Assembly (NCBI RefSeq): GCF_002736145.1
Contig: NZ_CP024160.1
Location: 248,001 to 312,000, forward strand
DNA from: Collinsella aerofaciens
Lineage (GTDB): Bacteria; Actinomycetota; Coriobacteriia; Coriobacteriales; Coriobacteriaceae
Length of the DNA stretch: 64,000 bases
Reading direction: 5' to 3'
Shown: positions 1 through 64,000 of the stretch, one piece after another
Numbering within the stretch: the stretch's first letter is position 1
How the letters are laid out: each line of letters begins with the position of its first letter
Translations under genes and position numbers: made by a program
The notes under the pieces: generated by a model
Database searches by the model: none
What the model was told of the DNA's origin: nothing
Seen by the model: only the letters and a program-made list of their open reading frames with translations

Positions 1-1
1 G

Positions 2-733
2 CATACGCGTTGGGCCTGTCGCGCGCTGCGCGCCGGAAAGGCCGTGCTGTGCGAAAAGCCGGCCGTTTTGAGTGAGGAAGAGGCTCTCTCGATTGCCTCC
101 GCCTCTCGCGAGCACGGCGTGCTGTTTATGGAGGCGATGAAGAATCGGTTTTGCCCGATGCGCACTCGCGTGAAGGGTTTGCTTGCGTCGGGCGAGCTCG
201 GCTGTATCGTCTCGATCGAAAGCGTGCAAAAACTCGATTATGGTGAGCCCCCTTCGAGTTATCTGCTCGATCCGTTGCAGGGTGGTTGTCTATATGACAT
301 GGGCTGCTATGCGGTCGGGTGGTTTGAGGATCTGCTTGCGGGTGCGTGCGATGTTTCGTCTCGTGAAGTTCGCTGGCGTGACGTATCGGGCGGCCGCGTG
401 GATTGGGCCGATGAGATCCATATGAGTGTCGGCGGTATACCTATTCATATGGTGTGCGACGGCAAAGCAGCATATGAAAGCCGCTTAACGATTGCCTGTG
501 AGCGGGGCTCGTTGGAAATCGAGCGTCTCCATCGCCCCGAGCTCGCTCATGTGAAGTATTCCGACGGACGAATGCTCGAAATAAATGCCCCGTTTGAGGT
601 CGATGATTTCTACGGCGAAGCTTCGCATGCGACCCAGCTCATCCGGGCGGGGAAACTCGAGAGTCCCGTCATGCCTCTTGCCGCCACGCAGCGCTGTGCG
701 CAGATCATCGATGCGATTCGCTTGACGCTCTAG
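2..733 (+). CDS. Gfo/Idh/MocA family oxidoreductase, C-terminal part (truncated by window start)
   Basis: The reading frame is open from the first bases of the window, so the gene starts upstream. About 243 residues are visible. The motif GKAVLCEKP near the start is the conserved EKP segment (catalytic-site lysine) of Gfo/Idh/MocA NAD(P)-dependent sugar or inositol dehydrogenases. The N-terminal Rossmann GxGxxG segment lies outside the window. The remainder fits the alpha/beta C-terminal domain that binds the substrate. Substrate cannot be told from sequence alone. Confidence 0.85.
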   Translation, partial: HTRWACRALRAGKAVLCEKPAVLSEEEALSIASASREHGVLFMEAMKNRFCPMRTRVKGLLASGELGCIVSIESVQKLDYGEPPSSYLLDPLQGGCLYDMGCYAVGWFEDLLAGACDVSSREVRWRDVSGGRVDWADEIHMSVGGIPIHMVCDGKAAYESRLTIACERGSLEIERLHRPELAHVKYSDGRMLEINAPFEVDDFYGEASHATQLIRAGKLESPVMPLAATQRCAQIIDAIRLTL

Positions 734-794
734 GCTGCGGTACTGGTGCTCAAGGGGGCTCGGCGGACCGTGCCCCTGATGCCCCTTTTATATC

Positions 795-857
795 TTGCGG
801 TGGAATACGGTCTGTTTGCGCCAAAATAAGGCACCAATAGACCGTATTTCACCGCAA
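795..857. repeat. Near-perfect 63-bp palindrome between genes
   Basis: Arms 795-813 and 839-857 are complementary at 18 of 19 positions. The 25-bp middle can pair further (TTGCGCC against GGCACCAA), leaving an AAAATAA loop. It ends 20 bp before the nfo start and has no T tract after it, so it is not a typical terminator. It could be a repeated extragenic palindrome or an operator. Confidence 0.6.
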
Positions 858-877
858 CTGATGAGGGGGAGCTGGAG

Positions 878-1744
878 ATGCTGACGATCGGGTGCCATCT
901 TTCGACAACGAAGGGCTATCGGGCAATGGGGGAGACGGCGTTGTCCATTGGTGCCAATACCTTTGCGTTCTTTACGCGCAACCCGCGCGGTGGCAAGGCA
1001 AAAGAACTTGACATGGATGACGTGGCGGCTCTGCGCGAGCTTATGGCACAAAACGACTTTGGACCGCTGGTGGCGCATGCCCCGTATACCTACAACCCCT
1101 GTTCTGCCAAAGAGCGGGCGCGCGAGTTTGCCTTGGAGGCAATGGCCGAGGACTTGCAGCGTCTGGAAGCACTGCCCGGCAACTACTACAACTTCCATCC
1201 CGGTGCGCATGTGGGACAGGGCTCCGACGTCGGCATTCAGATGATTGTCGACACGCTGTGCCAGGTGATGTTTGAGGGGCAGCAGACGACGGTATTACTC
1301 GAGACCATGGCAGGCAAGGGCACCGAGGTGGGCCGTAGCTTTGAAGAACTGGCGTGCATTATCGAGGGCGTTGCCGCCAAGCGCCCAGAGCTGTCCGATA
1401 AGCTGGGCGTTTGTTTGGACACCTGCCATGTGAGCGATGCCGGCTACGACATCATCCATGATCTGGACGGCGTACTCGACGAGTTCGACCGCGTGGTGGG
1501 TATCGATCGCTTGCATGCCGTACATATCAACGATTCGAAGAACCCTTGTGGCGCCCATAAAGATCGTCACGAGTGCATCGGCAAGGGATACCTTGGCAGC
1601 GAGGAATTTGGTGGCGGTATGCAGGTTATGCAGAATATTGTATCGAATGGCCGTTTGCGCGCATTGCCGTTCATTTTGGAGACACCGAACGAACTTGCAG
1701 GTTATGCAGCTGAAATCAAACTATTAAGGTCATTGCAGCAGTAA
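878..1744 (+). CDS. nfo: Deoxyribonuclease IV (endonuclease IV), AP endonuclease
   Basis: This 288-residue protein cleaves DNA 5' to abasic sites in base excision repair. It has the zinc-binding segments of the Nfo TIM-barrel family in order: [10 protein letters not shown] at the N-terminus, [32 protein letters not shown] and DRHECIGKG. The usual ENTAGQG segment reads ETMAGKG. Length is normal for the family (about 280). The ATG has a GGAG-type ribosome site. The gene stands alone between an oxidoreductase and an ABC operon. Confidence 0.95.
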
Positions 1745-1805
1745 TGACTGTCACAAAGTAGAGTCTTCCATTCACGTTATGGGTTTGTTTCAATCAGTTT
1801 TCTCA

Positions 1806-1834
1806 TTGCAGATTCGTAATTCCGGGTGCATAAT
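1806..1834 (+). promoter_or_regulatory. Sigma-70-type promoter of the amino acid ABC operon
   Basis: TTGCAG at 1806-1811 and CATAAT at 1829-1834 are separated by 17 bp. Transcription would start near 1841, about 50 bases ahead of the substrate-binding protein gene. Confidence 0.6.
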
Positions 1835-1891
1835 AGCCAACAGTTTTTGCAGACCTCTGAATCAAACGAGGTCACCGGAAGGAGACTGATT

Positions 1892-2752
1892 ATGAAGCTG
1901 AAGAAGCTCGGCGCATTTGCCGCCACGGGTGCTATGGCGCTCGCCCTTGCTCTGACGGGCTGCGGCTCGTCCAACGCCACCTCTGGTTCTGATGCCGGTT
2001 CCAGCAGCTCTGACGACGCTAAGGTCGAGAAGGTCGACGGCTCCAAGGAGTACGCGCTCGTCAAGGACGGTACGCTGACCGTCGGCACCTCTGCCGAGTA
2101 CGCGCCGTTTGAGTACAAGGATGACAACGGCGATTATCAGGGCTTTGACCTTGAGCTCATCAAGGCTATCGGCGACAAGCTGGGCCTGGATGTCGAGTAT
2201 GTCAACAATGACTTTGACACGCTGGTTCCGGGCGTCGCTTCGGGCGCCAAGTATGACGTCTCCATCGCGGCTATCACCGACACGCCCGAGCGTGAGAAGG
2301 AAGTCACTTTCTCCGATTCCTACTACATGGACGATCAGGCTATCGTGACCAAGGTCGATAACACCGACATCACGGCCGACAACTACAGCGAGAAGCTCAA
2401 CAACGCCGACGCTACCATCATCGTCCAGTCTGGCTCGACCGCCGAGGCCTTTGCCCAGGAGAACTTCCCCAAGGCCAAGATCGTCCCCTACAAGGACGCC
2501 ACCGAGTGCTTCAGCGCCCTGCAGTCCGATAAGGGCGACGCTGTAGTTACCAACCGCTCCGTTGCCAGCCAGCTGACCGCCGAGCAGTTCAACACCTGCC
2601 AGACCATCAAGCAGATCAGCACCGGCGAGGAGTACGCCATCGCCATCAACCAGGGCAATACCAAGCTCAAGGACGACATCAATCAGGCCATCAAGGACCT
2701 GACCGACGACGGTACCGTCGACGCCCTCATGGCTAAGTACAATATCAAGTAA
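1892..2752 (+). CDS. Polar amino acid ABC transporter substrate-binding lipoprotein
   Basis: This 286-residue extracellular solute-binding protein (family 3) captures an amino acid for the ABC importer encoded next. The ATG at 1892 follows an AAGGAG site and gives a lipoprotein signal peptide ending in LTGC, with the lipidated Cys at residue 24. A Ser/Asp-rich linker follows. The mature domain shows the family pattern GTSAEYAPFEY and later DTPEREKEVTFS. The gene is first in a three-gene operon with permease and ATPase. The specific amino acid cannot be assigned. Confidence 0.92.
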   Translation: MKLKKLGAFAATGAMALALALTGCGSSNATSGSDAGSSSSDDAKVEKVDGSKEYALVKDGTLTVGTSAEYAPFEYKDDNGDYQGFDLELIKAIGDKLGLDVEYVNNDFDTLVPGVASGAKYDVSIAAITDTPEREKEVTFSDSYYMDDQAIVTKVDNTDITADNYSEKLNNADATIIVQSGSTAEAFAQENFPKAKIVPYKDATECFSALQSDKGDAVVTNRSVASQLTAEQFNTCQTIKQISTGEEYAIAINQGNTKLKDDINQAIKDLTDDGTVDALMAKYNIK

Positions 2753-2774
2753 AATAGCTACTTGATTGCGCGCG

Positions 2775-2804
2775 GGCCCTTTCCGTTTTGCGGAGAGGGC
2801 CTTT
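2775..2804 (+). terminator. Hairpin between binding protein and permease genes
   Basis: An 11-bp stem (2775-2785 with 2791-2801, one G-U pair) has a TTTTG loop and is followed by TTT. It may attenuate read-through so that the binding protein is made in excess over the membrane parts. Confidence 0.55.
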
Positions 2805-2869
2805 GCGCTTCTCTTGACGGAGAGCGTTTCCGTCTCTTTTTGCCGGCAACTTCTACGATAGGAGCCACC

Positions 2870-4231
2870 TTGTCTCGACTGAACAAAGGGGCCGCGGAAC
2901 AGCGTTTTTCACTGCCCGCCTTGCTCCAAAAGCTAGCCTGCGTCATGGCCGTGGCGCTCGCGCTGGTGTGCGCGGGGGCATATGCGCCCACGACCGCCCA
3001 GGCGCTTGAGACCGCAAAGATTACCGCCCGACCCAACACCGGTTCGGGCAGCGCTGTGGTCGGCGGCACCGAGACGCGCGTTACCTGGGAAGTTCAGGCC
3101 GATGCCGACGAGGAGCTGAGCGGTCTTTCGCTGACGTTTGTTGACGGTACGACGTTTGACACCGATGACACGCGATTGACGATGCTCTCGGGCGAGGACC
3201 TCATGGATCGTACGCCCATGAAGCCCACGTGCAAGGCTGACGGCCAGACGCTCAAGATCGACTTTGGCGAGACGGCGCCTGCCGGCGGCTTTTTCCGTGT
3301 CGAGGTTTACGGCGTGACGTTTCCCGTCGAGGGCGGCGAAGAGGCCTTTAGCGGCACCTATACGCTCGCCGACGGTTCGACCAAGAAGATTTCTAAGATT
3401 CCTTCCGTCGAGATTAAGGGCGTGACGGCTTTCGATAACTTCCTGGCCGATCTTAAGGAGCAGCCGTGGGTCGAGGCCTGGAACTCCAATATGTTCCTGC
3501 GCTTGTTCTTGAACCCGGTCATTTTGGTCCAAAGCCTGCCGATCGTCTTCAAGGGCTTCCTTATGTCGCTCTCGATTGTGCTTGTGGCGTTTCCGCTGGC
3601 GATCCCCTTTGGCTTTGTCCTGTCGCTCATGCGCATATCCAAATCGCGCATCCTGCGTTGCCTTGCCGGCATCTACGTGAATGTCATCCGCGGTACGCCG
3701 GCGTTCCTGCAGATCTATATTGCATTCTTTGGTCTGCCGCTTGCCGGCGTCAAGGTGGACGACTATGTCCTGGGCGTTATCGTCATGGCCATGAACTCGT
3801 CTGCGTACCTGTGCGAGATTTTCCGTGCCGGTATTCAATCGATCCCCAAGGGTCAAAACGAGGCTGCTCGCTCGCTGGGCATGAATGCCTTCCAGACGCT
3901 GCTCTACGTTATGATTCCGCAGACGTTCCGCAATGTCCTGCCTACGCTGACCAGCGAGTTTATCCTGCTTTACAAGGATACGTCGCTGCTTGCGGCCGTG
4001 GGCGTGGTCGAGATCGTCATGAACGCCCGCACCATCGTGGCCACGACGGGCTCCATTACGCCGTATGTGGTTGCCGCCCTGTTCTATCTGGTCATTACCC
4101 TGCCGCTTGCGCGCTTGGTGAGCGGTCTTGAGGCGAGGCTTTTGGGTACGGCCGAAACCAAGAAGAAGCGTCCCGCCAAGAGCGCTGGACAGGTTGTCGC
4201 GACGCCCGCCGATCACATCGCCGGTCTGTAA
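2870..4231 (+). CDS. Amino acid ABC transporter permease with N-terminal extracytoplasmic domain
   Basis: The TTG at 2870 follows a TAGGAG site and gives 453 residues; an upstream in-frame start lacks a ribosome site. Residues 1-45 form a signal-like membrane segment. Residues about 45-190 form a beta-rich domain with no motif I recognise. From about residue 230 the protein is a HisM/GlnP-type permease with several membrane helices and the EAA loop (NEAARSLGMN, near residue 330) that contacts the ATPase. Such permeases are usually 220-240 residues, so the front domain is an addition. It lies directly before the ATPase gene. Confidence 0.85.
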   Translation: MSRLNKGAAEQRFSLPALLQKLACVMAVALALVCAGAYAPTTAQALETAKITARPNTGSGSAVVGGTETRVTWEVQADADEELSGLSLTFVDGTTFDTDDTRLTMLSGEDLMDRTPMKPTCKADGQTLKIDFGETAPAGGFFRVEVYGVTFPVEGGEEAFSGTYTLADGSTKKISKIPSVEIKGVTAFDNFLADLKEQPWVEAWNSNMFLRLFLNPVILVQSLPIVFKGFLMSLSIVLVAFPLAIPFGFVLSLMRISKSRILRCLAGIYVNVIRGTPAFLQIYIAFFGLPLAGVKVDDYVLGVIVMAMNSSAYLCEIFRAGIQSIPKGQNEAARSLGMNAFQTLLYVMIPQTFRNVLPTLTSEFILLYKDTSLLAAVGVVEIVMNARTIVATTGSITPYVVAALFYLVITLPLARLVSGLEARLLGTAETKKKRPAKSAGQVVATPADHIAGL

Positions 4232-4243
4232 GGAGGTCCTATC

Positions 4244-4996
4244 ATGAGCGAAACCAATAACTCGAACGAGGTCGTTGTCAGTATCAAGAACCTCCAGAAG
4301 GCCTTTGGCGACAACGTGGTCCTGCGCGATATCGATCTGGATGTGCACAAGGGCGAGGTCGTTGTGGTCTTGGGCCCCTCGGGCTCGGGCAAGTCGACGA
4401 TGCTTCGCTGCATCAACCGTCTGGAGCATCCCACGAGTGGCTCTATTGTCGTTGAGGGCGTGGACGTGTGCGCCAAGGGTGTCGACCTTAACAAGGTGCG
4501 CACGCATCTGGGTATGGTGTTCCAGCAGTTCAATTTGTTCCCGCACCTGTCAGTCAAAAAGAACGTCATGCTTGCGCAGCAGAAGGTGCTCAAGCGCAGC
4601 AAGGAAGAGGCCGAGAAGATTGCCGTCGAGGAGCTGACCAAGGTCGGTCTTGCCGAGCGTATCGACTTTATGCCGAGCCAGCTCTCGGGCGGCCAGCAGC
4701 AGCGCGTTGCCATCGCCCGCGCCCTGTCGATGAACCCGCACGTCATGCTCTTTGACGAGGCCACCTCGGCGCTCGACCCCGAGCTCGTGCGCGACGTCCT
4801 GGGCGTCATGCGCGACTTGGCGCGCGAAGGCATGACCATGATCGTGGTGACGCACGAGATGGGCTTTGCCCGCGATGTCGCCGACCGCGTCGTCTTTATG
4901 GACGGCGGCGTCATTGTGGAAGAGGGTACGCCGAGCGAGGTCTTCGACCACCCCAAGAGCGAGCGCACCAAGGCGTTCTTGGGCAATATCTCGTAG
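4244..4996 (+). CDS. Amino acid ABC transporter ATP-binding protein (GlnQ-type)
   Basis: This 250-residue ATPase powers the importer encoded by the two preceding genes. It has Walker [10 protein letters not shown] at residues 44-52, the Q-loop, the signature LSGGQQQR, Walker [12 protein letters not shown] and the switch histidine in VVTHEM. The length and the LSGGQQQR signature are typical of polar amino acid transporters. The start has an AAGGAGG site 12 bases after the permease stop. A strong terminator closes the operon. Confidence 0.95.
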
Positions 4997-5017
4997 CCGG
5001 TTGATGTAACTTCCGTT

Positions 5018-5061
5018 ACAAAAGAGCGGGGCTGGACTTGAATCCAGCCCCGCTCTTTTGT
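5018..5061. terminator. Bidirectional terminator after the ABC operon and flavodoxin
   Basis: A perfect 19-bp stem (5018-5036 with 5043-5061) has a 6-base loop. A run of A on one side and T on the other lets it serve both the forward ABC operon and the reverse flavodoxin operon. Confidence 0.9.
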
Positions 5062-5109
5062 AGGGATGGGGATGCCTGTGATGCAGGCTCTCTTGGAGGC
5101 CTGGTTTCG

Positions 5110-5529
5110 TTACGCGAGCTCGGCTCCGAGGGCCTTGCAAGCGGTCTCGCCCTCGTCGTCGGGCGCGTCGTAGCAAATGGCGGAGTCCACGACGTTGACG
5201 CCGGCCTCGTCGGCGTCGGCCTTCCAGTTGTCCATCCACTCGCCCTCGGCCCACGAATAGGAGCCAAAGAGGACGACCTTCTTGTCGCCGAGGGTCTCCT
5301 TGACCTCGTCCCACATAGGCTGAAACTCGTCATACTCAAGCTCCTCGGAGCCCATGGCGGGGCAGCCGAAGGCGAAGGCATCATATTCGGCGGCCTTGTC
5401 GGCAGAGAAGTCGGCGCAGGGGATGACCTCAGTCTCGGCCCCCGCGGACGTGGCGCCTTCGGCGACAAGGTTTGCCATGGCCTCGGTATTGCCCGTGCCG
5501 CTCCAGTAGATGACGGCGATCTTGCTCAT
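5110..5529 (-). CDS. Flavodoxin
   Basis: This 139-residue protein is a short-chain flavodoxin, an FMN electron carrier that often replaces ferredoxin. The N-terminal phosphate-binding loop YWSGTGNTE is the hallmark. Loops around the flavin ring (GCPAMGSEE, FGSYSWAEGEW) are also present. The start has a GAAAGGA site. It is second in an operon with a DUF3793 protein 45 bp upstream. This neighbour and a DtxR-like box upstream suggest expression under metal limitation, which is an inference. Confidence 0.93.
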   Translation of the reverse strand: MSKIAVIYWSGTGNTEAMANLVAEGATSAGAETEVIPCADFSADKAAEYDAFAFGCPAMGSEELEYDEFQPMWDEVKETLGDKKVVLFGSYSWAEGEWMDNWKADADEAGVNVVDSAICYDAPDDEGETACKALGAELA

Positions 5530-5574
5530 GTTTTGTCCTTTCGGTCGTGCGGCGCTTGCCGCGGCTTGTACGTT

Positions 5575-6279
5575 CTATCGGGTTGCCTGGGCAAGTTGCG
5601 CCAGGCTGCAGCCCTGCTGATAGATAAAAGTGAAGTATTGGGTGCAGGCACGGTAGGCATCAAACGTCGCAAGCGCCTGCTCGACATTTGCGTAGACCTT
5701 CCAGGCCCCAAAGACCTTGTAGTTCTCGCCGCGCTGGACGATAAACTCGTGCACGTCTTCGTAGGGATATCCAAGGAAGTAGCCTATTTCGTGCGGAAAC
5801 TCGCAGGTACAGTCTTTGCTGCAGCTAGCTTGCTGGGGTAGTGCGCATCGAGTCTGGCTGCAGGCGCATTCCGCGACGTTATTGCTCGCGAGCGTGATGC
5901 GTGATGCCAAATGCACAAGGCATGTCGAAAGGTCTCTCGTGTCGTAGCCTTCCGAGGTGAGCGCCGTTTGGGCGCGAGGGTCTGCGAAATAGGTGGTGAG
6001 GCTTTTGGCTCGGTACGCGTACACGAGCGCTCCGCAGGGCCGCCAGACCAAAACACTCAGGTGGATGCCGAGCGGGTCAAGCTCGCGATTGCACTGGGCG
6101 ATAACGTTGAGCAGGCGTGCTCGGCGTTCTGCGATGGTTTCGGTTGTGGTCGAGCCGTCCCCGTGGGCGTAGGTGCCTGGATAGGTAAAGAGCGATGCCG
6201 GCTTGATGCCCGCGAGCGTGGGAGAGCAGTTGCGCACGACTGCTGCCTGAAACGTTGGGATGTCTATGGTTCGAGTCAC
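5575..6279 (-). CDS. DUF3793 family protein
   Basis: This 234-residue protein has the family segments I recognise from DUF3793: the C-terminal FLGYPYEDV and GENYKVFGAWKVY. A Cys-rich stretch (CACSQTRCAL, CSKDCTCEF) lies in the middle and may bind metal. The GTG start at 6279 has an AAGGAG site. Family members often sit beside flavodoxin or iron-related genes, as here. No biochemical role is established to my knowledge. Confidence 0.85.
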   Translation of the reverse strand: MTRTIDIPTFQAAVVRNCSPTLAGIKPASLFTYPGTYAHGDGSTTTETIAERRARLLNVIAQCNRELDPLGIHLSVLVWRPCGALVYAYRAKSLTTYFADPRAQTALTSEGYDTRDLSTCLVHLASRITLASNNVAECACSQTRCALPQQASCSKDCTCEFPHEIGYFLGYPYEDVHEFIVQRGENYKVFGAWKVYANVEQALATFDAYRACTQYFTFIYQQGCSLAQLAQATR

Positions 6280-6302
6280 GGCGCTCCTTACGGATCTAAA
6301 CT

Positions 6303-6345
6303 GTTAGCCTAGGAAAACTTATACACGAAAGTAAGCCATGGTCAA
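6303..6345 (-). promoter_or_regulatory. Promoter of the DUF3793-flavodoxin operon with a DtxR/IdeR-like half site
   Basis: Read on the minus strand, TTGACC (6345-6340) and TATAAG (6323-6318) are 16 bp apart. Just downstream, 6303-6318 contains TAGGCTAAC, which matches the core of the DtxR/IdeR iron box but not its flanks. The promoter is fairly convincing; the operator is tentative. Confidence 0.45.
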
Positions 6346-6371
6346 CAAAAAAGTTTGAAGAGGGAAACTAA

Positions 6372-6424
6372 TTGACCGAACAGACATGATTTTGGGTTAA
6401 GATGGGGACACCCCATGGGGGTAT
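6372..6424 (+). promoter_or_regulatory. Promoter region with CsoR-type operator for the metal-binding protein
   Basis: The palindromic core ACACCCCATGGGGGTAT at 6408-6424 resembles CsoR-family operators (TACCCC followed by GGGGTA). It lies just after a TAAGAT box at 6398-6403, where a repressor would block transcription. The TTGACC at 6372-6377 is 20 bp away, longer than ideal. The gene it precedes encodes a copper-chaperone-like domain, which supports the reading. Confidence 0.5.
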
Positions 6425-6453
6425 CTAGATAGTGCTACTTGAAAGGGGAGCGC

Positions 6454-6837
6454 ATGAGTGACTTGCTCAACCCTGCGAATCTCATCGTGCTGGCCGTCAT
6501 TGCCGTCGGCATGTTTTTTGGACTGCGTCGCATTGCCGCTTCGACACACGGGAAGAGTTGCTGCAGCGATGGTACGAGCGGCAAGAAGGCCAAAAAGGTT
6601 GTTGTGGTGGATACCGATGCGTCACACTATCCCTATAGCGATGAGCTGCTCATCGGCGGCATGAGCTGTGACGGCTGCGCTCAGAACGTAGCCAATGCTC
6701 TCAATGCGCTGGATGGCGTGTGGGCAACGGTGACGTATGCGGACCACACGGCACGCGTGCGCTCTAAGCAGCCGGTTGATCGTGATGTCCTCGAGACGGC
6801 CGTGAAAGACGCGGGCTACTACGTCATGACGCTGTAG
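6454..6837 (+). CDS. Membrane-anchored heavy-metal-associated (CopZ-like) domain protein
   Basis: The ATG at 6454 follows an AAGGGGAG site and gives 127 residues. Residues 8-25 form one membrane segment. A Cys-Cys pair follows (KSCCSDG). Residues about 60-127 form an HMA domain with the metal-binding loop GMSCDGC. It probably binds Cu(I) or a similar ion at the membrane; no partner P-type ATPase is in the window. The upstream CsoR-like operator suggests metal or sulfide induction. Confidence 0.85.
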   Translation: MSDLLNPANLIVLAVIAVGMFFGLRRIAASTHGKSCCSDGTSGKKAKKVVVVDTDASHYPYSDELLIGGMSCDGCAQNVANALNALDGVWATVTYADHTARVRSKQPVDRDVLETAVKDAGYYVMTL

Positions 6838-6863
6838 GCGCCGCCCTGGATGCGCTTCCTTGG

Positions 6864-7289
6864 CTAGGCTCGTCCGCGCAGTTCGATGTCTTGGATGTCG
6901 TCGAAGTCGATGGCGATGTCTTTGAGTTTGAGGAGCTTGAAGGCGGGGAGCGCCTCGTCGAGGATGCCGGTGCGGCTGCGATAGCCGTATGTATCGTAAT
7001 AGGTGACACGAATCAAGTCGCCACGTTTGAGGCCCTCGAGCTTTTTAGAAAGCACGAGGGCTTTTTCTTCCGTGAGCTCACGTTTTGGCTCGACGGTGAT
7101 TTCCTGCTTGCGCACGAGTTCGTAGTATCCCGTGAGGGCGGCAAAGGGCATAAACTGTGCGGCGCGGTTGGCGCGCACGGCACCGTTGGCAGTGAGGTTG
7201 GGGTCGGCGGCGCGGCGTCTACCCTCGGGGTCCGCCAAGCGCTCGAAGGCGGTCGGCGGGCGCACGGGCTGCTGCTTGGGTTTAGGCAC
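6864..7289 (-). CDS. YolD-like protein
   Basis: This 141-residue protein resembles the YolD-like family. It contains RAAQFMPFAALTGYYE, the family's typical NRAAQFxPFxAL pattern. I start it at the GTG at 7289 because GGAGG lies five bases upstream; a TTG four codons earlier has no site. It overlaps the end of the polymerase gene by 8 bp, so the two are translationally coupled. In Bacillus, yolD genes pair with Y-family polymerases (YqjW, UvrX), with unknown function. Confidence 0.85.
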   Translation of the reverse strand: MPKPKQQPVRPPTAFERLADPEGRRRAADPNLTANGAVRANRAAQFMPFAALTGYYELVRKQEITVEPKRELTEEKALVLSKKLEGLKRGDLIRVTYYDTYGYRSRTGILDEALPAFKLLKLKDIAIDFDDIQDIELRGRA

Positions 7290-8787
7290 GATGTCCTCCA
7301 ACTTGGTCGTTGCGTTCGCGCGCGGTGGCGCCGGCGGTAAAGCTTAATCCCTTGACGAGCGCGTTCTTGCCGTACTTGCCTTTCACGGCCAGGACGGCGC
7401 GCGCCAGGTCGCGCTCGCGCTTATCGGCCTCGATATCGCTGAACAGATCGATGGTGGCAAATTCCTCGGGCATGAGGTTGCCAAATTCCAGGTTGATGCG
7501 CTTGACCGGTCGTTTGGGATCGACCGTTTGTGCCCAAAGGTCATCGAAATACCCCATGATCTTCTTAAACGAATTAGTGCGCTCGGGCAGCTTGCGCGAG
7601 GCGTTGGAGTGCGCAAAGAGCGCGGCATAGCCACCACGCGGTTTGCCGCCGTGTTCGCCCACAAAGATGCCATCGATTGCCTGCGCTTCGCGCACCAGAC
7701 GACGCCTTTCGTCATCGCGCTGGACGGGCTTGGGAGCACGGGGCGCGAGCTCGGGGCCGGCGGTTGCGGTGGGTTCGATGCTCGATGTGCTCGAGCGCAA
7801 GTGCCCGCAGCCGTCTATATACTGCGCCGTGCCGCTGGCGTTGAGCCGGCGTATGTCGGCGCGCTCGCTTGCATAGCCCACAAAGAGCGAGATGCTGTCG
7901 CACACCACGTGCTTGTCGATCAAATCCAGCACGGCGGCATCGACCATTTCGCGCAAGACGGTGTAGGCCTGCTCGTAGGCATAGCCCTTCGAGAGCACCT
8001 GCCCCGTGGTGGTCGAGGTCGCTTGCGGGCGATAAGCTTGGATATCGGCGATGGTTGTCGGCTCGCGCCCGAAGGCATGGTCGATGAGATATTCGGCATT
8101 GACGCCGAGCTCGTCGTAAAGCAGGTTTTCGTCGAGCGCCGCGACGCCCATCAGATCGTAGACGCCGTATTTCTCGAGGCGGGCTGCCACGCCGGGACCG
8201 ATGCCCCAGACATCGGTGATGGGACGATGGGGCCAGATCTCCTTGCGAAAGGTCTCGTCGTCGAGTATGCCGATGCGGTTGGGTGCGTGCTTGGCGGTAA
8301 TGTCGAGCGCTACCTTGGCCTGGAATAGGTTGGGGCCGATGCCGACCGTCGCCGTGATGCCGGTGCGCGCGAGGACCTCGTCGCGCAGCGTGCAGGCGAA
8401 CCCTTCCGCATCTGTGTGATAGAGGTCCAGATAGGGCGTCACGTCGATAAAGCACTCATCGATGGAGTAGACGTGCACGTCCTGGGGGCTGACGTATTCC
8501 AGATAGATACCGTAGATTTTCGCCGACACCTCCATGTAATGCTGCATGCGCGGTACGGCCGTGATGTAGTCGATGCCATCGGGAATCTCAAATAGGCGGC
8601 AGCGGTTGTGAATCCCTAAGTCCTTCATAGCCTGTGTGATGGCGAGGCAGATGGTCGTGCGCCCGCGCGATTCGTCGGCAACGACCAGGTTGGTGGTGAG
8701 CGGATCGAGCCCACGGTCGACGCACTCGACGCTGGCATAAAACGTCTTGAGGTCGATGCAGATATAGGTGTGCTGCTCGTGCGCCAT
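7282..8787 (-). CDS. Y-family DNA polymerase (UvrX/DinB type), translesion synthesis
   Basis: This 501-residue polymerase copies across damaged DNA. It has the ImpB/MucB/SamB layout: an N-terminal catalytic Asp segment (ICIDLKTFYASVE), then YSIDECFIDVT with the paired acidic residues, the helix-hairpin-helix region (DVWGIGPGVAARLEKYGV), and a little-finger domain to about residue 400. The ATG at 8787 has an AAAGGA site. Partnership with YolD matches the UvrX/YqjW branch. Two LexA-like boxes overlap its promoter. Confidence 0.93.
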   Translation of the reverse strand: MAHEQHTYICIDLKTFYASVECVDRGLDPLTTNLVVADESRGRTTICLAITQAMKDLGIHNRCRLFEIPDGIDYITAVPRMQHYMEVSAKIYGIYLEYVSPQDVHVYSIDECFIDVTPYLDLYHTDAEGFACTLRDEVLARTGITATVGIGPNLFQAKVALDITAKHAPNRIGILDDETFRKEIWPHRPITDVWGIGPGVAARLEKYGVYDLMGVAALDENLLYDELGVNAEYLIDHAFGREPTTIADIQAYRPQATSTTTGQVLSKGYAYEQAYTVLREMVDAAVLDLIDKHVVCDSISLFVGYASERADIRRLNASGTAQYIDGCGHLRSSTSSIEPTATAGPELAPRAPKPVQRDDERRRLVREAQAIDGIFVGEHGGKPRGGYAALFAHSNASRKLPERTNSFKKIMGYFDDLWAQTVDPKRPVKRINLEFGNLMPEEFATIDLFSDIEADKRERDLARAVLAVKGKYGKNALVKGLSFTAGATARERNDQVGGHRA

Positions 8788-8801
8788 CCGTGTCCTTTCA
8801 T

Positions 8802-8832
8802 CAAACACATGTTCTTATCGAATACCTGTTCG
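8802..8832 (-). promoter_or_regulatory. Two LexA/DinR-like SOS boxes
   Basis: On the minus strand, 8832-8819 reads CGAACAGGTATTCG (13 of 14 symmetric positions fit CGAAC-N4-GTTCG) and 8815-8802 reads AGAACATGTGTTTG (two mismatches). Their centres are 17 bp apart. They lie between the -10 box and the polymerase start. Confidence 0.75.
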
Positions 8833-8861
8833 ATAATACCCGCTTGCACGGACACCGTCAA
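8833..8861 (-). promoter_or_regulatory. Sigma-70 promoter of the polymerase-yolD operon
   Basis: TTGACG (8861-8856) and TATTAT (8838-8833) on the minus strand are separated by exactly 17 bp. The LexA-like boxes begin one base downstream of the -10 box. Confidence 0.8.
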
Positions 8862-9011
8862 AATCTGTCTCTTTTTGGCAAGTATGGTCGTGCGGTTGCA
8901 TCGGGTTTTTAACGCAGCCCTAAAGAGCGCGAAACAGCTCGGAAAAGCTCGCTTCGTAGCATGGGCCTAATGATCGGTACCACCTACATGCACGGAAGGG
9001 TTGTGGAAACG

Positions 9012-9536
9012 ATGGTCAACTACGGGTTTGGTATGCCGACGCGCCTTGTTGCGGATGGAGACGTGGCTCGCTGGTGCGGGCGATTAGTCGCTCACTACGG
9101 CGGTACCAAGGCGTTGGTCGTGCTGGGCGGTGACAAACATACGCGTGATGAGCTTGTTTCGGCGGCACTCGGCTCGCTTGATCGAGCTCTGCTCGAGCGC
9201 GTGCTGTTTCGTTGCGGCTCGGTTGAGGGCGACGGGGGAGACGAGCTGATCGACGAAGCCGTGGCCCTGGCGACCGACGAAGGCGTGGACTTTGTCTTGG
9301 CGATTGGCGATGCCGATACTGCTGGCTTTGCACGCGAACTCGCGCGTCGCATGGCAGCGCTCGATGTCGGCGAAGACGGTTTTGTTCCCTACGGATGCAT
9401 CGTCTCCGAGGGAAAAGTGCCCGCCGTTGTGGGTGCCGGCGAGGTTCCCGTTTTCGCCATCATCGCGCCCGAACTGCTGGAGGGCATTGGGTCTCCTCTG
9501 CGTGAGTTGCTCGGCAGCGTGTGCGCCGCGGCCTAA
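9012..9536 (+). CDS. Single-domain remnant of an iron-containing alcohol dehydrogenase
   Basis: The 174 residues from the ATG at 9012 resemble the N-terminal NAD-binding half of Fe-ADH proteins: NYGFGMPTRLV at the start, then ALVVLGG and GVDFVLAIGDAD where the family has the GGGS loop. The GGGS loop is changed (GDAD) and the C-terminal helical domain with the iron-binding histidines is absent. Family members have about 380 residues. Earlier in-frame ATGs (8961) lack a ribosome site. It may be a decayed gene or a non-catalytic domain. Confidence 0.6.
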   Translation: MVNYGFGMPTRLVADGDVARWCGRLVAHYGGTKALVVLGGDKHTRDELVSAALGSLDRALLERVLFRCGSVEGDGGDELIDEAVALATDEGVDFVLAIGDADTAGFARELARRMAALDVGEDGFVPYGCIVSEGKVPAVVGAGEVPVFAIIAPELLEGIGSPLRELLGSVCAAA

Positions 9537-9587
9537 TATTTGGCATAAAGGGTTAGGTTATTTTTGATTGGTAAAGCGTTTGACCTG

Positions 9588-9607
9588 CCAAAATAAACCT
9601 GTCCCTT
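9588..9607. repeat. Intergenic repeat copy with AACCTGTCCC core
   Basis: These 20 bases match 45291-45310 (opposite strand) at 19 positions. The core also occurs in the paired repeats around 29700 and 30920. Confidence 0.6.
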
Positions 9608-9735
9608 TTTGGTCGGTTGCCGTTTGGGGGCCGATTGGCAACGCTCGCTGATTATAGTCTTGACCTGCGCTAGAATAGTGGCATCTGAATGTCCGGGCGC
9701 ATGGAGGCGTGCGCTCGTATGCTGAGGAGGACTCT

Positions 9736-11430
9736 ATGGCAACTGTTGCCGCACCCATCGACGCTACGTCGACCGCCGCTTGGAAGGCGCTCGAGGCCCA
9801 TCAGGAGAAGCTCGAGGCCGAGGGCATCGACCTCAAGGCCTGGTTCGCCGCTGACGCCGACCGCGTGAACAAGCTGAGCTTTGACGCCGGCGACCTTCAC
9901 TTCGATCTGTCCAAGAACCTGGTGACCGATGAGACCGTCAAGCTGCTGTGCGATCTTGCCCGCGAGGTGAAGCTCGAGGAGCGCCGCGACGCCATGTTCT
10001 CCGGCGAGCACATCAACACCACCGAGGACCGCGCCGTCCTGCACACCGCGCTGCGCCGTCCGGCAAGCGAGAAGGGCCAGCTCATCGTTGACGGCCAGGA
10101 TGTCGTCGCCGACGTGCACGAGGTCCTCGATCGCATGTATGCCTTCGCCGAGCGCGTGCGCTCCGGTGAGTGGAAGGGCGTTACCGGCAAGAAGATCGAG
10201 CACCTGGTGTCCATCGGCATCGGCGGCTCCGATCTGGGCCCGGTCATGGCTTACGAGGCTCTGCGTCCCTATGCCGACGCCGGTATCGACTGCCGCTATA
10301 TCTCCAACATCGACCCCAACGACCAGGCCGAGAAGCTCAAAGGTTTGGATCCCGAGACCACGCTCGTGATCATCGTCTCTAAGACCTTCACCACGCTCGA
10401 GACCCTCACCAACGCTCGCGAGGTCAAGACCTGGATGCTCGAGCAGCTCAAGGCTCAGGGCGCCATCGACGGCTCCGATGAGCAGAACGCCGAGGCCGTG
10501 GCTAAGCACTTCGTTGCCGTTTCCACCGCTCTCGACAAGGTCGAGGCCTTCGGCATCGACCCTGCCAACGCCTTTGGTTTCTGGAACTGGGTCGGCGGTC
10601 GCTATTCTGTCGACTCCGCCGTGGGTCTGTCGCTGATCGTTGTGCTCGGCCCCGAGCGCTTCCAGCAGTTCCTCGAGGGCTTCCACGCTATCGACGAGTA
10701 CTTCTGCAACACGCCGCTCGAGAACAATGCCGTCGCGCTGATGGGCCTGTTCAACGTCTGGTACGTCAACTTCTTCGGTTCCAAGAGCCATGCCGTGCTG
10801 CCGTACTGCCAGTACCTGCACCGTTTCCCGGCCTACCTGCAGCAGCTCACCATGGAGTCCAACGGCAAGCACGTCCGCTGGGACGGCAGCGCTGTGACCT
10901 CCGATACCGGTGAGATCTTCTGGGGCGAGCCCGGTACCAACGGTCAGCACGCCTTCTACCAGCTGCTGCACCAGGGCACCGTGGTGGTCCCGGCCGACTT
11001 TATCGCTTTCGCCAACACTGCCAACCCCGCAACCGACGGCGGCCAGGACGTGCACGAGCTGTTCCTGGGCAACTTCCTGGCCCAGACCAAGGCGCTTGCC
11101 TTTGGTAAGACGGCCGACGAGGTCCGTGCCGAGGGCACGCCCGAGCAGATCGTCCCGGCCCGCTGCTTTGAGGGTAACCGTCCGACGACCTCGATCTTTG
11201 GCGACACGCTGACCCCGTTCGCACTCGGCGAGCTCATCGCCCTGTACGAGCACATCACGTTTGTCGAGGGCACGGTCTGGGGCATCGACTCCTACGACCA
11301 GTGGGGCGTCGAGCTGGGCAAGCAGCTTGCCAAGCAGATCACCCCGGCCTTCCATGACGACGCCGCCAAGGCCGAGCAGGACGCTTCGACCCAGGCGCTC
11401 ATCGAGTTCTACCGCGCTCATCGCAAGTAG
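9736..11430 (+). CDS. pgi: Glucose-6-phosphate isomerase
   Basis: This 564-residue cytoplasmic enzyme interconverts glucose 6-phosphate and fructose 6-phosphate. Visible features are the phosphate-binding [11 protein letters not shown], the signature [14 protein letters not shown], the glutamate/histidine region [17 protein letters not shown], and the C-terminal signature [14 protein letters not shown]. The ATG at 9736 has a GAGGAGG site. Strong codon bias suggests high expression. It is monocistronic and followed by a terminator. Confidence 0.97.
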
Positions 11431-11461
11431 GATTCGCTGCGATAAGTAACGCATAGCTGAC

Positions 11462-11497
11462 AAGGGCCCGTATCCGTTGGGATGCGGGCCCTTGCTG
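11462..11497 (+). terminator. Terminator after pgi
   Basis: A 14-bp stem (11462-11475 with 11480-11493, one G-U pair) with a GTTG loop; the following T-rich tract is weak. Confidence 0.75.
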
Positions 11498-11531
11498 TTT
11501 GTGGTCGAGCGTGGCGGACTGCACGGCGTTG

Positions 11532-12842
11532 TTAATGGGCGAATTCGACCCGGGTGGTGTCTCGCTGCGCTTCGGGCAGTTCCCCGTACAGCGGATGGTC
11601 TTCGAGCCTAAAGCGTTCGACCTGCTCGGGGGCGCGACCGCGCACAAAGAGCCATGAGCGATCGATCGGCGTCGCCATAAGCGTGCTGGGCAATGCGTCG
11701 GCTCGGTCGGAAAACACTCGGGCGCTCTCGGGGTCTTGGAACGCCAGCACCAGATGCGTGTCGCAGTTGCCCATGATGGAGCGTGCGCGTGCCTCGCCAT
11801 AGAGCGCATCGAGCTGGTTGGTCGACTGCAGCAGCAGCGTTGCCCAGATGTTGCGGCTTCGGATAATCGAGAGCACGTTGTCGATCTGGGGGATCTGCAG
11901 ATTTGCGAAGTCATCGAGCATAAAGCGCACGGGTACGGGCAGGCTGCCGTCGGGCTGCCTATCGGCCTCACGAATGAGGCCCATAAACGCCTGCGAAATA
12001 AAGAGGCCGGTCAGCGGATCGAGATTGCGGTCAATATCGCTCACGGTTACAAACAGGGCGCGGGGGGTGTGTCCCATGGAAGCGAAGTCCACCTGATGGC
12101 ACTCACGATAGAGCTGTGCCGCACCGTCGAATCCCAGACACATGACCTTTTCGGCAAGGATGCCGACGATGCTCGCGTGCATGCGCTCGGCATTTTGCGT
12201 AATGGCGTAGCGCCGCCATAGCGAGAGGGCATAGCTTTGGGGGTCGGTCGTGATCAGGTCGTCAAACAATCGACCCGTGGCGCCGTCCTGCAGGTGCTCG
12301 ATCAGCTTGATGACCGAGCTGATCGTCTGCTCGTCGGCGGGTAGCTGTTCGGTGGCGTAGGCAATAAGACACGACAGCAGGTTTGCCGCCGCATGATCCC
12401 AAAAAGGCTGGTTGTTGTCCTCGATGGGGCAGATGGCCTTTGCCACCGAGAGGATGTCCTGCTGGTTGGGCCTGCCGTCCGCCTTGCGGCGAATGTGCCT
12501 CAGGGGGTTGTAGCCGCAGCGCTCGATACCGGGCGCAAGGGCCGGGACGGTGTTGAGGTCGGCGAAGTTGAGGCATTGCACGCGGTAACCGTGGGCTGCC
12601 AGCACGGGTCCCACTTCGCGACAGAGCGTGCCTTTGGTGTCGAGCACGATGTAGCTTGCGTTCATTTGCAGCAGGTTGGGCTTGAGGACGTTTCGGGTCT
12701 TGCCGGCTCCCGAGGGGCCGATCACAAGTGCGTTGTTATTGAGTCCCGTTTGGCGGGTGTCGCAGGAAAGCGTTCGATCCTTGGCGAGGATGGTGGACGA
12801 TGCGGACCCAGATGCGGCGACGCGGCTGGCGAGGTTAGACAT
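11532..12842 (-). CDS. VirD4/TraG-like conjugative coupling ATPase, no membrane domain
   Basis: The 436-residue protein has Walker A GPSGAGKTR near residue 45 and Walker B RFMLDDFANL, followed by QIPQIDNVLSIIRSRNIW and LLLQSTNQLDALYG, all typical of type IV coupling proteins that feed DNA or protein to a secretion channel. The ATG at 12842 has a GGAGG site. The usual N-terminal membrane helices are missing. It overlaps the ClpP-like gene by 8 bp. No relaxase or type IV channel gene is nearby, so its partner is unknown. Confidence 0.85.
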   Translation of the reverse strand: MSNLASRVAASGSASSTILAKDRTLSCDTRQTGLNNNALVIGPSGAGKTRNVLKPNLLQMNASYIVLDTKGTLCREVGPVLAAHGYRVQCLNFADLNTVPALAPGIERCGYNPLRHIRRKADGRPNQQDILSVAKAICPIEDNNQPFWDHAAANLLSCLIAYATEQLPADEQTISSVIKLIEHLQDGATGRLFDDLITTDPQSYALSLWRRYAITQNAERMHASIVGILAEKVMCLGFDGAAQLYRECHQVDFASMGHTPRALFVTVSDIDRNLDPLTGLFISQAFMGLIREADRQPDGSLPVPVRFMLDDFANLQIPQIDNVLSIIRSRNIWATLLLQSTNQLDALYGEARARSIMGNCDTHLVLAFQDPESARVFSDRADALPSTLMATPIDRSWLFVRGRAPEQVERFRLEDHPLYGELPEAQRDTTRVEFAH

Positions 12843-13452
12843 GGGCGACCTCCTTGGTGGTCGAGAGGATTTCGTGGGCAAAGCCGAGCTCGACGGCGCG
12901 CTCGGCCGAAAGGTAGGTGTCTTTTGCAGTGAGGGACTGGATGCGCTTGGGCGTGAGGCCGCTGCGGTCCGAGAGGATTTGCGTGAGGGTCTTGCGGGTC
13001 TGCATGAGACGCCGGCTGGTTTCCTGCAGCGCAAGTGCCGAGCCGCCTGCCCCCTGGGGGATCAGCGGGTCGTGAATCATGAGCTCTGCATGGGGCGCCA
13101 TACGGCGATCGTCGCCGCCCATAAAGATCACGGCGCCCATGGACGCGGCGAATTCCAGGCAGACGGTGCGGATGGGGCACGATGCGAGGCGCATGGCGTC
13201 ATAGATCGCAAGACCCGCTCGCACGCTTCCGCCGGCGCTGGCGACAAATATGGTGATGGGGCGGCTGGGGTCGGTGGCATCGAGCAGGCGGATCTGCTGG
13301 CATAGGTCGTGGGCCATCGGGGTTTCGATGTCTCCCATGACGGAGAGCTCGCGACGGGCGAGCATCTCATCGTAAATGCTGGTGAGCGTGATACCTCGGG
13401 CGGATTCACGCATGGTGAGGGGGCTGATGATGGGGGAATGATTGGTGTCCAT
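12835..13452 (-). CDS. ClpP-family serine protease (divergent)
   Basis: The 205-residue protein has the ClpP fold signature: VASAGGSVRAGLAIYDAM, the nucleophile region FAASMGA (Ser104), the histidine in ELMIHDP (His127), and the DTYLSAERAVELGF segment that carries the third catalytic residue. Length matches ClpP (about 200), but sequence is far from housekeeping ClpP. An AAAGGAG site precedes the ATG. Translational coupling with the VirD4-like gene argues that it belongs to that mobile-element system rather than to general proteolysis. Confidence 0.85.
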   Translation of the reverse strand: MDTNHSPIISPLTMRESARGITLTSIYDEMLARRELSVMGDIETPMAHDLCQQIRLLDATDPSRPITIFVASAGGSVRAGLAIYDAMRLASCPIRTVCLEFAASMGAVIFMGGDDRRMAPHAELMIHDPLIPQGAGGSALALQETSRRLMQTRKTLTQILSDRSGLTPKRIQSLTAKDTYLSAERAVELGFAHEILSTTKEVAHV

Positions 13453-13515
13453 GAGGACTCCTTTCTGTTGGTTGTGTTGTGGAATAGGATTGTTGCCCGC
13501 GGAGGGGCTGGCGGG

Positions 13516-14403
13516 CTACAGGATTCGTCCGAGCCTGAGATCGAGCTCGGTTGTGGGGCAGGCTGCCTGTTCGTGCGGCTCGCAAGCGCCAAGGGCTCCA
13601 AAGCGATAGAGCGTTGCGGCGGGCGTGGTGTAGGCGAGCCGCAGCTGATGCTCGACAGGGGCACATCCGTCATTTTTGTAATGAGCCGCGTAGTACTGCG
13701 CGATGCTGGCGTTCATCTCGCTGCCATTGCGATGGCGCTCAAACTGGCGTCTGCAGGTCTCGATGATCTTTGCTACCGACTTGGGTGCCGTCGCGGGAAC
13801 AAGGGCGAGATAGCCCTCAAATAGCTCGTTGATGCTCAGGAGGCACAGCAGGTCGATCAGCGTCCTTATGGCTGCTCCCTCGGCGGAAAAATGCGCGGTC
13901 ATGCGGTTATATCGGTTGCGGTCGACGATGGCCGCATGGGGTCTTGGATTCTTCCCCGTGGTCCCGGGCTTTTGCCGCGCCTGTGTATTGAGCTCGACGT
14001 TGCAGCGCTTGAGGCCGTCCAACGGAAGGAACAGTGCAGTGCGCAGGGTGTTCCGCTTGCTTTCGAGTTCATGACGCTCGTCGGGTTCCCATTCGAGCTT
14101 GAGTTTCGTGTCGAGCGCCGTAAGCATATGGGCTAGGCAGCCTACGGTAAGAACGTACGAATCGTTGTCGCGTTTTGGGGCATAGGGGTCTGTCAGCTTG
14201 CGAATGTCGGGGTCGCCCATGATCTTTGTGCAGCGCTTCAGCAGTTGAGGGTGGTCGGCCAAGATCGTCGCGAGCGGTAGCGACGCGTAGTTCTTGATGG
14301 TCGCGGCGGCAAAGGCGGCGTCATATTCGTTTGCATATGCTCGCTCAATGCGGGCATCCAGAATGCTTTTCTTATCGCCGTCTTCAGCGTGGTGGTTTGT
14401 CAT
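13516..14403 (-). CDS. Hypothetical protein upstream of the ClpP-VirD4 pair
   Basis: The 295-residue protein begins at an ATG with a GGAGAAG site. It is mostly helical and charged, with no signal peptide or membrane segment. I recognise no domain. A DRNRYNRMTAHFSAEGAAIRTLIDLL stretch in its middle part looks like a repressor or helical bundle but is not diagnostic. It is 63 bp upstream of the ClpP-like gene and probably in the same operon. Confidence 0.7.
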   Translation of the reverse strand: MTNHHAEDGDKKSILDARIERAYANEYDAAFAAATIKNYASLPLATILADHPQLLKRCTKIMGDPDIRKLTDPYAPKRDNDSYVLTVGCLAHMLTALDTKLKLEWEPDERHELESKRNTLRTALFLPLDGLKRCNVELNTQARQKPGTTGKNPRPHAAIVDRNRYNRMTAHFSAEGAAIRTLIDLLCLLSINELFEGYLALVPATAPKSVAKIIETCRRQFERHRNGSEMNASIAQYYAAHYKNDGCAPVEHQLRLAYTTPAATLYRFGALGACEPHEQAACPTTELDLRLGRIL

Positions 14404-14892
14404 AGCTTCTCCAATCGGTTGATGTTCGTGCTGTTTGTTGATGTGTTGGTTGCCGTGAGTGATGTGCTTGCCGTGGGTGATGTGCTGACGTTGGGGTGCT
14501 ATGCGGTTTTCAATGAGCCCGTGAGGCAGTTGCTGCAGGGGCGGGATGGAACGGCCCATGCAAGGCGGAAGGCATCGTGCTCAAAATCGAGACAGCAATG
14601 CCCTGGGTGCCTCACATGTGGCAGTTACCTCATTAAGTTGTCATTGCGTTTGGGGTTGTACTTTGCCGATCTTCCTTCTCTTACACGCTAAAACTCAAAC
14701 TTCATATGCTCGATCTACTTAAAACCGCAACGGCGGTCTTTTATCAACTTATATGTCGGAACGCGTCTTTGCAAGTACTTTTTTGCCTTTGTTTCAAATG
14801 GGGTGGTTTTGCAACCGTCATGCGCGCGCTGTGCGAACGTGCCCCGGCTCGGATAAGATAGTGCGCGATAAAAACGATGCAAGGAGGCATAT
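14404..14892. other. 489-bp gene-free region with tandem 18-bp repeats
   Basis: Two adjacent 18-bp copies (14451-14468 and 14469-14486) differ at one base; two weaker copies of the TGATGTG core precede them. A small hairpin at 14721-14742 has flanking A and T tracts and may be a weak terminator. The rest is more AT-rich than the genes. I see no tRNA or conserved open frame. It could be an iteron-like or transfer-origin region of the cassette, which is speculation. Confidence 0.45.
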
Positions 14893-15735
14893 ATGGCAAT
14901 CAAAGCCATCGCAATGGATATCGACGGTACGCTCACCAACGACCAAAAGGTCATCAGCCCGCGTACGCGCGAGAAGCTGCTCGCGGCGCAGGAGTCGGGC
15001 ATTAAGCTCATCTTGGCTTCGGGTCGTCCCGCATGGGGGCTGCACGCCTTGGCGCAGGAGCTCGACCTTCAAAACCATGACGGTCTGCTAGTTGCCTTTA
15101 ATGGCGCACATGTGGTCGACGCTCAGACCGATGAGGTTCTTTTTGACCAGGCCATGCCGGCTGACGAGCTGCACCGTCTGATTGATCATCTGCGCAATTT
15201 CGACGTGATTCCCATGATCTCGCTCGGTCGGGACCTGCACGTCGTGGACTCGTATCGCTGCATGATCACGCTGCCGGACGGTTCGCAGAAGAATATCGTC
15301 AAGTATGAGCGCGATGCGTGCGACCTTAAGATCCGTGAGGTCGAGAGCTTGCATGAGGTCGTGGACGCTTGTTCCGTGGACAAGCTACTGACGGCGGGCG
15401 ATCCAGCCTACCTGCAGGCGCATTACGAGGAGATGTATGCGCCCTTTAAGCAGACGCTTTCGGGCATGTTTACGGCCGACTGGTACTTTGAGTACACGGC
15501 GCCCGGTATCGACAAGGCCCGTGCGCTCGAGGGTGCCCTGCCCAAGCTCGGCATCGATGCCAGTGAGGTCGTATCGTTTGGCGACGGCCAGAACGACAAG
15601 TCCATGATTGAGTGGGCCGGCACAGGTGTAGCCATGGGCAACGCCGTCGATGAGGTTAAGGCAGTTGCCCAGATGGTGACCGCCAATAACAACGAAGACG
15701 GTATCGCGGTGGCGCTGGATAAGCTGCTGGGCTAG
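14893..15735 (+). CDS. Cof-type HAD-IIB hydrolase (sugar-phosphate phosphatase-like)
   Basis: The 280-residue protein has motif I AMDIDGTLTN at residues 7-16 (nucleophile and acid Asp), motif II ILASGRP, and motif IV GDGQNDKSMIEWAG, with a C2 cap domain between. This is the Cof/YidA group of cytoplasmic phosphatases acting on sugar phosphates or flavin/PLP compounds; the substrate is not predictable. An AAGGAGG site precedes the ATG. Confidence 0.92.
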   Translation: MAIKAIAMDIDGTLTNDQKVISPRTREKLLAAQESGIKLILASGRPAWGLHALAQELDLQNHDGLLVAFNGAHVVDAQTDEVLFDQAMPADELHRLIDHLRNFDVIPMISLGRDLHVVDSYRCMITLPDGSQKNIVKYERDACDLKIREVESLHEVVDACSVDKLLTAGDPAYLQAHYEEMYAPFKQTLSGMFTADWYFEYTAPGIDKARALEGALPKLGIDASEVVSFGDGQNDKSMIEWAGTGVAMGNAVDEVKAVAQMVTANNNEDGIAVALDKLLG

Positions 15736-15757
15736 AATCGCCGATAATGCATAGTTC

Positions 15758-15783
15758 GGGCGCCTGCGTACAGGCGCCCTTTT
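15758..15783 (+). terminator. Terminator between the two HAD genes
   Basis: A perfect 9-bp GC stem (15758-15766 with 15771-15779), CGTA loop, then TTTT. It ends 16 bp before the next start. Confidence 0.85.
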
Positions 15784-15798
15784 GTTAGGGAGGGTGCC

Positions 15799-16458
15799 GT
15801 GTCCGCATTTCCGTTCGACGCCGTTATCTTTGACATGGACGGCGTCATTGTCGATACCGAGTATTACTACCTGGGCGAGACTGCCGCGTTTGCCAAGGAG
15901 CTTGGGTTGAACCTAACCCAAGAGGAGCTGAACGGGCAGGTCGGTACCTCGCATCAGTTCTTTCTCCGCATGCTGGTCGATTGGTTTGAGCGTGCCGGTA
16001 AGGGGCATTTCACTGGCGAGGAAGCGTTGGCCCGTTGGGATGAGTGGGCGCATAAACGTCCGCGCGACTATCAGGCTTTGATTAACCCAGGCGCCGTGGA
16101 TACGATTCGAGAGCTGCCGCGCCGCGGCGTTCGCGTGGCGCTTGCCAGCTCGTCTCCCATGGATAGCATCGAGGAAGTGCTCAATGCGTGTGGGCTATCA
16201 GATGCCTTTGAGTATGTGGTGAGCGGCGAACAGTTTAAGGAGAGCAAGCCCGAGCCCGACATCTACCTGCATGCGCTGGACCTGCTGGGGCTGCCCGCGA
16301 ATCGCTGCTGCTGCGTTGAGGATTCGGTGCCTGGCATCACTGCCGGCAAGCGAGCCGGCCTGACAGTCATTGCCAAGCGCGAGGAGCGCTTTGGCTTTAG
16401 CCAGGATGCCGCGGACAAGATTATCGACCAGCTGCCGGATTTGCTGGAACTCGCGTAG
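15799..16458 (+). CDS. HAD-IA hydrolase, beta-phosphoglucomutase-like
   Basis: The 219-residue protein starts at GTG with a GGGAGGG site. It has motif I FDMDGVIVDTE, a helical cap, motif II ASSSP, the lysine in EQFKESKPEPDIY and motif IV CVEDSVPGITAGKRAG. This places it in the PGM-like phosphatase/phosphomutase group. It sits 60 bp before a PfkB kinase gene, so it may work on a related sugar phosphate. Confidence 0.9.
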   Translation: MSAFPFDAVIFDMDGVIVDTEYYYLGETAAFAKELGLNLTQEELNGQVGTSHQFFLRMLVDWFERAGKGHFTGEEALARWDEWAHKRPRDYQALINPGAVDTIRELPRRGVRVALASSSPMDSIEEVLNACGLSDAFEYVVSGEQFKESKPEPDIYLHALDLLGLPANRCCCVEDSVPGITAGKRAGLTVIAKREERFGFSQDAADKIIDQLPDLLELA

Positions 16459-16518
16459 GGCCAGGGTGGCACGGCAGCCATTACAGCGATCTCGTTAGGA
16501 CGAGAGGGGAGCGGTGCT

Positions 16519-17382
16519 ATGACATTTAACGTTAGCGCTCTTGGGTTTGGCGATAACGTCGTCGATCGCTACGAGCATATCCACACTATGTATCCGGGTG
16601 GCAATGCGGTGAACTTTGCCGTGTATGCCAAGAAGTGCGGGGCTGCGCGCTCCGCGTATGTGGGTATCTTTGGAAACGACGCCGCGGCCGAGCATGTCAT
16701 CGCGAGCCTTGAGGACGAGGGCGTCGAGCTCGCCAAATGTAAACAACTCATCGGCGAGAACGGCGCGGCTCGTGTTACCGTGGTCGATGGTGACCGCGTG
16801 TTTCTGGGATCTAACGAGGGCGGCATCCGTGGTGATGCGCGCTATGTGCTCGATCGTTTTGATCTGGCATATATGAAGCAGTTCGATGTGGTCCATTCGG
16901 GTAACTACTGCTTTACCGAGCGTGAGCTGCCTAAGCTGAAGGCGTCGGGTATTACCGTTTCGTTTGACTTCTCGGATGATTCGACCGATGAGTACTACGA
17001 GCAGATCGCTCCGTACGTCGACTTTGCTTTCTTTAGTGCGGCAGACGCCGCGAGCGAGGACGAGATTCGCGAGCGTCTGGCATGGGTGAAGAGCCTAGGT
17101 CCGCGTTTTGTATCGGCAACGGCTGGCGCTGAGGGCTGCATTGCCTACGATGGCGAGCGTTATTACCGCCAACTGGCTAAACCGGTAACGGATATGAAGG
17201 ACACCATGGGTGCGGGTGACTCGTTCCTCACCTCGTTTTTGATGTGCTATCTCGATTCCGCCAAGCGTGGTGAGGATGGCGCCGAGGCCATCGAGCGCGC
17301 GCTCGACTTTGCTGCCGGGTTTGCCTCGACCGTGTGCGGCATGGAAGGCTCTTGGGGCCACGGAGCGCCGATTTTTGAATAG
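16519..17382 (+). CDS. PfkB-family carbohydrate kinase, fructoselysine 6-kinase-like
   Basis: The 287-residue protein has the ribokinase fold: N-terminal GFGDNVVDRY, the glycine pair YPGGNAVNFAVYAKKCG and the C-terminal catalytic motif DTMGAGDSF. The overall pattern resembles FrlD, which phosphorylates fructosamines, but no fructoselysine deglycase is nearby. The preceding HAD gene is on the same strand with no terminator between, so the two may share a transcript. Confidence 0.85.
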   Translation: MTFNVSALGFGDNVVDRYEHIHTMYPGGNAVNFAVYAKKCGAARSAYVGIFGNDAAAEHVIASLEDEGVELAKCKQLIGENGAARVTVVDGDRVFLGSNEGGIRGDARYVLDRFDLAYMKQFDVVHSGNYCFTERELPKLKASGITVSFDFSDDSTDEYYEQIAPYVDFAFFSAADAASEDEIRERLAWVKSLGPRFVSATAGAEGCIAYDGERYYRQLAKPVTDMKDTMGAGDSFLTSFLMCYLDSAKRGEDGAEAIERALDFAAGFASTVCGMEGSWGHGAPIFE

Positions 17383-17388
17383 TTGAGC

Positions 17389-17424
17389 GGTCCCGGGAAG
17401 TCGAATTGTTGTCTTCCCGGGACC
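17389..17424 (+). terminator. Hairpin after the kinase gene
   Basis: A perfect 12-bp stem (17389-17400 with 17413-17424) ends directly against the left end of the inverted-repeat element at 17427. There is no T tract, so the terminator call is moderate. Confidence 0.6.
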
Positions 17425-17426
17425 CT

Positions 17427-17656
17427 GTGGGCAAAAAATGCCAAATATGAGTACTGTAACTATTTTAGTAACAGCAAAATCAAGCCTTTGAGGCCCTAGC
17501 TGAGTGCCTGGGAGCGATAAAAGCCTGTTTTAAACGGCTTTAGCCATGCTAAAACGCCTAGATAATGAACGGCTGTGCATTATCTAGGCGTTCATTTGTC
17601 GCAAAATAATGCTACTAGCATTGCAACAGTACTCATATTTGGTGTTTTTTGCCCAC
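17427..17656. mobile_element. 230-bp MITE-like element with 31-bp terminal inverted repeats
   Basis: The left end 17427-17457 and right end 17626-17656 are inverted copies matching at 29 of 31 bases; each reads GTGGGC then an A tract, then CCAAATATGAGTACTGT. The interior has no gene and includes a 15-bp hairpin around CGCCTAGATAATG (about 17550-17590). It is AT-rich compared with its surroundings. It begins 45 bp after the kinase gene and ends 6 bp before the stop of the tatD-like gene. No transposase is present and no clear target duplication was found. Confidence 0.7.
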
Positions 17657-17661
17657 CGGGG

Positions 17662-18444
17662 TCATTGGAAGTCAAATATGGAGCGCGAATTTGCCAAAAC
17701 GATCGATTCGACGCCCTCCGCGGCGCAGTTTTTAAGTTCGGCGATGTGCCGGGAGACGCTTTTTAGCGATGTGATGAGCTGCCGTGCGTTTATATCTGCT
17801 TGCGCTTCGGCTGGAGCGTCGGTTTCGAGTAGCAGGCGGTCGAGTGGGATCTGTCGGGCGTATTCGCGACCGCGTTTGGTAGCGAGCATCCGCTCGTTCA
17901 CGGAAAAATAGCAGCCTGCGTTTCGCGCGCGGACGAACTCGTTCGAGGTGCCGCTAAACCAGTGGAAGATGATGGCGGGGGAGTTGGGGCTTGGGGTGAG
18001 TAATCCATATGACTCAAGGGCGTCCAGTACGGTTCCTGCCGAACGAACAGCGTGAATTGATATCACGCGCCCGGCGAGAGGGTGCTGCACGAGTGCATCG
18101 CAGAGACGGTCAAGCGCCTGTATTTGAAGCGGTTCGCTTCCGGCAAAGCGCGCGGAAAAGTCGAGTCCTACCTCGCCAATTAAGCGCTCTTGCGCAGCGA
18201 CCTCGCAAAGCAGATTGATTTCGGCGGTTCCGCATCGCCCGTCGGCGAGCCACCAGGGGTGGAGGCCGATGCCGGCAAAGATATTTGAACGGTTGCAAGC
18301 GCGCTTCTTGGCGCGCGCAAAGTCGCGCGGATCGACGCCGCAGTCAAAGAGACCCATGCCCAGTGCCGTCGCCTCGTCGGCAACGGCGTCCGGGTGAGCC
18401 ATTAAATCAAGGTGACAGTGCGCGTCAAATAACTGCGGTGCCAT
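17662..18444 (-). CDS. TatD-family metal-dependent deoxyribonuclease/hydrolase
   Basis: The 260-residue protein has FDAHCHLD at the N-terminus (the HxH metal ligands), GIGLHPWW, the glutamate in IGEVGLDFS, SIHAVR and the aspartate in LLLETDAP. This is the TatD amidohydrolase-like barrel. The ATG at 18444 lies 14 bp after the tcdA stop, so the two form an operon. The region between HAVR and FHWFSG is somewhat divergent, so substrate is uncertain. Confidence 0.88.
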   Translation of the reverse strand: MAPQLFDAHCHLDLMAHPDAVADEATALGMGLFDCGVDPRDFARAKKRACNRSNIFAGIGLHPWWLADGRCGTAEINLLCEVAAQERLIGEVGLDFSARFAGSEPLQIQALDRLCDALVQHPLAGRVISIHAVRSAGTVLDALESYGLLTPSPNSPAIIFHWFSGTSNEFVRARNAGCYFSVNERMLATKRGREYARQIPLDRLLLETDAPAEAQADINARQLITSLKSVSRHIAELKNCAAEGVESIVLANSRSIFDFQ

Positions 18445-18458
18445 TGCTGCGCGTCTCG

Positions 18459-19253
18459 TTAATCTAGGCGCTGGCCGTCGGCGCGCACATGCTCGCACCC
18501 GCGCCCGCTGACCTGGCGGATAACCTCGCCGGCGATCATCTGTCCCATGATGGGCGGCATAAAACTGGCAGTTCCCAGCTCGGTGCGCTCGTGGATGTTG
18601 GAAGGGTCGCGGGGCTGTGTCTTAACCGATTCCTCGCAGCTAAACAGTACATGTAGGCTCTTGATTCCGCGCTTCTTACATTCTTTGCGCATAATGCGGC
18701 TCATGGGGTCACGTACCGTATCGAAAATATCGGCAAAGCGGAGACACTCGGGATGGAGCTTGTTGGCCCCGCCCATGGAGCTAACCAAACGAATGTCGTG
18801 GTCCTGAGCATATTTGGCAATGGTGAGCTTGGCCGAGATGGTGTCGATGGCGTCGACGACGTAGTCGAGCTTGCCGTCCGTCTGCTCCAAAACGCTCGAA
18901 AAGAACTCGTCGATGTTGTCGCTCAGCAGGTATTCAGTGCGCTTGATGACGGTGGCGGCAGGATTGATATCGTGGATCATGGCTTCCATCACGTCAACCT
19001 TGCGCTTGCCGACGGTGCTGTGAAAGGCGATGGCTTGGCGATTGATATTGCTGGGCGCGATGATGTCCTTGTCCAGAATGACGAAATGACCGATGCCGCC
19101 GCGGGCGAGTGCCTCGCAGCAGTTGGAGCCCACGCCTCCGCAGCCGAGCACCAGCACCGTAGCATCGGCGAGCTTATCGAGTGCCTCGCGGCCCATGATG
19201 ATCTCGAGCTTGGTGTCGCGTGTCTCGACGAGAGCGGCAGCGGTTTCGGTCAT
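18459..19253 (-). CDS. tcdA: tRNA threonylcarbamoyladenosine dehydratase (ThiF/E1-like)
   Basis: The 264-residue protein cyclises t6A37 of tRNA in an ATP-dependent step. It has the E1-like nucleotide loop LVLGCGGVGSNCCEALARGG, the ATP-contact segment SNINRQ, YVVDAIDTISAKL, and the TcdA-type SSMGGANKLHPE and SCEESVKTQP. I use the ATG at 19253 because CGGAGG is six bases away; an ATG two codons earlier abuts the site. It is cotranscribed with the TatD-like gene. Confidence 0.92.
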   Translation of the reverse strand: MTETAAALVETRDTKLEIIMGREALDKLADATVLVLGCGGVGSNCCEALARGGIGHFVILDKDIIAPSNINRQAIAFHSTVGKRKVDVMEAMIHDINPAATVIKRTEYLLSDNIDEFFSSVLEQTDGKLDYVVDAIDTISAKLTIAKYAQDHDIRLVSSMGGANKLHPECLRFADIFDTVRDPMSRIMRKECKKRGIKSLHVLFSCEESVKTQPRDPSNIHERTELGTASFMPPIMGQMIAGEVIRQVSGRGCEHVRADGQRLD

Positions 19254-19339
19254 AGACATCCTCCGATGGGGAAGCGAATCGTGTTTTAGCTATTGCCATT
19301 ATAGGTGTTATCGCGATTCCATTTGAGCCCTTGGGCTTG

Positions 19340-19368
19340 TTGAAATGGGGTCGGGGTTCGCATAAGAT
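19340..19368 (+). promoter_or_regulatory. Promoter of the possible small structured RNA
   Basis: TTGAAA (19340-19345) and TAAGAT (19363-19368) have 17-bp spacing. Transcription would start near 19375. Confidence 0.7.
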
Positions 19369-19374
19369 TGAAGC

Positions 19375-19471
19375 AGATGGCACCCGTTGCAGCGGGTTGG
19401 CCAACTCCAAAACACGTTTGTAGCGTGAGAAGTGGCCGTCTTCGCATTACGCGGGGGCGGCTATTTTTTTT
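19375..19471 (+). ncRNA. Putative ~97-nt structured RNA (sRNA or leader) ending in a terminator
   Basis: Between a good promoter and a run of eight T (19464-19471) lie three hairpins. H1 is 19382-19386 with 19393-19397. H2 pairs GGCCA (19399-19403) with TGGCC (19433-19437) and encloses a CACG/CGTG stem. The terminator stem is 19435-19445 with 19451-19461. H2 and the terminator share bases 19435-19437, so they exclude each other, as in riboswitches. No open frame is convincing. I cannot match it to a known family by eye. Confidence 0.5.
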
Positions 19472-19481
19472 GAGTGTAAGA

Positions 19482-19505
19482 TTAGATAGTTAGACAAACA
19501 TCTAA
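19482..19505. promoter_or_regulatory. Inverted repeat in front of the ArsR gene, probable autorepressor operator
   Basis: TTAGAT and ATCTAA are arranged symmetrically over 24 bp and lie just before a TATAGT box (19514-19519). ArsR/SdpR repressors usually bind AT-rich palindromes at their own promoter. Confidence 0.5.
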
Positions 19506-19553
19506 ATATTGAGTATAGTGTGCGCGTCATGAGAGATGATGAGAGGGGGTCTT

Positions 19554-19832
19554 ATGCCGGGAGAGGGTTTTAAGGCGCTTGCCGATCCAACGCGACGGCG
19601 CATTTTGGAGTTGCTGCGCGAGGGCAATTGCACGGCGGGGGAGCTTGCCGAGCATTTCGATATCAGTAAGCCGTCGCTGAGTCATCACTTGGCGACGCTC
19701 AAAAACGCCGGGTTGGTGACCGACGAGCGCCATGGCCAAAACATCGTATACAGCTTAAACACCACCGTCATGCAGGATTTGATTGGCTGGTTTATGGGCT
19801 TTACAAACACGGAAGGTGATAAGGATGAATAA
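19554..19832 (+). CDS. ArsR-family (SdpR-like) transcriptional repressor
   Basis: The 92-residue winged-helix protein has FKALADPTRRRILELL and the recognition helix DISKPSLSHHLATLK, typical of the SdpR branch, with no metal-binding CxC motif. The ATG at 19554 has a GAGAGGGGG site. It overlaps the SdpI-like gene by 8 bp, which matches the Bacillus sdpRI arrangement where SdpR represses its own operon. Confidence 0.9.
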   Translation: MPGEGFKALADPTRRRILELLREGNCTAGELAEHFDISKPSLSHHLATLKNAGLVTDERHGQNIVYSLNTTVMQDLIGWFMGFTNTEGDKDE

Positions 19833-20529
19833 CGAAAACAAGGGCATTCACCCCACGGGGGTATCGTCGCGCGTGTGGATTGCGCTGGTCGCTCTGTGCG
19901 TCGCCAATGTCGTAGCGCACCTCATGGTGATGCCGAGCTTGCCTGCGCAGATTCCCACGCACTGGGGCGCGAACGGCGCCGTCGACGGTTGGGGTCCTAG
20001 CTGGATGGCCTCCGCGCTCGGCGTGCTGCCTCTGGCGCTTCTCGCAATGTTCTGCGTGGTGCCGCGCATCGACCCCAAAGGTGAGGCATATCGAACCTCG
20101 GGCAAGTTCTACCAGGGCTTCGTAATCGCCTTCACCTTGTTCATGTGCGCCATAAGCTGGCTGGGAGAGCTTACGGTCTGGGGCGTGGTGCCGGCGGTCG
20201 GTTCGGTTAACGTGCTGATTTCCGGTGTTGTCGGTTTGCTGTTCATCGGCGTAGGCAACTACTTGCCGCGTGTGAAGCAGAACTATACGCTCGGTATCAA
20301 GACACCCTGGGCGCTTGCCGATCCCGAGAACTGGCGCCGTACGCAGCGTTTTGGCGGCTCCTGCTTTATGGTGCTGGGTATTGGCCTGATTGTGATGGGC
20401 GTGGCAGGCAGCGTGCTTTCGAGTGAAGTCGTCGCCGCGGTGATTGCGGTTCTGGCGTTTGGTTCGGTTGGAGCCGTCTACGTCTACTCGTATCTGTTGT
20501 GGCGCAAATCGCAGCGAGCCGCTCGTTAA
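19825..20529 (+). CDS. SdpI/DUF1648-family membrane protein
   Basis: The 234-residue protein has about six membrane segments. The DUF1648 segment IPTHWGANGAVDGWG lies in the first external loop, and the SdpI-type motif LPRVKQNYTLGIKTPWALADPENW follows later. In Bacillus, SdpI gives immunity to the SDP toxin and signals to SdpR. The ATG lies inside the end of the repressor gene. No toxin gene is near, so a toxin-immunity role here is open. Confidence 0.88.
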   Translation: MNNENKGIHPTGVSSRVWIALVALCVANVVAHLMVMPSLPAQIPTHWGANGAVDGWGPSWMASALGVLPLALLAMFCVVPRIDPKGEAYRTSGKFYQGFVIAFTLFMCAISWLGELTVWGVVPAVGSVNVLISGVVGLLFIGVGNYLPRVKQNYTLGIKTPWALADPENWRRTQRFGGSCFMVLGIGLIVMGVAGSVLSSEVVAAVIAVLAFGSVGAVYVYSYLLWRKSQRAAR

Positions 20530-20640
20530 GGTTGCGGAAAACTAGCGTACGCAGTTCATAGTATGTTCCGGGGGACTTTTCCCAGGTAGTATTAGGGGGT
20601 GTGGGCAACCATGCCCCTTTTTCGTTAAGTTTCAGAGCTG

Positions 20641-20686
20641 GTTTCCTCATTTCGTTTCTACTAAAGCGAAACAAGAATAGGGAAAC
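20641..20686 (+). promoter_or_regulatory. Nested inverted repeats in the ettA leader
   Basis: GTTTCC (20641-20646) pairs with GGAAAC (20681-20686), and inside it GTTTC (20654-20658) pairs with GAAAC (20668-20672). It ends 27 bp before the ettA start and may influence translation. Confidence 0.35.
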
Positions 20687-20713
20687 AGCAGGTAGAAAGG
20701 ATAAAACAGGCAA

Positions 20714-22393
20714 ATGGCGGAGTTTATCTACCAGATGTATCAGGCTCGCAAGGCTCATGGCGACAAGGTGATCCTTGACGATGTGACCTTGAGCTTCTAT
20801 CCCGGTGCGAAGATCGGCGTCGTGGGACCCAACGGTATGGGCAAGTCGACCCTGCTCAAGATCATGGCCGGTATCGAGGAGGTCTCCAACGGCGATGCCA
20901 GGCTCACTCCAGGCTACACCGTGGGCATCCTGCAGCAGGAGCCGCCGCTCGATGACGACAAGACCGTTATCGAGAACGTGCGCATGGCGTTTGGCGACAT
21001 GATCGCCAAGGTCGATCGCTTCAACAAGATCGGCGAGGAGATGTGCGACCCGGACTGCGACATGGACGCCCTCATGGCCGAGATGGGCAAGCTCCAGGAC
21101 GAGATCGATGCCGCCGACGGCTGGGATATCGATTCCAAGCTCGGCCAGGCCATGGACGCCCTGCAGCTGCCCGATTCCGACATGCCGGTTAACGTGCTCT
21201 CTGGCGGCGAGCGTCGCCGCGTGGCCCTGTGCAAGCTGCTGCTCGAGGCTCCCGATCTGCTGCTGCTCGACGAGCCCACGAACCACCTGGACGCCGAGTC
21301 GATCCTGTGGCTCGAGCACTTCCTGCACAACTACCAGGGCGCGGTGCTTGCCGTCACGCACGATCGCTACTTCCTGGATAACGTTGCCGAGTGGATCTGC
21401 GAGGTCGACCGCGGTCACCTTTATCCCTACAAGGGCAACTACTCCACGTATCTGGAGACCAAGGCCGCCCGTATCGAGGCGCAGGGCAACCGCGACGCCA
21501 AGCTCGCCAAGCGCATGGAGGCCGAGATCGAGTGGGTACGCAGCTCGCCCAAGGCTCGCCAGGCAAAGAACAAGGCCCGTCTGGCTCGCTACGAGGAGAT
21601 GGAGGCCGAGGCCCGCGCAAGCCAGAAGCTCGACTGGACCGACATCCGCATCCCCGTGGGCCCGCGTCTGGGCAACAAGGTGCTCGAGGCCCATCACCTG
21701 CACAAGGAATTCGACGGTCGCGTGCTCATCGACGACCTTTCTTTCACCCTGCCGCGCAACGGCATTGTGGGCGTCATCGGCCCCAACGGTGTGGGCAAGA
21801 CCACGCTGTTCAAGACCATCGTGGGCCTGGAGCCGCTGACTTCGGGCGAGCTCGAGGTGGGCGAGACCGTCAAGATCTCCTATGTCGATCAGAACCGTTC
21901 TGGCATCGATCCCGATAAGAACCTGTGGGAGGTCGTCTCGGACGGCCTGGACCACATGATGGTCGGCGAGACCGAGGTTCCGAGCCGTGCTTATGTGGCG
22001 AGCTTTGGCTTTAAGGGTCAGGACCAGCAGAAGCGCGCCGGCGTACTCTCCGGTGGCGAGCGCAACCGTCTGAACCTGGCGCTTACGCTCAAGCAGGGCG
22101 GCAACCTGCTGCTCCTCGACGAGCCCACGAACGACCTCGACGTCGAGACGCTGTCCTCGCTCGAAGCGGCGCTGCTCGAGTTCCCGGGCTGCTCGGTGGT
22201 CATTAGCCACGACCGTATGTTCCTGGACCGTGTCGCCACGCACATTCTGGCGTGGGAGGGCACCGACGAGAACCCGGGCAACTGGTATTGGTTCGAGGGC
22301 AACTTCGAGGCCTATCAGGCCAACCGCATCGAGCGCCTAGGCGAGGACGCAGCCCAGCCGCATCGTATCCACCGTAAGCTGACGCGCGACTAG
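20714..22393 (+). CDS. ettA: Energy-dependent translational throttle protein (ABC-F ATPase)
   Basis: This 559-residue soluble protein gates ribosomes into elongation according to energy state. Two ABC domains are joined by the charged linker typical of ABC-F. Walker A motifs are GPNGMGKST (near residue 39) and GPNGVGKTT (near 357); signatures are LSGGERRRVALCK and LSGGERNRLNLAL; Walker B segments end in LLLDEPTNHLD and LLLDEPTNDLD. Length matches EttA (555). An AGAAAGGA site precedes the ATG. Confidence 0.95.
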   Translation: MAEFIYQMYQARKAHGDKVILDDVTLSFYPGAKIGVVGPNGMGKSTLLKIMAGIEEVSNGDARLTPGYTVGILQQEPPLDDDKTVIENVRMAFGDMIAKVDRFNKIGEEMCDPDCDMDALMAEMGKLQDEIDAADGWDIDSKLGQAMDALQLPDSDMPVNVLSGGERRRVALCKLLLEAPDLLLLDEPTNHLDAESILWLEHFLHNYQGAVLAVTHDRYFLDNVAEWICEVDRGHLYPYKGNYSTYLETKAARIEAQGNRDAKLAKRMEAEIEWVRSSPKARQAKNKARLARYEEMEAEARASQKLDWTDIRIPVGPRLGNKVLEAHHLHKEFDGRVLIDDLSFTLPRNGIVGVIGPNGVGKTTLFKTIVGLEPLTSGELEVGETVKISYVDQNRSGIDPDKNLWEVVSDGLDHMMVGETEVPSRAYVASFGFKGQDQQKRAGVLSGGERNRLNLALTLKQGGNLLLLDEPTNDLDVETLSSLEAALLEFPGCSVVISHDRMFLDRVATHILAWEGTDENPGNWYWFEGNFEAYQANRIERLGEDAAQPHRIHRKLTRD

Positions 22394-22396
22394 ATC

Positions 22397-22423
22397 GTTA
22401 CGCGGTTTTCCAAACCGCGTAAC
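22397..22423. terminator. Hairpin after ettA
   Basis: A perfect 12-bp stem (22397-22408 with 22412-22423) and TCC loop. Its core ACGCGGTTT/AAACCGCGT recurs at 32124-32145. Confidence 0.7.
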
Positions 22424-22436
22424 TGCTCGACGCTGC

Positions 22437-22536
22437 GCGGGTCGCAAGCACCCCATCTTGCCGTTCAAGCCGTCGCTCGCGTACCGAAGTACGCGTCGCT
22501 CCTCTTTCACGGCAACCTGGGGCACTTGCGGCCCGC
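22437..22536. repeat. Repeated ~100-bp palindromic element, copy A
   Basis: Arms 22437-22464 and 22509-22536 match at 23 of 28 positions as an inverted repeat. The roughly 70-bp core matches, in reverse orientation, the core of 48675-48775; both contain GTCGCTCGCG and CGCTCCTCTTTC. There is no open frame in it. Confidence 0.7.
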
Positions 22537-22567
22537 TCGCTGTTGGTTACGCAACATCAACAAATAA

Positions 22568-22603
22568 AAACGGCTCAAATCCTGAATTGGATTTGAGCCG
22601 TTT
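22568..22603. terminator. Bidirectional terminator between ettA and the following reverse gene
   Basis: A perfect 15-bp stem (22568-22582 with 22589-22603) with TGAATT loop, flanked by A and T tracts. Confidence 0.9.
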
Positions 22604-22607
22604 GTCG

Positions 22608-23915
22608 TTACTGCTCGGATTCTTCGACTTTATCGATGGTCCAGGCGGCTCCGAGACCGCCGGCGGTGTTGCGGCGGATGCGCACGGTAACCTCGCGGCG
22701 CTCGCCGGCCTGCGTGTAGCGCAGGGGGAAGCTTGCGCGGTTTCGCACGGCCTCGATGGTACCGCGCTCGCGGGCGATCCAGTAGTACTCGCCGACGATG
22801 CCGAGCGTGTCGGCGCCGTAGGGGAGATAGGTCGACAGCTGGTGTAGCAACGGGCCGGGGCAGAAGACCTCGGTTGCGAAATCGACGGGGAAGTCCTCGG
22901 GGATGGTCGGTGCTGTGGGTGCGGGGGCCGGTGCTGCTGCGGGTACCGAAGCCGGTGCCGGTGCGGGAATTTGGTCATAGACAGGTGCGGATGCGGACTC
23001 GATGACGGGTGCAGACTCGGGCGCCGGTTCCGGCTTAACTGCGGAATCTGTCGGTTCCACGGAGACGGATGTGTCTTCAGTCTCGGTTTTGGCATCGGCT
23101 TGCGGGGCGTCCTCCGCCTCGATAGACGGCTTTGCCTCGACCGGTGTGGAGGCCATGGTGGTGATGCCGGCATTGGCGTTCTCGGGGTCATAGACGACCG
23201 TGAGCGAGATGGCGGGCTGCGGTGCCTCGGGCTCCGATGCCGCCTCGGTAGCGTCCTGTTCTGCGAGTTCTTCGGGCCGATCGTCCTTGGCCTCGTTGCC
23301 AAAGACATCGCTGTTTTGGAACGCAGGCGTCTCGGGTTGGTCAGCGGCTTCTTCGGTTGTCGACTTGGGCGCTTCGTTGAGCTCCACAGTTGCTTCCTGC
23401 TCGGATATGACTTCGGGATCGGTCGTGGCGGCGATTTCGGTTTCGGCTTCTGCTGTTACCTCAATAGCGACTTCGATCTCTGTCTCGGGCTCGGGTTCCG
23501 GAGCGACTTCGGCCACGGGCTCGGGCTCGGGACGCTTAACGTGCTTGGGGCGCACGGCCTTGAGGTCCTTCTCACCGCGTTTCTTCTTTTTGTAGGACTG
23601 CTTGGCGCCCTTGGCAGCCTTGGGCTTGTCCTCGCCCTTGGCAAGGGCGGTATCCCAGGCCTCGTTGGCGATGACCGTGGCATACAGACGACCGCCCTTA
23701 AAGACAGTCAGCTTAATGCAGTCGTCGAGTTCCTCGAGCAACTCGCGCGTGGACTCGAAGCCCAGGTCATAAGCAGTCATGTCGCCAGCGGCGAGAGCCT
23801 CTTCGACCTGCGTCATAAACGTTTGCTTGCCGCATCCAATCGCATCGCGCAGCAGGCGATACAGATAGATGTGGTTGCCCAGCGAAAGCGTGGGCCTAAC
23901 TATTGTCTTGCTCAT
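22608..23915 (-). CDS. Hypothetical protein with long Glu/Pro/Ala-rich linker
   Basis: The 435-residue protein starts at ATG 23915 with a GAGGAG site. Residues 1-100 form a compact domain (LGNHIYLYRLLRDAIGCGKQ near the start). A Lys-rich patch (SYKKKKRGEK) follows. Residues about 130-345 are low-complexity and acidic, with many Glu-Pro and Ala-Pro steps. Residues about 345-435 form a second domain (LPYGADTLGIVGEYYWIARE). No signal peptide or membrane segment is seen. I recognise neither domain. The layout suggests two binding domains on a flexible tether. Confidence 0.75.
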   Translation of the reverse strand: MSKTIVRPTLSLGNHIYLYRLLRDAIGCGKQTFMTQVEEALAAGDMTAYDLGFESTRELLEELDDCIKLTVFKGGRLYATVIANEAWDTALAKGEDKPKAAKGAKQSYKKKKRGEKDLKAVRPKHVKRPEPEPVAEVAPEPEPETEIEVAIEVTAEAETEIAATTDPEVISEQEATVELNEAPKSTTEEAADQPETPAFQNSDVFGNEAKDDRPEELAEQDATEAASEPEAPQPAISLTVVYDPENANAGITTMASTPVEAKPSIEAEDAPQADAKTETEDTSVSVEPTDSAVKPEPAPESAPVIESASAPVYDQIPAPAPASVPAAAPAPAPTAPTIPEDFPVDFATEVFCPGPLLHQLSTYLPYGADTLGIVGEYYWIARERGTIEAVRNRASFPLRYTQAGERREVTVRIRRNTAGGLGAAWTIDKVEESEQ

Positions 23916-23988
23916 GGCAAATCTCCTCTTTACACATGTAAAGCATCTTACCATCGCATGGCGTTCGCCATGGCGGCGCCCAAGGCAA

Positions 23989-24020
23989 ACGGGCGCGAAC
24001 CGCTTTCGATTCGCGCCCGT
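23989..24020 (-). terminator. Terminator of the Ser/Thr-rich membrane protein gene
   Basis: A perfect 11-bp GC-rich stem (23989-23999 with 24010-24020) beyond the stop of the reverse gene ending at 24056, followed in its direction by TTTG. Confidence 0.7.
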
Positions 24021-24055
24021 TGTACAGGTCGGTTATCTATGAGAGGCAAATGTGC

Positions 24056-25009
24056 TTAGTTGCCCGATGCCGTGCCTTGGCTCGAGCTGTCAGATGCCGT
24101 GCCGGACGCGGTTCCGCTCGAGCTGTTGGTGTTGCTACTGTCTGCTGCACCCGTTCCCGAAGTGGTGTCGCTCGTCTGGCCTCCCGTGTTCGGCTGTGAA
24201 CCGTCAGTTGTTTGGCTTGAGTCGGTCGTGTCGGACGGCGTGCCACTGTTGGCCGTAGAGGAATCTGTGCCCTGCGATTGGTTTTGGGTGTTCGAGGACG
24301 AATCGGCAGAGGTAGAACTGTCTTGCGTGCCGTCCGCCTGTGCCTGCTGATCCTGCGACTGGGTGTTGCCATTTGCATCGCTCTCGGTCGTGCGCGACGA
24401 AAGGATTGGCTCGGGGCGCTCGCCCAGACCCTCACCGGCGGTGGTTATAAGGATGGCGCCGGCGCAGGCGATGACCGCGACGATGGCGATGGCGATCGAG
24501 AAGATGATGACCTTCTTTTGCGTCTGGCTGCGCTCTGCCGCCGCCTTGGCACGCAAGCTGTTGGGGGCAACGCGCGCCGTGGTCGCGCGCCCAGCAACCT
24601 GGCGCATCTCCTGCGTAGTCGCGGCGCCGCCCAGGTGCTCCTCGGCATTAAGCTCAACGGGCTCATAGGCGCCGGCGGGGTAGTCGACGTCGGCGTGCGT
24701 ACCTTTGAGGGCTTTGGCGCTGGCAGAGATAAAGTGGCGGTAAACCTGTGAGGACACAACAGTGATGACCGAGCTCACGGCGGCACCAATCACCGAGCCG
24801 GCAATGCCGATCTTTGAAGCAAGCGCCACGCTTGTGGCCGCAGCTGCGGCGCCGGCGATGATCTGGGGAATGGAAATATCATCGAACAGACCTTTTTTAG
24901 GCGCGATGGCCATGGTCTGTCCGATGGAATGGTTTTCGTGAACGCCGTTGTTGAGCGCGGCCGGTGTCATGACGCGCGTGCGCGGCGCGTCGGTGTACTT
25001 GGTTGTCAT
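24056..25009 (-). CDS. Membrane protein with Ser/Thr-rich extracellular tail
   Basis: The 317-residue protein starts at ATG 25009 with a GGAGG site. A hydrophobic Gly/Ala segment at about residues 48-80 (SIPQIIAGAAAAATSVALAS) and a clear membrane helix at about 167-190 (KVIIFSIAIAIVAVIACAGA) are visible. The last 110 residues are almost only Ser, Thr, Gly, Asn, Gln and Asp, an extended and possibly glycosylated tail. No anchor motif follows. Function is unknown. Confidence 0.75.
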   Translation of the reverse strand: MTTKYTDAPRTRVMTPAALNNGVHENHSIGQTMAIAPKKGLFDDISIPQIIAGAAAAATSVALASKIGIAGSVIGAAVSSVITVVSSQVYRHFISASAKALKGTHADVDYPAGAYEPVELNAEEHLGGAATTQEMRQVAGRATTARVAPNSLRAKAAAERSQTQKKVIIFSIAIAIVAVIACAGAILITTAGEGLGERPEPILSSRTTESDANGNTQSQDQQAQADGTQDSSTSADSSSNTQNQSQGTDSSTANSGTPSDTTDSSQTTDGSQPNTGGQTSDTTSGTGAADSSNTNSSSGTASGTASDSSSQGTASGN

Positions 25010-25212
25010 ACGGGGTCCTCCCGGTGTAAATCTGCTTCGTTTCATGCAGCCATCAGGGTACCCACCAGATGTGAATCGTACGTGACATTTAACAGATACC
25101 ATCAACTCATCAATAGCTCACCGAGTTGGTGGGATGCGGTTGCACTCGGCGGTTGAACTACAATAGGGCTTGCTAATTGTTGTGAATGGCGTCTACGCAC
25201 GGGAGCATTCTT

Positions 25213-27192
25213 ATGAATCTTCACCTTTCTCAGTCTGATGGCTTTTTGCGTGTGGCGGCGGCGTCGCCGCGGATTCGCGTCGCCGATGTCGAGGGCAATG
25301 CCGAGGTTGCGCTGGCGGCTGTTCGCGATGCTGCCGAGCGCGGCGTTCGTGCTCTGGTGCTGCCCGAGCTTAACCTGACCGGCTATACCGCGGCTGACCT
25401 GTTCCATAACCGCACACTACTGCATGCCTGCGAGGCGGCACTGGCACATATTCTCGATGAAACCCGTGAGCTGCCGATTGTCTTTACCATCGGTCTTCCC
25501 GTTGCAGTTGCCGAGAATATCTACAACTGCGCCGCCGTGTGCTGCGCGGGCGAGCTTTTGGGCCTCACGGCCAAGAAGTATCTGCCCAACTATGGCGAGT
25601 TCTATGAGCGCCGTTGGTTTGCTCCGGCGCCTGCGGATTTCGTGTGGCTTGAATTTGCCGGTCAGGGTCCGGTCCCGCTGGGTTCGAGGCTTGTCTACCG
25701 ATGCTGTGATGAGGGCGCCGAGGACCTGGTGCTGGGCGTTGAGGTCTGTGAGGACCTGTGGGTGCCGGCGCCCCCTTCGACCGAGATGGCGCTTGCCGGT
25801 GCGACGGTGATTCTCAACCCGTCGGCCTCTGACGAGATCATCGGCAAGGCAGATTACCGCCGCAGCCTTATCTCTAACCAAAGCGCGCGCCTGTACTGCG
25901 CCTATGCCTACGCGGACGCGAGTGAGGGCGAGTCCACGACCGATATGGTCTTTGCGGGCGAGAACCTCGTCTACGAAAACGGCTCCAAGCTCGCCGCGAC
26001 CAAACTGCTTACCTGCGATATGGCCATCGCCGACGTTGACCTTGACCGCCTGGTTGCCGAGCGCCGTCGCTCGACGACGTGGACGCGCGCGGATGATGCG
26101 CCGGAGGCCACGACCGTTGAATTTTCGTTTGAGGGCGTGCTGGTCGAAGAACCTGTCCTGCGCTATGCGCTCGACATCGACCGTGTCTTCCCCCGCGCAC
26201 CCTTCGTGCCTGCCGACCATGGCGACCTAGCCGAGCGCTGTGAGACCATCCTCGACCTGCAGACCGCCGGCCTCAAGACCCGCCTTGCCCATACGGGTAC
26301 CAAGGCTGCGGTCATCGGTCTTTCGGGCGGCCTGGATTCCACGCTGGCACTGCTTGTGACCGTGCGTGCCTTCGATGCACTGGGGCTGCCGCGCACCGGT
26401 ATCACTGCCGTGTCCATGCCCGGCTTTGGCACGACGCATCGCACCAAGTCGAATGCCGAGTCGCTTGCCCGAGACCTGGGCGTGAGCTTCCGCGAGGTTT
26501 CGATTCACGCGGCCGTGGAGCAGCACTTTAAGGATATCGAGCATGACCCTGCTGTGCAGGACGTGACCTACGAGAACAGCCAGGCTCGCGAGCGTACGCA
26601 GATTCTGATGGATTTGGCCAACCAGGCTGGTGGTTTTGTCATCGGTACGGGCGATCTGTCGGAGCTGGCGCTCGGCTGGGCTACCTATAACGGCGACCAC
26701 ATGAGCATGTACGCCGTCAACGCGAGCGTGCCCAAGACGCTTGTACGCCATCTGGTGCGCTATGCGGCTGATGTCTTTGGCGGGCGTATTGCCGAGGTCT
26801 TGCTCGACATCCTTGATACGCCGGTGTCCCCCGAGCTTCTGCCGCCCACGGGCGATGGCGAGATTGCGCAGAAGACCGAGGATTTGGTGGGTCCGTACGA
26901 GCTGCACGACTACTTCCTCTACTACCTGCTGCGTTTTGGCTTTGAGCCGGGCAAGATCTACCGCATGGCGCTCAAGAGTTTCGAGGGTGTCTACGACGCC
27001 AAGACCGTCCACGCATGGTTGCGTACGTTCTATCGTCGCTTCTTTGCCCAGCAGTTTAAGCGCAGCTGCCTGCCCGACGGTCCCAAGGTGGGCTCGGTGA
27101 CGCTCAGCCCACGCGGCGATTGGCGTATGCCGAGTGACGCCAGCTCGCGACTGTGGCTTGCGCAGATCGACGCGCTTAATGCAATTGACTAA
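25213..27192 (+). CDS. nadE: NAD+ synthase, glutamine-hydrolysing
   Basis: The 659-residue enzyme makes NAD+ from deamido-NAD+, ATP and glutamine. Residues 1-280 are a nitrilase-type glutaminase domain with its Glu (LPELNLTGYTAADLF), Lys (KKYLPNYGEFYERRWF) and Cys (GVEVCEDLWVP). The synthetase domain carries the PP-loop LSGGLDST near residue 370 and GTGDLSELALGW. The ATG at 25213 has a GGGAG site. Length fits the two-domain class. Confidence 0.96.
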   Translation: MNLHLSQSDGFLRVAAASPRIRVADVEGNAEVALAAVRDAAERGVRALVLPELNLTGYTAADLFHNRTLLHACEAALAHILDETRELPIVFTIGLPVAVAENIYNCAAVCCAGELLGLTAKKYLPNYGEFYERRWFAPAPADFVWLEFAGQGPVPLGSRLVYRCCDEGAEDLVLGVEVCEDLWVPAPPSTEMALAGATVILNPSASDEIIGKADYRRSLISNQSARLYCAYAYADASEGESTTDMVFAGENLVYENGSKLAATKLLTCDMAIADVDLDRLVAERRRSTTWTRADDAPEATTVEFSFEGVLVEEPVLRYALDIDRVFPRAPFVPADHGDLAERCETILDLQTAGLKTRLAHTGTKAAVIGLSGGLDSTLALLVTVRAFDALGLPRTGITAVSMPGFGTTHRTKSNAESLARDLGVSFREVSIHAAVEQHFKDIEHDPAVQDVTYENSQARERTQILMDLANQAGGFVIGTGDLSELALGWATYNGDHMSMYAVNASVPKTLVRHLVRYAADVFGGRIAEVLLDILDTPVSPELLPPTGDGEIAQKTEDLVGPYELHDYFLYYLLRFGFEPGKIYRMALKSFEGVYDAKTVHAWLRTFYRRFFAQQFKRSCLPDGPKVGSVTLSPRGDWRMPSDASSRLWLAQIDALNAID

Positions 27193-27211
27193 GGTTGGCT
27201 AAATTGAACCA

Positions 27212-27291
27212 ATACGGGGGTTGCAAGCGTTACACTTTTGCAATCTGATGGCCCGTATCGCGCGGCGCTCTTGTCGGAGCGCCGCGTTTTT
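27212..27291 (+). promoter_or_regulatory. Structured leader with terminator before the aminotransferase gene
   Basis: ATACGGG (27212-27218) pairs with CCCGTAT (27252-27258), with GGTTGCAA and TTGCAATC pairing inside. A perfect 10-bp stem (27261-27270 with 27277-27286) plus TTTTT follows at once. The terminator ends only 20 bp before the start at 27311. It may be the nadE terminator or an attenuator for the next gene. Confidence 0.55.
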
Positions 27292-27310
27292 CATATCGAA
27301 AGGTGGCACC

Positions 27311-28474
27311 ATGCAGGCATCGCAGCGTCTCGACCGCTTTGGCGCGGAGGTCTTCGCCTCGCTCAACAACAAGCTTCTCGCGTTGAAGGCTCAAGGCAAG
27401 ACCATTTACAACATGAGCGTGGGCACGCCCGACTTTAAGCCGTACGACCACGTGGTCGAGGCGCTCACGCAAGCAGCCCAAGATCCCGAGATGTGGAAGT
27501 ATGCCCTGCGCGACCTGCCCGAACTCAAGCAAGCCGTGTGCGATTACTATGAGCGCCGCTTTGGCGTTTCGGGTATTACGCCGTCCATGGTGCAGTCGTG
27601 CAACGGCACGCAGGAGGGCGTGGGCCATTTGGGCCTGGCCCTGCTCGATCCGGGCGACACCATTCTGGTTCCCGATCCGTGCTACCCGGTCTTTGAGGCG
27701 GGTGCCAAGATCGCCGATGCCAAGCTCGAGTACTATCCGTTGGTTGCCGAGCACAATTACCTGCCCTATGTGGCAGGTATCGATCCCGAAGTGGCCGATC
27801 GTGCCAAGTATATGATCGTGTCGCTGCCCGCAAACCCGGTCGGCTCGGTGGGCACGCCCGAGGTCTACGAGGAGATCATCGCTTTCGCCCGCGAGCACGA
27901 CCTGCTCATCGTCCATGACAACGCGTACTCCGACATCGTGTTCGACGGCGAGCCGGGCGGCAGCTTCTTGCAGTATCCCGGTGCGCTTGAGGTGGGCGTG
28001 GAGTTCTTCTCGCTCTCCAAGTCGTTTAACGTCACCGGTGCCCGCATCGGCTTTTTGGTCGGCCGCGAGGACGTGGTCTCTGCCTTTGCCAAGCTGCGCG
28101 GCCAGATCGACTTTGGCATGTTCTTCCCGATCCAGAAGGCTGCTATCGCCTGCCTGAACGGTCCTCGCGATGAGGTCGAGGCGCAGCGTCTGAAGTACCA
28201 GGAGCGCCGCGATGCCCTGTGCGACGGTCTTGAGGGCCTGGGCTGGGAGCGTCCCAACGCGCATGGCTCCATGTTTGTGTGGGCCAAGCTTCCCGGTGGC
28301 CGCACCGATTCCATGGCGTTTTGCGAGGAGCTCATGGAGAAGGCCGGCGTTGTGGTGACGCCGGGCGCGAGCTTTGGTCCTTCGGGCGAGGGGCACGTGC
28401 GCATGGCGCTGGTCTTGCCGCCCGACCAGATTGCTTTGGCTGTCGAGGCCATTCGCGAGGCGGGCCTGTATTAG
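27311..28474 (+). CDS. PLP-dependent class I/II aminotransferase
   Basis: The 387-residue protein has the fold-type I pattern: NMSVGTPDFKP near the N-terminus, CNGTQEGVGHLGLALLDPGD, SLPANPVG, the aspartate and tyrosine in VHDNAYSDI, and the PLP lysine in SLSKSFNVTGARIGF. It resembles DapL/AlaC-type aminotransferases. As the window encodes the acetylated DAP route but no N-acetyl-LL-DAP aminotransferase, this gene is a candidate for that step; an alanine or aromatic role is equally possible. An AAAGGTGG site precedes the ATG. Confidence 0.85.
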   Translation: MQASQRLDRFGAEVFASLNNKLLALKAQGKTIYNMSVGTPDFKPYDHVVEALTQAAQDPEMWKYALRDLPELKQAVCDYYERRFGVSGITPSMVQSCNGTQEGVGHLGLALLDPGDTILVPDPCYPVFEAGAKIADAKLEYYPLVAEHNYLPYVAGIDPEVADRAKYMIVSLPANPVGSVGTPEVYEEIIAFAREHDLLIVHDNAYSDIVFDGEPGGSFLQYPGALEVGVEFFSLSKSFNVTGARIGFLVGREDVVSAFAKLRGQIDFGMFFPIQKAAIACLNGPRDEVEAQRLKYQERRDALCDGLEGLGWERPNAHGSMFVWAKLPGGRTDSMAFCEELMEKAGVVVTPGASFGPSGEGHVRMALVLPPDQIALAVEAIREAGLY

Positions 28475-28618
28475 AAAGGTATTTCGGCTCGTCAATAGTT
28501 CGAAACCGATTTCGTGCAGTTATTTTACGAATTCTGCAAACAATTTCGGTAAACGGTCGATTTTTGGCTGCGAATAGGGGCATAATCAAAGTCCCGATTG
28601 GATGTATTGGGATTACGG

Positions 28619-28651
28619 CAAGCCGCTCGGGTCGTTCCCGGGCGGCTTGCT
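28619..28651 (+). promoter_or_regulatory. Leader hairpin before ldh
   Basis: A roughly 13-14-bp GC-rich stem built on GCAAGCCGCTCGGG and CCCGGGCGGCTTGC (one G-U pair) lies between a CATAAT -10-like box (28581-28586) and the ldh start. No T tract follows, so it may stabilise the mRNA. Confidence 0.4.
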
Positions 28652-28675
28652 TGTGGAGAGAGATGGGAGTTTCTA

Positions 28676-29626
28676 ATGGTTAACGAGAAGAAGGTCGCTA
28701 TTGTCGGCTGCGGTTTCGTTGGTTCGTCTTCGGCGTTCGCGCTGATGCAGAGTGGCCTGTTCTCCGAGATGGTCCTCATCGACGTGGACAAGAACCGCGC
28801 CGAGGGTGAGGCCCTGGATATCGCGCACGGCATGACGTTTGCCGAGCCGATGAAGATCTACGCCGGCGATTATTCCGATGTCGCCGACGCCGCCATGATC
28901 GTCGTCACCGCTGGCGCTGCCCAGAAGCCCGGTGAGACTCGCCTGGACCTGGTCAACAAGAACGTCAGCATCTTTAAGTCCATTATCCCCGAGATTAAGA
29001 AGTCTGGCTTCGACGGCATCCTGCTCATCGTCTCCAACCCGGTCGACGTGCTGACCTATGCCGCCATCAAGATGTCCGGCCTGCCCGAGGGCCACGTTAT
29101 TGGCTCCGGCACCGTGCTCGACACCGGCCGTCTGCAGCAGATGCTTGGTGCCCACGTTGAGGTCGACCCGCGCGATGTCCAGGCCTATGTCATGGGTGAG
29201 CACGGCGACTCTGAGTTTGTCGCTTGGTCCAGCGCTCAGGTTGCCGGCGTTCCGCTGAACACCTTCTGCGAGCTTCACGGCCACCTGGAGCATGAGGCCG
29301 CCGAGAAGCGCATCGCCGAGGACGTCAAGAACTCCGCCTACACCATCATCGAGAAGAAGCACGCCACCTACTATGGCGTCGCCATGGCCGTCAAGCGTAT
29401 CTGCACTGCCGTCATGCGTGACGAGCAGACCGTTCTGCCCGTTTCCTCGCTCATGGTGGGCGAGTACGGCCTGTCCGATCTTGCCATCTCCATGCCGACC
29501 GTCGTTGGCCGCGACGGCGTTGTCTGCCGCGTCCCCGTGCCGCTGAACGATGACGAGCAGCATGAGCTTACCGCCTCCGCCAAGGCCCTCAAGGACATCA
29601 TCGACAGCGTCGACTTCTCCTGCTAA
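28676..29626 (+). CDS. ldh: L-lactate dehydrogenase
   Basis: The 316-residue NAD-dependent enzyme reduces pyruvate to L-lactate to regenerate NAD+ in fermentation. It has the Rossmann loop GCGFVGSSSAF, the cofactor aspartate LIDVD, VTAGAAQKPGETR with the mobile-loop arginine, SNPVDVLTY, and the catalytic histidine in GEHGDSEF. The glutamine in AAQKPGETR is typical of lactate rather than malate specificity. The ATG at 28676 has a GGGAG site. Codon use suggests high expression. Confidence 0.95.
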   Translation: MVNEKKVAIVGCGFVGSSSAFALMQSGLFSEMVLIDVDKNRAEGEALDIAHGMTFAEPMKIYAGDYSDVADAAMIVVTAGAAQKPGETRLDLVNKNVSIFKSIIPEIKKSGFDGILLIVSNPVDVLTYAAIKMSGLPEGHVIGSGTVLDTGRLQQMLGAHVEVDPRDVQAYVMGEHGDSEFVAWSSAQVAGVPLNTFCELHGHLEHEAAEKRIAEDVKNSAYTIIEKKHATYYGVAMAVKRICTAVMRDEQTVLPVSSLMVGEYGLSDLAISMPTVVGRDGVVCRVPVPLNDDEQHELTASAKALKDIIDSVDFSC

Positions 29627-29657
29627 ATCAAGCTCGCTAGAGCGAAAAGCTACAATG

Positions 29658-29694
29658 AAGGCGCCCGAGCCCACACGGCCCGGGCGCCTTTTTG
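29658..29694 (+). terminator. Terminator after ldh
   Basis: A 13-bp stem (29658-29670 with 29678-29690, one mismatch) followed by TTT. Confidence 0.88.
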
Positions 29695-29724
29695 GTGCAA
29701 AGCAACCTGACCCCAATGCACCAT
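29692..29724 (+). repeat. 33-bp repeat, upstream copy flanking the DUF2974 gene
   Basis: It matches 30905-30937 at 30 of 33 bases in the same orientation. Its ends TTGGTGC and GCACCA are inverted copies, so each unit is a small palindrome around a CAACCTG core. Confidence 0.8.
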
Positions 29725-29740
29725 AGTTGATGGGAGGGCC

Positions 29741-30901
29741 ATGTCGGATTCGCCTAATTTTTTGACCTATGCCCAGACGGCGTTTGATCCGTTTGAGGAA
29801 CGGCCGTTCTGCGCGGTGGATAGCCTGGTCTTTGCGTGGTTGTCCTATTTGCGTTTGCCGGGTGTTATGGCGGAGCTGACGAACTGGCAGGGCCTAGACG
29901 TACGCGAGCTGCTTCGTGCCGAGTGCTACCGGGACATGATTGGCGACCTGTGGGATCCAGAGGGGAGCAGGGCCTTGTTGGAGGCCGTGGCAGCAAGCCC
30001 TCGCTACCGTGGCGTGCACGTTTGCGGCTATCGTGCCGTGAGCGATGTGGTGGCGACAGAGCAGTTTGCAGCCATGGCGTTCCGGTTTCCGGCGGGGTTT
30101 AGCTATCTTTCCTTCCGGGGGACCGACAGCACGATTGTGGGCTGGAAAGAGGACTTCAACATGGCGTTCCGGTGTCCCGTGCCGGCCCAGGAATCCGCGG
30201 CGCGTTATGTGGACGAGGCGGCGGATGCGATTGACGGGCCGCTTTTGTGCGGAGGTCATTCCAAGGGTGGAAACCTTGCGGTGTACGGTGCGGCGATGTG
30301 CTCCGATGTCGCCCGTGGGCGAATCGAACGGGTGTATTCCCATGATGGTCCGGGCTTCGTCGAGGAGTTTCTGAACGGCGACGCCTTTGCCGATCTTTCC
30401 GGTCGAATTGACAAGACGCTACCTCGGTTGTCGATCTTTGGCATGATGTTCGAGACGCAGGAGGACTATGCCATCGTTGAGAGCACCGAGTTCAGCCTGC
30501 TGCAGCATAATCCCTTTAGCTGGGTGGTTGATGGTCGCGACTTCGCGTACTGTGAGCGCCTGTCCGCCGGTGCTCGATACGTTGATGACTCCATTCGCGA
30601 GATGCTGCTTGCAGTGTCACCTAGCGAGCGCGAGCGTTTTGTAGATGCGTTGTTCTCCGTGTTTGAGGCTACGGGTGCTGAGCGGTTTGCGGATATCGCC
30701 GGGAATCTGCGCGAGAGCCTGCCCGTGATGCTCCAGGCTGCGCAAGGCTTTGACGAGGATACGCGACGCTTTGTCTCGCAGACCATCGTGGCAATTCTTA
30801 AATGCGCACTGCTGCCCAAACGACCCCAGATCGACATGCCCGCTGCCGGCAAGAGCCTGGCAGAGCAGCTCGAGGCATGGCAGTCCGAGCTCCTGCGCTA
30901 A
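29741..30901 (+). CDS. DUF2974 (Mbeg1-like) alpha/beta hydrolase
   Basis: The 386-residue protein has FAWLSYLRLPG near the N-terminus, LSFRGTDSTIVGWKEDFNMAF, and the nucleophile elbow GGHSKGGNLAVY with the serine in GHSKG, as in lipase-like DUF2974 proteins. HDGPGF follows the elbow. No signal peptide is seen. Substrate is unknown. The gene stands alone and is bracketed by two copies of a 33-bp repeat, suggesting it may have moved as a unit. Confidence 0.85.
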   Translation: MSDSPNFLTYAQTAFDPFEERPFCAVDSLVFAWLSYLRLPGVMAELTNWQGLDVRELLRAECYRDMIGDLWDPEGSRALLEAVAASPRYRGVHVCGYRAVSDVVATEQFAAMAFRFPAGFSYLSFRGTDSTIVGWKEDFNMAFRCPVPAQESAARYVDEAADAIDGPLLCGGHSKGGNLAVYGAAMCSDVARGRIERVYSHDGPGFVEEFLNGDAFADLSGRIDKTLPRLSIFGMMFETQEDYAIVESTEFSLLQHNPFSWVVDGRDFAYCERLSAGARYVDDSIREMLLAVSPSERERFVDALFSVFEATGAERFADIAGNLRESLPVMLQAAQGFDEDTRRFVSQTIVAILKCALLPKRPQIDMPAAGKSLAEQLEAWQSELLR

Positions 30902-30904
30902 CCA

Positions 30905-30937
30905 TTGGTGCAAAGCAACCTGTCCCCGATGCACCAA
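30905..30937 (+). repeat. 33-bp repeat, downstream copy flanking the DUF2974 gene
   Basis: It starts four bases after the gene's stop and is a near copy of 29692-29724. The three differences are at the centre and the final base. Confidence 0.8.
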
Positions 30938-31012
30938 GCTTCGATGCGCCTGGGGCGGGCTCGACCGCTATACTGGTTCGTGCCGAAATCGATCTAGAAC
31001 GGAATGCCGTAT

Positions 31013-32017
31013 ATGAAAATCAATCACGCGATTCTACATATCCTGGACTTTGACTCTGCCGTCAACGTCATGAGCCAGCGCGAGCTCGATATCGAGAGCC
31101 GTACCGTGCGCAACTTTGTGACCACGCATCTGCGCCGCGCACGCACTTCGGCCGATAATAAACGCGCTACGTTTGCCGAGAACTCTGCGTTTGGCGGCGA
31201 GCTCAAGGGCTATTTCTTTGGCGAGCGCGAGTTCGTAGACCTGTCGCAGCAGATTGCGGAGTTCATTTCCTCCGAGCTTACCAAGGCCGAAAAAGCCGAG
31301 TCCACCGATGTGCTCGTGGCCGACTTTGACGACGACGAGGATGCCCGCTGGTTTGCCGTGATGCTGCTGGGCTCCAAACAGGCCTTTATGCACGAGGTGG
31401 GCCGCGAGGAGGGCGAGGTACGCAACGACATCGCGCGTCACTACGCCATTCTGCCGAACCCTTCGCAAAAGGTGCCGAGCTATGCCATCGTGCGCGCGAG
31501 CACCATGGAGATCGGCTATGTGGACAAGAAACGCAAGATTGCCGGCGAGGACCGTATGCTCATTCCCGACGGTCTGCTGCAGTGCGATACGGGCGTGTCG
31601 GGAAAGGAAGTCATCGACACCGTGACGCGTGTGGTCGAGGAGGTCGCCGAGGAGCACGGCGCCAACACGGCCGTGGCGCTCGCCAAGGTTAAGGCCGCTG
31701 TGGCCGAGAAGGTCGAGGATGACGAGGAGCTGCCGCCTTGGGATATCGTCGATGAGGTCTTTGAGGACGAGCCGGTCATCAAGGAGAGCGTGCGCGCGGC
31801 GCTGACCGAAGAGAAGGTGCCCGAGCGTGTGCCCGTGGAGCGCAAGCAGGTCGAGCGTGCGGCCGTGCGCAACCACAAGATTCGTACCGATACGGGCATC
31901 GAGATCAGCTTCCCGGCCGAGATGGGTTCGAATTCCGAGTACATTGAGTTCGTCAATGAGCCCAACGGCCTCATCTCCATCGAGCTCAAGAATATCGGCA
32001 GCATCGAGAATCGATAA
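31013..32017 (+). CDS. Nucleoid-associated protein, NdpA/YejK family
   Basis: The 334-residue protein begins MKINHAILHILDF, close to the NdpA family start; an ATG three codons earlier is possible and neither has a clear ribosome site. Family segments seen are the FFGEREF region and SYAIVRASTMEIGYVDKKRKIAGEDRM. The length matches the family (about 335). NdpA proteins bind the nucleoid, with role poorly defined. A strong terminator follows. Confidence 0.8.
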   Translation: MKINHAILHILDFDSAVNVMSQRELDIESRTVRNFVTTHLRRARTSADNKRATFAENSAFGGELKGYFFGEREFVDLSQQIAEFISSELTKAEKAESTDVLVADFDDDEDARWFAVMLLGSKQAFMHEVGREEGEVRNDIARHYAILPNPSQKVPSYAIVRASTMEIGYVDKKRKIAGEDRMLIPDGLLQCDTGVSGKEVIDTVTRVVEEVAEEHGANTAVALAKVKAAVAEKVEDDEELPPWDIVDEVFEDEPVIKESVRAALTEEKVPERVPVERKQVERAAVRNHKIRTDTGIEISFPAEMGSNSEYIEFVNEPNGLISIELKNIGSIENR

Positions 32018-32046
32018 GTTGCGTTACGTCTACAGCGAGAAAGCAA

Positions 32047-32079
32047 AGGCCGAAGCTCCTTGGGGCTTCGGCCTTTTTG
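32047..32079 (+). terminator. Terminator after the nucleoid-associated protein gene
   Basis: A roughly 13-bp stem on AAGGCCGAAGC and GCTTCGGCCTT with a short loop, then TTTTT. Confidence 0.88.
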
Positions 32080-32123
32080 TTTAGGGATGAATTATCCCGC
32101 AGGTTGAGCATACGTCAGCGAAA

Positions 32124-32145
32124 ACGCGGTTTGTCAAAACCGCGT
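32124..32145. terminator. Hairpin after the lysine operon
   Basis: A perfect 9-bp stem (32124-32132 with 32137-32145), five bases beyond the end of dapH. In the minus direction it is followed by TTTTCG. The stem sequence is shared with 22397-22423. Confidence 0.7.
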
Positions 32146-32150
32146 AACTA

Positions 32151-32870
32151 TTAAAGTTGACGTAAGCCCTCTTCCAGGCCGGTCTTGCTGTCGGTCTTCT
32201 CGTCGCGCATCTTGATGACGCGGGCGGGGACACCGGCCACGACGGCACCGGCGGGGACGTCCTCGACGCATACGGCGCCGGCGGCAACGACAGCGCCCTT
32301 GCCTACGTGCACGCCCTCCAGGACCACGGCGTTGGCGCCGATCATGACATCGTCCTCGATGATGACGGGCGTGGCACTTGCGGGTTCAACGACGCCTGCC
32401 AACACGGTTCCAGCGCCGATGTGGCAGTTCTTGCCCACGGTGGCACGGCCGCCCAGCACGGCGCCCATGTCGATCATGGAGCCCTCACCGATGACGGAGC
32501 CGATATTGATGATGGCACCCATCATGATGACGGCGCGATCGCCGATCTCGACGCGGTCACGGATGATCGCGCCCGGCTCGATGCGGGCATTGATGCCCTT
32601 AAGGTCGAGCATGGGCACGGCGGAGTTGCGGCAGTCGTTCTCCACGTCGTAGTAATCGATGGAATCGGCATTGGCGTCCAGGATGGCCTTGAGCTCATCC
32701 CAGTCGCCAAAGACGGTCTTGCCACGACGGCCGCCGTAGACATGTGCGTCGCCCCAGGCAACCTTCATGCCGGGCTTCTCGCGCACGTACAGCTTGACGG
32801 GCGTTTTCTTGGGCGCGGTGGCGATGTAGTTGATAATCTCCTGTGCATCCATCTCGGCTGCATTGCTCAT
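32151..32870 (-). CDS. dapH: Tetrahydrodipicolinate N-acetyltransferase
   Basis: The 239-residue enzyme acetylates tetrahydrodipicolinate with acetyl-CoA in the acetylase branch of lysine/DAP synthesis. It has the short N-terminal domain ([19 protein letters not shown]) and left-handed beta-helix hexapeptides ([40 protein letters not shown]) of DapH. Length matches B. subtilis DapH (236), unlike the succinyl enzyme DapD. It is the last gene of the operon, 39 bp after dapB. Confidence 0.93.
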
Positions 32871-32909
32871 TTGCTGTCTCTCCTTTGGGTGGATCCGGTT
32901 GATACCTGG

Positions 32910-33650
32910 TTAGGCAAACATGACCTGGTCGAACGTATAGAAGCCGTGCTCGCGGGTGACGAGCTTCTGCGCGGCTGCCAGGGCGCCGTTGACGAAGATC
33001 TGACGGCTCGTGGCGCGATGCGTGAGCGTGACCTCCTCGTCCTGGCCAAAGAAGCTCACCTCGTGCACGCCGGCGACGGTGCCGCCGCGCAGCGAGTGCA
33101 TACCGATTTCCTTGGGGTCGCGCGCGCCGCACATGCCCTCGCGTCCGTAGACGGGGTGGTATCCTGCCTCGGGCTCAGTTTCGACGACGGCATCGAGCAG
33201 TAACTTGGCAGTGCCGCTGGGGGCGTCGACCTTTTGGTTATGGTGCGTCTCGACGATTTCGCAGTCAAAGCCGGGCAGCTCGCGTGTGGCCTGTGCTACC
33301 AGATGACGCAGGGCTGCGATACCGATGGAGTAATTGCCAGAGTGCATGACGCGGGCGTTCTGACCCAGCTCGCGCAGGCGATCCATCTGCTCGGGGGTGT
33401 AGCCTGTAGTGCCCGAGACTAACGCCGCGCCTGTACGCTCGACATAGGCGACGACGGCATCGAAGGTCACGACGTTCGAGAAGTCGATGATGACGTCGGC
33501 TGCCGGGGCGCTCGCGAGCTCGGACAGGTCAAAACCGATCTGGGCGACGATGCCGAAAACAGGTTGTCCGGCGGCGTCGACAATGCCTTCGGCGGTAGAG
33601 CGGATGAGCGAGCCCATGCGGCCCGTTCCCATAATGACGGTCTTAATCAA
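32910..33650 (-). CDS. dapB: 4-Hydroxy-tetrahydrodipicolinate reductase
   Basis: The 246-residue enzyme makes tetrahydrodipicolinate with NAD(P)H. It has the cofactor loop IMGTGRMGSLI, DVIIDFSN, GTTGYTPEQ and the DapB signature around EIVETHHNQKVDAPSGTA with catalytic His and Lys. The start is TTG at 33650, overlapping the dapA stop by 8 bp, with GGGAG nine bases upstream, so translation is coupled to the gene before it. Confidence 0.95.
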   Translation of the reverse strand: MIKTVIMGTGRMGSLIRSTAEGIVDAAGQPVFGIVAQIGFDLSELASAPAADVIIDFSNVVTFDAVVAYVERTGAALVSGTTGYTPEQMDRLRELGQNARVMHSGNYSIGIAALRHLVAQATRELPGFDCEIVETHHNQKVDAPSGTAKLLLDAVVETEPEAGYHPVYGREGMCGARDPKEIGMHSLRGGTVAGVHEVSFFGQDEEVTLTHRATSRQIFVNGALAAAQKLVTREHGFYTFDQVMFA

Positions 33651-35952
33651 GCAGACCAGCTCCCTTCAGAGCATCGGTAAGTGCGGCTCGCGTATCGTCG
33701 GCCATGGGGCACAGCGGCATACGGTAGTTTGCCTCGATCATACCCATCTGAGCGAGCGCTTCCTTAACGGGGATGGGGTTGACCTCGCTAAAGAGGGCAT
33801 TGATGAGCGGCTGGCCGGCGATCTGGATATCGCGGGCGCGCACTACGTCGCCGTCCAGATAGGCGCGGCACATGTCGTGCACGAGCTGCGGCTGAACGTC
33901 GGCCCACACGCTGATGGTGCCCGAGGCGCCCAGGCTCATGAGCGGTACGGTGAGGGCGTCCTCGCCCGAGTACATGCGGAAGTCATCGGACAGCAGGTGG
34001 GCGATCTTGGCCGCGTAGGCGACGTTGCCCGAGGCTTCTTTAATACCCATGATGTTGGGGTGCGCGGCCAGGCGCTCCACGTTGTGCACGCTGATGCCGC
34101 AGCCGCAGCGGCCGGGGATGTTGTACAGGATGCAGGGGATGTCCACGGCGTCGGCCACGGTCTTAAAGTGCTGGTAGATGCCCTCTTCGTTAGACTTGTT
34201 GTAGTAGGGGGTAATGAGCAGCAGACCATCGGCGCCCAGGCCCTGGTAAGTGAGCGACTTGGTGAGCATGGTCTGCGTGGAGTTGGAGCCCGAGCCGGCA
34301 ATGACGGGGACGCGTCCTGCAACATGCTTGACCACGGCGGCGACAACGGAGTTGTCCTCGTCGTCGGTCATCGTAGCGCTCTCGCCGGTGGTGCCCAGGG
34401 TGAGGATGGCATCGGTGCCATTTTGCAGGTGGAAATCGATAAGGCGCTCGAGCGCGTCAAAGTCGACACTGCCGTCCTTTTTAAACGGCGTGACGAGGGC
34501 GACGATTGAGCCCTCGAGATTGCGGATGTCCATGTTCTTCTCCTTCGCTTCCGCGATCTGGATGCGTTTGTTCCACTGAGCGGCGACGGCCAGGCGCTCG
34601 TCCTGAGCGCGACGGCGGGCGCTTTCGGCGCGCGATTTGGCCAGTAGCTCACGGCCGCACGGCAGCACGTCGAGCGTGGCAAAGTAATCGCCCGGGCGCT
34701 CGGCGCGGCGGATGAGGTCTGCCGAGCCATCGGGGCGCAGCAGGACCTCGGCGGAGCGCAGGCGGCCGTTGTAGTTGTAGCCCATGGAGTAGCCATGCGC
34801 GCCGGTGTCGTGAATCACGAGCAGGTCGCCCATGTCGATATGCGGCAGCTCGCGGTCGATGGCGAACTTGTCATTGTTCTCGCACAGATTGCCCGTGATG
34901 TCGTAGGTGTCCGTAACGGGCGCTGTGGTCTTGTCGTCGCCACCCGGCTGACCCATCACCGTGATGTGGTGGTAAGCGCCATACATGGCGGGACGAATGA
35001 GGTCGACGGCACTGGCGTCCACGCCGATATAGTCCTTGTAGATCTGCTTCTCGTGGATGGCCTTGGTGACCAGGCACCCATAGGGGCCCATCATAAAGCG
35101 GCCCATCTCGGTACAGATCGCCACATCGCCCATGCCGGCGGGAACCAGGATCTCGTCGTAGGCCGTGTGTACCCCTTCACCGATGGCGTGGATGTCATTG
35201 GCCTGCTGCTCGGGCAGGTAGGGGATACCGACGCCGCCGGACAGATTGATTAAGGCGACGTGTGCGCCGGTCTCGCGCTCCAGGCGCACGGCAAGCTCAA
35301 AGAGGATGCGCGCGAGCTTGGGGTAGTAGTCGTTGGTGACGGTGTTGCTGGCAAGGAATGCGTGGATACCAAAGCGCTCGGCGCCCTTGGCCTTAAGCAT
35401 ACGGAAGGCCTCGAAGAGCTGCTCGGTGGTCATGCCATATTTGGAGTCGCCCGGGTTGTCCATGATGCCGTTGGAGAGCTGGAACAGGCCGCCTGGATTA
35501 AAGCGGCAGCTGACCGTCTTGGGGATGGGCCCCGCAACACGCTCAAAGAACTCAATGTGGCTGATGTCGTCAAAGTTGACGATGGCGCCCAGCTTGTCGG
35601 CGAGCTCAAAGTCGGCAGCCGGCGTGTCGTTGGACGAGAACATGATGTCGTGTCCCGTGATACCCAGCGAGCGGGCGATCATAAGCTCGGTATAGCTCGA
35701 GCAATCGCAGCCGCAGCCGTATTCGTTGAGAATGGAGATGAGCGCCGGGTTGGGGTTGGCCTTGACGGCAAAGTATTCCTTAAAGCCCGGGTTCCATGCA
35801 AAGGCGTCGCGCACTTCTTGCATGTTGCGGCGGATGCCCGCCTCGTCGTATAGATGAAACGGCGTGGGGAACTGCTCGACGATATGCTCGAGCGTCTCCT
35901 TGTCCACAAACGGCTGCTTGGCCGCATATGCCTCGTTGGGAGTCAATGACAT
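33643..35952 (-). CDS. lysA-dapA: Fused diaminopimelate decarboxylase - 4-hydroxy-tetrahydrodipicolinate synthase
   Basis: One uninterrupted 769-residue frame joins two enzymes. Residues 1-430 are LysA (PLP-dependent alanine-racemase fold; EYFAVKANPNPALI holds the PLP lysine, HDTGAHGYSMGYNYNGR is C-terminal), which makes lysine. A charged linker of about 40 residues follows. From Met474 (codon at 34533) the rest is a full 296-residue DapA: TLGTTGESATM, YYNKSNEEG, LYNIPGR and the Schiff-base lysine in GIKEASG. An AAGGAG lies six bases before that Met, so DapA could also be made separately. A lysine riboswitch precedes the gene. Confidence 0.9.
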   Translation of the reverse strand: MSLTPNEAYAAKQPFVDKETLEHIVEQFPTPFHLYDEAGIRRNMQEVRDAFAWNPGFKEYFAVKANPNPALISILNEYGCGCDCSSYTELMIARSLGITGHDIMFSSNDTPAADFELADKLGAIVNFDDISHIEFFERVAGPIPKTVSCRFNPGGLFQLSNGIMDNPGDSKYGMTTEQLFEAFRMLKAKGAERFGIHAFLASNTVTNDYYPKLARILFELAVRLERETGAHVALINLSGGVGIPYLPEQQANDIHAIGEGVHTAYDEILVPAGMGDVAICTEMGRFMMGPYGCLVTKAIHEKQIYKDYIGVDASAVDLIRPAMYGAYHHITVMGQPGGDDKTTAPVTDTYDITGNLCENNDKFAIDRELPHIDMGDLLVIHDTGAHGYSMGYNYNGRLRSAEVLLRPDGSADLIRRAERPGDYFATLDVLPCGRELLAKSRAESARRRAQDERLAVAAQWNKRIQIAEAKEKNMDIRNLEGSIVALVTPFKKDGSVDFDALERLIDFHLQNGTDAILTLGTTGESATMTDDEDNSVVAAVVKHVAGRVPVIAGSGSNSTQTMLTKSLTYQGLGADGLLLITPYYNKSNEEGIYQHFKTVADAVDIPCILYNIPGRCGCGISVHNVERLAAHPNIMGIKEASGNVAYAAKIAHLLSDDFRMYSGEDALTVPLMSLGASGTISVWADVQPQLVHDMCRAYLDGDVVRARDIQIAGQPLINALFSEVNPIPVKEALAQMGMIEANYRMPLCPMADDTRAALTDALKGAGLLD

Positions 35953-35965
35953 GTCCCGTAAACCT

Positions 35966-36030
35966 CGCTATCCAGACGGCGCTACCTGCGCATCGAATCC
36001 GCATAGCGTGGACCCAATGTCCGGATAGCG
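35966..36030 (-). promoter_or_regulatory. Expression platform of the lysine riboswitch
   Basis: Arms 36019-36030 and 35966-35977 pair over 12 bp with one G-U. The 3' arm runs directly into the AGG of the lysA ribosome site. No T tract is present, so control is probably at translation initiation. Confidence 0.6.
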
Positions 36031-36178
36031 CTCCCGCATTGCTGCAGACAGTCCTGCGGGTGTTTCCCGCAGGCCCACCAGGCTGTTCGTGCCCGAAAAA
36101 CCCAGTTCGGCGGGTTTCGCCTCCCCGCAGGGTCAAAGTCTGCCGACTCGCCCGCGGCTCATCGTGCCCGCGCCTCTA
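36019..36178 (-). promoter_or_regulatory. Lysine riboswitch (L box)
   Basis: Read on the minus strand, the leader has the conserved parts of the lysine aptamer in order: AGAGGCGCGGGC at the first stem, ATGAG in the turn motif, a GGCGAAACCCGCCGAACTGGG segment, the AGCCTGGTGGG junction, and GGACTGTCTGC at the 3' side. The aptamer spans about 36036-36178. The following arm 36019-36030 is part of the expression platform. It controls the lysA-dapA-dapB-dapH operon by lysine feedback. Confidence 0.88.
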
Positions 36179-36208
36179 TCAAGTGGTAAAGACCCTACCA
36201 CGTTGCAC

Positions 36209-36237
36209 TTTACCAAACAAGAGTATTCGTATATAAC
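36209..36237 (+). promoter_or_regulatory. Promoter of the divergent M20 amidohydrolase gene
   Basis: TTTACC (36209-36214) and TATAAC (36232-36237) are 17 bp apart. The region also has to hold the reverse promoter of the lysine operon. Confidence 0.5.
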
Positions 36238-36330
36238 GTTTAAAAAATGCAGCATCATGCTAGAAACAAGGGTGCCACAATCCTGCGTCACAATAGGTGT
36301 CAACCGAGTCGTCCCATGAAAGGAATCCCT

Positions 36331-37518
36331 ATGACCGAGCTCCAAGAACTCCGTCGTTATCGTCGCGACTTGCACCGCATTCCGGAGCTCGATTTCGATC
36401 TTCCGCAGACGATCGCCTATATCGAGGGCGTGTTGGCGCCGCTCGCTTGCGAGGTGACCCATCCGTGCCCCAGCTGCGTCTGCGCTTTCTTCGACGCTGG
36501 CGTTGGTGCCGTGCATGCCACGGCGATTCGCGCCGATATGGATGCGCTGCCCATTGCCGAGGCAACAGGGGCAGCGTTCGCTTCGACCCATCCCGGCAAG
36601 ATGCACGCTTGCGGACATGACGGACACATGGCCATGGCACTTGCCGCCGCGACGTATGTCGACCGTACGATTCGTGAGCAGCCGGGCGCCATTAGGCGCA
36701 ATGTGCTCTTTGTGTTCCAGCCGGCCGAGGAAACGACTGGTGGTGCCAAGACGGTATGCGAGAGTGGTGTGTTCGAGCGCTATGGGGCCGACCGCATTTT
36801 TGGCTTCCATGTGTGGCCCGATCTGCCTGCCGGCACGTTGGCGAGTTGTTCCGGTCCGCTGCTGGCGCGTTCGAGCGAGACGCATATCCATATTCACGGG
36901 ACGAGCATCCATATCGCTAAGACCTATGGCGTTCCGGTCGAGGAGTCGCACGATGCGGCGTTGGCGGCTGCCAAGTTCTTGGTTGCCGAGCGCGAGCTCA
37001 TGGACGAGCTGGGCACCGACGAGCCCTGTATCGGTAAGTTTGGTCTGCTGCAGGCCGGTACGGTTTGCAACGCGGTGGCGGGGGAGGCCCATGTGGCCGG
37101 AAGCCTGCGTGTGTTTACGGACGACATGTTCGACCGTGCGCGCGAGGGCGTACGCCGTGTGCTCGACGAGGCGTGCACCGCAACGGGCTGCACGTATGAT
37201 CTCGACTTTGCCGAGGGCTATCCACCGGTCGATAACGACCCCGAGCTGTTTGCCAGCGTCGCGCCTGCCTTGCCCGGGCTGCAGCTTGTGGAGGAACCGC
37301 TGTTAATTGCCGAGGACTTTGCTTTCTATCAGCGCCATCTGCCGGGCGTGTTCTTCTTGCTGGGCACGGGCGTGCCAGAGGCGCAAGAAAACCCGATCGA
37401 CGCAGACGGCTGCCCAGCTTATGCGATGAGCGCCCTTCACACTGACGCCATGCTCTTTGACGAGGAAATTTTGCTCAAGGGCCTCGATGTCTACAAACGA
37501 TTGCTTTCGCTTGACTAA
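36331..37518 (+). CDS. M20 family amidohydrolase, possible N-acetyl-diaminopimelate deacetylase
   Basis: The 395-residue metallopeptidase-like protein has DLHRIPELDFDLPQT, IRADMDALPIAEATG, the zinc ligand MHACGHDGHMAM, the catalytic glutamates in FQPAEETTGGAK, and a dimerisation domain. The ATG at 36331 has an AAAGGA site. It is divergent from the dapH-containing operon, and the acetylase route needs an M20 deacetylase, so DapL/N-acetyl-LL-DAP deacetylase is a reasonable guess. A general peptidase or aminoacylase remains possible. Confidence 0.85.
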   Translation: MTELQELRRYRRDLHRIPELDFDLPQTIAYIEGVLAPLACEVTHPCPSCVCAFFDAGVGAVHATAIRADMDALPIAEATGAAFASTHPGKMHACGHDGHMAMALAAATYVDRTIREQPGAIRRNVLFVFQPAEETTGGAKTVCESGVFERYGADRIFGFHVWPDLPAGTLASCSGPLLARSSETHIHIHGTSIHIAKTYGVPVEESHDAALAAAKFLVAERELMDELGTDEPCIGKFGLLQAGTVCNAVAGEAHVAGSLRVFTDDMFDRAREGVRRVLDEACTATGCTYDLDFAEGYPPVDNDPELFASVAPALPGLQLVEEPLLIAEDFAFYQRHLPGVFFLLGTGVPEAQENPIDADGCPAYAMSALHTDAMLFDEEILLKGLDVYKRLLSLD

Positions 37519-37548
37519 GGCCTGAAGGACTATTTGTTCTAGAAAACA

Positions 37549-37569
37549 CGAACAAACGTACGATATAAT
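37549..37569 (+). promoter_or_regulatory. LexA-like box next to a TATAAT element
   Basis: CGAACAAACGTACG at 37549-37562 fits CGAAC-N4-GTTCG at all but one position, and TATAAT follows at 37564-37569. No clear -35 is seen, so the assignment is tentative. Confidence 0.35.
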
Positions 37570-37593
37570 AGAGATGTAAGTCTATAGAAACGT

Positions 37594-37622
37594 TTGACGT
37601 TACTAACGTAAGGCGATACTAT
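37594..37622 (+). promoter_or_regulatory. Promoter of the HigA-like gene
   Basis: TTGACG (37594-37599) and TACTAT (37617-37622) are 17 bp apart, with small inverted repeats (ACGTTACTAACGT) between them that could be the antitoxin's own operator. Confidence 0.5.
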
Positions 37623-37682
37623 GATAGCATCGTAATGAGCGCTATCGGGTCTGCTTTGAGTGGAGACAGGAGATGGCTTGGA

Positions 37683-38024
37683 ATGTCGAAATCGTCGATT
37701 ATCACAAGTGATGAGACCTCGGCCGATTTGCTGTCGCCGGTGACTCCTGGTGAGCTTCTCAAAGAGGAGTTTCTTGTTCCCATGGGCATTTCTCAATATC
37801 GCCTTGCGAAAGAGACCGGGATTCCGGCTCAGCGTATCGGGCAGATTGTCTTGGGAAAACGTCGCGTGACGGCCGACACCGACCTCCGTCTTTGCCGTTA
37901 TTTTGGCCTGACGGATGGTTATTGGCTGCGCGCTCAGGTGGCGTTTGACCTTGAGGCCGAGAAAAGGCGGATCGAACCGGAACTCGATAAGATCGTTCCT
38001 GTTCAGCAGGCCATCGCACTGTAG
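37683..38024 (+). CDS. HigA-family antitoxin / XRE regulator (orphan)
   Basis: The 113-residue protein has the HigA pattern: TPGELLKEEFLVPMGISQYRLA, the helix-turn-helix with PAQRIGQIVLGKR, TADTDLRLCRYFGL and SDGYWL-type end (TDGYWLRAQ). I start it at ATG 37683, which has an AGGAGA site; an ATG at 37635 is possible. The 164 bp upstream cannot hold a HigB toxin and the next gene is a membrane protein, so it has no evident partner. Confidence 0.85.
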   Translation: MSKSSIITSDETSADLLSPVTPGELLKEEFLVPMGISQYRLAKETGIPAQRIGQIVLGKRRVTADTDLRLCRYFGLTDGYWLRAQVAFDLEAEKRRIEPELDKIVPVQQAIAL

Positions 38025-38053
38025 TGCTCAGAGATGATGGGGGTGGGGCGGCG

Positions 38054-38377
38054 ATGAAGCGACGCCGACAGTCTGCCGTATATAGTCCGGGTGGATGCGG
38101 GTGCGGTTTGCTGCTGCTTCCGGTTATCGCTGTGAGCATTGGCGTGATGTTTGTGCTTGCCGGGTTGGCAGCAGCGGCACTCGTGTTGCTGATTGTGGCC
38201 ATTGGCGTGACGATTTGGCTTTGCCGCAATCGCGAGCAACGCCGTGCCGACGGTAAAACCACTGTCGGCTGGGTCGTCTTCCTGATTATTGCGTACCCGC
38301 TGAGTGCCAGCTACCTGGTGTTCTTTGTCCTGTTGATGATCAGCGCCTTTACTGGGGAATCCGTAACGGTGGGTTGA
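38054..38377 (+). CDS. Small membrane protein
   Basis: The 107-residue protein starts with a basic stretch (MKRRRQ) and a Cys/Gly patch (GGCGCG). Two adjacent helices span about residues 18-60 and a third lies at about 75-100. It follows the HigA-like gene by 29 bp and is probably cotranscribed. I recognise no family. Confidence 0.65.
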   Translation: MKRRRQSAVYSPGGCGCGLLLLPVIAVSIGVMFVLAGLAAAALVLLIVAIGVTIWLCRNREQRRADGKTTVGWVVFLIIAYPLSASYLVFFVLLMISAFTGESVTVG

Positions 38378-38482
38378 CGCGCTGCCAGCAGACGGTTGCG
38401 CAAAGTGCGTTTGCTCGGCGTCTGGATAGCTGCATTGGCCGTTTAGCGCAACCTTAGCTCTCAGCTAATGAATTCAAGTTCA

Positions 38483-38536
38483 ATCCTTCCTACGATGTGC
38501 TGTGTGCCGGCACGGTAGCCGGATCGTAGGAAGGAT
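38483..38536 (+). promoter_or_regulatory. Hairpin covering the ribosome site of the FxLYD gene
   Basis: Arms 38483-38496 and 38523-38536 are perfectly complementary over 14 bp with a 26-base loop. The 3' arm contains AAGGAT, the ribosome site of the gene starting at 38542. When folded, translation would be blocked. Confidence 0.65.
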
Positions 38537-38541
38537 GAATA

Positions 38542-38970
38542 ATGGCAAAAGAGGGAAAGAAGCCGATCGGCAAGATTGTCCTAGGCATCATCGTGGTGCT
38601 GGTTATTGTCGGTGCCGTGGGCTCTATGGGCGGCAACTCAACCGATTCGTCTGCGAGCGATTCGGCAAAACCTGCCGAGACGACACAGCAGGCTGAGGAG
38701 CAAAAAGAACCGCAAGAACCGTATACCATTGCTGACGAGGCTGAAGACACTTCCAATCAGTTTACCTATAAGATCACGGGCACGCTGACCAATAACACGG
38801 ACAAGGAAAAGAGCTACATTCAGATTGAATATGTTCTGTATGATGCCGATGGCAACCAGGTTGGAACGGCTCTTGCAAACACCAATCATCTGAAGGCGGG
38901 CGGCTCCTGGAAGTTCGAGGCGCTGGGGTGTCTCCCGACCAGGTTGCTAGCTGGGAGCGTTCGGACGTAA
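38542..38970 (+). pseudogene. FxLYD domain protein, probable frameshift near the C-terminus
   Basis: The 142-residue frame has a membrane anchor at residues 10-28, a Ser/Glu-rich linker and an FxLYD-type extracellular domain (KITGTLTNNTDKEKSYIQIEY, then WKFEALG). After WKFEALG at the GGGG run 38925-38928 the frame turns to CLPTRLL and stops. One more G would instead give VSPDQVASWERSDVSGF and a stop at 38979-38981, which fits the domain's usual end. It is either a real frameshift or a sequencing error; the short form may still fold. Confidence 0.7.
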
Positions 38971-39013
38971 GCGGTTTCTAGCATGTTGCATGCACTGGGG
39001 GAGGTGAAGTCGT

Positions 39014-39436
39014 ATGCCCGATAAAAAGTTGACTGACGAGTTACTCAATGAACTTCTCGACGCGCCAAACATCGATGGCTATATCAAAGAACACGACTTT
39101 GCCGCCCCGTCGCTTTCGGACTACCTGAAGCGGCTACTGCAGGAAAAGGGCTTGGAGCGCTCGCGCGTGGTTCGTATGGCCGATCTCAATGAGACCTTTG
39201 GCTATCAGATCTTTACCGGTGCGCGTCATCCGAGTCGCAATAAGGTGCTGCAGATTGCCTTTGCGATGGCGCTGACGCTCAAAGAGACCAACCGTGCGCT
39301 GACGGCTGCCGGGGTAAGCGTCCTTAACTGCAAGGACCGCCGCGATGCGATTATCATCTTTTGCATCGATCGCGGGTGCAGCCTCCAAAAGGTCAACGAG
39401 GAGTTGTATCGCTTTGGCGAGGAGACGGTAAGTTAG
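39014..39436 (+). CDS. XRE-like regulator paired with a protein kinase
   Basis: The 140-residue protein has a helix-turn-helix-like central region: FAAPSLSDYLKRLLQEKGLERSRVV, LNETFGYQIFTGARHPSRNKVLQIAFAMALTLKETNRAL. An AGGTGAAG site precedes the ATG. It lies about 100 bp before a serine/threonine kinase gene. Such small regulators next to eukaryotic-type kinases recur in Gram-positive gut bacteria, which suggests it may be a kinase substrate or partner. Confidence 0.75.
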   Translation: MPDKKLTDELLNELLDAPNIDGYIKEHDFAAPSLSDYLKRLLQEKGLERSRVVRMADLNETFGYQIFTGARHPSRNKVLQIAFAMALTLKETNRALTAAGVSVLNCKDRRDAIIIFCIDRGCSLQKVNEELYRFGEETVS

Positions 39437-39534
39437 CGGCTGATATCTGAGCCGGCGGAGCTGCCGAACAACGATGTAAACGAACGGGGCGCGGATGCCA
39501 TGGGGTGTCTGCGCCCTGCGCTATGATGGAGGCT

Positions 39535-40914
39535 ATGGATACTCAGACCCCAACATATTCCGATGACGAGCTGACCACAGCGCTTGCCGAGCACCTGGCG
39601 TCGCTCGATCGCGACGACAGCTATCGCGTGGAGCGTGTACTTAAGCGCTCGTCCGTTGAAACAACCGAGCTCGTGTACTTTGAAGGAACCGGCGGTGGTT
39701 CGCTCGGCCCCTTTGTCCGTAAACGCATCGATGCTTCGGCTCAAATCGGCGGGGCATACGAGCGTCTGTTTGCCGCCCAGCGGACAGGCAGGCGTTTTGA
39801 GCACCTGCCCAGAATCGTCGATTGTCGTCGTGTGGGCGACGAGCTCAACGTGGTTATGGAATACATCGAAGGGGAGACGCTCGGGGCGCTGGTGGACCGT
39901 CTGGGAGCCACCCCCGATTATGCGCACGAAATGTATCCTGCCCTATGCGATGCCGTGGGCGAGCTCCACGCCGGTTTTGCAATGGCGGGGGAGACGTCGG
40001 CGCCGGTGATCCATCGCGACCTCAAGCCGTCGAATATCATCGTGACGGGTGCCAACTATACGTCTGATGACGGCCTGACGTTTTCGTCGCTGGTGATTAT
40101 CGACTTGGGGATTGCGCGCGTATGGCGCGATGGCGCCGATGCCGACACCGTCAAGTTTGGCACGCGACCCTATGCGCCGCCCGAGCAGTATGGGTTTGGG
40201 CAGACGAGTGTGCGCAGCGACGTCTACGCACTTGGCGCCCTGTTGTTCTTCTGCTTGACGGGAGTCGACCCTAAACCAGGGCTCGACATGCGCGAGCAAT
40301 GCGAGGCGCGTGGCATTCCCACTCCACTTGCCGATGCCGTCTGCATGTCGATGGCGCTCGACCCGGCCAAGCGTTTTGCGAGTGCGGAGGCATTGGGACG
40401 GGCGACGCGCGCGGCATTCGATCTGAGCCGCCCCGTGCGGCCTCCTGCGCCTGCGCCTGTCCGTACTCCGGCCTCGGAGACGGTGTTGACGCCCCAAGGG
40501 CTCAAGAACCCCGCAGGGCATCCTAGGCCTGCCGCCTCCGCTGCATGCGGTCTGCTCTCTCGCGTTCCGGAGTCTCTGGGGCGCATTTGGAATACGCTCG
40601 TCTGCTTCTCGCTACTTGTGTTCTTTGCCGGAAGTCACTTTGCCGTCTTTCACCCCACGGGAGCAAACCAAAGCTACCCGACGTGGCTTCTTATAATCGA
40701 GTATTTTTTCTTTGTCGATGGCCTTATGGCGCTTATGCATTTTGCGCTGCTCGATAAGCGCCGTCTTCGTCGGCGATTCGCACTGCTCGACAGCTATCGC
40801 GGCAAGAAACTCGCGAAACTCTGGCTCAAGGCATTGGGTGTGCTGCTCCTATGCATGATCGTCATAGTCGCGGTTGCCAATGCGACCGGCGTCGTCGATA
40901 CCTCCGCTACCTAA
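39535..40914 (+). CDS. Membrane serine/threonine protein kinase
   Basis: The 459-residue protein has a eukaryotic-type kinase domain: the ATP lysine in GPFVRKRID, HRDLKPSNII (catalytic Asp), DLGIAR in place of DFG, and RPYAPPEQ as the APE segment. A Pro/Ala-rich linker follows at about 305-345, then three membrane helices. The GGTGGGSLG segment matches the glycine loop. The ATG at 39535 has GGAGG very close, so the start is somewhat uncertain. There are no PASTA domains. Confidence 0.88.
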   Translation: MDTQTPTYSDDELTTALAEHLASLDRDDSYRVERVLKRSSVETTELVYFEGTGGGSLGPFVRKRIDASAQIGGAYERLFAAQRTGRRFEHLPRIVDCRRVGDELNVVMEYIEGETLGALVDRLGATPDYAHEMYPALCDAVGELHAGFAMAGETSAPVIHRDLKPSNIIVTGANYTSDDGLTFSSLVIIDLGIARVWRDGADADTVKFGTRPYAPPEQYGFGQTSVRSDVYALGALLFFCLTGVDPKPGLDMREQCEARGIPTPLADAVCMSMALDPAKRFASAEALGRATRAAFDLSRPVRPPAPAPVRTPASETVLTPQGLKNPAGHPRPAASAACGLLSRVPESLGRIWNTLVCFSLLVFFAGSHFAVFHPTGANQSYPTWLLIIEYFFFVDGLMALMHFALLDKRRLRRRFALLDSYRGKKLAKLWLKALGVLLLCMIVIVAVANATGVVDTSAT

Positions 40915-40918
40915 AAGA

Positions 40919-40942
40919 AAAGGGCCCCATTGGGGCCCTTTG
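40919..40942. terminator. Terminator between the kinase and the reverse wall-hydrolase gene
   Basis: A tight GC-rich stem on AAGGGCCCC and GGGGCCCTT with flanking A and T tracts; it can serve both directions. Confidence 0.85.
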
Positions 40943-40951
40943 CAGTTGCAC

Positions 40952-42085
40952 CTAGATGCGGTTCATCTGAGCGGCGACTTTGTTGTACCAGTCCTGCCAC
41001 GTGGGCGGGCAGTACTTTTTGGCCGCTGCCGGGGTAAGGGTGGAGCCGTAGTTGGCGCCCAGATAGGCAACGTGAGCGGAGATGCCCTCGCTCCAGCTGC
41101 CAAAGCTGCGCCAACCGCCGCCACGGGCACTCCAGCCCCAGGCGTTGTAAGAATTGGCGCAATAAGCACCCTTGGTGCTCTCGATGCAGGCGATGGCGGG
41201 GGACCAACGGGGGTCGACACCGGTATTCCAAGCGGCGACGGCAAAGTTATAGCCCTGGCCTGCCATGGGGGAGCCGGCGAGATAATTGTCGATGCGGCTC
41301 GTCCACTCATTAATGAACGAATCGTAATCGGAGCTACCGGTATTGGCGTTGTTCACCGTGGTGTCGATGGTGGTGTTGGTGTTGGTGGCCTGGCTGCTGG
41401 AATTGCTGCCGCTTACGCCCTCGCCCGAGAGCTTCTCGGCGGCAGCGGCCTTATCGGCCTCAAGCTTGGCAAGCTCGGCGGCATTTTCCTGCTCGGCTTT
41501 TGCCTGTGCCTCGCTGCGGAGCTGCTGGGCCTGAGCCAACGCATCCTCGGCGTTTTTCTGCTCTGCCTCAAGCTGAGACTTGGCCTGCTGGAGCTCAGCC
41601 TTGTTCTGCTCGAGTTCGGTTTGCATGTTATTGAGCTGTTCGATCTCGTCGACGCTCGAGCTCGTGATCTGGTTGGTGTATTTGCAGGTCGTGATGAACT
41701 CACCCAGGCTCTGCGCGTTGACCAGGAAGCTCACGATGGGGTTGGTGCCCTTCTGATACTTGTAAAGATCGCGCATGGCGGAGCTTGCCTTGGCCTGCTG
41801 CTCGGGAAGCTTAGCCTCGATTTCCTCGATGCTTGCCTCATTGGAGTCAATCTGCTTTTGCAGGTCATCGAGTTTGGTGCGGGCGTCGTTGTAGGCGCTC
41901 GTGGCGGCTTCGATCTTCTGCTGGGCTGCGGAAAGCTGGTCCTGCGTTGCCTGCGAGGCGGCATACGCCGCAACGGGGGAGAGCATCGGCGTGGCCGTCA
42001 GCGCAACGGCGAGCGCGGCGCTCGTGATGATACGAGCCGGCTTCGACGCAATGAGCGCTGCGGCGCGATGATTCGAATGCTGCAT
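40952..42085 (-). CDS. Secreted coiled-coil peptidoglycan hydrolase-like protein
   Basis: The 377-residue protein has a signal peptide (cleavage after AAYA, near residue 45) and a PcsB-like coiled coil at about 48-240 (SAAQQKIEAATSAYNDARTK, later Glu/Gln/Lys-rich). A Ser/Thr/Asn-rich linker follows. The C-terminal 110 residues (WNTGVDPRWSPAIACIES, then NAWGWS) look like a glucosaminidase or lysozyme-like domain with a candidate catalytic Glu in CIESTKGAYC. It probably acts at the septal wall. The ATG at 42085 has an AGAGGG site. Confidence 0.8.
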   Translation of the reverse strand: MQHSNHRAAALIASKPARIITSAALAVALTATPMLSPVAAYAASQATQDQLSAAQQKIEAATSAYNDARTKLDDLQKQIDSNEASIEEIEAKLPEQQAKASSAMRDLYKYQKGTNPIVSFLVNAQSLGEFITTCKYTNQITSSSVDEIEQLNNMQTELEQNKAELQQAKSQLEAEQKNAEDALAQAQQLRSEAQAKAEQENAAELAKLEADKAAAAEKLSGEGVSGSNSSSQATNTNTTIDTTVNNANTGSSDYDSFINEWTSRIDNYLAGSPMAGQGYNFAVAAWNTGVDPRWSPAIACIESTKGAYCANSYNAWGWSARGGGWRSFGSWSEGISAHVAYLGANYGSTLTPAAAKKYCPPTWQDWYNKVAAQMNRI

Positions 42086-42155
42086 CCAGTCCCTCTGCAA
42101 TCAATCGTAGGTTATGGTTCGAACGGTATTCTACTACTGCTTTCGACCTCAACTT

Positions 42156-42170
42156 GAACCTTAAAGGTTC
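42156..42170. promoter_or_regulatory. Palindrome GAACCTTAAAGGTTC upstream of the wall-hydrolase gene
   Basis: A 15-bp odd palindrome of the type bound by MerR-family activators lies within clustered copies of CAAGTTGAAC-like words (42150-42260). A TTGACC on the minus strand (42181-42176) is adjacent, but the matching -10 is poor. Confidence 0.35.
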
Positions 42171-42319
42171 CAAAGGGTCAAGTTGAACTTGAGGCTTTGG
42201 CTTTGACCTGCAGTTATGATGAATTGTTGAGAAACCATAGAGTTCAACTTTAACGTTACGGAGCCCTATTTGAGAGGTGTTTTGGGCTGTAAAAGCTATC
42301 TCAACGTGGGGTTTTACAA

Positions 42320-42952
42320 CTACAGCGTGCCCTCCTGACGAGCCCGCTCAATCTCTTCGAGGGCCTCGGCAGGGGTGAACGAGCAGGTGCCGTCGCCGAG
42401 CTTGACCACCTGGATGTCGTCGCCGATATGGACCTCTCCGCCCTTTAGTACCACGCCAAAAACGCCCTCGTGGGGAAAGATGCAGTCGCCGGCGAGATAG
42501 TAGATGGCACAGCGTGTGTGGCAGACCTTGCCGATTTGGCTGATTTCGACAAGCACCTCGCTGCCAAGCTTGAGCTGCGTGCCCATGGGGAGCGAGAGTA
42601 GATTGATGCCTTGCGTGGTGAAGTTCTCCCCAAAGTCACCCTTGCGCACATCGAGTCCGCGGGCCTGCGCCGTCTGGATGGACTCTGCGGCCAAAAAGGA
42701 AACCTGACGGTGCCAATGCCCGGCGTGTGCGTCGGAGGCGAGGCCAAATTGTTCTATAACGGTGTCGTGTCCATCGGCGACGGGCGACTTGCGCGTGCCC
42801 TTGTGTGCCGACGTGTTGATCGAGACGATGCGGGCGGGCCTGTCGTAGGCATCGTTTGCCGTGCGTAGGGGAACGACCGTTTGTGCGCGTTCCGCCAGCT
42901 CGCGTTTCGCGGCATTGAGGATGGGGTTATCGGTCGGATGGTCTTGGGGCAC
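42320..42952 (-). CDS. MOSC domain protein
   Basis: The 210-residue protein has the MOSC layout: IVSINTSAHKGTRKSPV, AHAGHWHRQVSFLA, GDFGENFTTQGINLL and KVCHTRCAIYYLAGDCIFP with the conserved cysteine. MOSC proteins bind molybdenum cofactor sulfide or deliver Mo-cofactor; in small stand-alone members, YiiM-like reductase or cofactor-handling roles are known. No molybdenum genes are nearby. Confidence 0.9.
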   Translation of the reverse strand: MPQDHPTDNPILNAAKRELAERAQTVVPLRTANDAYDRPARIVSINTSAHKGTRKSPVADGHDTVIEQFGLASDAHAGHWHRQVSFLAAESIQTAQARGLDVRKGDFGENFTTQGINLLSLPMGTQLKLGSEVLVEISQIGKVCHTRCAIYYLAGDCIFPHEGVFGVVLKGGEVHIGDDIQVVKLGDGTCSFTPAEALEEIERARQEGTL

Positions 42953-43186
42953 GTGCGCGCCTTTCGTTTGAGGATGTCAATACGCTGAATCCTACAACAA
43001 TGGTAGGTTCATTGCCCATTGTCATACAACGGTGAGCGCCGTCTTCGTGCTGGCCTTCGTGCCGGACGATTGCGTCGATTGCCATAGATACGGTGGAGCT
43101 TTGGGCGCCGGCGGTTTGGCACGCTAGAATAAATCAGTTGCGCAAAGACCGCCCGTTGTGTGGGCAGTTCGTGATAGGAAGTTTCC

Positions 43187-44443
43187 ATGGCATTGCAGTT
43201 TACAGAGCGCGAGTTCATTCCCGTGCTGCTCGGTGGCGACATCAACGCCTATTCGGTGGCGCGCGCCTTCTACGAGGAGTACCAGGTCAAGAGCCTGGTC
43301 TTTGGCAAGTACCAGACGGGTCCCGCGTACCGCAGCCAGATTATCGACTACACGCCCAACGTGGATATCGATACCATGCCCGTGATGCTCAGGACCGTCA
43401 ACGGCATTGCCCAAGCGCATGCCGATAAGACGATTGTCCTTGTGGGCTGTGGCGATAACTATGTTGCCCTCGTGGCTCAGGCCAAGGATGCCCATGAGTT
43501 GGCGGATAACATCGTCGCGCCTTACGCTCCCTATAGCATGCTTGAGCAGTGCCAGAAGAAGGAGATCTTCTACGAGCTGTGCGAGAAGCATGGCGTGCCC
43601 TATCCGCATACCTTTACCTTCACCATGGCGATGCTGAACGCCCAAGGCGAGGCACCTGCCGAAGTGCTCGACCAGATCGATTTTCCCTACCCGATGATTC
43701 TGAAGCCTTCCGATGGCATCATGTGGTGGCAGCACGAGTTCGAGGGCCAGAAAAAGGCCTATGAGATTGCCGACCGTGCCGAGCTGGAACAGGTCATTCG
43801 CGACTCGTATGCCAGCGGCTACACCGACGACCTGATCTTGCAGGATCGCGTGCCCGGCAACGACGAGTACATGCGCGTGCTCACCAGTTATTCCGACCGC
43901 AACGGCAAGGTGCGCATGATGTGCCTGGGTCACGTGCTGCTCGAGGAGCATCAGCCTCACGGTGTCGGCAACCACGCCTGTATCATCACCGAGCCCAATG
44001 ACGAGCTCATGGGCGGCGTGCGCAAGTTGCTCGAGGACCTTCACTTTGTGGGCTATTCCAACTTTGACGTTAAGTACGACGAGCGCGACGGCTCGTTTAA
44101 GTTCTTCGATTTCAACACGCGCCAAGGTCGCAGCAACTACTACGTCACTAACAGCGGCTTTAACGTTGCCAAGTATGTGGTGGACGAGTATGTGTTCAAC
44201 CGCCCGTTTGAGCCGGAGTTTGTGACGGCGCAGGACGAGGCGCTGTGGATGGTCGTCCCCATGGGCGTCGTCGACAAGTACGTCAAGGATCCCGAGCTGC
44301 GCGCTAAGGTGCATCGCCTGGACAAGGAAGGCAAGGGCGCCGACCCTTCGTTTATGAAGGGCGACTTTGTCTTTAACCGCTGGCTGCGCATGTGGCACAC
44401 CAAGCTGCGCCACTTTAAGCTGTTCAAGACGTATTACAAGTAG
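43187..44443 (+). CDS. ATP-grasp ligase, probable peptidoglycan D-aspartate ligase type
   Basis: The 418-residue protein has an N-terminal PVLLGGDINAYSVARAFYEEY pre-ATP-grasp segment, ATP-binding PYPMILKPSDGI, and the metal-binding end SNFDVKYDERDGSFKFFDFNTRQGRSNYY with paired acidic residues and Asn. This resembles the D-aspartate ligase group that adds a side-chain residue to peptidoglycan precursors. The next gene is an aspartate-racemase-like enzyme, which would supply D-Asp. The substrate remains inferred. The start has a GGAAG site. Confidence 0.8.
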   Translation: MALQFTEREFIPVLLGGDINAYSVARAFYEEYQVKSLVFGKYQTGPAYRSQIIDYTPNVDIDTMPVMLRTVNGIAQAHADKTIVLVGCGDNYVALVAQAKDAHELADNIVAPYAPYSMLEQCQKKEIFYELCEKHGVPYPHTFTFTMAMLNAQGEAPAEVLDQIDFPYPMILKPSDGIMWWQHEFEGQKKAYEIADRAELEQVIRDSYASGYTDDLILQDRVPGNDEYMRVLTSYSDRNGKVRMMCLGHVLLEEHQPHGVGNHACIITEPNDELMGGVRKLLEDLHFVGYSNFDVKYDERDGSFKFFDFNTRQGRSNYYVTNSGFNVAKYVVDEYVFNRPFEPEFVTAQDEALWMVVPMGVVDKYVKDPELRAKVHRLDKEGKGADPSFMKGDFVFNRWLRMWHTKLRHFKLFKTYYK

Positions 44444-44527
44444 ATGAGTGCGGCGCCCGTCCGGTTTACATCGGGCGGGCGCGGGTATGATACGCGCAAT
44501 TGCGCAAGCGTCACCAAGGAGGCGGCG

Positions 44528-45274
44528 ATGGAAAAGCTGGGAGTTATCGGCGGCATGGGCGCCGAGGCCACGTCGTATTACTACGACCAGGTGGTGCGTC
44601 ATACGGCTGCTGCCTGCGATCAGGAACATATCGACATGGTGGTGCTCTCCAAGTCGACCATGCCCGACCGCACGCTGGCCATTAAGACCGGCGAGCACGC
44701 CAAGTTGCTGGCGACCATGAAAGAGTGTGCTCAGGCACTCGAGTCGCTGGGCTGTGCGCACATTGCCATTCCCTGCAACACGTCGCACTACTTCTACGAC
44801 CAGATCCAGTCGTTTACGAAGGTGCCGATTATTCACATGCCGCGTGAGTCGGTGCGCTATGCCCTTGCGGGTGCGGTGATGGGGGAGTGCGAGTTCGACC
44901 CCAACCTGAGTATGCCGGCCGAGCCGGTGCACAAGATTGGCATTATGGGCACCGACGGAACCGTGGGCGCGGGCGTCTACGGCCGCGAATGCGAGGCTGC
45001 GGGTGTTGAGGTCGTCTATCCCAGCGAGAAACGTCAGAACGATGTGATGTCGCTTATCTACGATGATGTGAAGGCCGGACGTGAGCCCGATATGGATAAG
45101 TTCGACCGCGTGATGTGGGAGTTCGCCCGTAGCGGCTGCGACCGTGTCATTCTGGCCTGCACCGAGCTATCGGTGTTGCAGAAGTATCGAGAGATGCCCG
45201 AGATCACCCTCGATGCCATGGATGTCCTGGTGCGCGAATCCATCATCCGCAGCGGCGCCCCCTACCGCCTCTAG
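44528..45274 (+). CDS. Aspartate/glutamate racemase family protein
   Basis: The 248-residue protein has LGVIGGMGAEATSYYYDQV, the first catalytic cysteine in IPCNTSHYF and the second in LACTELSVL, the PLP-independent Asp/Glu racemase pattern. An AAGGAGG site precedes the ATG, 84 bp after the ATP-grasp gene. Its likely job is making D-aspartate for that ligase. The housekeeping glutamate racemase MurI is a different branch. Confidence 0.88.
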   Translation: MEKLGVIGGMGAEATSYYYDQVVRHTAAACDQEHIDMVVLSKSTMPDRTLAIKTGEHAKLLATMKECAQALESLGCAHIAIPCNTSHYFYDQIQSFTKVPIIHMPRESVRYALAGAVMGECEFDPNLSMPAEPVHKIGIMGTDGTVGAGVYGRECEAAGVEVVYPSEKRQNDVMSLIYDDVKAGREPDMDKFDRVMWEFARSGCDRVILACTELSVLQKYREMPEITLDAMDVLVRESIIRSGAPYRL

Positions 45275-45290
45275 CTTCCGACCTGTCAAT

Positions 45291-45310
45291 AAGGGACAGG
45301 TTAATTTTGG
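45291..45310. repeat. Intergenic repeat copy with AACCTGTCCC core (reverse)
   Basis: It is the reverse complement of 9588-9607 at 19 of 20 bases, and lies between the racemase stop and its terminator. Confidence 0.6.
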
Positions 45311-45333
45311 TAGGTTTTATCTGGTGAAACAGT

Positions 45334-45373
45334 AAAGGCCTCGGCTCGTTTGGTGCGAGCCGAGGCCTTTTGC
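45334..45373. terminator. Bidirectional terminator between the racemase and ecfT genes
   Basis: A perfect 15-bp stem (45334-45348 with 45356-45370), 7-base loop, T tract on each strand. Confidence 0.92.
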
Positions 45374-45399
45374 GTTGGGCGGTTGCTGTCGGTGGCGAA

Positions 45400-46146
45400 C
45401 TAGAACAGGAAGCCGATGGCGATGAGGGCGATGCTGACGATGAGCACGGCGATGTCCAGGCCCTTGATGGGGTAGCGCTTGTACGAGCTGACGCGTGTGC
45501 GCAGATAGAAGCCGCGCTGTTCTGCCGCCAAGGCTGTGGCATCGGTCTTGCCCACGCTCGAGATGAGCAGTGGCACGCACAGTGGCAGCATGAGCTTAAG
45601 CTTCTTGATGGGGTTCTTGGTGTCGTACTCGACGCCGCGTGCGGTCTGCGCTTCCATGATGGCGTTCATCTCCTGACCAAACACCGGAACAAAGCGCAGC
45701 GCCGTGGTAAAGGTGAAGGCATAGCGATACGGAACGTGCAGCACCTCGACGCAGGCGTTGGCAAGGTCGTTGAGCTTGGTCACCATGAGCATGAGGATGA
45801 GTGGCAGCGCCACGCCCAGCAGGCGCAGACAGGCCTTCGATCCTGTGATGAGGCCCGTGTCGGTGATAAAGCCCCACACCACGTTGCCATCGCGCATAAA
45901 GGCTAGCTGGAGTACCAGCATGATAAGCGCGAGCGGAATCAGCAACTTGAGCAACGAGAACAGACGGTCGACGACGCCGGCATAGGCACCCAGCGCAAGG
46001 GTGAGTACCAAAAAGCCCAGCAGCGCCACGTAGGTGTCGGACAAGAAGATGCCGACGATGATGGCGGCGGCGAGGCCCAATTTGACGACGGGGTTCAGGC
46101 GATGCAGTAGCGTATCGCCTGGCATGTAGTCGATGACGTTAACCAC
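45400..46146 (-). CDS. ecfT: ECF transporter T component
   Basis: The 248-residue membrane protein couples the ATPase to S components. It has about five helices and the EcfT cytoplasmic arginine motifs (AQTARGVEY and AAEQRGF) that contact the ATPases. The start is GTG at 46146, overlapping the ATPase stop by 8 bp, with AAGGAGA nine bases upstream, so translation is coupled. Confidence 0.92.
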   Translation of the reverse strand: MVNVIDYMPGDTLLHRLNPVVKLGLAAAIIVGIFLSDTYVALLGFLVLTLALGAYAGVVDRLFSLLKLLIPLALIMLVLQLAFMRDGNVVWGFITDTGLITGSKACLRLLGVALPLILMLMVTKLNDLANACVEVLHVPYRYAFTFTTALRFVPVFGQEMNAIMEAQTARGVEYDTKNPIKKLKLMLPLCVPLLISSVGKTDATALAAEQRGFYLRTRVSSYKRYPIKGLDIAVLIVSIALIAIGFLF

Positions 46147-47890
46147 GGCGGACCATCTCCTTGGTAATGCGAACGACATCGGTGACCTCGCTCACCTGCG
46201 CAAAAGCGGGCGAGACGGAAGATGCCAGACGGCGCGAGAGTTCAATAACCTGGGGCGGCTCAACATAGGCACGCTGCATGAGATCGATGTTCGAGAATAG
46301 CTCGTGCGTGCGGCCGCGGTCGAGGATGCGACCGTCGGCCATTACCACAATGCGCTCGGCAAAATCCGAGACGACTTCCATATCGTGGCAGACCATGATA
46401 ACGGCGCAGCCGCGCTCGGCCATGGTGCGCACCGTTTCCATGACGGTCATGCACTCGCGGTAATCAAGGCCGCTCGTGGGCTCGTCGAGCACGACGATCT
46501 TGGGCTCAACCACTACGACGGAGGCAAGCGCCACCATTTGTCGCTGGCCGCGCGAAAGTGAGAAAGGTGCCTCATCGGCAGGCAGGCCAAAGCGGTCGAT
46601 AACAAGTTGAGCACGGCGCAGAGCCTCGGCACGGTCGATGCCAGCAAGCTCCAGGCCAAAAGCGACCTCGTCGAGTACGGTATCCTTGCAGATCTGGCGG
46701 TCGGGGTTTTGGAAGAGCGTTGCGACCTCGCGGGCAATGCGGCTCGTGGGAACGGCTGCGGTATCCAACCCCGTGACGCGCACGCTGCCCGAGGCGGGCT
46801 TAAGCAGGCCTGTGAGCAGCTTGGTGAGCGTGGTCTTGCCGGCACCGTTCTGGCCGACGATGCCCACGAGTTCGCCGGGATAGAGGGTCAGGTTGAGGTC
46901 GTGTACGGCGGCGCCGCCATTGGGATAGGCAAACTCAACATGGTCGAAGGTGAGCACGGGCTCGGCGTCCTTGGCGTGCGGGCGCAACGACGGTGCGTGC
47001 GGTGAGCCGGCGGGTGCCTGGGCTTCGCTGGCCGCGCGTGCGGGGTCGACGATGCCCGAAATCAGGCGCTCGGCCTCATCGACATCCAAGCATGGGGTAC
47101 CGCTTACCAGGCCATCGGCCTCGAGGCTATTGAAGATACGCGTGACGCGAGGGCAGTCGACGCCGATGGCACGGAGCTCGTCGGTATGCGCGAAAACCTC
47201 GTGTGGCTCGCCCTGCAGCGCGATTTCGCCATGGTTGAGCACGAGCACGCGGTTGCAGTACTCCGAGAGCAGGGCGACCTTTTGCTCAACGACGACGATG
47301 GTGATTCCAAGTGCGCGGTTTGCCTCACGCAGCGTCTCGAAGACCAACGTGGAGCTGGCGGGGTCGAGTGCCGCGGTGGGCTCGTCGAGAACCAAGACGC
47401 GCGGACGCATGGCGAGGATGGCGGCGATGGCTACCTTTTGCTTCTGTCCGCCCGAGAGGGTGGCGATCTCGCGGTCGCGCAGGTCGCTGATGCCGACGGT
47501 CTCGAGCGTTTCGCTCACGCGCTGCTCGATCTGGTCGTGGGGAACGCCAAAGTTCTCGAGGCCAAAGAGCATCTCGTCCTCGACGACCGAGGCGACCATC
47601 TGCGTGTCGATATCCTGCAGCACGCTGCCGACGATTTGCGACACGTCGGTGAGCGAGGCTTCGCAGGTGTCGTGGCCGTCAACCATGACGGACCCAAAGA
47701 ACGTGCCGGTGTAGTGGTGGGGCACGGCACCTGACAGGCAGGCGGCAAGCGTGGACTTGCCGGCGCCCGAGGGTCCGATGATGCCGATGAAATCTCCCTT
47801 GTTCACGCTGAGCGAGATGTGGCTGAGCGCCCGCTCGGTTTGCGTGCCATAGGAGAACGAGACATCGTCGACGTTGATGATCGTTTCCAT
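46139..47890 (-). CDS. ECF transporter ATPase with two fused ABC domains
   Basis: The 583-residue protein fuses two energising subunits. The first domain has GPSGAGKST (near residue 40), LSGGQKQKVAIA and LVLDEPTAALD. The second, after an Ala/Pro linker at about 285-305, has GQNGAGKTT, a signature changed to LSRGQRQM, and VVLDEPTSGLD. This YkoD-like layout replaces separate EcfA and EcfA'. It pairs with the overlapping T component. S-component genes lie upstream on the same strand. Confidence 0.93.
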   Translation of the reverse strand: METIINVDDVSFSYGTQTERALSHISLSVNKGDFIGIIGPSGAGKSTLAACLSGAVPHHYTGTFFGSVMVDGHDTCEASLTDVSQIVGSVLQDIDTQMVASVVEDEMLFGLENFGVPHDQIEQRVSETLETVGISDLRDREIATLSGGQKQKVAIAAILAMRPRVLVLDEPTAALDPASSTLVFETLREANRALGITIVVVEQKVALLSEYCNRVLVLNHGEIALQGEPHEVFAHTDELRAIGVDCPRVTRIFNSLEADGLVSGTPCLDVDEAERLISGIVDPARAASEAQAPAGSPHAPSLRPHAKDAEPVLTFDHVEFAYPNGGAAVHDLNLTLYPGELVGIVGQNGAGKTTLTKLLTGLLKPASGSVRVTGLDTAAVPTSRIAREVATLFQNPDRQICKDTVLDEVAFGLELAGIDRAEALRRAQLVIDRFGLPADEAPFSLSRGQRQMVALASVVVVEPKIVVLDEPTSGLDYRECMTVMETVRTMAERGCAVIMVCHDMEVVSDFAERIVVMADGRILDRGRTHELFSNIDLMQRAYVEPPQVIELSRRLASSVSPAFAQVSEVTDVVRITKEMVRRG

Positions 47891-47908
47891 GGATACCTTT
47901 CATAGTCA

Positions 47909-47952
47909 TTGGGGACGTTCTTACATGACTAGTCGTTTAAGAACGTCCCCAA
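47909..47952. repeat. Inverted repeat with GGGGACGTTCTT arms
   Basis: Arms 47909-47923 and 47938-47952 are perfect 15-bp inverted copies with a 14-base loop containing ACTAGT. It lies 18 bp upstream of the ATPase start and could be an operator, leader hairpin or repeat element. Confidence 0.65.
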
Positions 47953-47980
47953 GAGCTAGTTGTCTGGGACAGTCTTTGAT

Positions 47981-48008
47981 GACGGGGCCGTGGAGTTGCG
48001 GCCCCGTC
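47981..48008 (-). terminator. Hairpin after the second S-component gene
   Basis: A perfect 10-bp GC stem (47981-47990 with 47999-48008), 12 bp beyond the stop. It has no T tract, so it may only dampen read-through into the ATPase gene. Confidence 0.55.
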
Positions 48009-48020
48009 CATCATATCAGG

Positions 48021-48572
48021 CTATTTGTTGAGCACCTTGCGGAGGGGGAAGAAGAGGGCCTGGACCACGACGGCGTTGAAGACGGCAGTGCCGAGCACGA
48101 TGGGCACCTTGGCGAGCGCCGTGGGCAGCGCGGCACCCATGATGACGGTGCCCAGGGCGGCGAAGAGGGCACCCGAAACCAGGGTGGTGAGCAGGCCGGC
48201 GATGAAGGGGTTGACCTTGCTGCCGCCGATGTTTGACTTGACGAGCGCTGCCATCGTCAGCGCGCCGGCAAGCTCGGTGACAAAGTTGAGGCCAGGGAGT
48301 GACGTGGTGATTTGGATAACGGCGGCCGACAGGATGCCAAAGATGGCGGCCTGGGCAAAGCTCGCCTGCGTGAGCGCGATGGCTAGGGCATAGGCGGCGA
48401 TGATGAACTGAGGTTTAATTCCCGTAACCGCCAGAGCGTTGCCTACGGTCATGTTGAGGATAAAGCCGGCGGCAAGCAGGATGGCGAGCAGGACGAGCGA
48501 GGTGATATCGAGGATGCCCATGTTTGAGGTGGCGTTGGCTGAGATGGTGCGGGCTTGGGTGTTGGCGGCCAT
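48021..48572 (-). CDS. ECF transporter S component (second copy)
   Basis: The 183-residue membrane protein has about six helices and closely resembles the next gene upstream: both share LVLLAILLAAGFILN followed by TVG. S components bind the transported compound; location behind a Trp-codon leader suggests tryptophan or a related compound. An AAGGAG site precedes the ATG. It ends just before a hairpin and the ATPase gene. Confidence 0.85.
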   Translation of the reverse strand: MAANTQARTISANATSNMGILDITSLVLLAILLAAGFILNMTVGNALAVTGIKPQFIIAAYALAIALTQASFAQAAIFGILSAAVIQITTSLPGLNFVTELAGALTMAALVKSNIGGSKVNPFIAGLLTTLVSGALFAALGTVIMGAALPTALAKVPIVLGTAVFNAVVVQALFFPLRKVLNK

Positions 48573-48674
48573 GATGTTCTCCTTAAGGTGAGATTTGAGA
48601 TAAGAGTGTCCTGGACCCCCACGAAAGGGGCTAAATCGGAAAGGGGATCAATTTTGAATAATGGAGCACGGAGA

Positions 48675-48775
48675 CGGCTTTACGAGGGGCCCAGGTTGGC
48701 GCGAAAGAGGAGCGAAGCGTACTTGGGTGCGCGAGCGACGAATGAACGCCAAGATGGGGTGGCTCGTAAAGCCGA
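48675..48775. repeat. Repeated ~100-bp palindromic element, copy B
   Basis: Outer arms (from CGGCTTTACGAG at 48675 to CTCGTAAAGCCG ending 48775) form a long imperfect hairpin. The core is homologous to copy A at 22437-22536 in reverse orientation, with about 85% identity over 70 bases. It lies between the two S-component genes, two bases from the end of the first. Confidence 0.7.
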
Positions 48776-48780
48776 GCGGG

Positions 48781-49353
48781 TTAGTTGAGCTTCAGGGCCT
48801 TCTGGATGGGCAGGTAGAGGGCACCGACCAGAATGGCGTTAAAGACGGCGGTCATGGCGACGACGGGCAGCATGGCGGCGGCGAGCTCGCCTACCACGCC
48901 GAGCATGGCCATCTTGATGACCATGAAGATGACACCTGAGACAAAGGTGGTCAGGAAGGTTGCGACAATGGCGATGGCGGGCTTGACCTGACCGTTCTTG
49001 CCGGCGGCGTTGACGATGCCGGCCATGAGCATGGCGGCGATGCCCTCGGCGGCAAAATCGACGAACGGCGAAGTGGAGGTGATCTGGATCACGGCAGCCG
49101 AGATGAGGCCAATGACGAGCGCCTGGCCGATGTTGGGGCGAACGACCAGGATGGTGAGGCAGAAGGCCGAGATGATGAACTCGGGGCTGATCATGCCGCC
49201 CGAGATGCCCGAGATTGCCTTGCCGACGGTGAAGTTGAGGATGAAGCCGGCGGCGAGCAGGATGGCGAGCAGGACGAGGGCGCGGACATCGAGTTTGCCG
49301 CGATCGGCGGTCTGGACGGTGCGGGGCTGGGTGGCGGTGGTGTTCTGAGACAT
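48781..49353 (-). CDS. ECF transporter S component (first copy)
   Basis: The 190-residue protein starts at ATG 49353 with an AAAGGA site. It has a short polar N-terminus and about six helices (DVRALVLLAILLAAGFILNF, FIISAFCLTILVV, AVIQITSTSPFVDF). It is a paralogue of the gene at 48021-48572. Preceded by a Trp-rich leader peptide and terminator, it is probably a tryptophan-specific S component using the ATPase and T component downstream. Confidence 0.85.
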   Translation of the reverse strand: MSQNTTATQPRTVQTADRGKLDVRALVLLAILLAAGFILNFTVGKAISGISGGMISPEFIISAFCLTILVVRPNIGQALVIGLISAAVIQITSTSPFVDFAAEGIAAMLMAGIVNAAGKNGQVKPAIAIVATFLTTFVSGVIFMVIKMAMLGVVGELAAAMLPVVAMTAVFNAILVGALYLPIQKALKLN

Positions 49354-49398
49354 GGTGAAAATCCTTTCGGAAGGGGATTGCAAGAGAAAAGCGGAGGC

Positions 49399-49528
49399 GC
49401 GTGATGCGAATGCGATCGGGCTCGAGATAGAAAAAGGCCCCCGGTCGAAACCGGAGGCCTTCCAATCACCTAGAGCGCAAAAACAGGCGTGAGGGACTCA
49501 CTGTCGACCGATCGTATTCGCATCACGC
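49399..49528 (-). promoter_or_regulatory. Tryptophan attenuator region with enclosing inverted repeat
   Basis: The leader contains the Trp codons (49536-49528), a rho-independent terminator at 49461-49434, and two 21-base arms (49528-49508 and 49419-49399) complementary at 20 positions that flank the terminator. The first arm begins at the last base of the third Trp codon, so a ribosome stalled there would cover it. Confidence 0.7.
49431..49461 (-). terminator. Attenuator terminator upstream of the S-component genes
   Basis: On the minus strand an 11-bp stem (49461-49451 with 49444-49434, one G-U pair), loop TTTCGA, then a run of T. It lies between the leader peptide and the first S-component gene. 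Confidence 0.85.
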
Positions 49529-49566
49529 CACCACCAGTTGTTGAGAGACTTCATCGTGTTCTTCAT
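49498..49566 (-). CDS. Trp leader peptide (22 residues)
   Basis: A 23-codon frame starts at ATG 49566 with AAAGGAG nine bases upstream. It begins MKNTMKSLNN, then has WWW at residues 11-13 and ends IGRQ. Three adjacent Trp codons in a short translated leader ahead of a terminator are the classic sign of ribosome-mediated attenuation: scarcity of charged tRNA-Trp stalls the ribosome and allows read-through. It is too short to be found by length-based gene calling. Confidence 0.85.
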   Translation of the reverse strand: MKNTMKSLNNWWWRDANTIGRQ

Positions 49567-49752
49567 GTTGGTGGCTCCTTTCGTGATGCCGTGGCGCGGT
49601 CGCACCTTGTTGCTGTTGCGCTGCACTATAGCACAGCGAAGTGTGTGCGGGGAAATCTTTTTTAAAAAGATTTCAGGCGGGTTTCCCGTCGGTCAAAAAG
49701 GCGGGTTAAGTGGGCGTGGTGACTCATGTGCCCCGCCCGCTCAGCTAAGACG

Positions 49753-51684
49753 TTACTCCTTATTGCGACGGTAGAGGAAGTAACCGCCCGCGGAGATGAC
49801 GGCAACGCCAGCGATGGCGAATGCAGCCACCATGCGGCCATCAAAACGATCGCCAGTGGTGGGCAGGCCGCCCTTGGTGTTCGTCTTGTTGGTGGTTACC
49901 GTGGTCGTGGTGTCCGACTTGCCAGGCTTCTCGGGCTTGGTGGTGGGCTGCTCGGGCTTAGCGGGCTGTTCGGGCTTAGCGGGCTGCTCGGGGGTACCGG
50001 GCTGTTCGGGAGTTCCGGGCTGATCCGGGGTCACCGGGTCGGTGGCAAGAGTGTCCTTGGCATAGGTGATGGACACCTTGAGGCCGTTGGTCTCGGTGTT
50101 CAGGTCGCTCGGGGTGAAGGGCTGGTCGAAGTTTTCGGCCTTCTGATAGGCGCGCATCTCCTGGAGCAGGGCCTTGCACTTGACGTAGGTGTTCTCGGTA
50201 GCAGCCTTGCCGGCCTTGTTGGCCAGGGCAGTGCGGCCCTCGGTGGTCGTCTCGGCCAGCATGGCGGCGTCAACTTCCTTGTTCTGCTCGATGAGCTCGT
50301 TCTGGAGCGCATCGAGGTAGGCACGGACGCTGATACCAAGGGTGTCAGGGTTCTCAAAGCAGAGCGAGCTGATGTCCATGAGGACGTAGTTGATGGAGTT
50401 TTCGGGCTCCTCGTTGTACACGACGTCAGTCTGTTTGCAGTGATCGAAGGAGACAGTCTGATCGCTGAAGTAGGGGCTAACTTCGGTTATCAGGGCAGAG
50501 TACAGCGGGATGGCAACAGAGTATGCGGCGCGGGAGAGCATTTCCCACTGGATGGTAGCGACCTGGGGGTCAAGGCCACGACGAATCTGGAAGAGGTTGA
50601 TCTCGGTGTTGCGCTCGGTGCCGATGGCGTAGACACCATCGGTGACCGCGTTGAGTCCGGGAACGTTCTCGCCGCGGTTGCCAAAGGCACGAATCAGCTC
50701 AAAGGTGCTCCAGCCAGACTTGCCAGGCTTGAAGAACAGGGGCTGAATTTCGCTGACGGCTGCGCCGGTACCATCCTCGTCTTTAACGATGGTGTAGTCC
50801 TTGTCCTTGATTAGCGGGTTCATGAAGTAGTCTCGGCCTTGGACATAGCGAGTCCACTGATGCCTGCCGCTTTCAGTGATTCTCTCGCCATAGGTCTTGG
50901 CAACGTCGAACTTGCCGTCGGTGTACTCGGCGAAGCCATTTTCCTCGGGCATGGTCTGGATGCCCTCGGAGTGGAGGCAGTTCTCGGCGTCATCAAGGTC
51001 GACATCGTAATTGAGTCCGCCGATGTTGGGGTTGAGCGAGGCGACGTCATCGGTCAACTTCATGGCGATCCACTGATGGGCAGAAAGTGTGGCGAACAGC
51101 CAGGTCTCGTTGTTGTCGGAGATGATGATCTGGTCGTTGGTGCAGGTGCCCTTCTCGTCAATCAGGCTGCCGAGGAGCTTGACGCCCTCGCGGGCCGTGG
51201 CGCTCTCGCCCAGGATGATGCTGCCGTAGCTGTACTCGCCCAGACCTACTTTCTCATCGATGGGGTCTGCGGCTTCTGCCTTTTCGTTATAGGAGGTGCT
51301 CAACGTGGCGGAGCAGGAGACGCCCTTCTCGTTGATGCCGGCCTCGGAGTAGGCATCGGTGCGGCCCTCCCAGTTGGAGGGGTGGTCGCGTACATAGCTG
51401 TAGCGATAGGTGGGCTTGTTCGAAGTGTATTCAAAAGCAGATTCAATCGAGCTGTACGTAAAGCCAGGTTCGTGGGCAGGTTCGATGCCGTAGTGCTTAA
51501 GATAGCGCTTGCCAAAGTCCTCGGCGCGGCCGTAGTACGTGTTGCCGTCGGCTGTTAGGTCTTTGCCCATGTACATCTGCGTGCAGGCGAGCGCAGAGGT
51601 CGGCATGGACATGATGGTTGCAGCTCCAAAGGCGAGGCCTATGCCTAGCTTCTTGAGCGCGTTGACGGGGTGAGTTTTCCTCAT
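49753..51684 (-). CDS. C69 family dipeptidase, LPxTG cell-wall anchored
   Basis: The 643-residue protein has a signal peptide ending SALA, directly followed by the catalytic cysteine (Cys34) in ACTQMYMGKDLTADG and YYGRAEDFG, as in PepD/C69 Ntn-hydrolases that mature by exposing Cys. The catalytic domain runs to about residue 545. A proline-rich spacer of TPEQPG/KPEQPA repeats follows, then LPTTGD, a membrane helix and RRNKE, a sortase anchor. It probably cleaves dipeptides at the cell surface. The start has a GGGAGGG site. Confidence 0.93.
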   Translation of the reverse strand: MRKTHPVNALKKLGIGLAFGAATIMSMPTSALACTQMYMGKDLTADGNTYYGRAEDFGKRYLKHYGIEPAHEPGFTYSSIESAFEYTSNKPTYRYSYVRDHPSNWEGRTDAYSEAGINEKGVSCSATLSTSYNEKAEAADPIDEKVGLGEYSYGSIILGESATAREGVKLLGSLIDEKGTCTNDQIIISDNNETWLFATLSAHQWIAMKLTDDVASLNPNIGGLNYDVDLDDAENCLHSEGIQTMPEENGFAEYTDGKFDVAKTYGERITESGRHQWTRYVQGRDYFMNPLIKDKDYTIVKDEDGTGAAVSEIQPLFFKPGKSGWSTFELIRAFGNRGENVPGLNAVTDGVYAIGTERNTEINLFQIRRGLDPQVATIQWEMLSRAAYSVAIPLYSALITEVSPYFSDQTVSFDHCKQTDVVYNEEPENSINYVLMDISSLCFENPDTLGISVRAYLDALQNELIEQNKEVDAAMLAETTTEGRTALANKAGKAATENTYVKCKALLQEMRAYQKAENFDQPFTPSDLNTETNGLKVSITYAKDTLATDPVTPDQPGTPEQPGTPEQPAKPEQPAKPEQPTTKPEKPGKSDTTTTVTTNKTNTKGGLPTTGDRFDGRMVAAFAIAGVAVISAGGYFLYRRNKE

Positions 51685-51990
51685 TTTCCCTCCCAGCGTG
51701 CGAAAGCCCTCTGTCGCCAGAGGGCTTCAGCCAATAAAGACACCCCATTAGCGTAACGAATTGGAAACAATATTCATCTATGAAAGAAACCTACTCGATA
51801 AGCGTGATGAAATATGCGATGAGCGGTTAATTGTACTCAGTTTGTAGCTTTACTTTAATAAAGACGCCCTGCAATTACTGTAGACGAATAAAGTAGCTGG
51901 GAATGCCCGAAATGAAAATCCCCCGCTGTTTGGCAAATGCATAAACAGCAGGGGAGACGATAATTGGATGAATATCATACCAATGTGGAA
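51685..51990. other. Gene-free stretch upstream of the C69 dipeptidase
   Basis: It holds a 10-bp hairpin at 51704-51727 (AAGCCCTCTG with CAGAGGGCTT) in the dipeptidase leader and a terminator at 51920-51954. The AT-rich middle presumably carries the dipeptidase promoter, but I see no convincing box pair. Confidence 0.5.
51920..51954 (-). terminator. Terminator after the lipid kinase / small membrane protein
   Basis: A 12-bp stem (51920-51931 with 51943-51954, one mismatch) followed on the minus strand by GATTTTC. Confidence 0.75.
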
Positions 51991-52083
51991 TTACTTCTTC
52001 CGGCGGTGAATCACGTTGATGGCGTAACCGACGAGCATGGCCAAGACGATGACAATAAAGCCGATCAGGGGATTGTCGTTCAT
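51991..52083 (-). CDS. 30-residue single-helix membrane protein
   Basis: A 31-codon frame starts at ATG 52083 with AGGAGG six bases upstream, the strongest ribosome site in the area. The peptide begins MNDNPLIGF, has one membrane helix (IVIVLAMLVGYAINVI) and ends in HRRKK, so its C-terminus should stay in the cytoplasm. It starts 10 bp after the lipid kinase stop and is followed by a terminator, so it is the last gene of that operon. Function unknown; a regulatory small protein is possible. Confidence 0.75.
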   Translation of the reverse strand: MNDNPLIGFIVIVLAMLVGYAINVIHRRKK

Positions 52084-52092
52084 AGGGTCCTC

Positions 52093-53010
52093 CTATTTTC
52101 CGAGCGGGGAGAATTCGTCGACGATGAGGTCGAGGCATTGCGGAAGCGCGCGGGCTCCAAAGACGCCCGAATTGCTGGAGATAATCTCGCCATCGAACTG
52201 CATGCCCAGTGACGGGGTGCAGGTGATCTTGGCTTCCTTGGTCTGGATGATCTTGAACTGTGGGCGCCCGAGTACCTTACCGGCGGGGTCAAGCGCAGCA
52301 GTGATCACAGTAGGCAGCAGCTGAACGGTGCGCACGGGTTCGATGACCGCGATGTCGACCATGCCGTCGTTCATGCGGCAATCGGGGAACAGGTTGATGT
52401 CGTTTTGGATGACCGAGGTGTTGCCGGCCATGCAGCAGATGCCATCGAGCTCCTCGACAATGCCGTCATGCTCAATCGTAAAGTGCGCCACCGTGGGGTT
52501 GGGCGTGGCGAGCGCGGAGAGGAAGTAGGCGATCTCGCCGATGTCGTTTTTGGTGGGGGCGGCCTTCATCATGATCTCGGCGTCGAAGCCCGAGCCGGCG
52601 ATGATGATAAAGCCGTGGCGCTTCTCGTTGCCGTTCTCGTCGAGCCAAAAGAGCTCGCCCATGTCCACTTTGACCGTGCGACCGGCGCGGCAGGCCTTGG
52701 CAAGTGCCGCTGCCTCGGGGGCATTACCGATGTTATTGAAGAACAGGCAGGCCGTACCGGAGGGGAAGACGAGCGTGGGGACGCCGCATCCGCGCATCTG
52801 GTCGAGCACGTTGGAGACGGTGCCGTCACCGCCCGAAACGACCACGCGATCAAACTCGCGCACGTCCGCCACGGCGTCCTTGGGTTCCATGCCATCGCCG
52901 ATAAAACGCATCACGACCTCGTCGCCGCCCTGCGCGAGGGCGTGCGTGAACGCGTAGATTTCATCTGAGCTGGGGCCCGATGCCGGGTTGTGGATGATAA
53001 GGCAGCGCAT
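52093..53010 (-). CDS. Diacylglycerol/lipid kinase family protein
   Basis: The 305-residue protein has IIHNPASG at the N-terminus, the nucleotide motif VVVSGGDGTVSNV (GGDGT near residue 60), FPSGTACLF where the family has GT-NDF, and the C-terminal lobe MVDIAVIEPV. This is the DagK/YegS lipid kinase fold; DgkB-type diacylglycerol recycling is likely, but the substrate is not certain. The start lacks a strong ribosome site. Confidence 0.9.
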   Translation of the reverse strand: MRCLIIHNPASGPSSDEIYAFTHALAQGGDEVVMRFIGDGMEPKDAVADVREFDRVVVSGGDGTVSNVLDQMRGCGVPTLVFPSGTACLFFNNIGNAPEAAALAKACRAGRTVKVDMGELFWLDENGNEKRHGFIIIAGSGFDAEIMMKAAPTKNDIGEIAYFLSALATPNPTVAHFTIEHDGIVEELDGICCMAGNTSVIQNDINLFPDCRMNDGMVDIAVIEPVRTVQLLPTVITAALDPAGKVLGRPQFKIIQTKEAKITCTPSLGMQFDGEIISSNSGVFGARALPQCLDLIVDEFSPLGK

Positions 53011-53107
53011 ACTTACGTTCCCGTTCTGTGACTAACCGAGTATAGTTGTAAGGCAATGCCGATATCCTACCCGTGTTTTCGGGCCTAACCTTATTCGATG
53101 GGTTGAT

Positions 53108-54241
53108 ATGTACATTTCCACACATCAGGCTCTACTCGACTTTTGCCAGCGCGCCCGTGAGTTCGACGCGATTGCCGTCGATACCGAGTTTTTGCGCGAG
53201 CGCACGTTCCATCCGCGTCTGTGCCTGGTCCAGATTGCCACCCCTGCCGAGAGCGTAGCGGTCGATCCCCTGGTGATCGACGACCTGTCGCCGCTCGCCG
53301 AGCTTATGGGCGATGAGAGCGTGACCAAGGTCTTCCACGCTTGCTCGCAGGATATGGAGGTCATGCTTCATACCGTGGGCGCGCTGCCGCGTCCGATTTT
53401 TGACACGCAGGTCGCCGCCGCCTTTTTGGGCGAGCGCCAGCAGATTTCCTACGGTGCGCTCGTGCAGACGTTCTGCGGCGTTTCGTTGCCTAAGACCGAG
53501 TCGCTGACCGACTGGTCGCGCCGCCCGCTGACCGATAAGCAGATTGAGTACGCGATCGATGACGTCAAGTATCTGATCGTCGCCTATACCGAGATGATGA
53601 GCCGCCTGCGCGAGCTGGGCCGCGTGGACTGGGTGCTCGACGAGCTGCGCCCGCTGGCTGACGAGTCGCACTATCGCGCCGATCGCCACGAGGCGTTCCG
53701 TAAGGTCAAACGCATCAATTCGTGCAGCCGTCACCAGCTGGGTATCGCGCGCGAGCTCGCCGCCTGGCGCGAGGACCGCGCCGAGCGCCGTAACATTCCG
53801 CGCAAGTGGGTCATGTCCGACGATACGCTGCTGGCGCTCGTCAAGCGCAACCCCGTGCGTGTTGAGGAGTTCCGCAGCATTCGCGGTACCGACCAGCTGG
53901 GGGAGCGCGACGTGGACGGCGCGCTCATGGCCATTAAGCGCGGTGCGAGCTGCCCACACGATCGCCTGCCGCTCATGGTGCGCGGGCACCGTCAGATTTC
54001 GCCGGAGTTGGAGAGCGTGACGGACCTTATGTATGCGCTTATTCGTCTGGTTGCCGAGCGTTCGGGCGTGGCGACCTCGGTCATTGCCTCGCGCGATGAC
54101 CTGGCCGACTATATTGAGCATCCCGAGCAGAGCCCCCTGCGCGAAGGCTGGCGCTTTGAGCTCGTGGGCTCGCGCCTGGACGATTTGCTCTCGGGCAACA
54201 TGGGGCTCACCGTGAAGGACGGCAAAATCGAGCTCCTGTAA
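53108..54241 (+). CDS. rnd: Ribonuclease D
   Basis: The 377-residue 3'-5' exoribonuclease trims tRNA and other small RNAs. DEDDy motifs are visible: AVDTEFLRERTFHPRL (Exo I), HACSQDMEVML (Exo II) and YAIDDVKYLI (Exo III with Tyr). An HRDC domain follows at about 210-285 (RELAAWREDRAERRNIPRKW). Length matches E. coli RNase D (375). Confidence 0.93.
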   Translation: MYISTHQALLDFCQRAREFDAIAVDTEFLRERTFHPRLCLVQIATPAESVAVDPLVIDDLSPLAELMGDESVTKVFHACSQDMEVMLHTVGALPRPIFDTQVAAAFLGERQQISYGALVQTFCGVSLPKTESLTDWSRRPLTDKQIEYAIDDVKYLIVAYTEMMSRLRELGRVDWVLDELRPLADESHYRADRHEAFRKVKRINSCSRHQLGIARELAAWREDRAERRNIPRKWVMSDDTLLALVKRNPVRVEEFRSIRGTDQLGERDVDGALMAIKRGASCPHDRLPLMVRGHRQISPELESVTDLMYALIRLVAERSGVATSVIASRDDLADYIEHPEQSPLREGWRFELVGSRLDDLLSGNMGLTVKDGKIELL

Positions 54242-54305
54242 GGAAGCCTAGCCGCTTGAGTGGGTAGAATGCCTCCAACGTGTAACTCGATTCGGAGGAA
54301 TTCGC

Positions 54306-55010
54306 ATGCCCTATTACTATGGATACGGCTTTGGCATCGACCCGCTGTACCTGCTGGTTGTTCTCGTCTGCACGGTGCTTGGCCTTGCCGCGCAGAGCTA
54401 TATCAACTCGACGTACAAGACGTGGTCTAAGGTGCGCTCGGACGGCGATACGGGTGCCACGGTCGCTCGCCGCATGCTCGACGCCAACGGTTGTAGCGCC
54501 GTGGGCATCAAGGGCGTTGCCGGCGAGCTCACCGATCATTACAACCCGCAGGACAACAACCTGTATCTGTCGGATGCCAACCGTTCGGGCGGGTCGGTCG
54601 CAAGTGTTGCCGTCGCCTGCCACGAGGCGGGCCATGCCGCGCAGCGTCAAAGCGGCTATGCCATGATGAAGGTGCGCACCGCCCTCGTGCCGGTCGTCAA
54701 CTTTACCCAGAACACTTGGACCATCGTGCTGCTCATGGGCCTGTTCATGAACATCGCGGGGCTCACGACTCTCGCACTGATCTTCTTCTCGTTTAGCGTG
54801 CTGTTCCAGCTGGTTACGCTGCCGGTCGAGATCGATGCCAGTCGCCGCGCCGTGGCGTATATCGAGCAGTCGGGCATGAGTTCCAAGCAGGTCAACGGTG
54901 CCAAGAAGGTGCTGACGGCAGCCGCGCTCACCTACGTGGCGGCGGCGCTCACCTCGATTATTCAGCTGCTCTATCTTATGGCTCGTTACAACAGAAACTC
55001 CAACCGATAA
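54306..55010 (+). CDS. Zinc metallopeptidase, YugP family
   Basis: The 234-residue membrane protein has an N-terminal helix, the SxxxTGxxVARxxLDxNG pattern (SDGDTGATVARRMLDANG), DHYNPQDNNLYLS, the zinc motif VACHEAGHAAQ (HExxH) and two or three C-terminal helices. This matches the YugP/DUF peptidase membrane family. Substrate unknown. A GGAGGAA site precedes the ATG. Confidence 0.92.
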   Translation: MPYYYGYGFGIDPLYLLVVLVCTVLGLAAQSYINSTYKTWSKVRSDGDTGATVARRMLDANGCSAVGIKGVAGELTDHYNPQDNNLYLSDANRSGGSVASVAVACHEAGHAAQRQSGYAMMKVRTALVPVVNFTQNTWTIVLLMGLFMNIAGLTTLALIFFSFSVLFQLVTLPVEIDASRRAVAYIEQSGMSSKQVNGAKKVLTAAALTYVAAALTSIIQLLYLMARYNRNSNR

Positions 55011-55026
55011 CAAATGGGACCGACGG

Positions 55027-55056
55027 GCGCCGCGGGGATTTGTGTCCCCGCGGCGC
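55027..55056 (+). terminator. Terminator after the metallopeptidase gene
   Basis: A perfect 12-bp GC stem (55027-55038 with 55045-55056), weak T tract. Confidence 0.7.
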
Positions 55057-55125
55057 TGTACTATGTGTTGGACTTGAATTAGCGCAGGGCCGGAGCCCAT
55101 GTGCACGATGACGAAAGGGGGCTGC

Positions 55126-56577
55126 GTGGCAGGCTGGAATCTAACCGGCAATGCCGTTTCCGCCGAGTTCGACGGTTCGGACGAGCAAGAGCGTAAAGAG
55201 CTCAGCGTGAGCCAGGCGGTAGAGATTGCCGCCGGCGCGCTTGATGCCATTCCGCAGCTGAGCGTTTTGGGTGAGGTCACGGGTTTCCGCGGCCCCAATG
55301 CCCGAAGCGGCCACTGCTACTTTCAGATCAAGGACGACTCGGCGGCCGTCGACTGCATCATCTGGAAGGGCGCCTACCTTAAGCGCACCTTCGACTTGCG
55401 CGACGGCATGCAGGTGAGCTTTAAGGGCAGCTTCAATCTCTACAAGCCCACGGGCCGCATGAGCTTCGTCGCCCGCTCGTTTTCGCTGGCGGGGGAGGGC
55501 CTGCTGCGTCAGCAGGTGGCTCAGTTGGCCGAAAAGCTGCGTCGCGAGGGTCTGATGGACGAGGCACGCAAACGTCGCATCCCGGTGTTTTGCTCGCGTG
55601 TGGCGGTCGTCACCTCGCTTTCGGGCGCCGTAATCGACGACGTCAAACGCACATTGCGTCGTCGCAACCCGCTCGTCGAGCTCGTCTGCGTGGGCGCCAA
55701 GGTGCAAGGCGAGGGCGCGCCGGCGGAGCTTATTGAAGGCTTGCGCCGCGCCGCTGCCATTACGCCGGCGCCCGACTGTATTTTGCTGGTGCGCGGCGGC
55801 GGCTCCTTTGAGGACCTCATGACCTTTAATGACGAGGAGCTTGCCCGCGCGGTGGCGGCTTGTCCTGTGCCCGTGGTGACCGGCATTGGCCATGAGCCCG
55901 ATACCTCGATTTGCGACATGGTGAGCGACCGCCGCGCTTCCACGCCCACGGCGGCGGCAGAATCGGTGGCGCCGGCCATGACGGAGCTGGCAGATGTGCT
56001 CGAGGCGCGCCATCAGCGTCTGGGTGCCGCGATGGCATCGATGATTGGGTCGGCCCAGGTCGACTTGGAGATGCTCGATCAGCGCGGTCGCCGTGCCTGG
56101 GATACCTATACGGCTCGCTTGGGCGATGCACTCGATGCCGCCGCATGCCGCCCGTGCCTCAACGACCCCACATTTATGGTTGAGCGTCGCGAATCGGAGC
56201 TTGCGCTGACTGCCGATCGCCTGTCGGGCGCCATAGCACGCTCGGTCGAGACATTCCGCTCCAACTTTGAGCGCCTGCCCGAGCGGCTGGTTGCAAGCAC
56301 CTCGGGGCTCGATGGCAAGCGCCATGCGCTCACGCTTGCGAGTTCCCGTCTGGAGCATCAGGGGCGCACGATGCTCAACAAACCCGCGTCTGACCTGGGC
56401 CGTGCGGCAGCCTCGCTCGATGCCCTGTCGCCGCTCAAGGTGCTTGCTCGCGGCTATTCCATCGCGTACAGCGATGATGGTGTGGCTACGAGTGCCAAGA
56501 CCTTTAAGCCTGGCGACGCCATTCGCGTGCGCATGGCAGACGGCAACGTGGCGGCAACGGTCGATACGGTCGAGTAG
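55126..56577 (+). CDS. xseA: Exodeoxyribonuclease VII large subunit
   Basis: The 483-residue subunit degrades single-stranded DNA with XseB. It has the OB fold (SVLGEVTGFRGPNARSGHCY), then ARKRRIPVFCSRVAVVTS, GGGSFEDLMTFNDE and GIGHEPDTSICDMVSDRRASTPTAAAE in the catalytic domain, and a long C-terminal helical region. I use GTG 55126 (AAAGGGGG five bases upstream); ATGs at 55099 and 55108 are possible. xseB follows by 42 bp. Confidence 0.95.
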   Translation: MAGWNLTGNAVSAEFDGSDEQERKELSVSQAVEIAAGALDAIPQLSVLGEVTGFRGPNARSGHCYFQIKDDSAAVDCIIWKGAYLKRTFDLRDGMQVSFKGSFNLYKPTGRMSFVARSFSLAGEGLLRQQVAQLAEKLRREGLMDEARKRRIPVFCSRVAVVTSLSGAVIDDVKRTLRRRNPLVELVCVGAKVQGEGAPAELIEGLRRAAAITPAPDCILLVRGGGSFEDLMTFNDEELARAVAACPVPVVTGIGHEPDTSICDMVSDRRASTPTAAAESVAPAMTELADVLEARHQRLGAAMASMIGSAQVDLEMLDQRGRRAWDTYTARLGDALDAAACRPCLNDPTFMVERRESELALTADRLSGAIARSVETFRSNFERLPERLVASTSGLDGKRHALTLASSRLEHQGRTMLNKPASDLGRAAASLDALSPLKVLARGYSIAYSDDGVATSAKTFKPGDAIRVRMADGNVAATVDTVE

Positions 56578-56619
56578 ACCGCGTTTCGTAGTGATAGACC
56601 CTTAGGAAAGGAAACAGAT

Positions 56620-56886
56620 ATGGCAGAGAAGACCCCGGTCGAGCAGCTTACGTACAAGCAGGCCTCGCAGGAGCTGGAGCTCATCATCCGCAGCCTGGAG
56701 TCGGGCGATATGGAGCTCGAGGAGTCGCTCGAGAGCTACACCCGCGGCGTCGAGCTCCTCAAGAGCCTGCGCACCCGCCTGTCCGATGCCGAGCAGAAGG
56801 TCTCGGTGCTCCTTAAGGACGTCGACGGCAACGACGTACTCGCCGACGGCGAAGCCGCCAGCACCGACGACAACCTCTCGTTCTAA
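56620..56886 (+). CDS. xseB: Exodeoxyribonuclease VII small subunit
   Basis: The 88-residue helical hairpin protein has the XseB pattern LTYKQASQELELIIRSLESG and ELEESLESYTRGVELLKSL. It binds the XseA C-terminal helices. An AGGAAAGGAA site precedes the ATG. It is directly downstream of xseA. Confidence 0.95.
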   Translation: MAEKTPVEQLTYKQASQELELIIRSLESGDMELEESLESYTRGVELLKSLRTRLSDAEQKVSVLLKDVDGNDVLADGEAASTDDNLSF

Positions 56887-56935
56887 GCATCTCGACCAAA
56901 TATAATTACCTTGGTCTGTAAGAAAGGAACCAACC

Positions 56936-57271
56936 ATGTGCGATTGCATCTTCTGCAAAATTGCCAACCACGAGATCCCCTCGACCGTTGTCTATGAGGA
57001 CGACCAGGTCATCGCCTTCGACGACCTCAACCCACAGGCGCCGGTCCACACGCTCGTGATCCCCAAGAAGCACTACAGCGACATCGCCGACAACGTACCT
57101 GCCGAGACCATGGGCGCCATGGCTCACGCCATCCAGGAGGTCGCTAAGGCCAAGGGCCTGGAGGACGGTTTCCGTGTCATCTCCAACAAGGGCGCCAACG
57201 CCGGCCAGACCGTCATGCACTTCCACATGCACGTCCTCGGCGGCAAAAACCTGGGCGAGAACCTCATCTGA
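56936..57271 (+). CDS. HIT family protein
   Basis: The 111-residue protein has CIFCKIANHEIPSTVVYED, DLNPQAPVHTLVIPKKH and the histidine triad HFHMHVLGG. This is the HinT/Fhit-like purine nucleoside phosphoramidase group; the N-terminal CxxC may bind zinc. It is 49 bp after xseB and may share its transcript. An AGAAAGGA site precedes the ATG. Confidence 0.95.
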   Translation: MCDCIFCKIANHEIPSTVVYEDDQVIAFDDLNPQAPVHTLVIPKKHYSDIADNVPAETMGAMAHAIQEVAKAKGLEDGFRVISNKGANAGQTVMHFHMHVLGGKNLGENLI

Positions 57272-57312
57272 GGACGCGTAGCCCGTCGACTTGGCTGCCT
57301 TTGGAGTAATCT

Positions 57313-58203
57313 ATGCAGCTTTCTCAACTCGAATACCTTCAAGCGGTAGCGAACTATGGCGGCGTGCGCAAAGCAGCTCGCGCCGTTCATGTGAGTCCGC
57401 AGGCCGTTTCGTCGGCAATCAAAAAGTTGGAATCTGAGTATCAGATTGTTTTGCTCGACCGATCGGCGGGGGAGGCTGTTTTGTCTCCGGCGGGCAGAGA
57501 GTTCGCACGTCGCGCACGTATGATCCTGGCACAAGTCGACGATCTCAAAAAGTACGCTCAATCGAGGGGCGGCGGCGTTTCGCCCGACGGCCACTTCCGT
57601 CTTTACGCCCCCTGCCTTCATGGGCGGGGGCGCCTTTTTGCCGAAAACTGGTATGACTCGTTTGAGCGCTCGCACCCTCAGATTCATCTTGATGTGTGGC
57701 ATCAGCCAACGGCAACATGCTTTGAATCACTTATACTTGGAATTTCGGACGCGGCTATCTCGTTTGAGGAACCACGGGACAGCGTCCTTTCTTCAAAATA
57801 TTTAGGTGAAAAGGAGCTCAAGGTTCTTTCATGCCCAGCGGGTCATCAATCTGTGGGCGCCATGACCATTCGCGAGTTACTGGGCGGCAGGCTCGCTGTT
57901 CCCATTAATTTGTCACCCTGTCTCAATGCAATCAATCAATGTCCCGAAGCCCAGCTCGTCAATTTTCGCTTCCGTGATGTTGAATACGGAAGCAGGGCTC
58001 AGACCGAGTTTCTTCAAGCCGGGGGATTGATATTGAGTTTGTCTGGGTCCTCTCTCGCATCGGATGGATCAGAAGCGAGCGAGTGCTCCATCGAAGGCTC
58101 ACATGACGTAGCCTTGCCCATCTACTTTTGCTATCGACAAAATGCCTGGACCGATCGACACCAGACGGTTTTTCTGCACCTATTGCGTCATCTTGTTTCG
58201 TGA
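57313..58203 (+). CDS. LysR-family transcriptional regulator
   Basis: The 296-residue regulator has an N-terminal winged helix (LEYLQAVANYGGVRKAARAV, HVSPQAVSSAIKKLE) and a two-lobed effector domain. It is on the same strand as the MFS gene 119 bp downstream, a plausible target. Codon use is less biased and AT richer than in surrounding genes, hinting at later acquisition. Confidence 0.9.
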   Translation: MQLSQLEYLQAVANYGGVRKAARAVHVSPQAVSSAIKKLESEYQIVLLDRSAGEAVLSPAGREFARRARMILAQVDDLKKYAQSRGGGVSPDGHFRLYAPCLHGRGRLFAENWYDSFERSHPQIHLDVWHQPTATCFESLILGISDAAISFEEPRDSVLSSKYLGEKELKVLSCPAGHQSVGAMTIRELLGGRLAVPINLSPCLNAINQCPEAQLVNFRFRDVEYGSRAQTEFLQAGGLILSLSGSSLASDGSEASECSIEGSHDVALPIYFCYRQNAWTDRHQTVFLHLLRHLVS

Positions 58204-58322
58204 GATTAATTGGCTGCGAGGCGTCAAGTGATTATTGACGCCTTGCAACACATAGCTGACAGCTTTGCCCTCATGCTTTTCCAAGATTCCGATTTAGATT
58301 GCTGACTCTTGGAGGGTGGAGC

Positions 58323-59483
58323 ATGAAAAACCGTACGGTTTTGCTTTATATGACGTTCGTTTTTCTGTCGAACTTCAGCACCATTTTGTATTTTCTGACG
58401 GTTTACCTTGAATTCGTCGGATTCTCGATGGTGGCGATTTCTAGCATGATGATTGCATGCCAAGTGAGCAAGTTCATTCTTGAGGTTCCTACTGGTTATA
58501 TTGCTGACAGGTTTGGACGAAAGGTGAGCGGCCTCGTTGGCATTGTGGGAATGCTTGGGTACTACGTCGCCCTGCTTCTCGTCCGATCTCCTCTGCTTTT
58601 AATCGGTGCGTTCGCTCTCAAGGGTTTTGCCGTTGCATGTGTGAGTGGATCCATCGAAGCGATTTACATTGACAGCGTCTCTCAGGACCAGCTCGTAAGA
58701 CTTAATGTCGTTGAGCGATTTGCTTTCTATGCCTCTTATGCCATCTCCGCTTGCGTGGGCGGTTTCATTTCGTCCGTCGGTGCATATCTCATTGGTCTTT
58801 CGGCAGATATCATCGCAATGGTGTTGACGTTGGTTGTCGTTGTCTGCATTCCTGAGATGCGAAGAGGGGGCACTGCGGCGACACCTGAGCGTGGGATTAG
58901 CCCGAAGATGATCGGTGCCGCTATTGCCTGTAATGGCATTCTTCGTTCAGCGTTCATCATGGACTGTTCTCAGGCATTTGCTTTTGTCGCCCTGGAAGAC
59001 TTTTTCTCACTGCTGCTTGCGGGTCGCGGAATGAATGCCGTCGCTTCGGGTGTGACCATTGCGGTCCAGCTTCTTACCTCCGCCTCCATAGGGTTTATTG
59101 TGCCCAGTGTGATTGCTCGTGTCGACAAGGGCCGCTTTGCACGTATTTGCGGCATCGTGCGTCTTTTCCTGACAGCTCTGTTTTTGATTCCTTTAACTCC
59201 GGTTTATTTGCTGCCCGTGTTCTATGTGCTGCAGACGGTTGCGTACTCGTTATTTGCTCCAATTAAATACTCAATTTTTCAAAAAGCAGCCGATTCTTCG
59301 ATGCGCTGTTCACTGATTTCGGTTCAAAGCCAGATGGTGGCGGTGGGTGCCATCCTTTTCTATCTGTTCAATGCTGCGTTGAACAGCATCGCGGGCACTC
59401 GAGTCATATTGCTTGTCGCGCTCGGGATTTCTTCTTTGGTGTATATCCCCGCGTTATTTCGTCTTACAAGCCAAAGGACATGA
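58323..59483 (+). CDS. MFS transporter
   Basis: The 386-residue protein has about 12 membrane helices. The loop between helices 2 and 3 carries EVPTGYIADRFGRK, the major facilitator motif A. The ATG at 58323 has a GGAGGGTGGAG site. The substrate is unknown; the LysR gene just upstream may regulate it. Codon use is weaker than in housekeeping genes nearby. Confidence 0.9.
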   Translation: MKNRTVLLYMTFVFLSNFSTILYFLTVYLEFVGFSMVAISSMMIACQVSKFILEVPTGYIADRFGRKVSGLVGIVGMLGYYVALLLVRSPLLLIGAFALKGFAVACVSGSIEAIYIDSVSQDQLVRLNVVERFAFYASYAISACVGGFISSVGAYLIGLSADIIAMVLTLVVVVCIPEMRRGGTAATPERGISPKMIGAAIACNGILRSAFIMDCSQAFAFVALEDFFSLLLAGRGMNAVASGVTIAVQLLTSASIGFIVPSVIARVDKGRFARICGIVRLFLTALFLIPLTPVYLLPVFYVLQTVAYSLFAPIKYSIFQKAADSSMRCSLISVQSQMVAVGAILFYLFNAALNSIAGTRVILLVALGISSLVYIPALFRLTSQRT

Positions 59484-59516
59484 GTATTTAGGCACCGATA
59501 ACTTATATATCAACGC

Positions 59517-59552
59517 AATAAACCCGAGCGCGAGGGCGTTTGGGTTTATTAT
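59517..59552 (+). terminator. Terminator after the MFS gene
   Basis: A 15-bp stem (59517-59531 with 59536-59550, two G-U pairs) with AT-rich flanks. Confidence 0.7.
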
Positions 59553-59603
59553 TGAAACGTATGTAACCTGGCGGCGCCACACCGCCTGTTAGTAGGGAGA
59601 CAC

Positions 59604-60782
59604 ATGAACGTTCTGGTCGTCAACGCAGGATCTTCGACCCTTAAGTATCAGGTCATCGATACCAAGTCCCACAAGGTGTCCGCAAAGGGCTCCTGCGAGC
59701 GCGTCTGCTTTACCGGCGGCACCTTCACCCACGCTGCCAACGGTTCCAAGAAGGTGACCGAGAACATCGAGTTCCCCGACCACAAGGTCGCCATCGAGGT
59801 CGTTCTGAAGGACCTCGAGGCCAACGGCGTCAAGATCGAGGGCATCGGCCATCGCATCGTTCAGGGCGGTTGGTACTTCGGCGATTCCTCCCTCGTCGAC
59901 GAGGACGTTCTCGCCAAAATTCGCGAGGTCGCCCCGCTGGCGCCGCTGCACAACAACCCCGAGGCCAACGTTATCGAGTACTGCCTCGAGCAGTATCCCG
60001 ACCTGCCCAACGTCACGGTCTACGACACCGCTTTCCACTTCAACATGCCCGAGGTCGCCAAGACTTACGCCCTGCCCAAGGACGTCTGCGACAAGCTGCA
60101 CATCCGTAAGTACGGCGCCCACGGCACCAGCTACCGTTATATCTCCAAGAAGGTCGCTGAGATGACCAACGGCGAGGCCCGCAAGGTCGTCGTGTGCCAT
60201 ATCGGCTCCGGCGCTTCCCTGTGCGCCATCGAGGACGGCAAGTGCATGGACACCACCATGGGCTTGACCCCGCTCGACGGCGTCATGATGGGCACCCGCT
60301 GCGGCTCCATCGACCCGGCTACCGTGTGTTACCTGCAGCGCGAGGGCGGCTACACCTTCGACGAGGTCGATGAGATGATGAACAAGAAGTCCGGCCTTTT
60401 GGCTGTGACCGGCGGCAAGACCAACGACTGCCGCAACGTCGAGGAGCTCGCCGCCGCTGGTGACCCCGAGGCTCAGCTCGCCTTCGACATGTTTGTCTAC
60501 AAGATTGCCGCCAAGGCTGCCGAGATGGCAACTTCCATGTGCGGCATGGACACCCTGGTCTTTACCGCCGGTATCGGCGAGCACGCTCCGGCTGTCCGCG
60601 CTGGCGTGGCCGACCGTCTGGCCTTTATGGGCGTCAAGATGGATCATGCCCGCAACGCCCTGCGTGGTGACGGCGCTTGGTGCCTGTCTGCCAAGGATTC
60701 CAAGGTCAAGATCTTCGTCATCCCCACGGACGAGGAGTTCATGATCGCTTCCGACGTCGAGCGCATCGTCAACGGCAAGTAA
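59604..60782 (+). CDS. ackA: Acetate kinase paralogue with changed active-site motifs
   Basis: The 392-residue protein starts VNAGSSTLKYQ and has GHRIVQGG, VYDTAFHFNMP and GVMMGTRCGSIDPA, so it is clearly an acetokinase. Several motifs differ from the usual ones: HGTSY (usual HGTSH, residues 173-177), CHIGSG (usual CHLGNG), GGKTNDCR (usual GISNDxR) and GIGEH (usual GIGEN). These sit in the phosphate and nucleotide sites. Strong codon bias indicates expression. It may use another acid or phosphoryl donor. Confidence 0.88.
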   Translation: MNVLVVNAGSSTLKYQVIDTKSHKVSAKGSCERVCFTGGTFTHAANGSKKVTENIEFPDHKVAIEVVLKDLEANGVKIEGIGHRIVQGGWYFGDSSLVDEDVLAKIREVAPLAPLHNNPEANVIEYCLEQYPDLPNVTVYDTAFHFNMPEVAKTYALPKDVCDKLHIRKYGAHGTSYRYISKKVAEMTNGEARKVVVCHIGSGASLCAIEDGKCMDTTMGLTPLDGVMMGTRCGSIDPATVCYLQREGGYTFDEVDEMMNKKSGLLAVTGGKTNDCRNVEELAAAGDPEAQLAFDMFVYKIAAKAAEMATSMCGMDTLVFTAGIGEHAPAVRAGVADRLAFMGVKMDHARNALRGDGAWCLSAKDSKVKIFVIPTDEEFMIASDVERIVNGK

Positions 60783-60787
60783 TTGCA

Positions 60788-60833
60788 AGAGGGGAGGGGC
60801 TGGACGACCGAGCGCCGTTCGGCCCCTCTTTTG
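60788..60833 (+). terminator. Terminator between the two acetate kinase genes
   Basis: GAGGGGC and GCCCCTC pair around a longer loop, followed by TTTTG. Confidence 0.7.
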
Positions 60834-60851
60834 TGCTCGTTGGGCGATATG

Positions 60852-60880
60852 CTTGATAGCTATTTATCAAGTTGTGATAA
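60852..60880. promoter_or_regulatory. Overlapping inverted repeats upstream of the second ackA
   Basis: CTTGATA (60852-60858) is inverted as TATCAAG (60865-60871), and TTATCA (60864-60869) is inverted as TGATAA (60875-60880). The three half-sites share the middle copy. An unknown regulator may bind here. Confidence 0.45.
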
Positions 60881-60946
60881 CTTCTTATTAAAATGCGGCC
60901 GCCTTAAGGGGTCTGCGTCGACCGTATTGCACTGCAAAGGAGTCTC

Positions 60947-62125
60947 ATGAACGTACTTGTTGTCAACGCCGGCAGCTCAAGCCTTAAATATCAGCTTTTG
61001 GATACCGATACCCGCGAGGTTTTCGCCAAGGGCAACTGCGAACGTATCGGTTCGGACATGGGCATCTTTGGCCACTCCGAGAACGGTGGCGCCAAGCAGA
61101 CCGAGGAGGTCCCTTTCCCGGATCACCGTTCGGCTATCGCTCGTGTGCTCGAGGAGCTCGAGAAGACCGACTTTACGATTGATGGCATTGGTCATCGTAT
61201 CGTTCAGGGCGGCTGGCACTTCGATGATTCCGCAGTTGTTGACGACGAAGTTATGGCCAAGATTCTCGAGGTGGCCCCGCTCGCCCCGCTGCACAACTAC
61301 GGCGAGGCCGCGGCGATTGAGTATTGCCGCGAGAAGTATCCGGAGCTGCCCAACGTGGCGGTCTTCGACACCTCGTTCCACATGACCATGCCCGAGGTCG
61401 CCTATACCTACGCGCTGCCCAAGGACGTGTGCGACAAGTACCACGTGCGCAAGTACGGCGCCCACGGCACGAGCCACCGCTATGAGTGGATGATGGCCAA
61501 GGAGATCCTGGGTTCGCGCTGCCACCGTCTGCTTTCGTGCCATTTGGGTAACGGTGCTTCGCTTGCTGCTATCGAGGACGGCGTGTGCCGCGACACCACG
61601 ATGGGCCTCACGCCGCTTGACGGTCTGATGATGGGTACCCGCTGCGGTTCCATTGACCCGGCTACCGTATGCTACCTGCAGCGCGAGGGCGGTTACAGCT
61701 ACCAGGAAGTCGACGACATGATGAACAAGCAGTCCGGCCTGCTTGCCATTTCGGGTATCTCCAACGACGCCCGCGACATCCGCACGCGCGCCTCCGAGGG
61801 CGACGAGCGCTGCCTGCTTGCCTTCGATATGTTCGCCTACAAGGCCATGCAGCAGGCCGGCTCCATGATTGCTTCCATGGCGGGCGTGGACACCATCACC
61901 TTTACCGCCGGCATCGGCGAGAACGACTGGTCGATCCGCAAGGCCTTCTGCGACTGCTTCGAGTGGCTGGGCGTGCGCATCGACAACAACAAGAACCGCG
62001 AGGCCGTGGGTAACGGCCCGCAGGTCATCAGCGCCGCCGGCTCTTCCGTCACGGTCATGGTCATTCCCACCGACGAGGAATACATGATCGCCCACGACGT
62101 CGAGCGCCTGACCGCGAATAACTAA
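60947..62125 (+). CDS. ackA: Acetate kinase
   Basis: The 392-residue enzyme makes ATP from acetyl phosphate and ADP. It has canonical motifs VNAGSSSLKYQ, GHRIVQGG, FDTSFHMTMP, HGTSHRY, CHLGNGASLAAIEDG, GLLAISGISNDARD and FTAGIGEN. An AAGGAG site precedes the ATG. It is the same length as the paralogue just upstream and about two-thirds identical by eye, pointing to tandem duplication. With pta it completes the acetate pathway. Confidence 0.96.
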   Translation: MNVLVVNAGSSSLKYQLLDTDTREVFAKGNCERIGSDMGIFGHSENGGAKQTEEVPFPDHRSAIARVLEELEKTDFTIDGIGHRIVQGGWHFDDSAVVDDEVMAKILEVAPLAPLHNYGEAAAIEYCREKYPELPNVAVFDTSFHMTMPEVAYTYALPKDVCDKYHVRKYGAHGTSHRYEWMMAKEILGSRCHRLLSCHLGNGASLAAIEDGVCRDTTMGLTPLDGLMMGTRCGSIDPATVCYLQREGGYSYQEVDDMMNKQSGLLAISGISNDARDIRTRASEGDERCLLAFDMFAYKAMQQAGSMIASMAGVDTITFTAGIGENDWSIRKAFCDCFEWLGVRIDNNKNREAVGNGPQVISAAGSSVTVMVIPTDEEYMIAHDVERLTANN

Positions 62126-62146
62126 CGCACTCGTCAGCATTTGAAC

Positions 62147-62184
62147 AAAAGGCCTCCAGAGCAACAGCTCCGGAGGCCTTTTTA
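62147..62184 (+). terminator. Terminator after the second ackA
   Basis: A 16-bp stem (62147-62162 with 62167-62182, one mismatch) followed by TT. Confidence 0.9.
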
Positions 62185-62331
62185 CTAGCAGGCGGAAATT
62201 CCAGTCCCAAAGTGATCATCACCAGTAACGCCTGTGCTCCCAGCAACGACACCCATCCATTCAGATCCTCAGCTCCAGCTCGTAGCCAAGCCGCCGTCCA
62301 CTCCAGATGCCCTGATTGCTACGTGGCGGCA

Positions 62332-62458
62332 GGGGCCCTACAGGGTAAAGCTCTGAAAACATTCCGCAGGACGGAGGAAGCCCCCGCCGCACGTAGTGCG
62401 CAGCGGGGGCTTCCGACATGTCCGAGGACGTTTTCAGAGCTTTACCCTGTAGGGCCCC
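62332..62458. repeat. 127-bp near-complete palindrome between ackA and pta
   Basis: Outer arms 62332-62360 and 62430-62458 are perfectly complementary over 29 bp. An inner stem (62376-62387 with 62403-62414) is perfect over 12 bp, and GCAC/GTGC closes the tip. It lies 15 bp past the pta stop. The 150 bp to its left (62185-62331) hold nothing I can identify. Confidence 0.8.
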
Positions 62459-62473
62459 GAGGGGCTATGTCCG

Positions 62474-63454
62474 CTACTCAGCCATCTGAGCCTGGACGGC
62501 GGTGATGGCTACGACACCCACGATGTCGTCGGCAGAACAGCCGCGCGACAGGTCGTTGACCGGCTTGGCGATGCCCTGCAGGATGGGGCCGTAGGCATCG
62601 GCGCCGGCGAAGCGCTGGACCAGCTTGTAGCCGATGTTGCCGGCCTCGAGGTCGGGGAACACGAGCACGTTGGCCTTGCCGGCGACAGAGGAGCCGGGAG
62701 CCTTGAGCTGGGCGACGGTGGGGACGATAGCGGCGTCGAGCTGCAGGTCGCCATCGATGGCGAGCTCAGGAGCCTTCTCCTTGCAGAACTTCACGGCCTC
62801 CTGGACCTTCTTGGCGACCTCGCCGCCAGCGGAGCCCATAGTGGAGTAGGAGAGCATGGCCACGTGCGGCTCAACGTTGCCCATGAAGGTGGACCAGGAG
62901 TGGGCGGAGGCGATGGCGATCTCGGAGAGCTCGTCGGAGGACGGGTTGATGTTGAGACCGCAGTCGGCGAAGATCAGCGTGCCGTCGGTGCCGAACTGCG
63001 GGGTGTCGGTGCACATCACGAAGAAGGCCGAGACCAGCTTGGTACCCGGGGCGGTCTTGAGGATCTGCAGCGCGGGGCGCAGGGTATCGGCGGTGGAGTG
63101 GCAGGCGCCGGAGACCAGGCCGTCGGCGTCGCCCATCTTGACCATCATGGTGCCAAAGTAGGTGGCATCCATCACCTGGGCGCGAGCCTGCTCGATGGTA
63201 ACGCCCTTCTTGGCGCGGAGCTTGGCAAACTTCTGTGCGTACTCCTCGTGCTTCTCGGCATTGCGCGGGTCGATGACGGTGGCGCCGGGAACGTTGATCT
63301 CGTTGGGATCGCCCAGGATGACGATGTTGGCCAGGCCTTCCTCGATGATCTTGTTGGCCGCGACGATGGTGCGCGGATCCTCGCCCTCGGGCAGGACGAT
63401 GGTCTTAAGGTCGGCCTTGGCGGCAGACTTCATACGGTTTAGGAAATCGCTCAT
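62474..63454 (-). CDS. pta: Phosphate acetyltransferase
   Basis: The 326-residue enzyme interconverts acetyl-CoA and acetyl phosphate. It shows the short Pta form without the N-terminal P-loop domain: KTIVLPEGEDPRTI, GLVSGACHSTADTLRPALQI, MLSYSTMGSAGG, and the C-terminal VFPDLEAGNIGYKLVQRF with GPILQGIAKPVNDLSRG. It converges on the ackA genes, with the 127-bp palindrome between. A GCAAGGAG site precedes the ATG. Confidence 0.95.
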   Translation of the reverse strand: MSDFLNRMKSAAKADLKTIVLPEGEDPRTIVAANKIIEEGLANIVILGDPNEINVPGATVIDPRNAEKHEEYAQKFAKLRAKKGVTIEQARAQVMDATYFGTMMVKMGDADGLVSGACHSTADTLRPALQILKTAPGTKLVSAFFVMCTDTPQFGTDGTLIFADCGLNINPSSDELSEIAIASAHSWSTFMGNVEPHVAMLSYSTMGSAGGEVAKKVQEAVKFCKEKAPELAIDGDLQLDAAIVPTVAQLKAPGSSVAGKANVLVFPDLEAGNIGYKLVQRFAGADAYGPILQGIAKPVNDLSRGCSADDIVGVVAITAVQAQMAE

Positions 63455-63506
63455 GTTACTCCTTGCAAGCGTTTCGCTAAGCTCCAGGCGCCCGGCTGTT
63501 CACGAA

Positions 63507-63529
63507 TAAACCCGCTGCTAGCGGGTTTA
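63507..63529. promoter_or_regulatory. Hairpin in the pta leader
   Basis: A perfect 10-bp stem (63507-63516 with 63520-63529), loop GCT. It lies 53 bp upstream of the pta start; function unknown. Confidence 0.5.
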
Positions 63530-63685
63530 CCTTTCAAATATGTACGCCGCGGTGCTTGAGCTTTCCTTGTGTGGCAAGCTCATTATAGGACGCATTAGCG
63601 CTATAATCGCTCTGATAAATGTGTCTCGAAGAATGTTCGAGAAAAGCCCAGCTAACGAGCCCGTGGCTTTTGACAAGGAGTATCG

Positions 63686-64000
63686 ATGCAGATTACCTCA
63701 GGCCTGCCTGAAGGCTTTAATGCCGGCGCGTACGACATGATTGTCGTCGGTGCTGGATATGCCGGTGCCGTTTGCGCCCGCCGTCTTGCCGAGACCATCG
63801 GCTATCGTGTTGCCGTTTTGGAGCGCCGTAGCCACATTGCGGGCAATGCCTATGACTGCACTGACGAGGCCGGAATCCTGATCCACGAGTACGGTCCGCA
63901 TATCTATCACACCTTTAACGAGCGCGTGCACAATTTCCTGTCGCGCTTTACCAAGTGGACGGATTATCAGCACAAGGTGCTCGCCAACATCAACGGCACC
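63686..64000 (+). CDS. glf: UDP-galactopyranose mutase (truncated by window end)
   Basis: The first 105 codons are present. The ATG at 63686 has an AAGGAG site. The N-terminal FAD-binding motif is MIVVGAGYAGAVCARRLAE, followed by LERRSHIAGNAYD and the Glf hallmark GPHIYHTFNERVHNF. The enzyme converts UDP-galactopyranose to UDP-galactofuranose for surface glycans. A TATAAT at 63602-63607 may be its -10 box. The rest lies beyond the window. Confidence 0.95.
   Translation, partial: MQITSGLPEGFNAGAYDMIVVGAGYAGAVCARRLAETIGYRVAVLERRSHIAGNAYDCTDEAGILIHEYGPHIYHTFNERVHNFLSRFTKWTDYQHKVLANINGT

Follow-up and report, generated by a model that had tools for sequence, protein, structure and literature searches.

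A Y-family polymerase operon of Collinsella with a promoter putatively controlled by LexA and a PafBC-like regulator

Organization of the polymerase operon and its promoter

The window, by which the whole analysed stretch of 64,000 nucleotides is meant, carries on its minus strand an operon that opens with a Y-family DNA polymerase gene followed by a YolD-like partner. The named relatives that lie nearest are Collinsella, many of them C. aerofaciens. In the polymerase frame (scanned as 7282-8808), PF00817, PF11799 and PF11798 all exceeded their cut-offs, the protein matched PHROG 1268 ‘DNA polymerase’ (E 3e-73), and a homologue was found in 43 of 43 Collinsella genomes. The YolD-like protein of the window scored 12.8 bits against PF08863, whose cut-off is 27.5; this cut-off was passed by two of the six YolD-like homologues scanned, and one of these two, from a Collinsella, shares 57% identity with the window protein. 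The features of the locus are as follows.

6864..7301, minus strand: YolD-like partner gene, overlapping the end of the polymerase gene; its TTG start codon is uncertain
7282..8787, minus strand: Y-family DNA polymerase (UvrX/UmuC-like), 501 aa, first gene of the operon
8787-8785, minus strand: ATG start codon of the polymerase
8802..8815 (read 8815-8802), minus strand: LexA-like box 2, AGAACATGTGTTTG, two mismatches to CGAACN4GTTCG
8819..8832 (read 8832-8819), minus strand: LexA-like box 1, CGAACAGGTATTCG, one mismatch of 10 to CGAACN4GTTCG
8833..8838 (read 8838-8833), minus strand: –10 element, exact letters TATTAT
8850..8854, minus strand: –26 element TGTCC, RecA-NDp/PafBC-like, 11 nt ahead of the –10
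8856..8861 (read 8861-8856), minus strand: –35 element, exact letters TTGACG

The promoter thus reads TTGACG-GTGTCCGTGCAAGCGGG-TATTAT-CGAACAGGTATTCG-ATA-AGAACATGTGTTTG, with a spacer (GTGTCCGTGCAAGCGGG) of 17 bp, box 1 directly adjoining the –10, and the two boxes lying 17 bp apart from start to start with a 3-bp gap between them. The sequence-only reading had described an ideal promoter followed by two LexA-like boxes at this distance, and both the hexamers with their 17-bp spacing and the pair of boxes were recovered letter by letter on the minus strand. Its account of the promoter as ideal and LexA-controlled is supported as far as these elements go and is incomplete in that the spacer also contains the conserved –26 element.

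A 191-aa frame that diverges from the operon (8961-9536, plus strand) matches an iron-containing alcohol dehydrogenase domain over the domain's N-terminal part alone. The window contains three copies of a dispersed repeat, CCAAAAAGGGACAGGTTT and its variants, versus 0.03 expected (9595-9612 and 8861-8878 on the minus strand, 45286-45303 on the plus strand), and the copy at 8861-8878, with two mismatches, borders the upstream edge of the polymerase –35, as is also seen in near relatives. The repeat was rejected as the source of the promoter, since divergent species, judged by eye, show TTTGAC and TGTCC without it.

A conserved –26 element in the polymerase promoter

PafBC is a sensor of single-stranded DNA that uses the mycobacterial RecA-NDp promoters, which are not known to have a functional –35. 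The consensus reported for these RecA-independent promoters is tTGTCRgtg-8nt-TannnT (PMC5656591), and according to PMC11804915 it is PafB that engages the –26 motif. The polymerase promoter, written as TGTCCGTG-CAAGCGGG-TATTAT, has the same spacing between TGTC and TAnnnT, and the promoters of divergent Collinsella share TGTCC within the –35/–10 spacer. The pattern YGTCC-N11-TANNNT was found at the polymerase in 41 of 43 Collinsella (the exceptions being L058 and L067) and in L093, the only one of three other Coriobacteriia with a –26 element at this gene, L094 and L095 being without it. When the spacer following YRTCC was varied from 5 to 17 nt, 41/43 genomes matched at 11 nt and at most 1/43 at every other length. 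The pattern TGTC-N12-TANNNT was present in 39/43 Collinsella, versus 16 of 2150 mononucleotide shuffles of the polymerase upstream regions, and in none of the 57 upstream regions of polymerase homologues from outside Coriobacteriia.

Two properties separate this element from its mycobacterial counterpart. In this genome and in all others with the YGTCC form, TGTC is followed by C instead of the consensus R (A or G), and a TTGAC sequence at a comparable distance from TANNNT accompanies the element in 39/43 Collinsella. The –35 is absent in the remaining four (L063, L064, L070 and L072), which keep the –26 element, as does L093, also without TTGAC. Because the base after TGTC differs and a –35 coexists, the element is classified here as a PafBC/RecA-NDp-like variant and not as a proven member.

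Recurrence of the –26/–10 element before repair genes

The genome contains 11 matches to TGTCCRNNC-N7-TANNNT versus three for the reversed pattern, and across 11 genomes TGTCCRNRC-N7-TANNNT gave 117 matches versus 14 in the reversed control, an 8-fold excess for a pattern drawn partly from the polymerase and pcrA promoters, which account for 8 and 6 of these 117 matches. In the pcrA promoter itself, TGTC-N12-TANNNT was found in 18 of 24 genomes, and YRTCY-N11-TANNNT, a pattern widened after reading the six misses, in 23 of 24.

The genes downstream of the matches were surveyed at 107 loci in the 11 genomes. A large AddB-like protein followed the element in 10 of the 11; its N-terminal part had no match in Pfam or NCBIfam, and the protein in full, taken from G016, gave a ‘probable DNA repair protein’ match below the cut-off. 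The gene order in G016 is the AddB-like gene, then a PcrA/AddA/RecB-like helicase gene (below cut-offs), then dnaE. Other genes lying downstream of the element were counted as follows.

Exonuclease VII large subunit (xseA): 8
DUF2130/HIRAN cluster: 7
Kinase-like protein: 5
DnaE: 3
Tex: 3
C69 peptidase: 3
YhcG/DUF1016-type nuclease cluster: 3
PolA: 2
UvrA, PriA and exonuclease III: single cases

Some of the matches fall within coding sequence, and the downstream genes lie partly outside repair; a match in G016 (L241), probably inside priA, was left uncounted as a promoter. One strong match, TGTCCGCACGCGCGGGTATACT (L166, G000:C1:2101357-2101378), stands 84 nt ahead of a 354-aa frame that received no identity from the family search.

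These distributions bear on whether the polymerase has an ordinary SOS promoter, with LexA as its sole control and TGTCC as a functionless sequence inherited within the spacer. The near-consensus σA promoter, the sufficiency of LexA boxes for SOS control, and the retention by L094 and L095 of a box at the polymerase without a –26 element, despite their PafC homologue, all agree with such an arrangement. A functionless spacer sequence is, however, difficult to reconcile with a TGTCC that stays exactly 11 nt from the –10 and outlives the –35 in four Collinsella and in L093, nor would it explain the recurrence of the element at pcrA and other repair genes, and we therefore regard exclusive control by LexA as unlikely, at perhaps one chance in five.

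PafB- and PafC-like proteins of Collinsella

Three WYL matches were found in the genome, two of them to adjacent genes whose frames overlap by 14 bp and a third, weaker one. The first of the adjacent proteins matched PafB of a solved structure (9fnd chain X, E 1.7e-8) and the second matched PafC of another (7p5x chain AX, E 3.8e-16), with PF19187 (HTH_PafC) scoring below its cut-off on the PafC-like protein. A PafC homologue was present in 43/43 Collinsella, with G032, 72% complete, yielding no more than a fragment, and in 3/3 other Coriobacteriia, where two of the matches were weak; none was found in three Firmicutes genomes (0/3).

The –26 element could be real and nevertheless be read by another factor, such as a ClgR-like activator or another WYL protein. 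ClgR was reported by one study to recognise the mycobacterial P1 motif (cited in PMC5656591), the third WYL match offers a further candidate, and the base after TGTC departs from the mycobacterial consensus. On the other side stand the description of PafB as the protein that engages the –26 motif (PMC11804915) and the adjacency of PafB- and PafC-like genes in this genome, and a different reader appears improbable to us.

LexA boxes at the polymerase, lexA and recA

The sequence-only reading proposed to look for the motif at lexA and recA, and named a different motif at lexA itself as the outcome that would speak against it. The sole match in the genome to the LexA DNA-binding family PF01726, at 711741, is a full LexA, with TIGR00498, PF01726 and PF00717 all over their cut-offs. 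Its promoter carries three boxes of the same type, AGAACGAATGTTCG, CGAACAGTTGTTCC and CGAACATTTGTTTG, at 28-bp steps (L007, G000:C1:711642-711711), and recA carries a perfect box, CGAACAGCCGTTCG, between TTGACC and TATTAT. Since lexA and recA of this genome share the motif, a different LexA motif does not apply, and the placement of the polymerase operon in a LexA regulon of the CGAACN4GTTCG type is supported at the sequence level.

The lexA arrangement extends across the group. Among 25 lexA promoters (22 from Collinsella and three from other Coriobacteriia; L007 and L300-L322 belong to this set), all had a box of at most one mismatch, 23 had at least two boxes, and 23 had a triple array of boxes of at most two mismatches at 27-29 bp steps. 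The presence of boxes in front of lexA agrees with LexA autoregulation as it is known; the three-box array at these steps is the difference, and we know of no triple array of this type at lexA.

At the polymerase, where boxes were counted in up to 200 bp upstream per genome, one of at most one mismatch occurred in 43/43 Collinsella, this genome included, and two of at most two mismatches in 35/43. The start-to-start distance in these 35 was 17 bp in 22 genomes, 12-16 bp in 12 and 25 bp in one. In the 22 nearest genomes (94-100% protein identity), box 1 has fixed half-sites and a variable core; these genomes are not independent, and the weight of the conservation argument is carried by the 21 divergent Collinsella. 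Box 2 shares its GTTTG half with the third lexA box. Outside Coriobacteriia, 3 of 57 polymerase homologues had a box of at most one mismatch, a count subject to the possibility that these organisms use another LexA motif and to the placing of gene starts by alignment.

By within-window statistics alone, the pair is weakly unusual. The window contains 42 boxes of at most two mismatches versus 41.4 expected and four of at most one mismatch versus 3.3, with one pair 12-30 bp apart having a member of at most one mismatch versus 0.12 expected; 6 of 60 dinucleotide shuffles of the window held at least one comparable pair. The boxes are credible because of their position abutting the –10 of the Y-polymerase and their conservation in relatives. 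Chance palindromes of a G+C-rich genome, although compatible with box numbers that match the shuffles, were rejected on conservation as scarcely conceivable, given a box in every Collinsella with fixed half-sites, a variable core and variable spacing, and the same motif at lexA and recA.

LexA-like boxes also precede an MgsA/RarA-like gene, a GyrI-like gene and a RuvA-containing frame. The box at the GyrI-like gene, a perfect CGAACAGCTGTTCG (L013, G000:C1:1346300-1346313), lies 69 bp ahead of it and marks a possible SOS target. A gene for an RNA polymerase beta subunit has another box, with one mismatch, about 180 bp upstream (L011, G000:C1:1213338-1213351). The genome has 26 exact GAACN4GTTC sites, about 14 of which a rough ORF criterion appears to place within reading frames, and for the intergenic ones the downstream genes were named by family only. 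Neither any of these 26 sites nor any looser site among the matches listed lies upstream of Pol IV (dinB, 791511).

Proposed dual control of the polymerase operon

Taken together, the promoter elements and the encoded regulators suggest, with a probability of roughly 0.7, that the operon of this UvrX/YolD-type translesion polymerase has a damage-inducible promoter under two controls, LexA and a PafBC-like regulator. LexA dimers on the two boxes would lie across the start site and the beginning of the transcript and keep the operon off, box 1 extending from about –6 to +8 if transcription begins 7 nt after the –10. RecA filaments would then induce LexA self-cleavage and thereby lift repression. 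The PafBC-like WYL heterodimer, whose genes lie elsewhere in the genome, would be activated by single-stranded DNA and contact TGTCC at about –28 to –24, aiding σA RNA polymerase to start from TATTAT. Full expression, presumably of a single transcript, would need both controls, and the –35 may permit firing independent of PafBC; as a good –35 is present at the polymerase in 39/43 Collinsella, PafBC may not be needed.

Somewhat less confidently, we favour a broader reading in which Collinsella and near relatives possess a second, PafBC-like damage regulon, marked by TGTCC-N11-TAnnnT before AddAB-like genes, xseA, pcrA, dnaE, polA and uvrA. The UvrX/YolD mutasome would be wired both to this regulon and to LexA on one –10, forming an AND gate of two sensors of single-stranded DNA.

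Comparison with known systems

In Firmicutes, YolD-linked polymerases are known to be controlled by LexA, yqjW and yqjX being SOS-induced in B. subtilis, and the UvrX-like group has been reported in Actinobacteria as well (PMC6511836); uvrX is also listed in a gut SOS meta-regulon (PMC3998124). The operon described here resembles yqjW-yqjX and uvrX-yolD of Firmicutes in its Y-family polymerase adjoining a YolD-family gene and in its LexA sites, and differs from them in the conserved –26 element of the same promoter and in an actinobacterial host with PafB- and PafC-like proteins.

In mycobacteria, some genes (recA, uvrA and uvrC) are reported to be under both PafBC and LexA, with a RecA-NDp promoter and an SOS box, and RecA-NDp promoters are said to reach other Actinobacteria (PMC8223512, PMC5656591), a Streptomyces case among them (PMC5087735); the structure of PafBC has been described as well (PMC6789036). 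The likeness to this system comprises the TGTC/TAnnnT spacing, the presence of both PafB and PafC, the repair-gene targets and the SOS box at some of these genes. The differences are the C that replaces R after TGTC, the –35 also present at the polymerase, and a Y-polymerase/YolD pair as the target. Moreover, recA of mycobacteria is served by two promoters, P1 for PafBC and P2 for LexA (PMC11804915), whereas here the –10 that goes with the –26 element also adjoins the LexA box.

A literature search that took in few subscription papers found neither PafBC together with Coriobacteri* or Collinsella nor Collinsella together with LexA and translesion. The LexA part of the promoter is ordinary, and a PafBC-like regulon in Coriobacteriia would be the new part as far as that literature goes. 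With these boxes, a gut commensal genus has an SOS operator that is now defined and that occurs as a conserved triple array at lexA; its mutagenic polymerase is predicted to answer to two damage alarms. If this is true, Coriobacteriia share the PafBC/–26 promoter logic of mycobacteria, and specific target genes can be predicted for it. The operon also indicates a way in which a polymerase/YolD cassette, familiar chiefly from Firmicutes, may come under actinobacterial regulation.

Extent of LexA boxes among –26/–10 loci

Dual control would not be general among these promoters, because a LexA box of at most one mismatch was found in the 500 bp at pcrA in none of the 24 promoters. Such a box lies near the –26/–10 element at 13 of the 107 loci, including uvrA, priA and a YneA-like gene (below its cut-off). 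At four loci (L252, L254, L263 and L276), the LexA-like box CGAACNNNNGTCCG overlaps the –26 element, and LexA and the PafBC-like protein could compete there for the same bases.

What the first reader, a model, noticed from the sequence alone, without database searches (positions are those of the whole stretch)
19375..19471. Candidate new structured RNA with mutually exclusive hairpins
A good promoter, two hairpins and a terminator with eight T define a 97-nt transcript. The second hairpin and the terminator compete for three bases, like an antiterminator switch. The next genes are an ArsR/SdpI pair 80 bp away.
Basis: partly seen in the sequence, partly recalled or inferred. Interest (0 to 1): 0.6.

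Follow-up and report, generated by a model that had tools for sequence, protein, structure and literature searches.

The report
Orphan antitoxin RNA, gut actinobacteria
The 97-base RNA is the left-over antitoxin half of a previously undescribed type I toxin-antitoxin family that is widespread in Collinsella and its relatives, whose membrane peptide (apparently controlled by DNA damage) has been deleted at this spot; such systems are reported as unknown from this bacterial phylum.

Summary
The transcript is well defined and its structure is conserved by covariation (96% of cells paired, 21 of 32 pairs with double changes). It is not an ArsR leader switch. The same RNA occurs in 28 of 43 Collinsella genomes and in two other families of the order, at several loci, and has no Rfam match. 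In most copies a convergent 26-32 aa single-helix peptide gene ends inside the base of the RNA's terminator. All 26 peptide genes found in the genus overlap such an RNA. Thirteen RNAs lack the peptide, including both in this genome. That asymmetry, the antisense overlap and LexA boxes at many peptide promoters (14 of 26 exact; 0.04 expected) identify a type I toxin-antitoxin family, apparently SOS-controlled. The window holds an orphan antitoxin. At this tcdA-arsR locus three alleles (full pair, orphan RNA, empty) are scattered over the flanking-gene trees. The toxin matches no Pfam or NCBIfam family above cut-off. A 2025 paper lists no type I system from Actinomycetota. Toxicity and expression are untested.

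The parts
19340..19368 (+). sigma-70-type promoter of the RNA (TTGAAA-17-TAAGAT)
   Evidence: core TTCGCATAAGA kept in all 14 RNA-bearing alleles of the locus
19369..19471 (+). orphan antitoxin RNA (CM match 19369-19469; likely start about 19373-19375, end in the T-run)
   Evidence: G000:C1:267369-267469; structure
19375..19406 (+). 5' domain: helix 1 (19375-19381 with 19400-19406) enclosing helix 2 (19383-19387 with 19392-19396); carries box A (GAUGG) and box B (GCCAACUCC), which recur in sense in the toxin mRNA 5'UTR of relatives
19413..19427 (+). helix 3, CACG/CGUG hairpin; the alternative extended form pairs about 19399-19408 with about 19428-19437
19429..19471 (+). terminator, 17-18 bp stem plus T8; in relatives with the toxin gene its base is the complement of the toxin's last Lys codon and TAG stop
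19470..19481 (.). deletion junction: relatives with the full pair carry about 160 bp more here (toxin ORF, 5'UTR, LexA-box promoter)
   Evidence: intergenic 290-292 bp (orphan) versus 451-453 bp (pair)
19482..19519 (+). arsR promoter (TAGACA-17-TATAGT) overlapping the inverted repeat TTAGAT...ATCTAA; independent of the RNA
19554..19832 (+). arsR-family regulator gene, followed by the sdpI-like gene to 20529; neighbours, not part of the system
18459..19259 (-). divergent tcdA/moeB-like gene; left flank of the locus, not part of the system
   Evidence: used as flank; family named by eye

Best explanation
The RNA is the antisense-RNA antitoxin of a new type I toxin-antitoxin family of Coriobacteriales. 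In complete loci a promoter, in many cases with a LexA box, drives a short mRNA for a 26-32 aa single-helix membrane peptide. A convergent promoter drives the ~97-nt RNA, whose 3' end overlaps the end of the toxin gene. RNA and toxin mRNA form a long duplex, which presumably triggers RNase III decay and blocks the toxin; DNA damage would raise toxin mRNA above the antitoxin. At the window's locus the toxin gene and its promoter are deleted, and the RNA with its promoter and terminator stays. As an orphan it most likely acts in trans, silencing toxin mRNA of related copies that arrive or leave by recombination (anti-addiction). Shown: conserved structure, convergent overlap, coding conservation, one-sided co-occurrence, LexA boxes, the three alleles. 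Inferred: expression, toxicity, duplex decay, SOS induction, trans action.
For: Covariance model: RNA in 28/43 Collinsella genomes and 16 genera of the order. Convergent hydrophobic ORF with its stop at a fixed place, 9 nt inside the RNA 3' end, in most Collinsella copies; others. All 26 toxin homologues in 43 genomes overlap an RNA, and 13 of 39 RNAs lack a toxin. Purifying selection on the ORF: pN/pS about 0.2-0.36 in three groups. GAACN4GTTC in 14 of 26 toxin promoters versus 0.04 expected; the own-genome lexA promoter carries GAACGAATGTTC and CGAACAGTTGTTC, the first being the complement of the toxin box GAACATTCGTTC. Pair, orphan and empty alleles aligned at this very locus. Orphan RNA diverges at 0.051 versus 0.10-0.12 in its flanks.
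Against: No transcript, toxicity or neutralisation data. The window itself has no toxin gene, nor does the rest of its genome. LexA boxes are missing or degenerate in about half of the toxin promoters (10 of 26 have two or more mismatches). The 3' end of the toxin mRNA is not defined by a clear terminator, so the length of the duplex is uncertain. Orphan RNAs are less constrained than paired ones relative to flanks, so orphan function may be waning.
Confidence: 0.86

Rival explanations
1. A cis-acting leader or attenuator (riboswitch-like antiterminator) for the arsR-sdpI operon.
For: Position 80 bp upstream on the same strand; alternative helix sharing bases with the terminator.
Against: arsR has its own promoter after the terminator, kept intact in 8 genomes without the RNA; the RNA lies next to other genes at other loci; the partner that tracks it is the convergent peptide gene.
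Confidence: 0.03
2. The RNA is a trans-acting regulatory sRNA with cellular targets, and the convergent peptide is a benign small membrane protein rather than a toxin.
For: Orphan RNAs are kept in 13 cases without the peptide; the structure is conserved throughout.
Against: The peptide never occurs without the RNA (26/26), the signature of a poison with its antidote; the peptide has the size, hydrophobicity and basic tail of type I toxins; LexA boxes as in tisB and dinQ.
Confidence: 0.08
3. The window RNA is a relic of a deleted pair (the family is a toxin-antitoxin system, but this copy no longer has a function).
For: Toxin missing in the whole genome; orphans are more relaxed than paired copies relative to flanks.
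Against: It still diverges about half as fast as its flanks; promoter core and terminator are kept across seven genomes of different species; the orphan allele is spread among lineages.
Confidence: 0.25

Closest known systems
txpA/RatA, bsrG/SR4 and yonT/SR6 of Bacillus subtilis (type I)
   Same: Small hydrophobic toxin; [quoted passage not shown] 3' ends overlap in txpA/RatA (PMC3531473); SR6 is also about 100 nt (PMC5848175)
   Different: No family-level toxin match (one member weak to Pfam Hol_Tox, E 0.07, under cut-off); different phylum; LexA-box promoters; no sign of a prophage or plasmid home
tisB/IstR-1 and dinQ/AgrB of Escherichia coli (type I, SOS)
   Same: 27-29 aa single-helix peptide under LexA control with RNA antitoxin (PMC8309996)
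   Different: IstR-1 and AgrB are trans-acting with limited complementarity (PMC8309996); here the antitoxin is convergent and overlaps the 3' end
hok/Sok, fst (par) and aapA (type I systems with mRNA fold-back; from general knowledge)
   Same: The toxin mRNA 5' end could pair with its own 3' end: boxes A and B recur in the toxin 5'UTR and in the RNA and co-vary
   Different: Fold-back is only predicted here; unrelated sequences
msoT1/msoA1 of Microcystis (2025)
   Same: Type I system outside the classical phyla (PMC12390103)
   Different: Cyanobacterial; tested in E. coli, unlike this one; no sequence comparison made here
Pfam PF16935 Hol_Tox (putative holin-like toxin)
   Same: Similar length, and an N-terminal pattern (MVTYETL...) in members from the Olsenella family
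   Different: Only one member gives even a weak match, 13.4 bits against a cut-off of 23.3

Membership tests
Type I toxin-antitoxin system | small hydrophobic toxin gene next to or overlapping the RNA | tested here: met
   26/26 toxin homologues in the genus overlap the RNA's 3' end; not present at the window copy itself, where it is deleted
[quoted passage not shown]
   convergent overlap at the toxin stop codon and 3'UTR; RNA structure conserved. Length of the duplex depends on the unmapped toxin mRNA 3' end
Type I toxin-antitoxin system | peptide toxic on expression, relieved by the RNA | not testable with these tools
   needs cloning in a laboratory strain
Type I toxin-antitoxin system | toxin never found without antitoxin, the reverse allowed (a signature, not a formal criterion) | tested here: met
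   0 of 26 toxins without RNA; 13 of 39 RNAs without toxin
TxpA/BsrG-like or Hol_Tox (PF16935) toxin family | toxin scores above the family cut-off | tested here: not met
   best 13.4 bits against 23.3; the others none
Any Rfam family | covariance-model score at gathering threshold | tested here: not met
   no match in 19250-19560 even at E up to 10
SOS-regulated type I system (tisB-like control) | LexA box in the toxin promoter, same motif as the host's lexA promoter | tested here: met
   14 of 26 exact boxes, and lexA carries the same motif; 10 of the 26 have two or more mismatches and are unproven
SOS-regulated type I system (tisB-like control) | toxin mRNA induced by DNA damage | not testable with these tools
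   needs mitomycin C and Northern blot or RNA-seq
Riboswitch / attenuator leader of arsR | co-transcribed with and controlling the downstream gene | tested here: not met
   arsR keeps its own promoter in genomes without the RNA; the RNA occurs at unrelated loci

The most novel reading that the evidence does not exclude
Orphan antitoxin RNAs in Collinsella are maintained as RNA anti-addiction alleles: at one chromosomal locus three alleles (toxin-antitoxin pair, antitoxin only, empty) are exchanged by recombination, and the orphan RNA lets a lineage drop or receive the SOS-controlled toxin without being poisoned.
Probability: 0.4. Interest if true: 0.75.

Novelty: new variant of a known kind. 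Interest (0 to 1): 0.64.

Why it matters
A 2025 paper states that type I systems were known only from Proteobacteria, Firmicutes and Tenericutes, with its own first cyanobacterial candidate (PMC12390103). This family would extend them to Actinomycetota, in common human gut genera. The alignment gives a covariance model and a peptide profile that can be searched for at once. The family combines LexA control of the toxin with a 3'-overlapping antitoxin, and offers a natural three-allele locus where the fate of orphan antitoxins can be tested.

Tried and rejected
Rfam at gathering and at E up to 10: nothing. Pfam, NCBIfam and PHROGs for the peptides: only chance-level hits. Plasmid, phage and viral-contig searches: none, so the system looks chromosomal. 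Mycolicibacterium pattern hits score 31-42 bits but are a GC-rich terminator between convergent protein genes, without a small hydrophobic peptide or the 5' domain: rejected. Weak hits in a second family of the class (G351, G379) and the G021:C14 and L082 hairpins look like ordinary terminators or unrelated repeats: rejected. Hairpin 2 as the toxin mRNA's terminator: the T-run is not conserved between families, so left open. Single descent of each allele at the locus: not supported, since pair, orphan and empty states are scattered on the tcdA and arsR trees (11-12 changes, minimum 2).

Full report
Observation. The window lies in a Collinsella-genus genome (G000, one contig of 2.31 Mb; named relatives are mostly Collinsella aerofaciens). 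At 19340-19471 there is a promoter, a three-part fold and a strong terminator. The 97-mer folds at -46.2 kcal/mol, z -4.5; the other strand does not stand out. No Rfam family matches.

Relatives. A DNA search of 58 genomes found the region or part of it in 21, always in the genus and with the RNA often at another place than arsR; the own genome has a second copy at G000:C1:106198-106298. A covariance model from 16 copies finds the RNA in 28 of 43 Collinsella genomes and has matches in 53 of 297 genomes of the order, in 16 genera and three families (a few of the weakest are ordinary terminators). One of these families contains Olsenella, inferred from matching contig G182:C46 with OMVT01000048.1 by length. 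A second model finds no convincing copy outside the order. On 50 distinct sequences 95.8% of cells pair, against 36-56% when partners are slid; 21 of 32 pairs show double changes; no shuffle of 500 reaches any measure. All four helices contribute. The alignment was fitted to the model, which leans the count towards the structure; the independent RNAalifold result on the first 16 sequences shows the same helices.

What it belongs to. In most relatives a small ORF runs against the RNA and ends in it or next to it. Examples are MSIDDVLTLLLLVIAAVELGIHIGGRMK at this same locus in other Collinsella, MNVSDVISLLALLIAAIELGLFIGRMK at an aldehyde-dehydrogenase-like locus, and MVTWTDLFAFCLVVIAAISLALELSRRRKE or MYVSWMELLTFCLVIVAVIELALRLRQ in another family. 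In nearly all Collinsella pairs the stop codon sits 9 nt inside the RNA's 3' end, so that the terminator base GGCUAUUU is the complement of the toxin's AAA-TAG: one stretch of DNA encodes the basic tail and stop of the peptide on one strand and the U-tract of the antitoxin on the other. In the other family the stop is mostly a few to some 20 nt beyond. The peptides are one hydrophobic helix with a basic tail (17-residue hydropathy 1.8-2.6) and are under purifying selection (pS 0.46/pN 0.16; 0.22/0.05; 0.31/0.09).

Co-occurrence. A peptide profile searched in the 43 genomes gives 26 clear hits, every one overlapping an RNA. Thirteen of 39 RNAs have no peptide: both copies in this genome, and those of G010, G006, G018 (two), G012, G021, G059 C21, G004 C8, G019, G061 C55 and G032. 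The profile was built from peptides found beside RNAs, but it was free to find them elsewhere and did not. A poison that never lacks its antidote, while the antidote may be alone, is the expected pattern of a toxin-antitoxin system.

The window's locus. Aligning the tcdA-arsR intergenic region of 22 genomes shows three alleles: full pair (7; 451-453 bp), RNA only (7 including the window; 290-292 bp) and empty (8; 170-171 bp). The RNA-only alleles share one junction just after GGCTATTT, where the toxin ORF, its 5'UTR and its promoter are missing. The flanking-gene trees need 11-12 changes to place the three states, no better than shuffled labels, and identical arsR genes carry different alleles; I read this as exchange by recombination, though branch support is low. 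In the orphans the RNA diverges at 0.051 per site, against 0.100 and 0.116 in the flanks; in pairs 0.023 against 0.077 and 0.091. The orphan is therefore still constrained, less than when paired. arsR's own promoter and inverted repeat are kept in all three alleles, so the RNA is not its leader.

Control of the toxin. Toxin promoters carry GAACNNNNGTTC in 14 of 26 loci (expected 0.04 from shuffles), including members from all three families, and it is absent from the RNA promoters. The only lexA gene found in the window's genome has GAACGAATGTTC, CGAACAGTTGTTC and CGAACATTTGTTT upstream; the first is the reverse complement of the toxin box at this locus. Many of the 26 loci are closely related, so the count is not 26 independent events. 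SOS control is well supported for those loci and open for the rest.

RNA details. Box A (GAUGG type) and box B (GCCAACUCC type) of the RNA's 5' domain recur in sense in the toxin mRNA 5'UTR and co-vary with it (cognate score 11.3 versus 6.6, none of 20,000 permutations). If the toxin mRNA reads to the RNA's start, its 5' end can fold back on its 3' end, as in hok-type mRNAs; this is inference. In full-length RNA the terminator form is far more stable, so the alternative is at most a transient during transcription, or reflects the mirror-image hairpin in the toxin mRNA.

Cross-action. The window RNA is predicted to bind the pair-allele toxin mRNA almost as well as the cognate RNA (-216.6 versus -220.6 kcal/mol), and the toxin mRNA of the other Collinsella locus less well (-168 versus -223). 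Trans-silencing within the locus family is plausible and untested.

Literature. A 2025 paper states that type I systems were known only from three phyla, plus its own cyanobacterial candidate (PMC12390103). Searches for Collinsella, Eggerthella or Coriobacteriia with type I systems or antisense-RNA toxin-antitoxin systems gave nothing relevant. The library is limited to open papers, so priority is not proven. The layout is closest to txpA/RatA (3' overlap, PMC3531473) and the control to tisB (PMC8309996).

Verdict. A new, order-wide type I toxin-antitoxin family by anatomy and genome evidence; the window holds an orphan antitoxin RNA. Expression, toxicity and neutralisation remain to be shown.

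Noticed in passing
L145:4700-7000 / L097 (Collinsella bouchesdurhonensis, NZ_LT699739.1): Two copies of the toxin-antitoxin pair, one with a TGA in the toxin, lie inside a CRISPR-like array (repeat GTTTGATTACCAGTTAGATCGGCACTGCTCCAAAAC); a repeat sits directly upstream of the intact toxin in place of its usual promoter. Reminiscent of CRISPR-linked toxin-antitoxin modules, but seen in one genome only.
   Followed up: partly
G000:C1:106198-106298 (L029): Second orphan RNA of the same family in the own genome, next to an aldehyde-dehydrogenase-like gene; other Collinsella carry the full pair there.
   Followed up: yes
L163, L160, L156 (G186, G249, G183): In another family of the order the system is multi-copy (up to five RNA hits in G186), with near-identical peptides such as MYVSWMELLTFCLVIVAVIELALRLRQ.
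   Followed up: partly
L059 (G062): A complete pair in which the toxin's TAG stop has become TGG, extending the reading frame; a possible early step of toxin decay.
   Followed up: no
window 36018-36186 (-): Lysine riboswitch, 78 bits.
   Followed up: no
window 11720-11807 (-): ARAGORN reports a tRNA with a four-base anticodon (ccat); no Rfam tRNA match there, probably a false positive.
   Followed up: no
Mycolicibacterium loci L123, L128, L129, L133, L134, L139, L146: A conserved terminator between two convergent protein genes (one MerR/HspR-like by eye) mimics the antitoxin's terminator sequence.
   Followed up: yes
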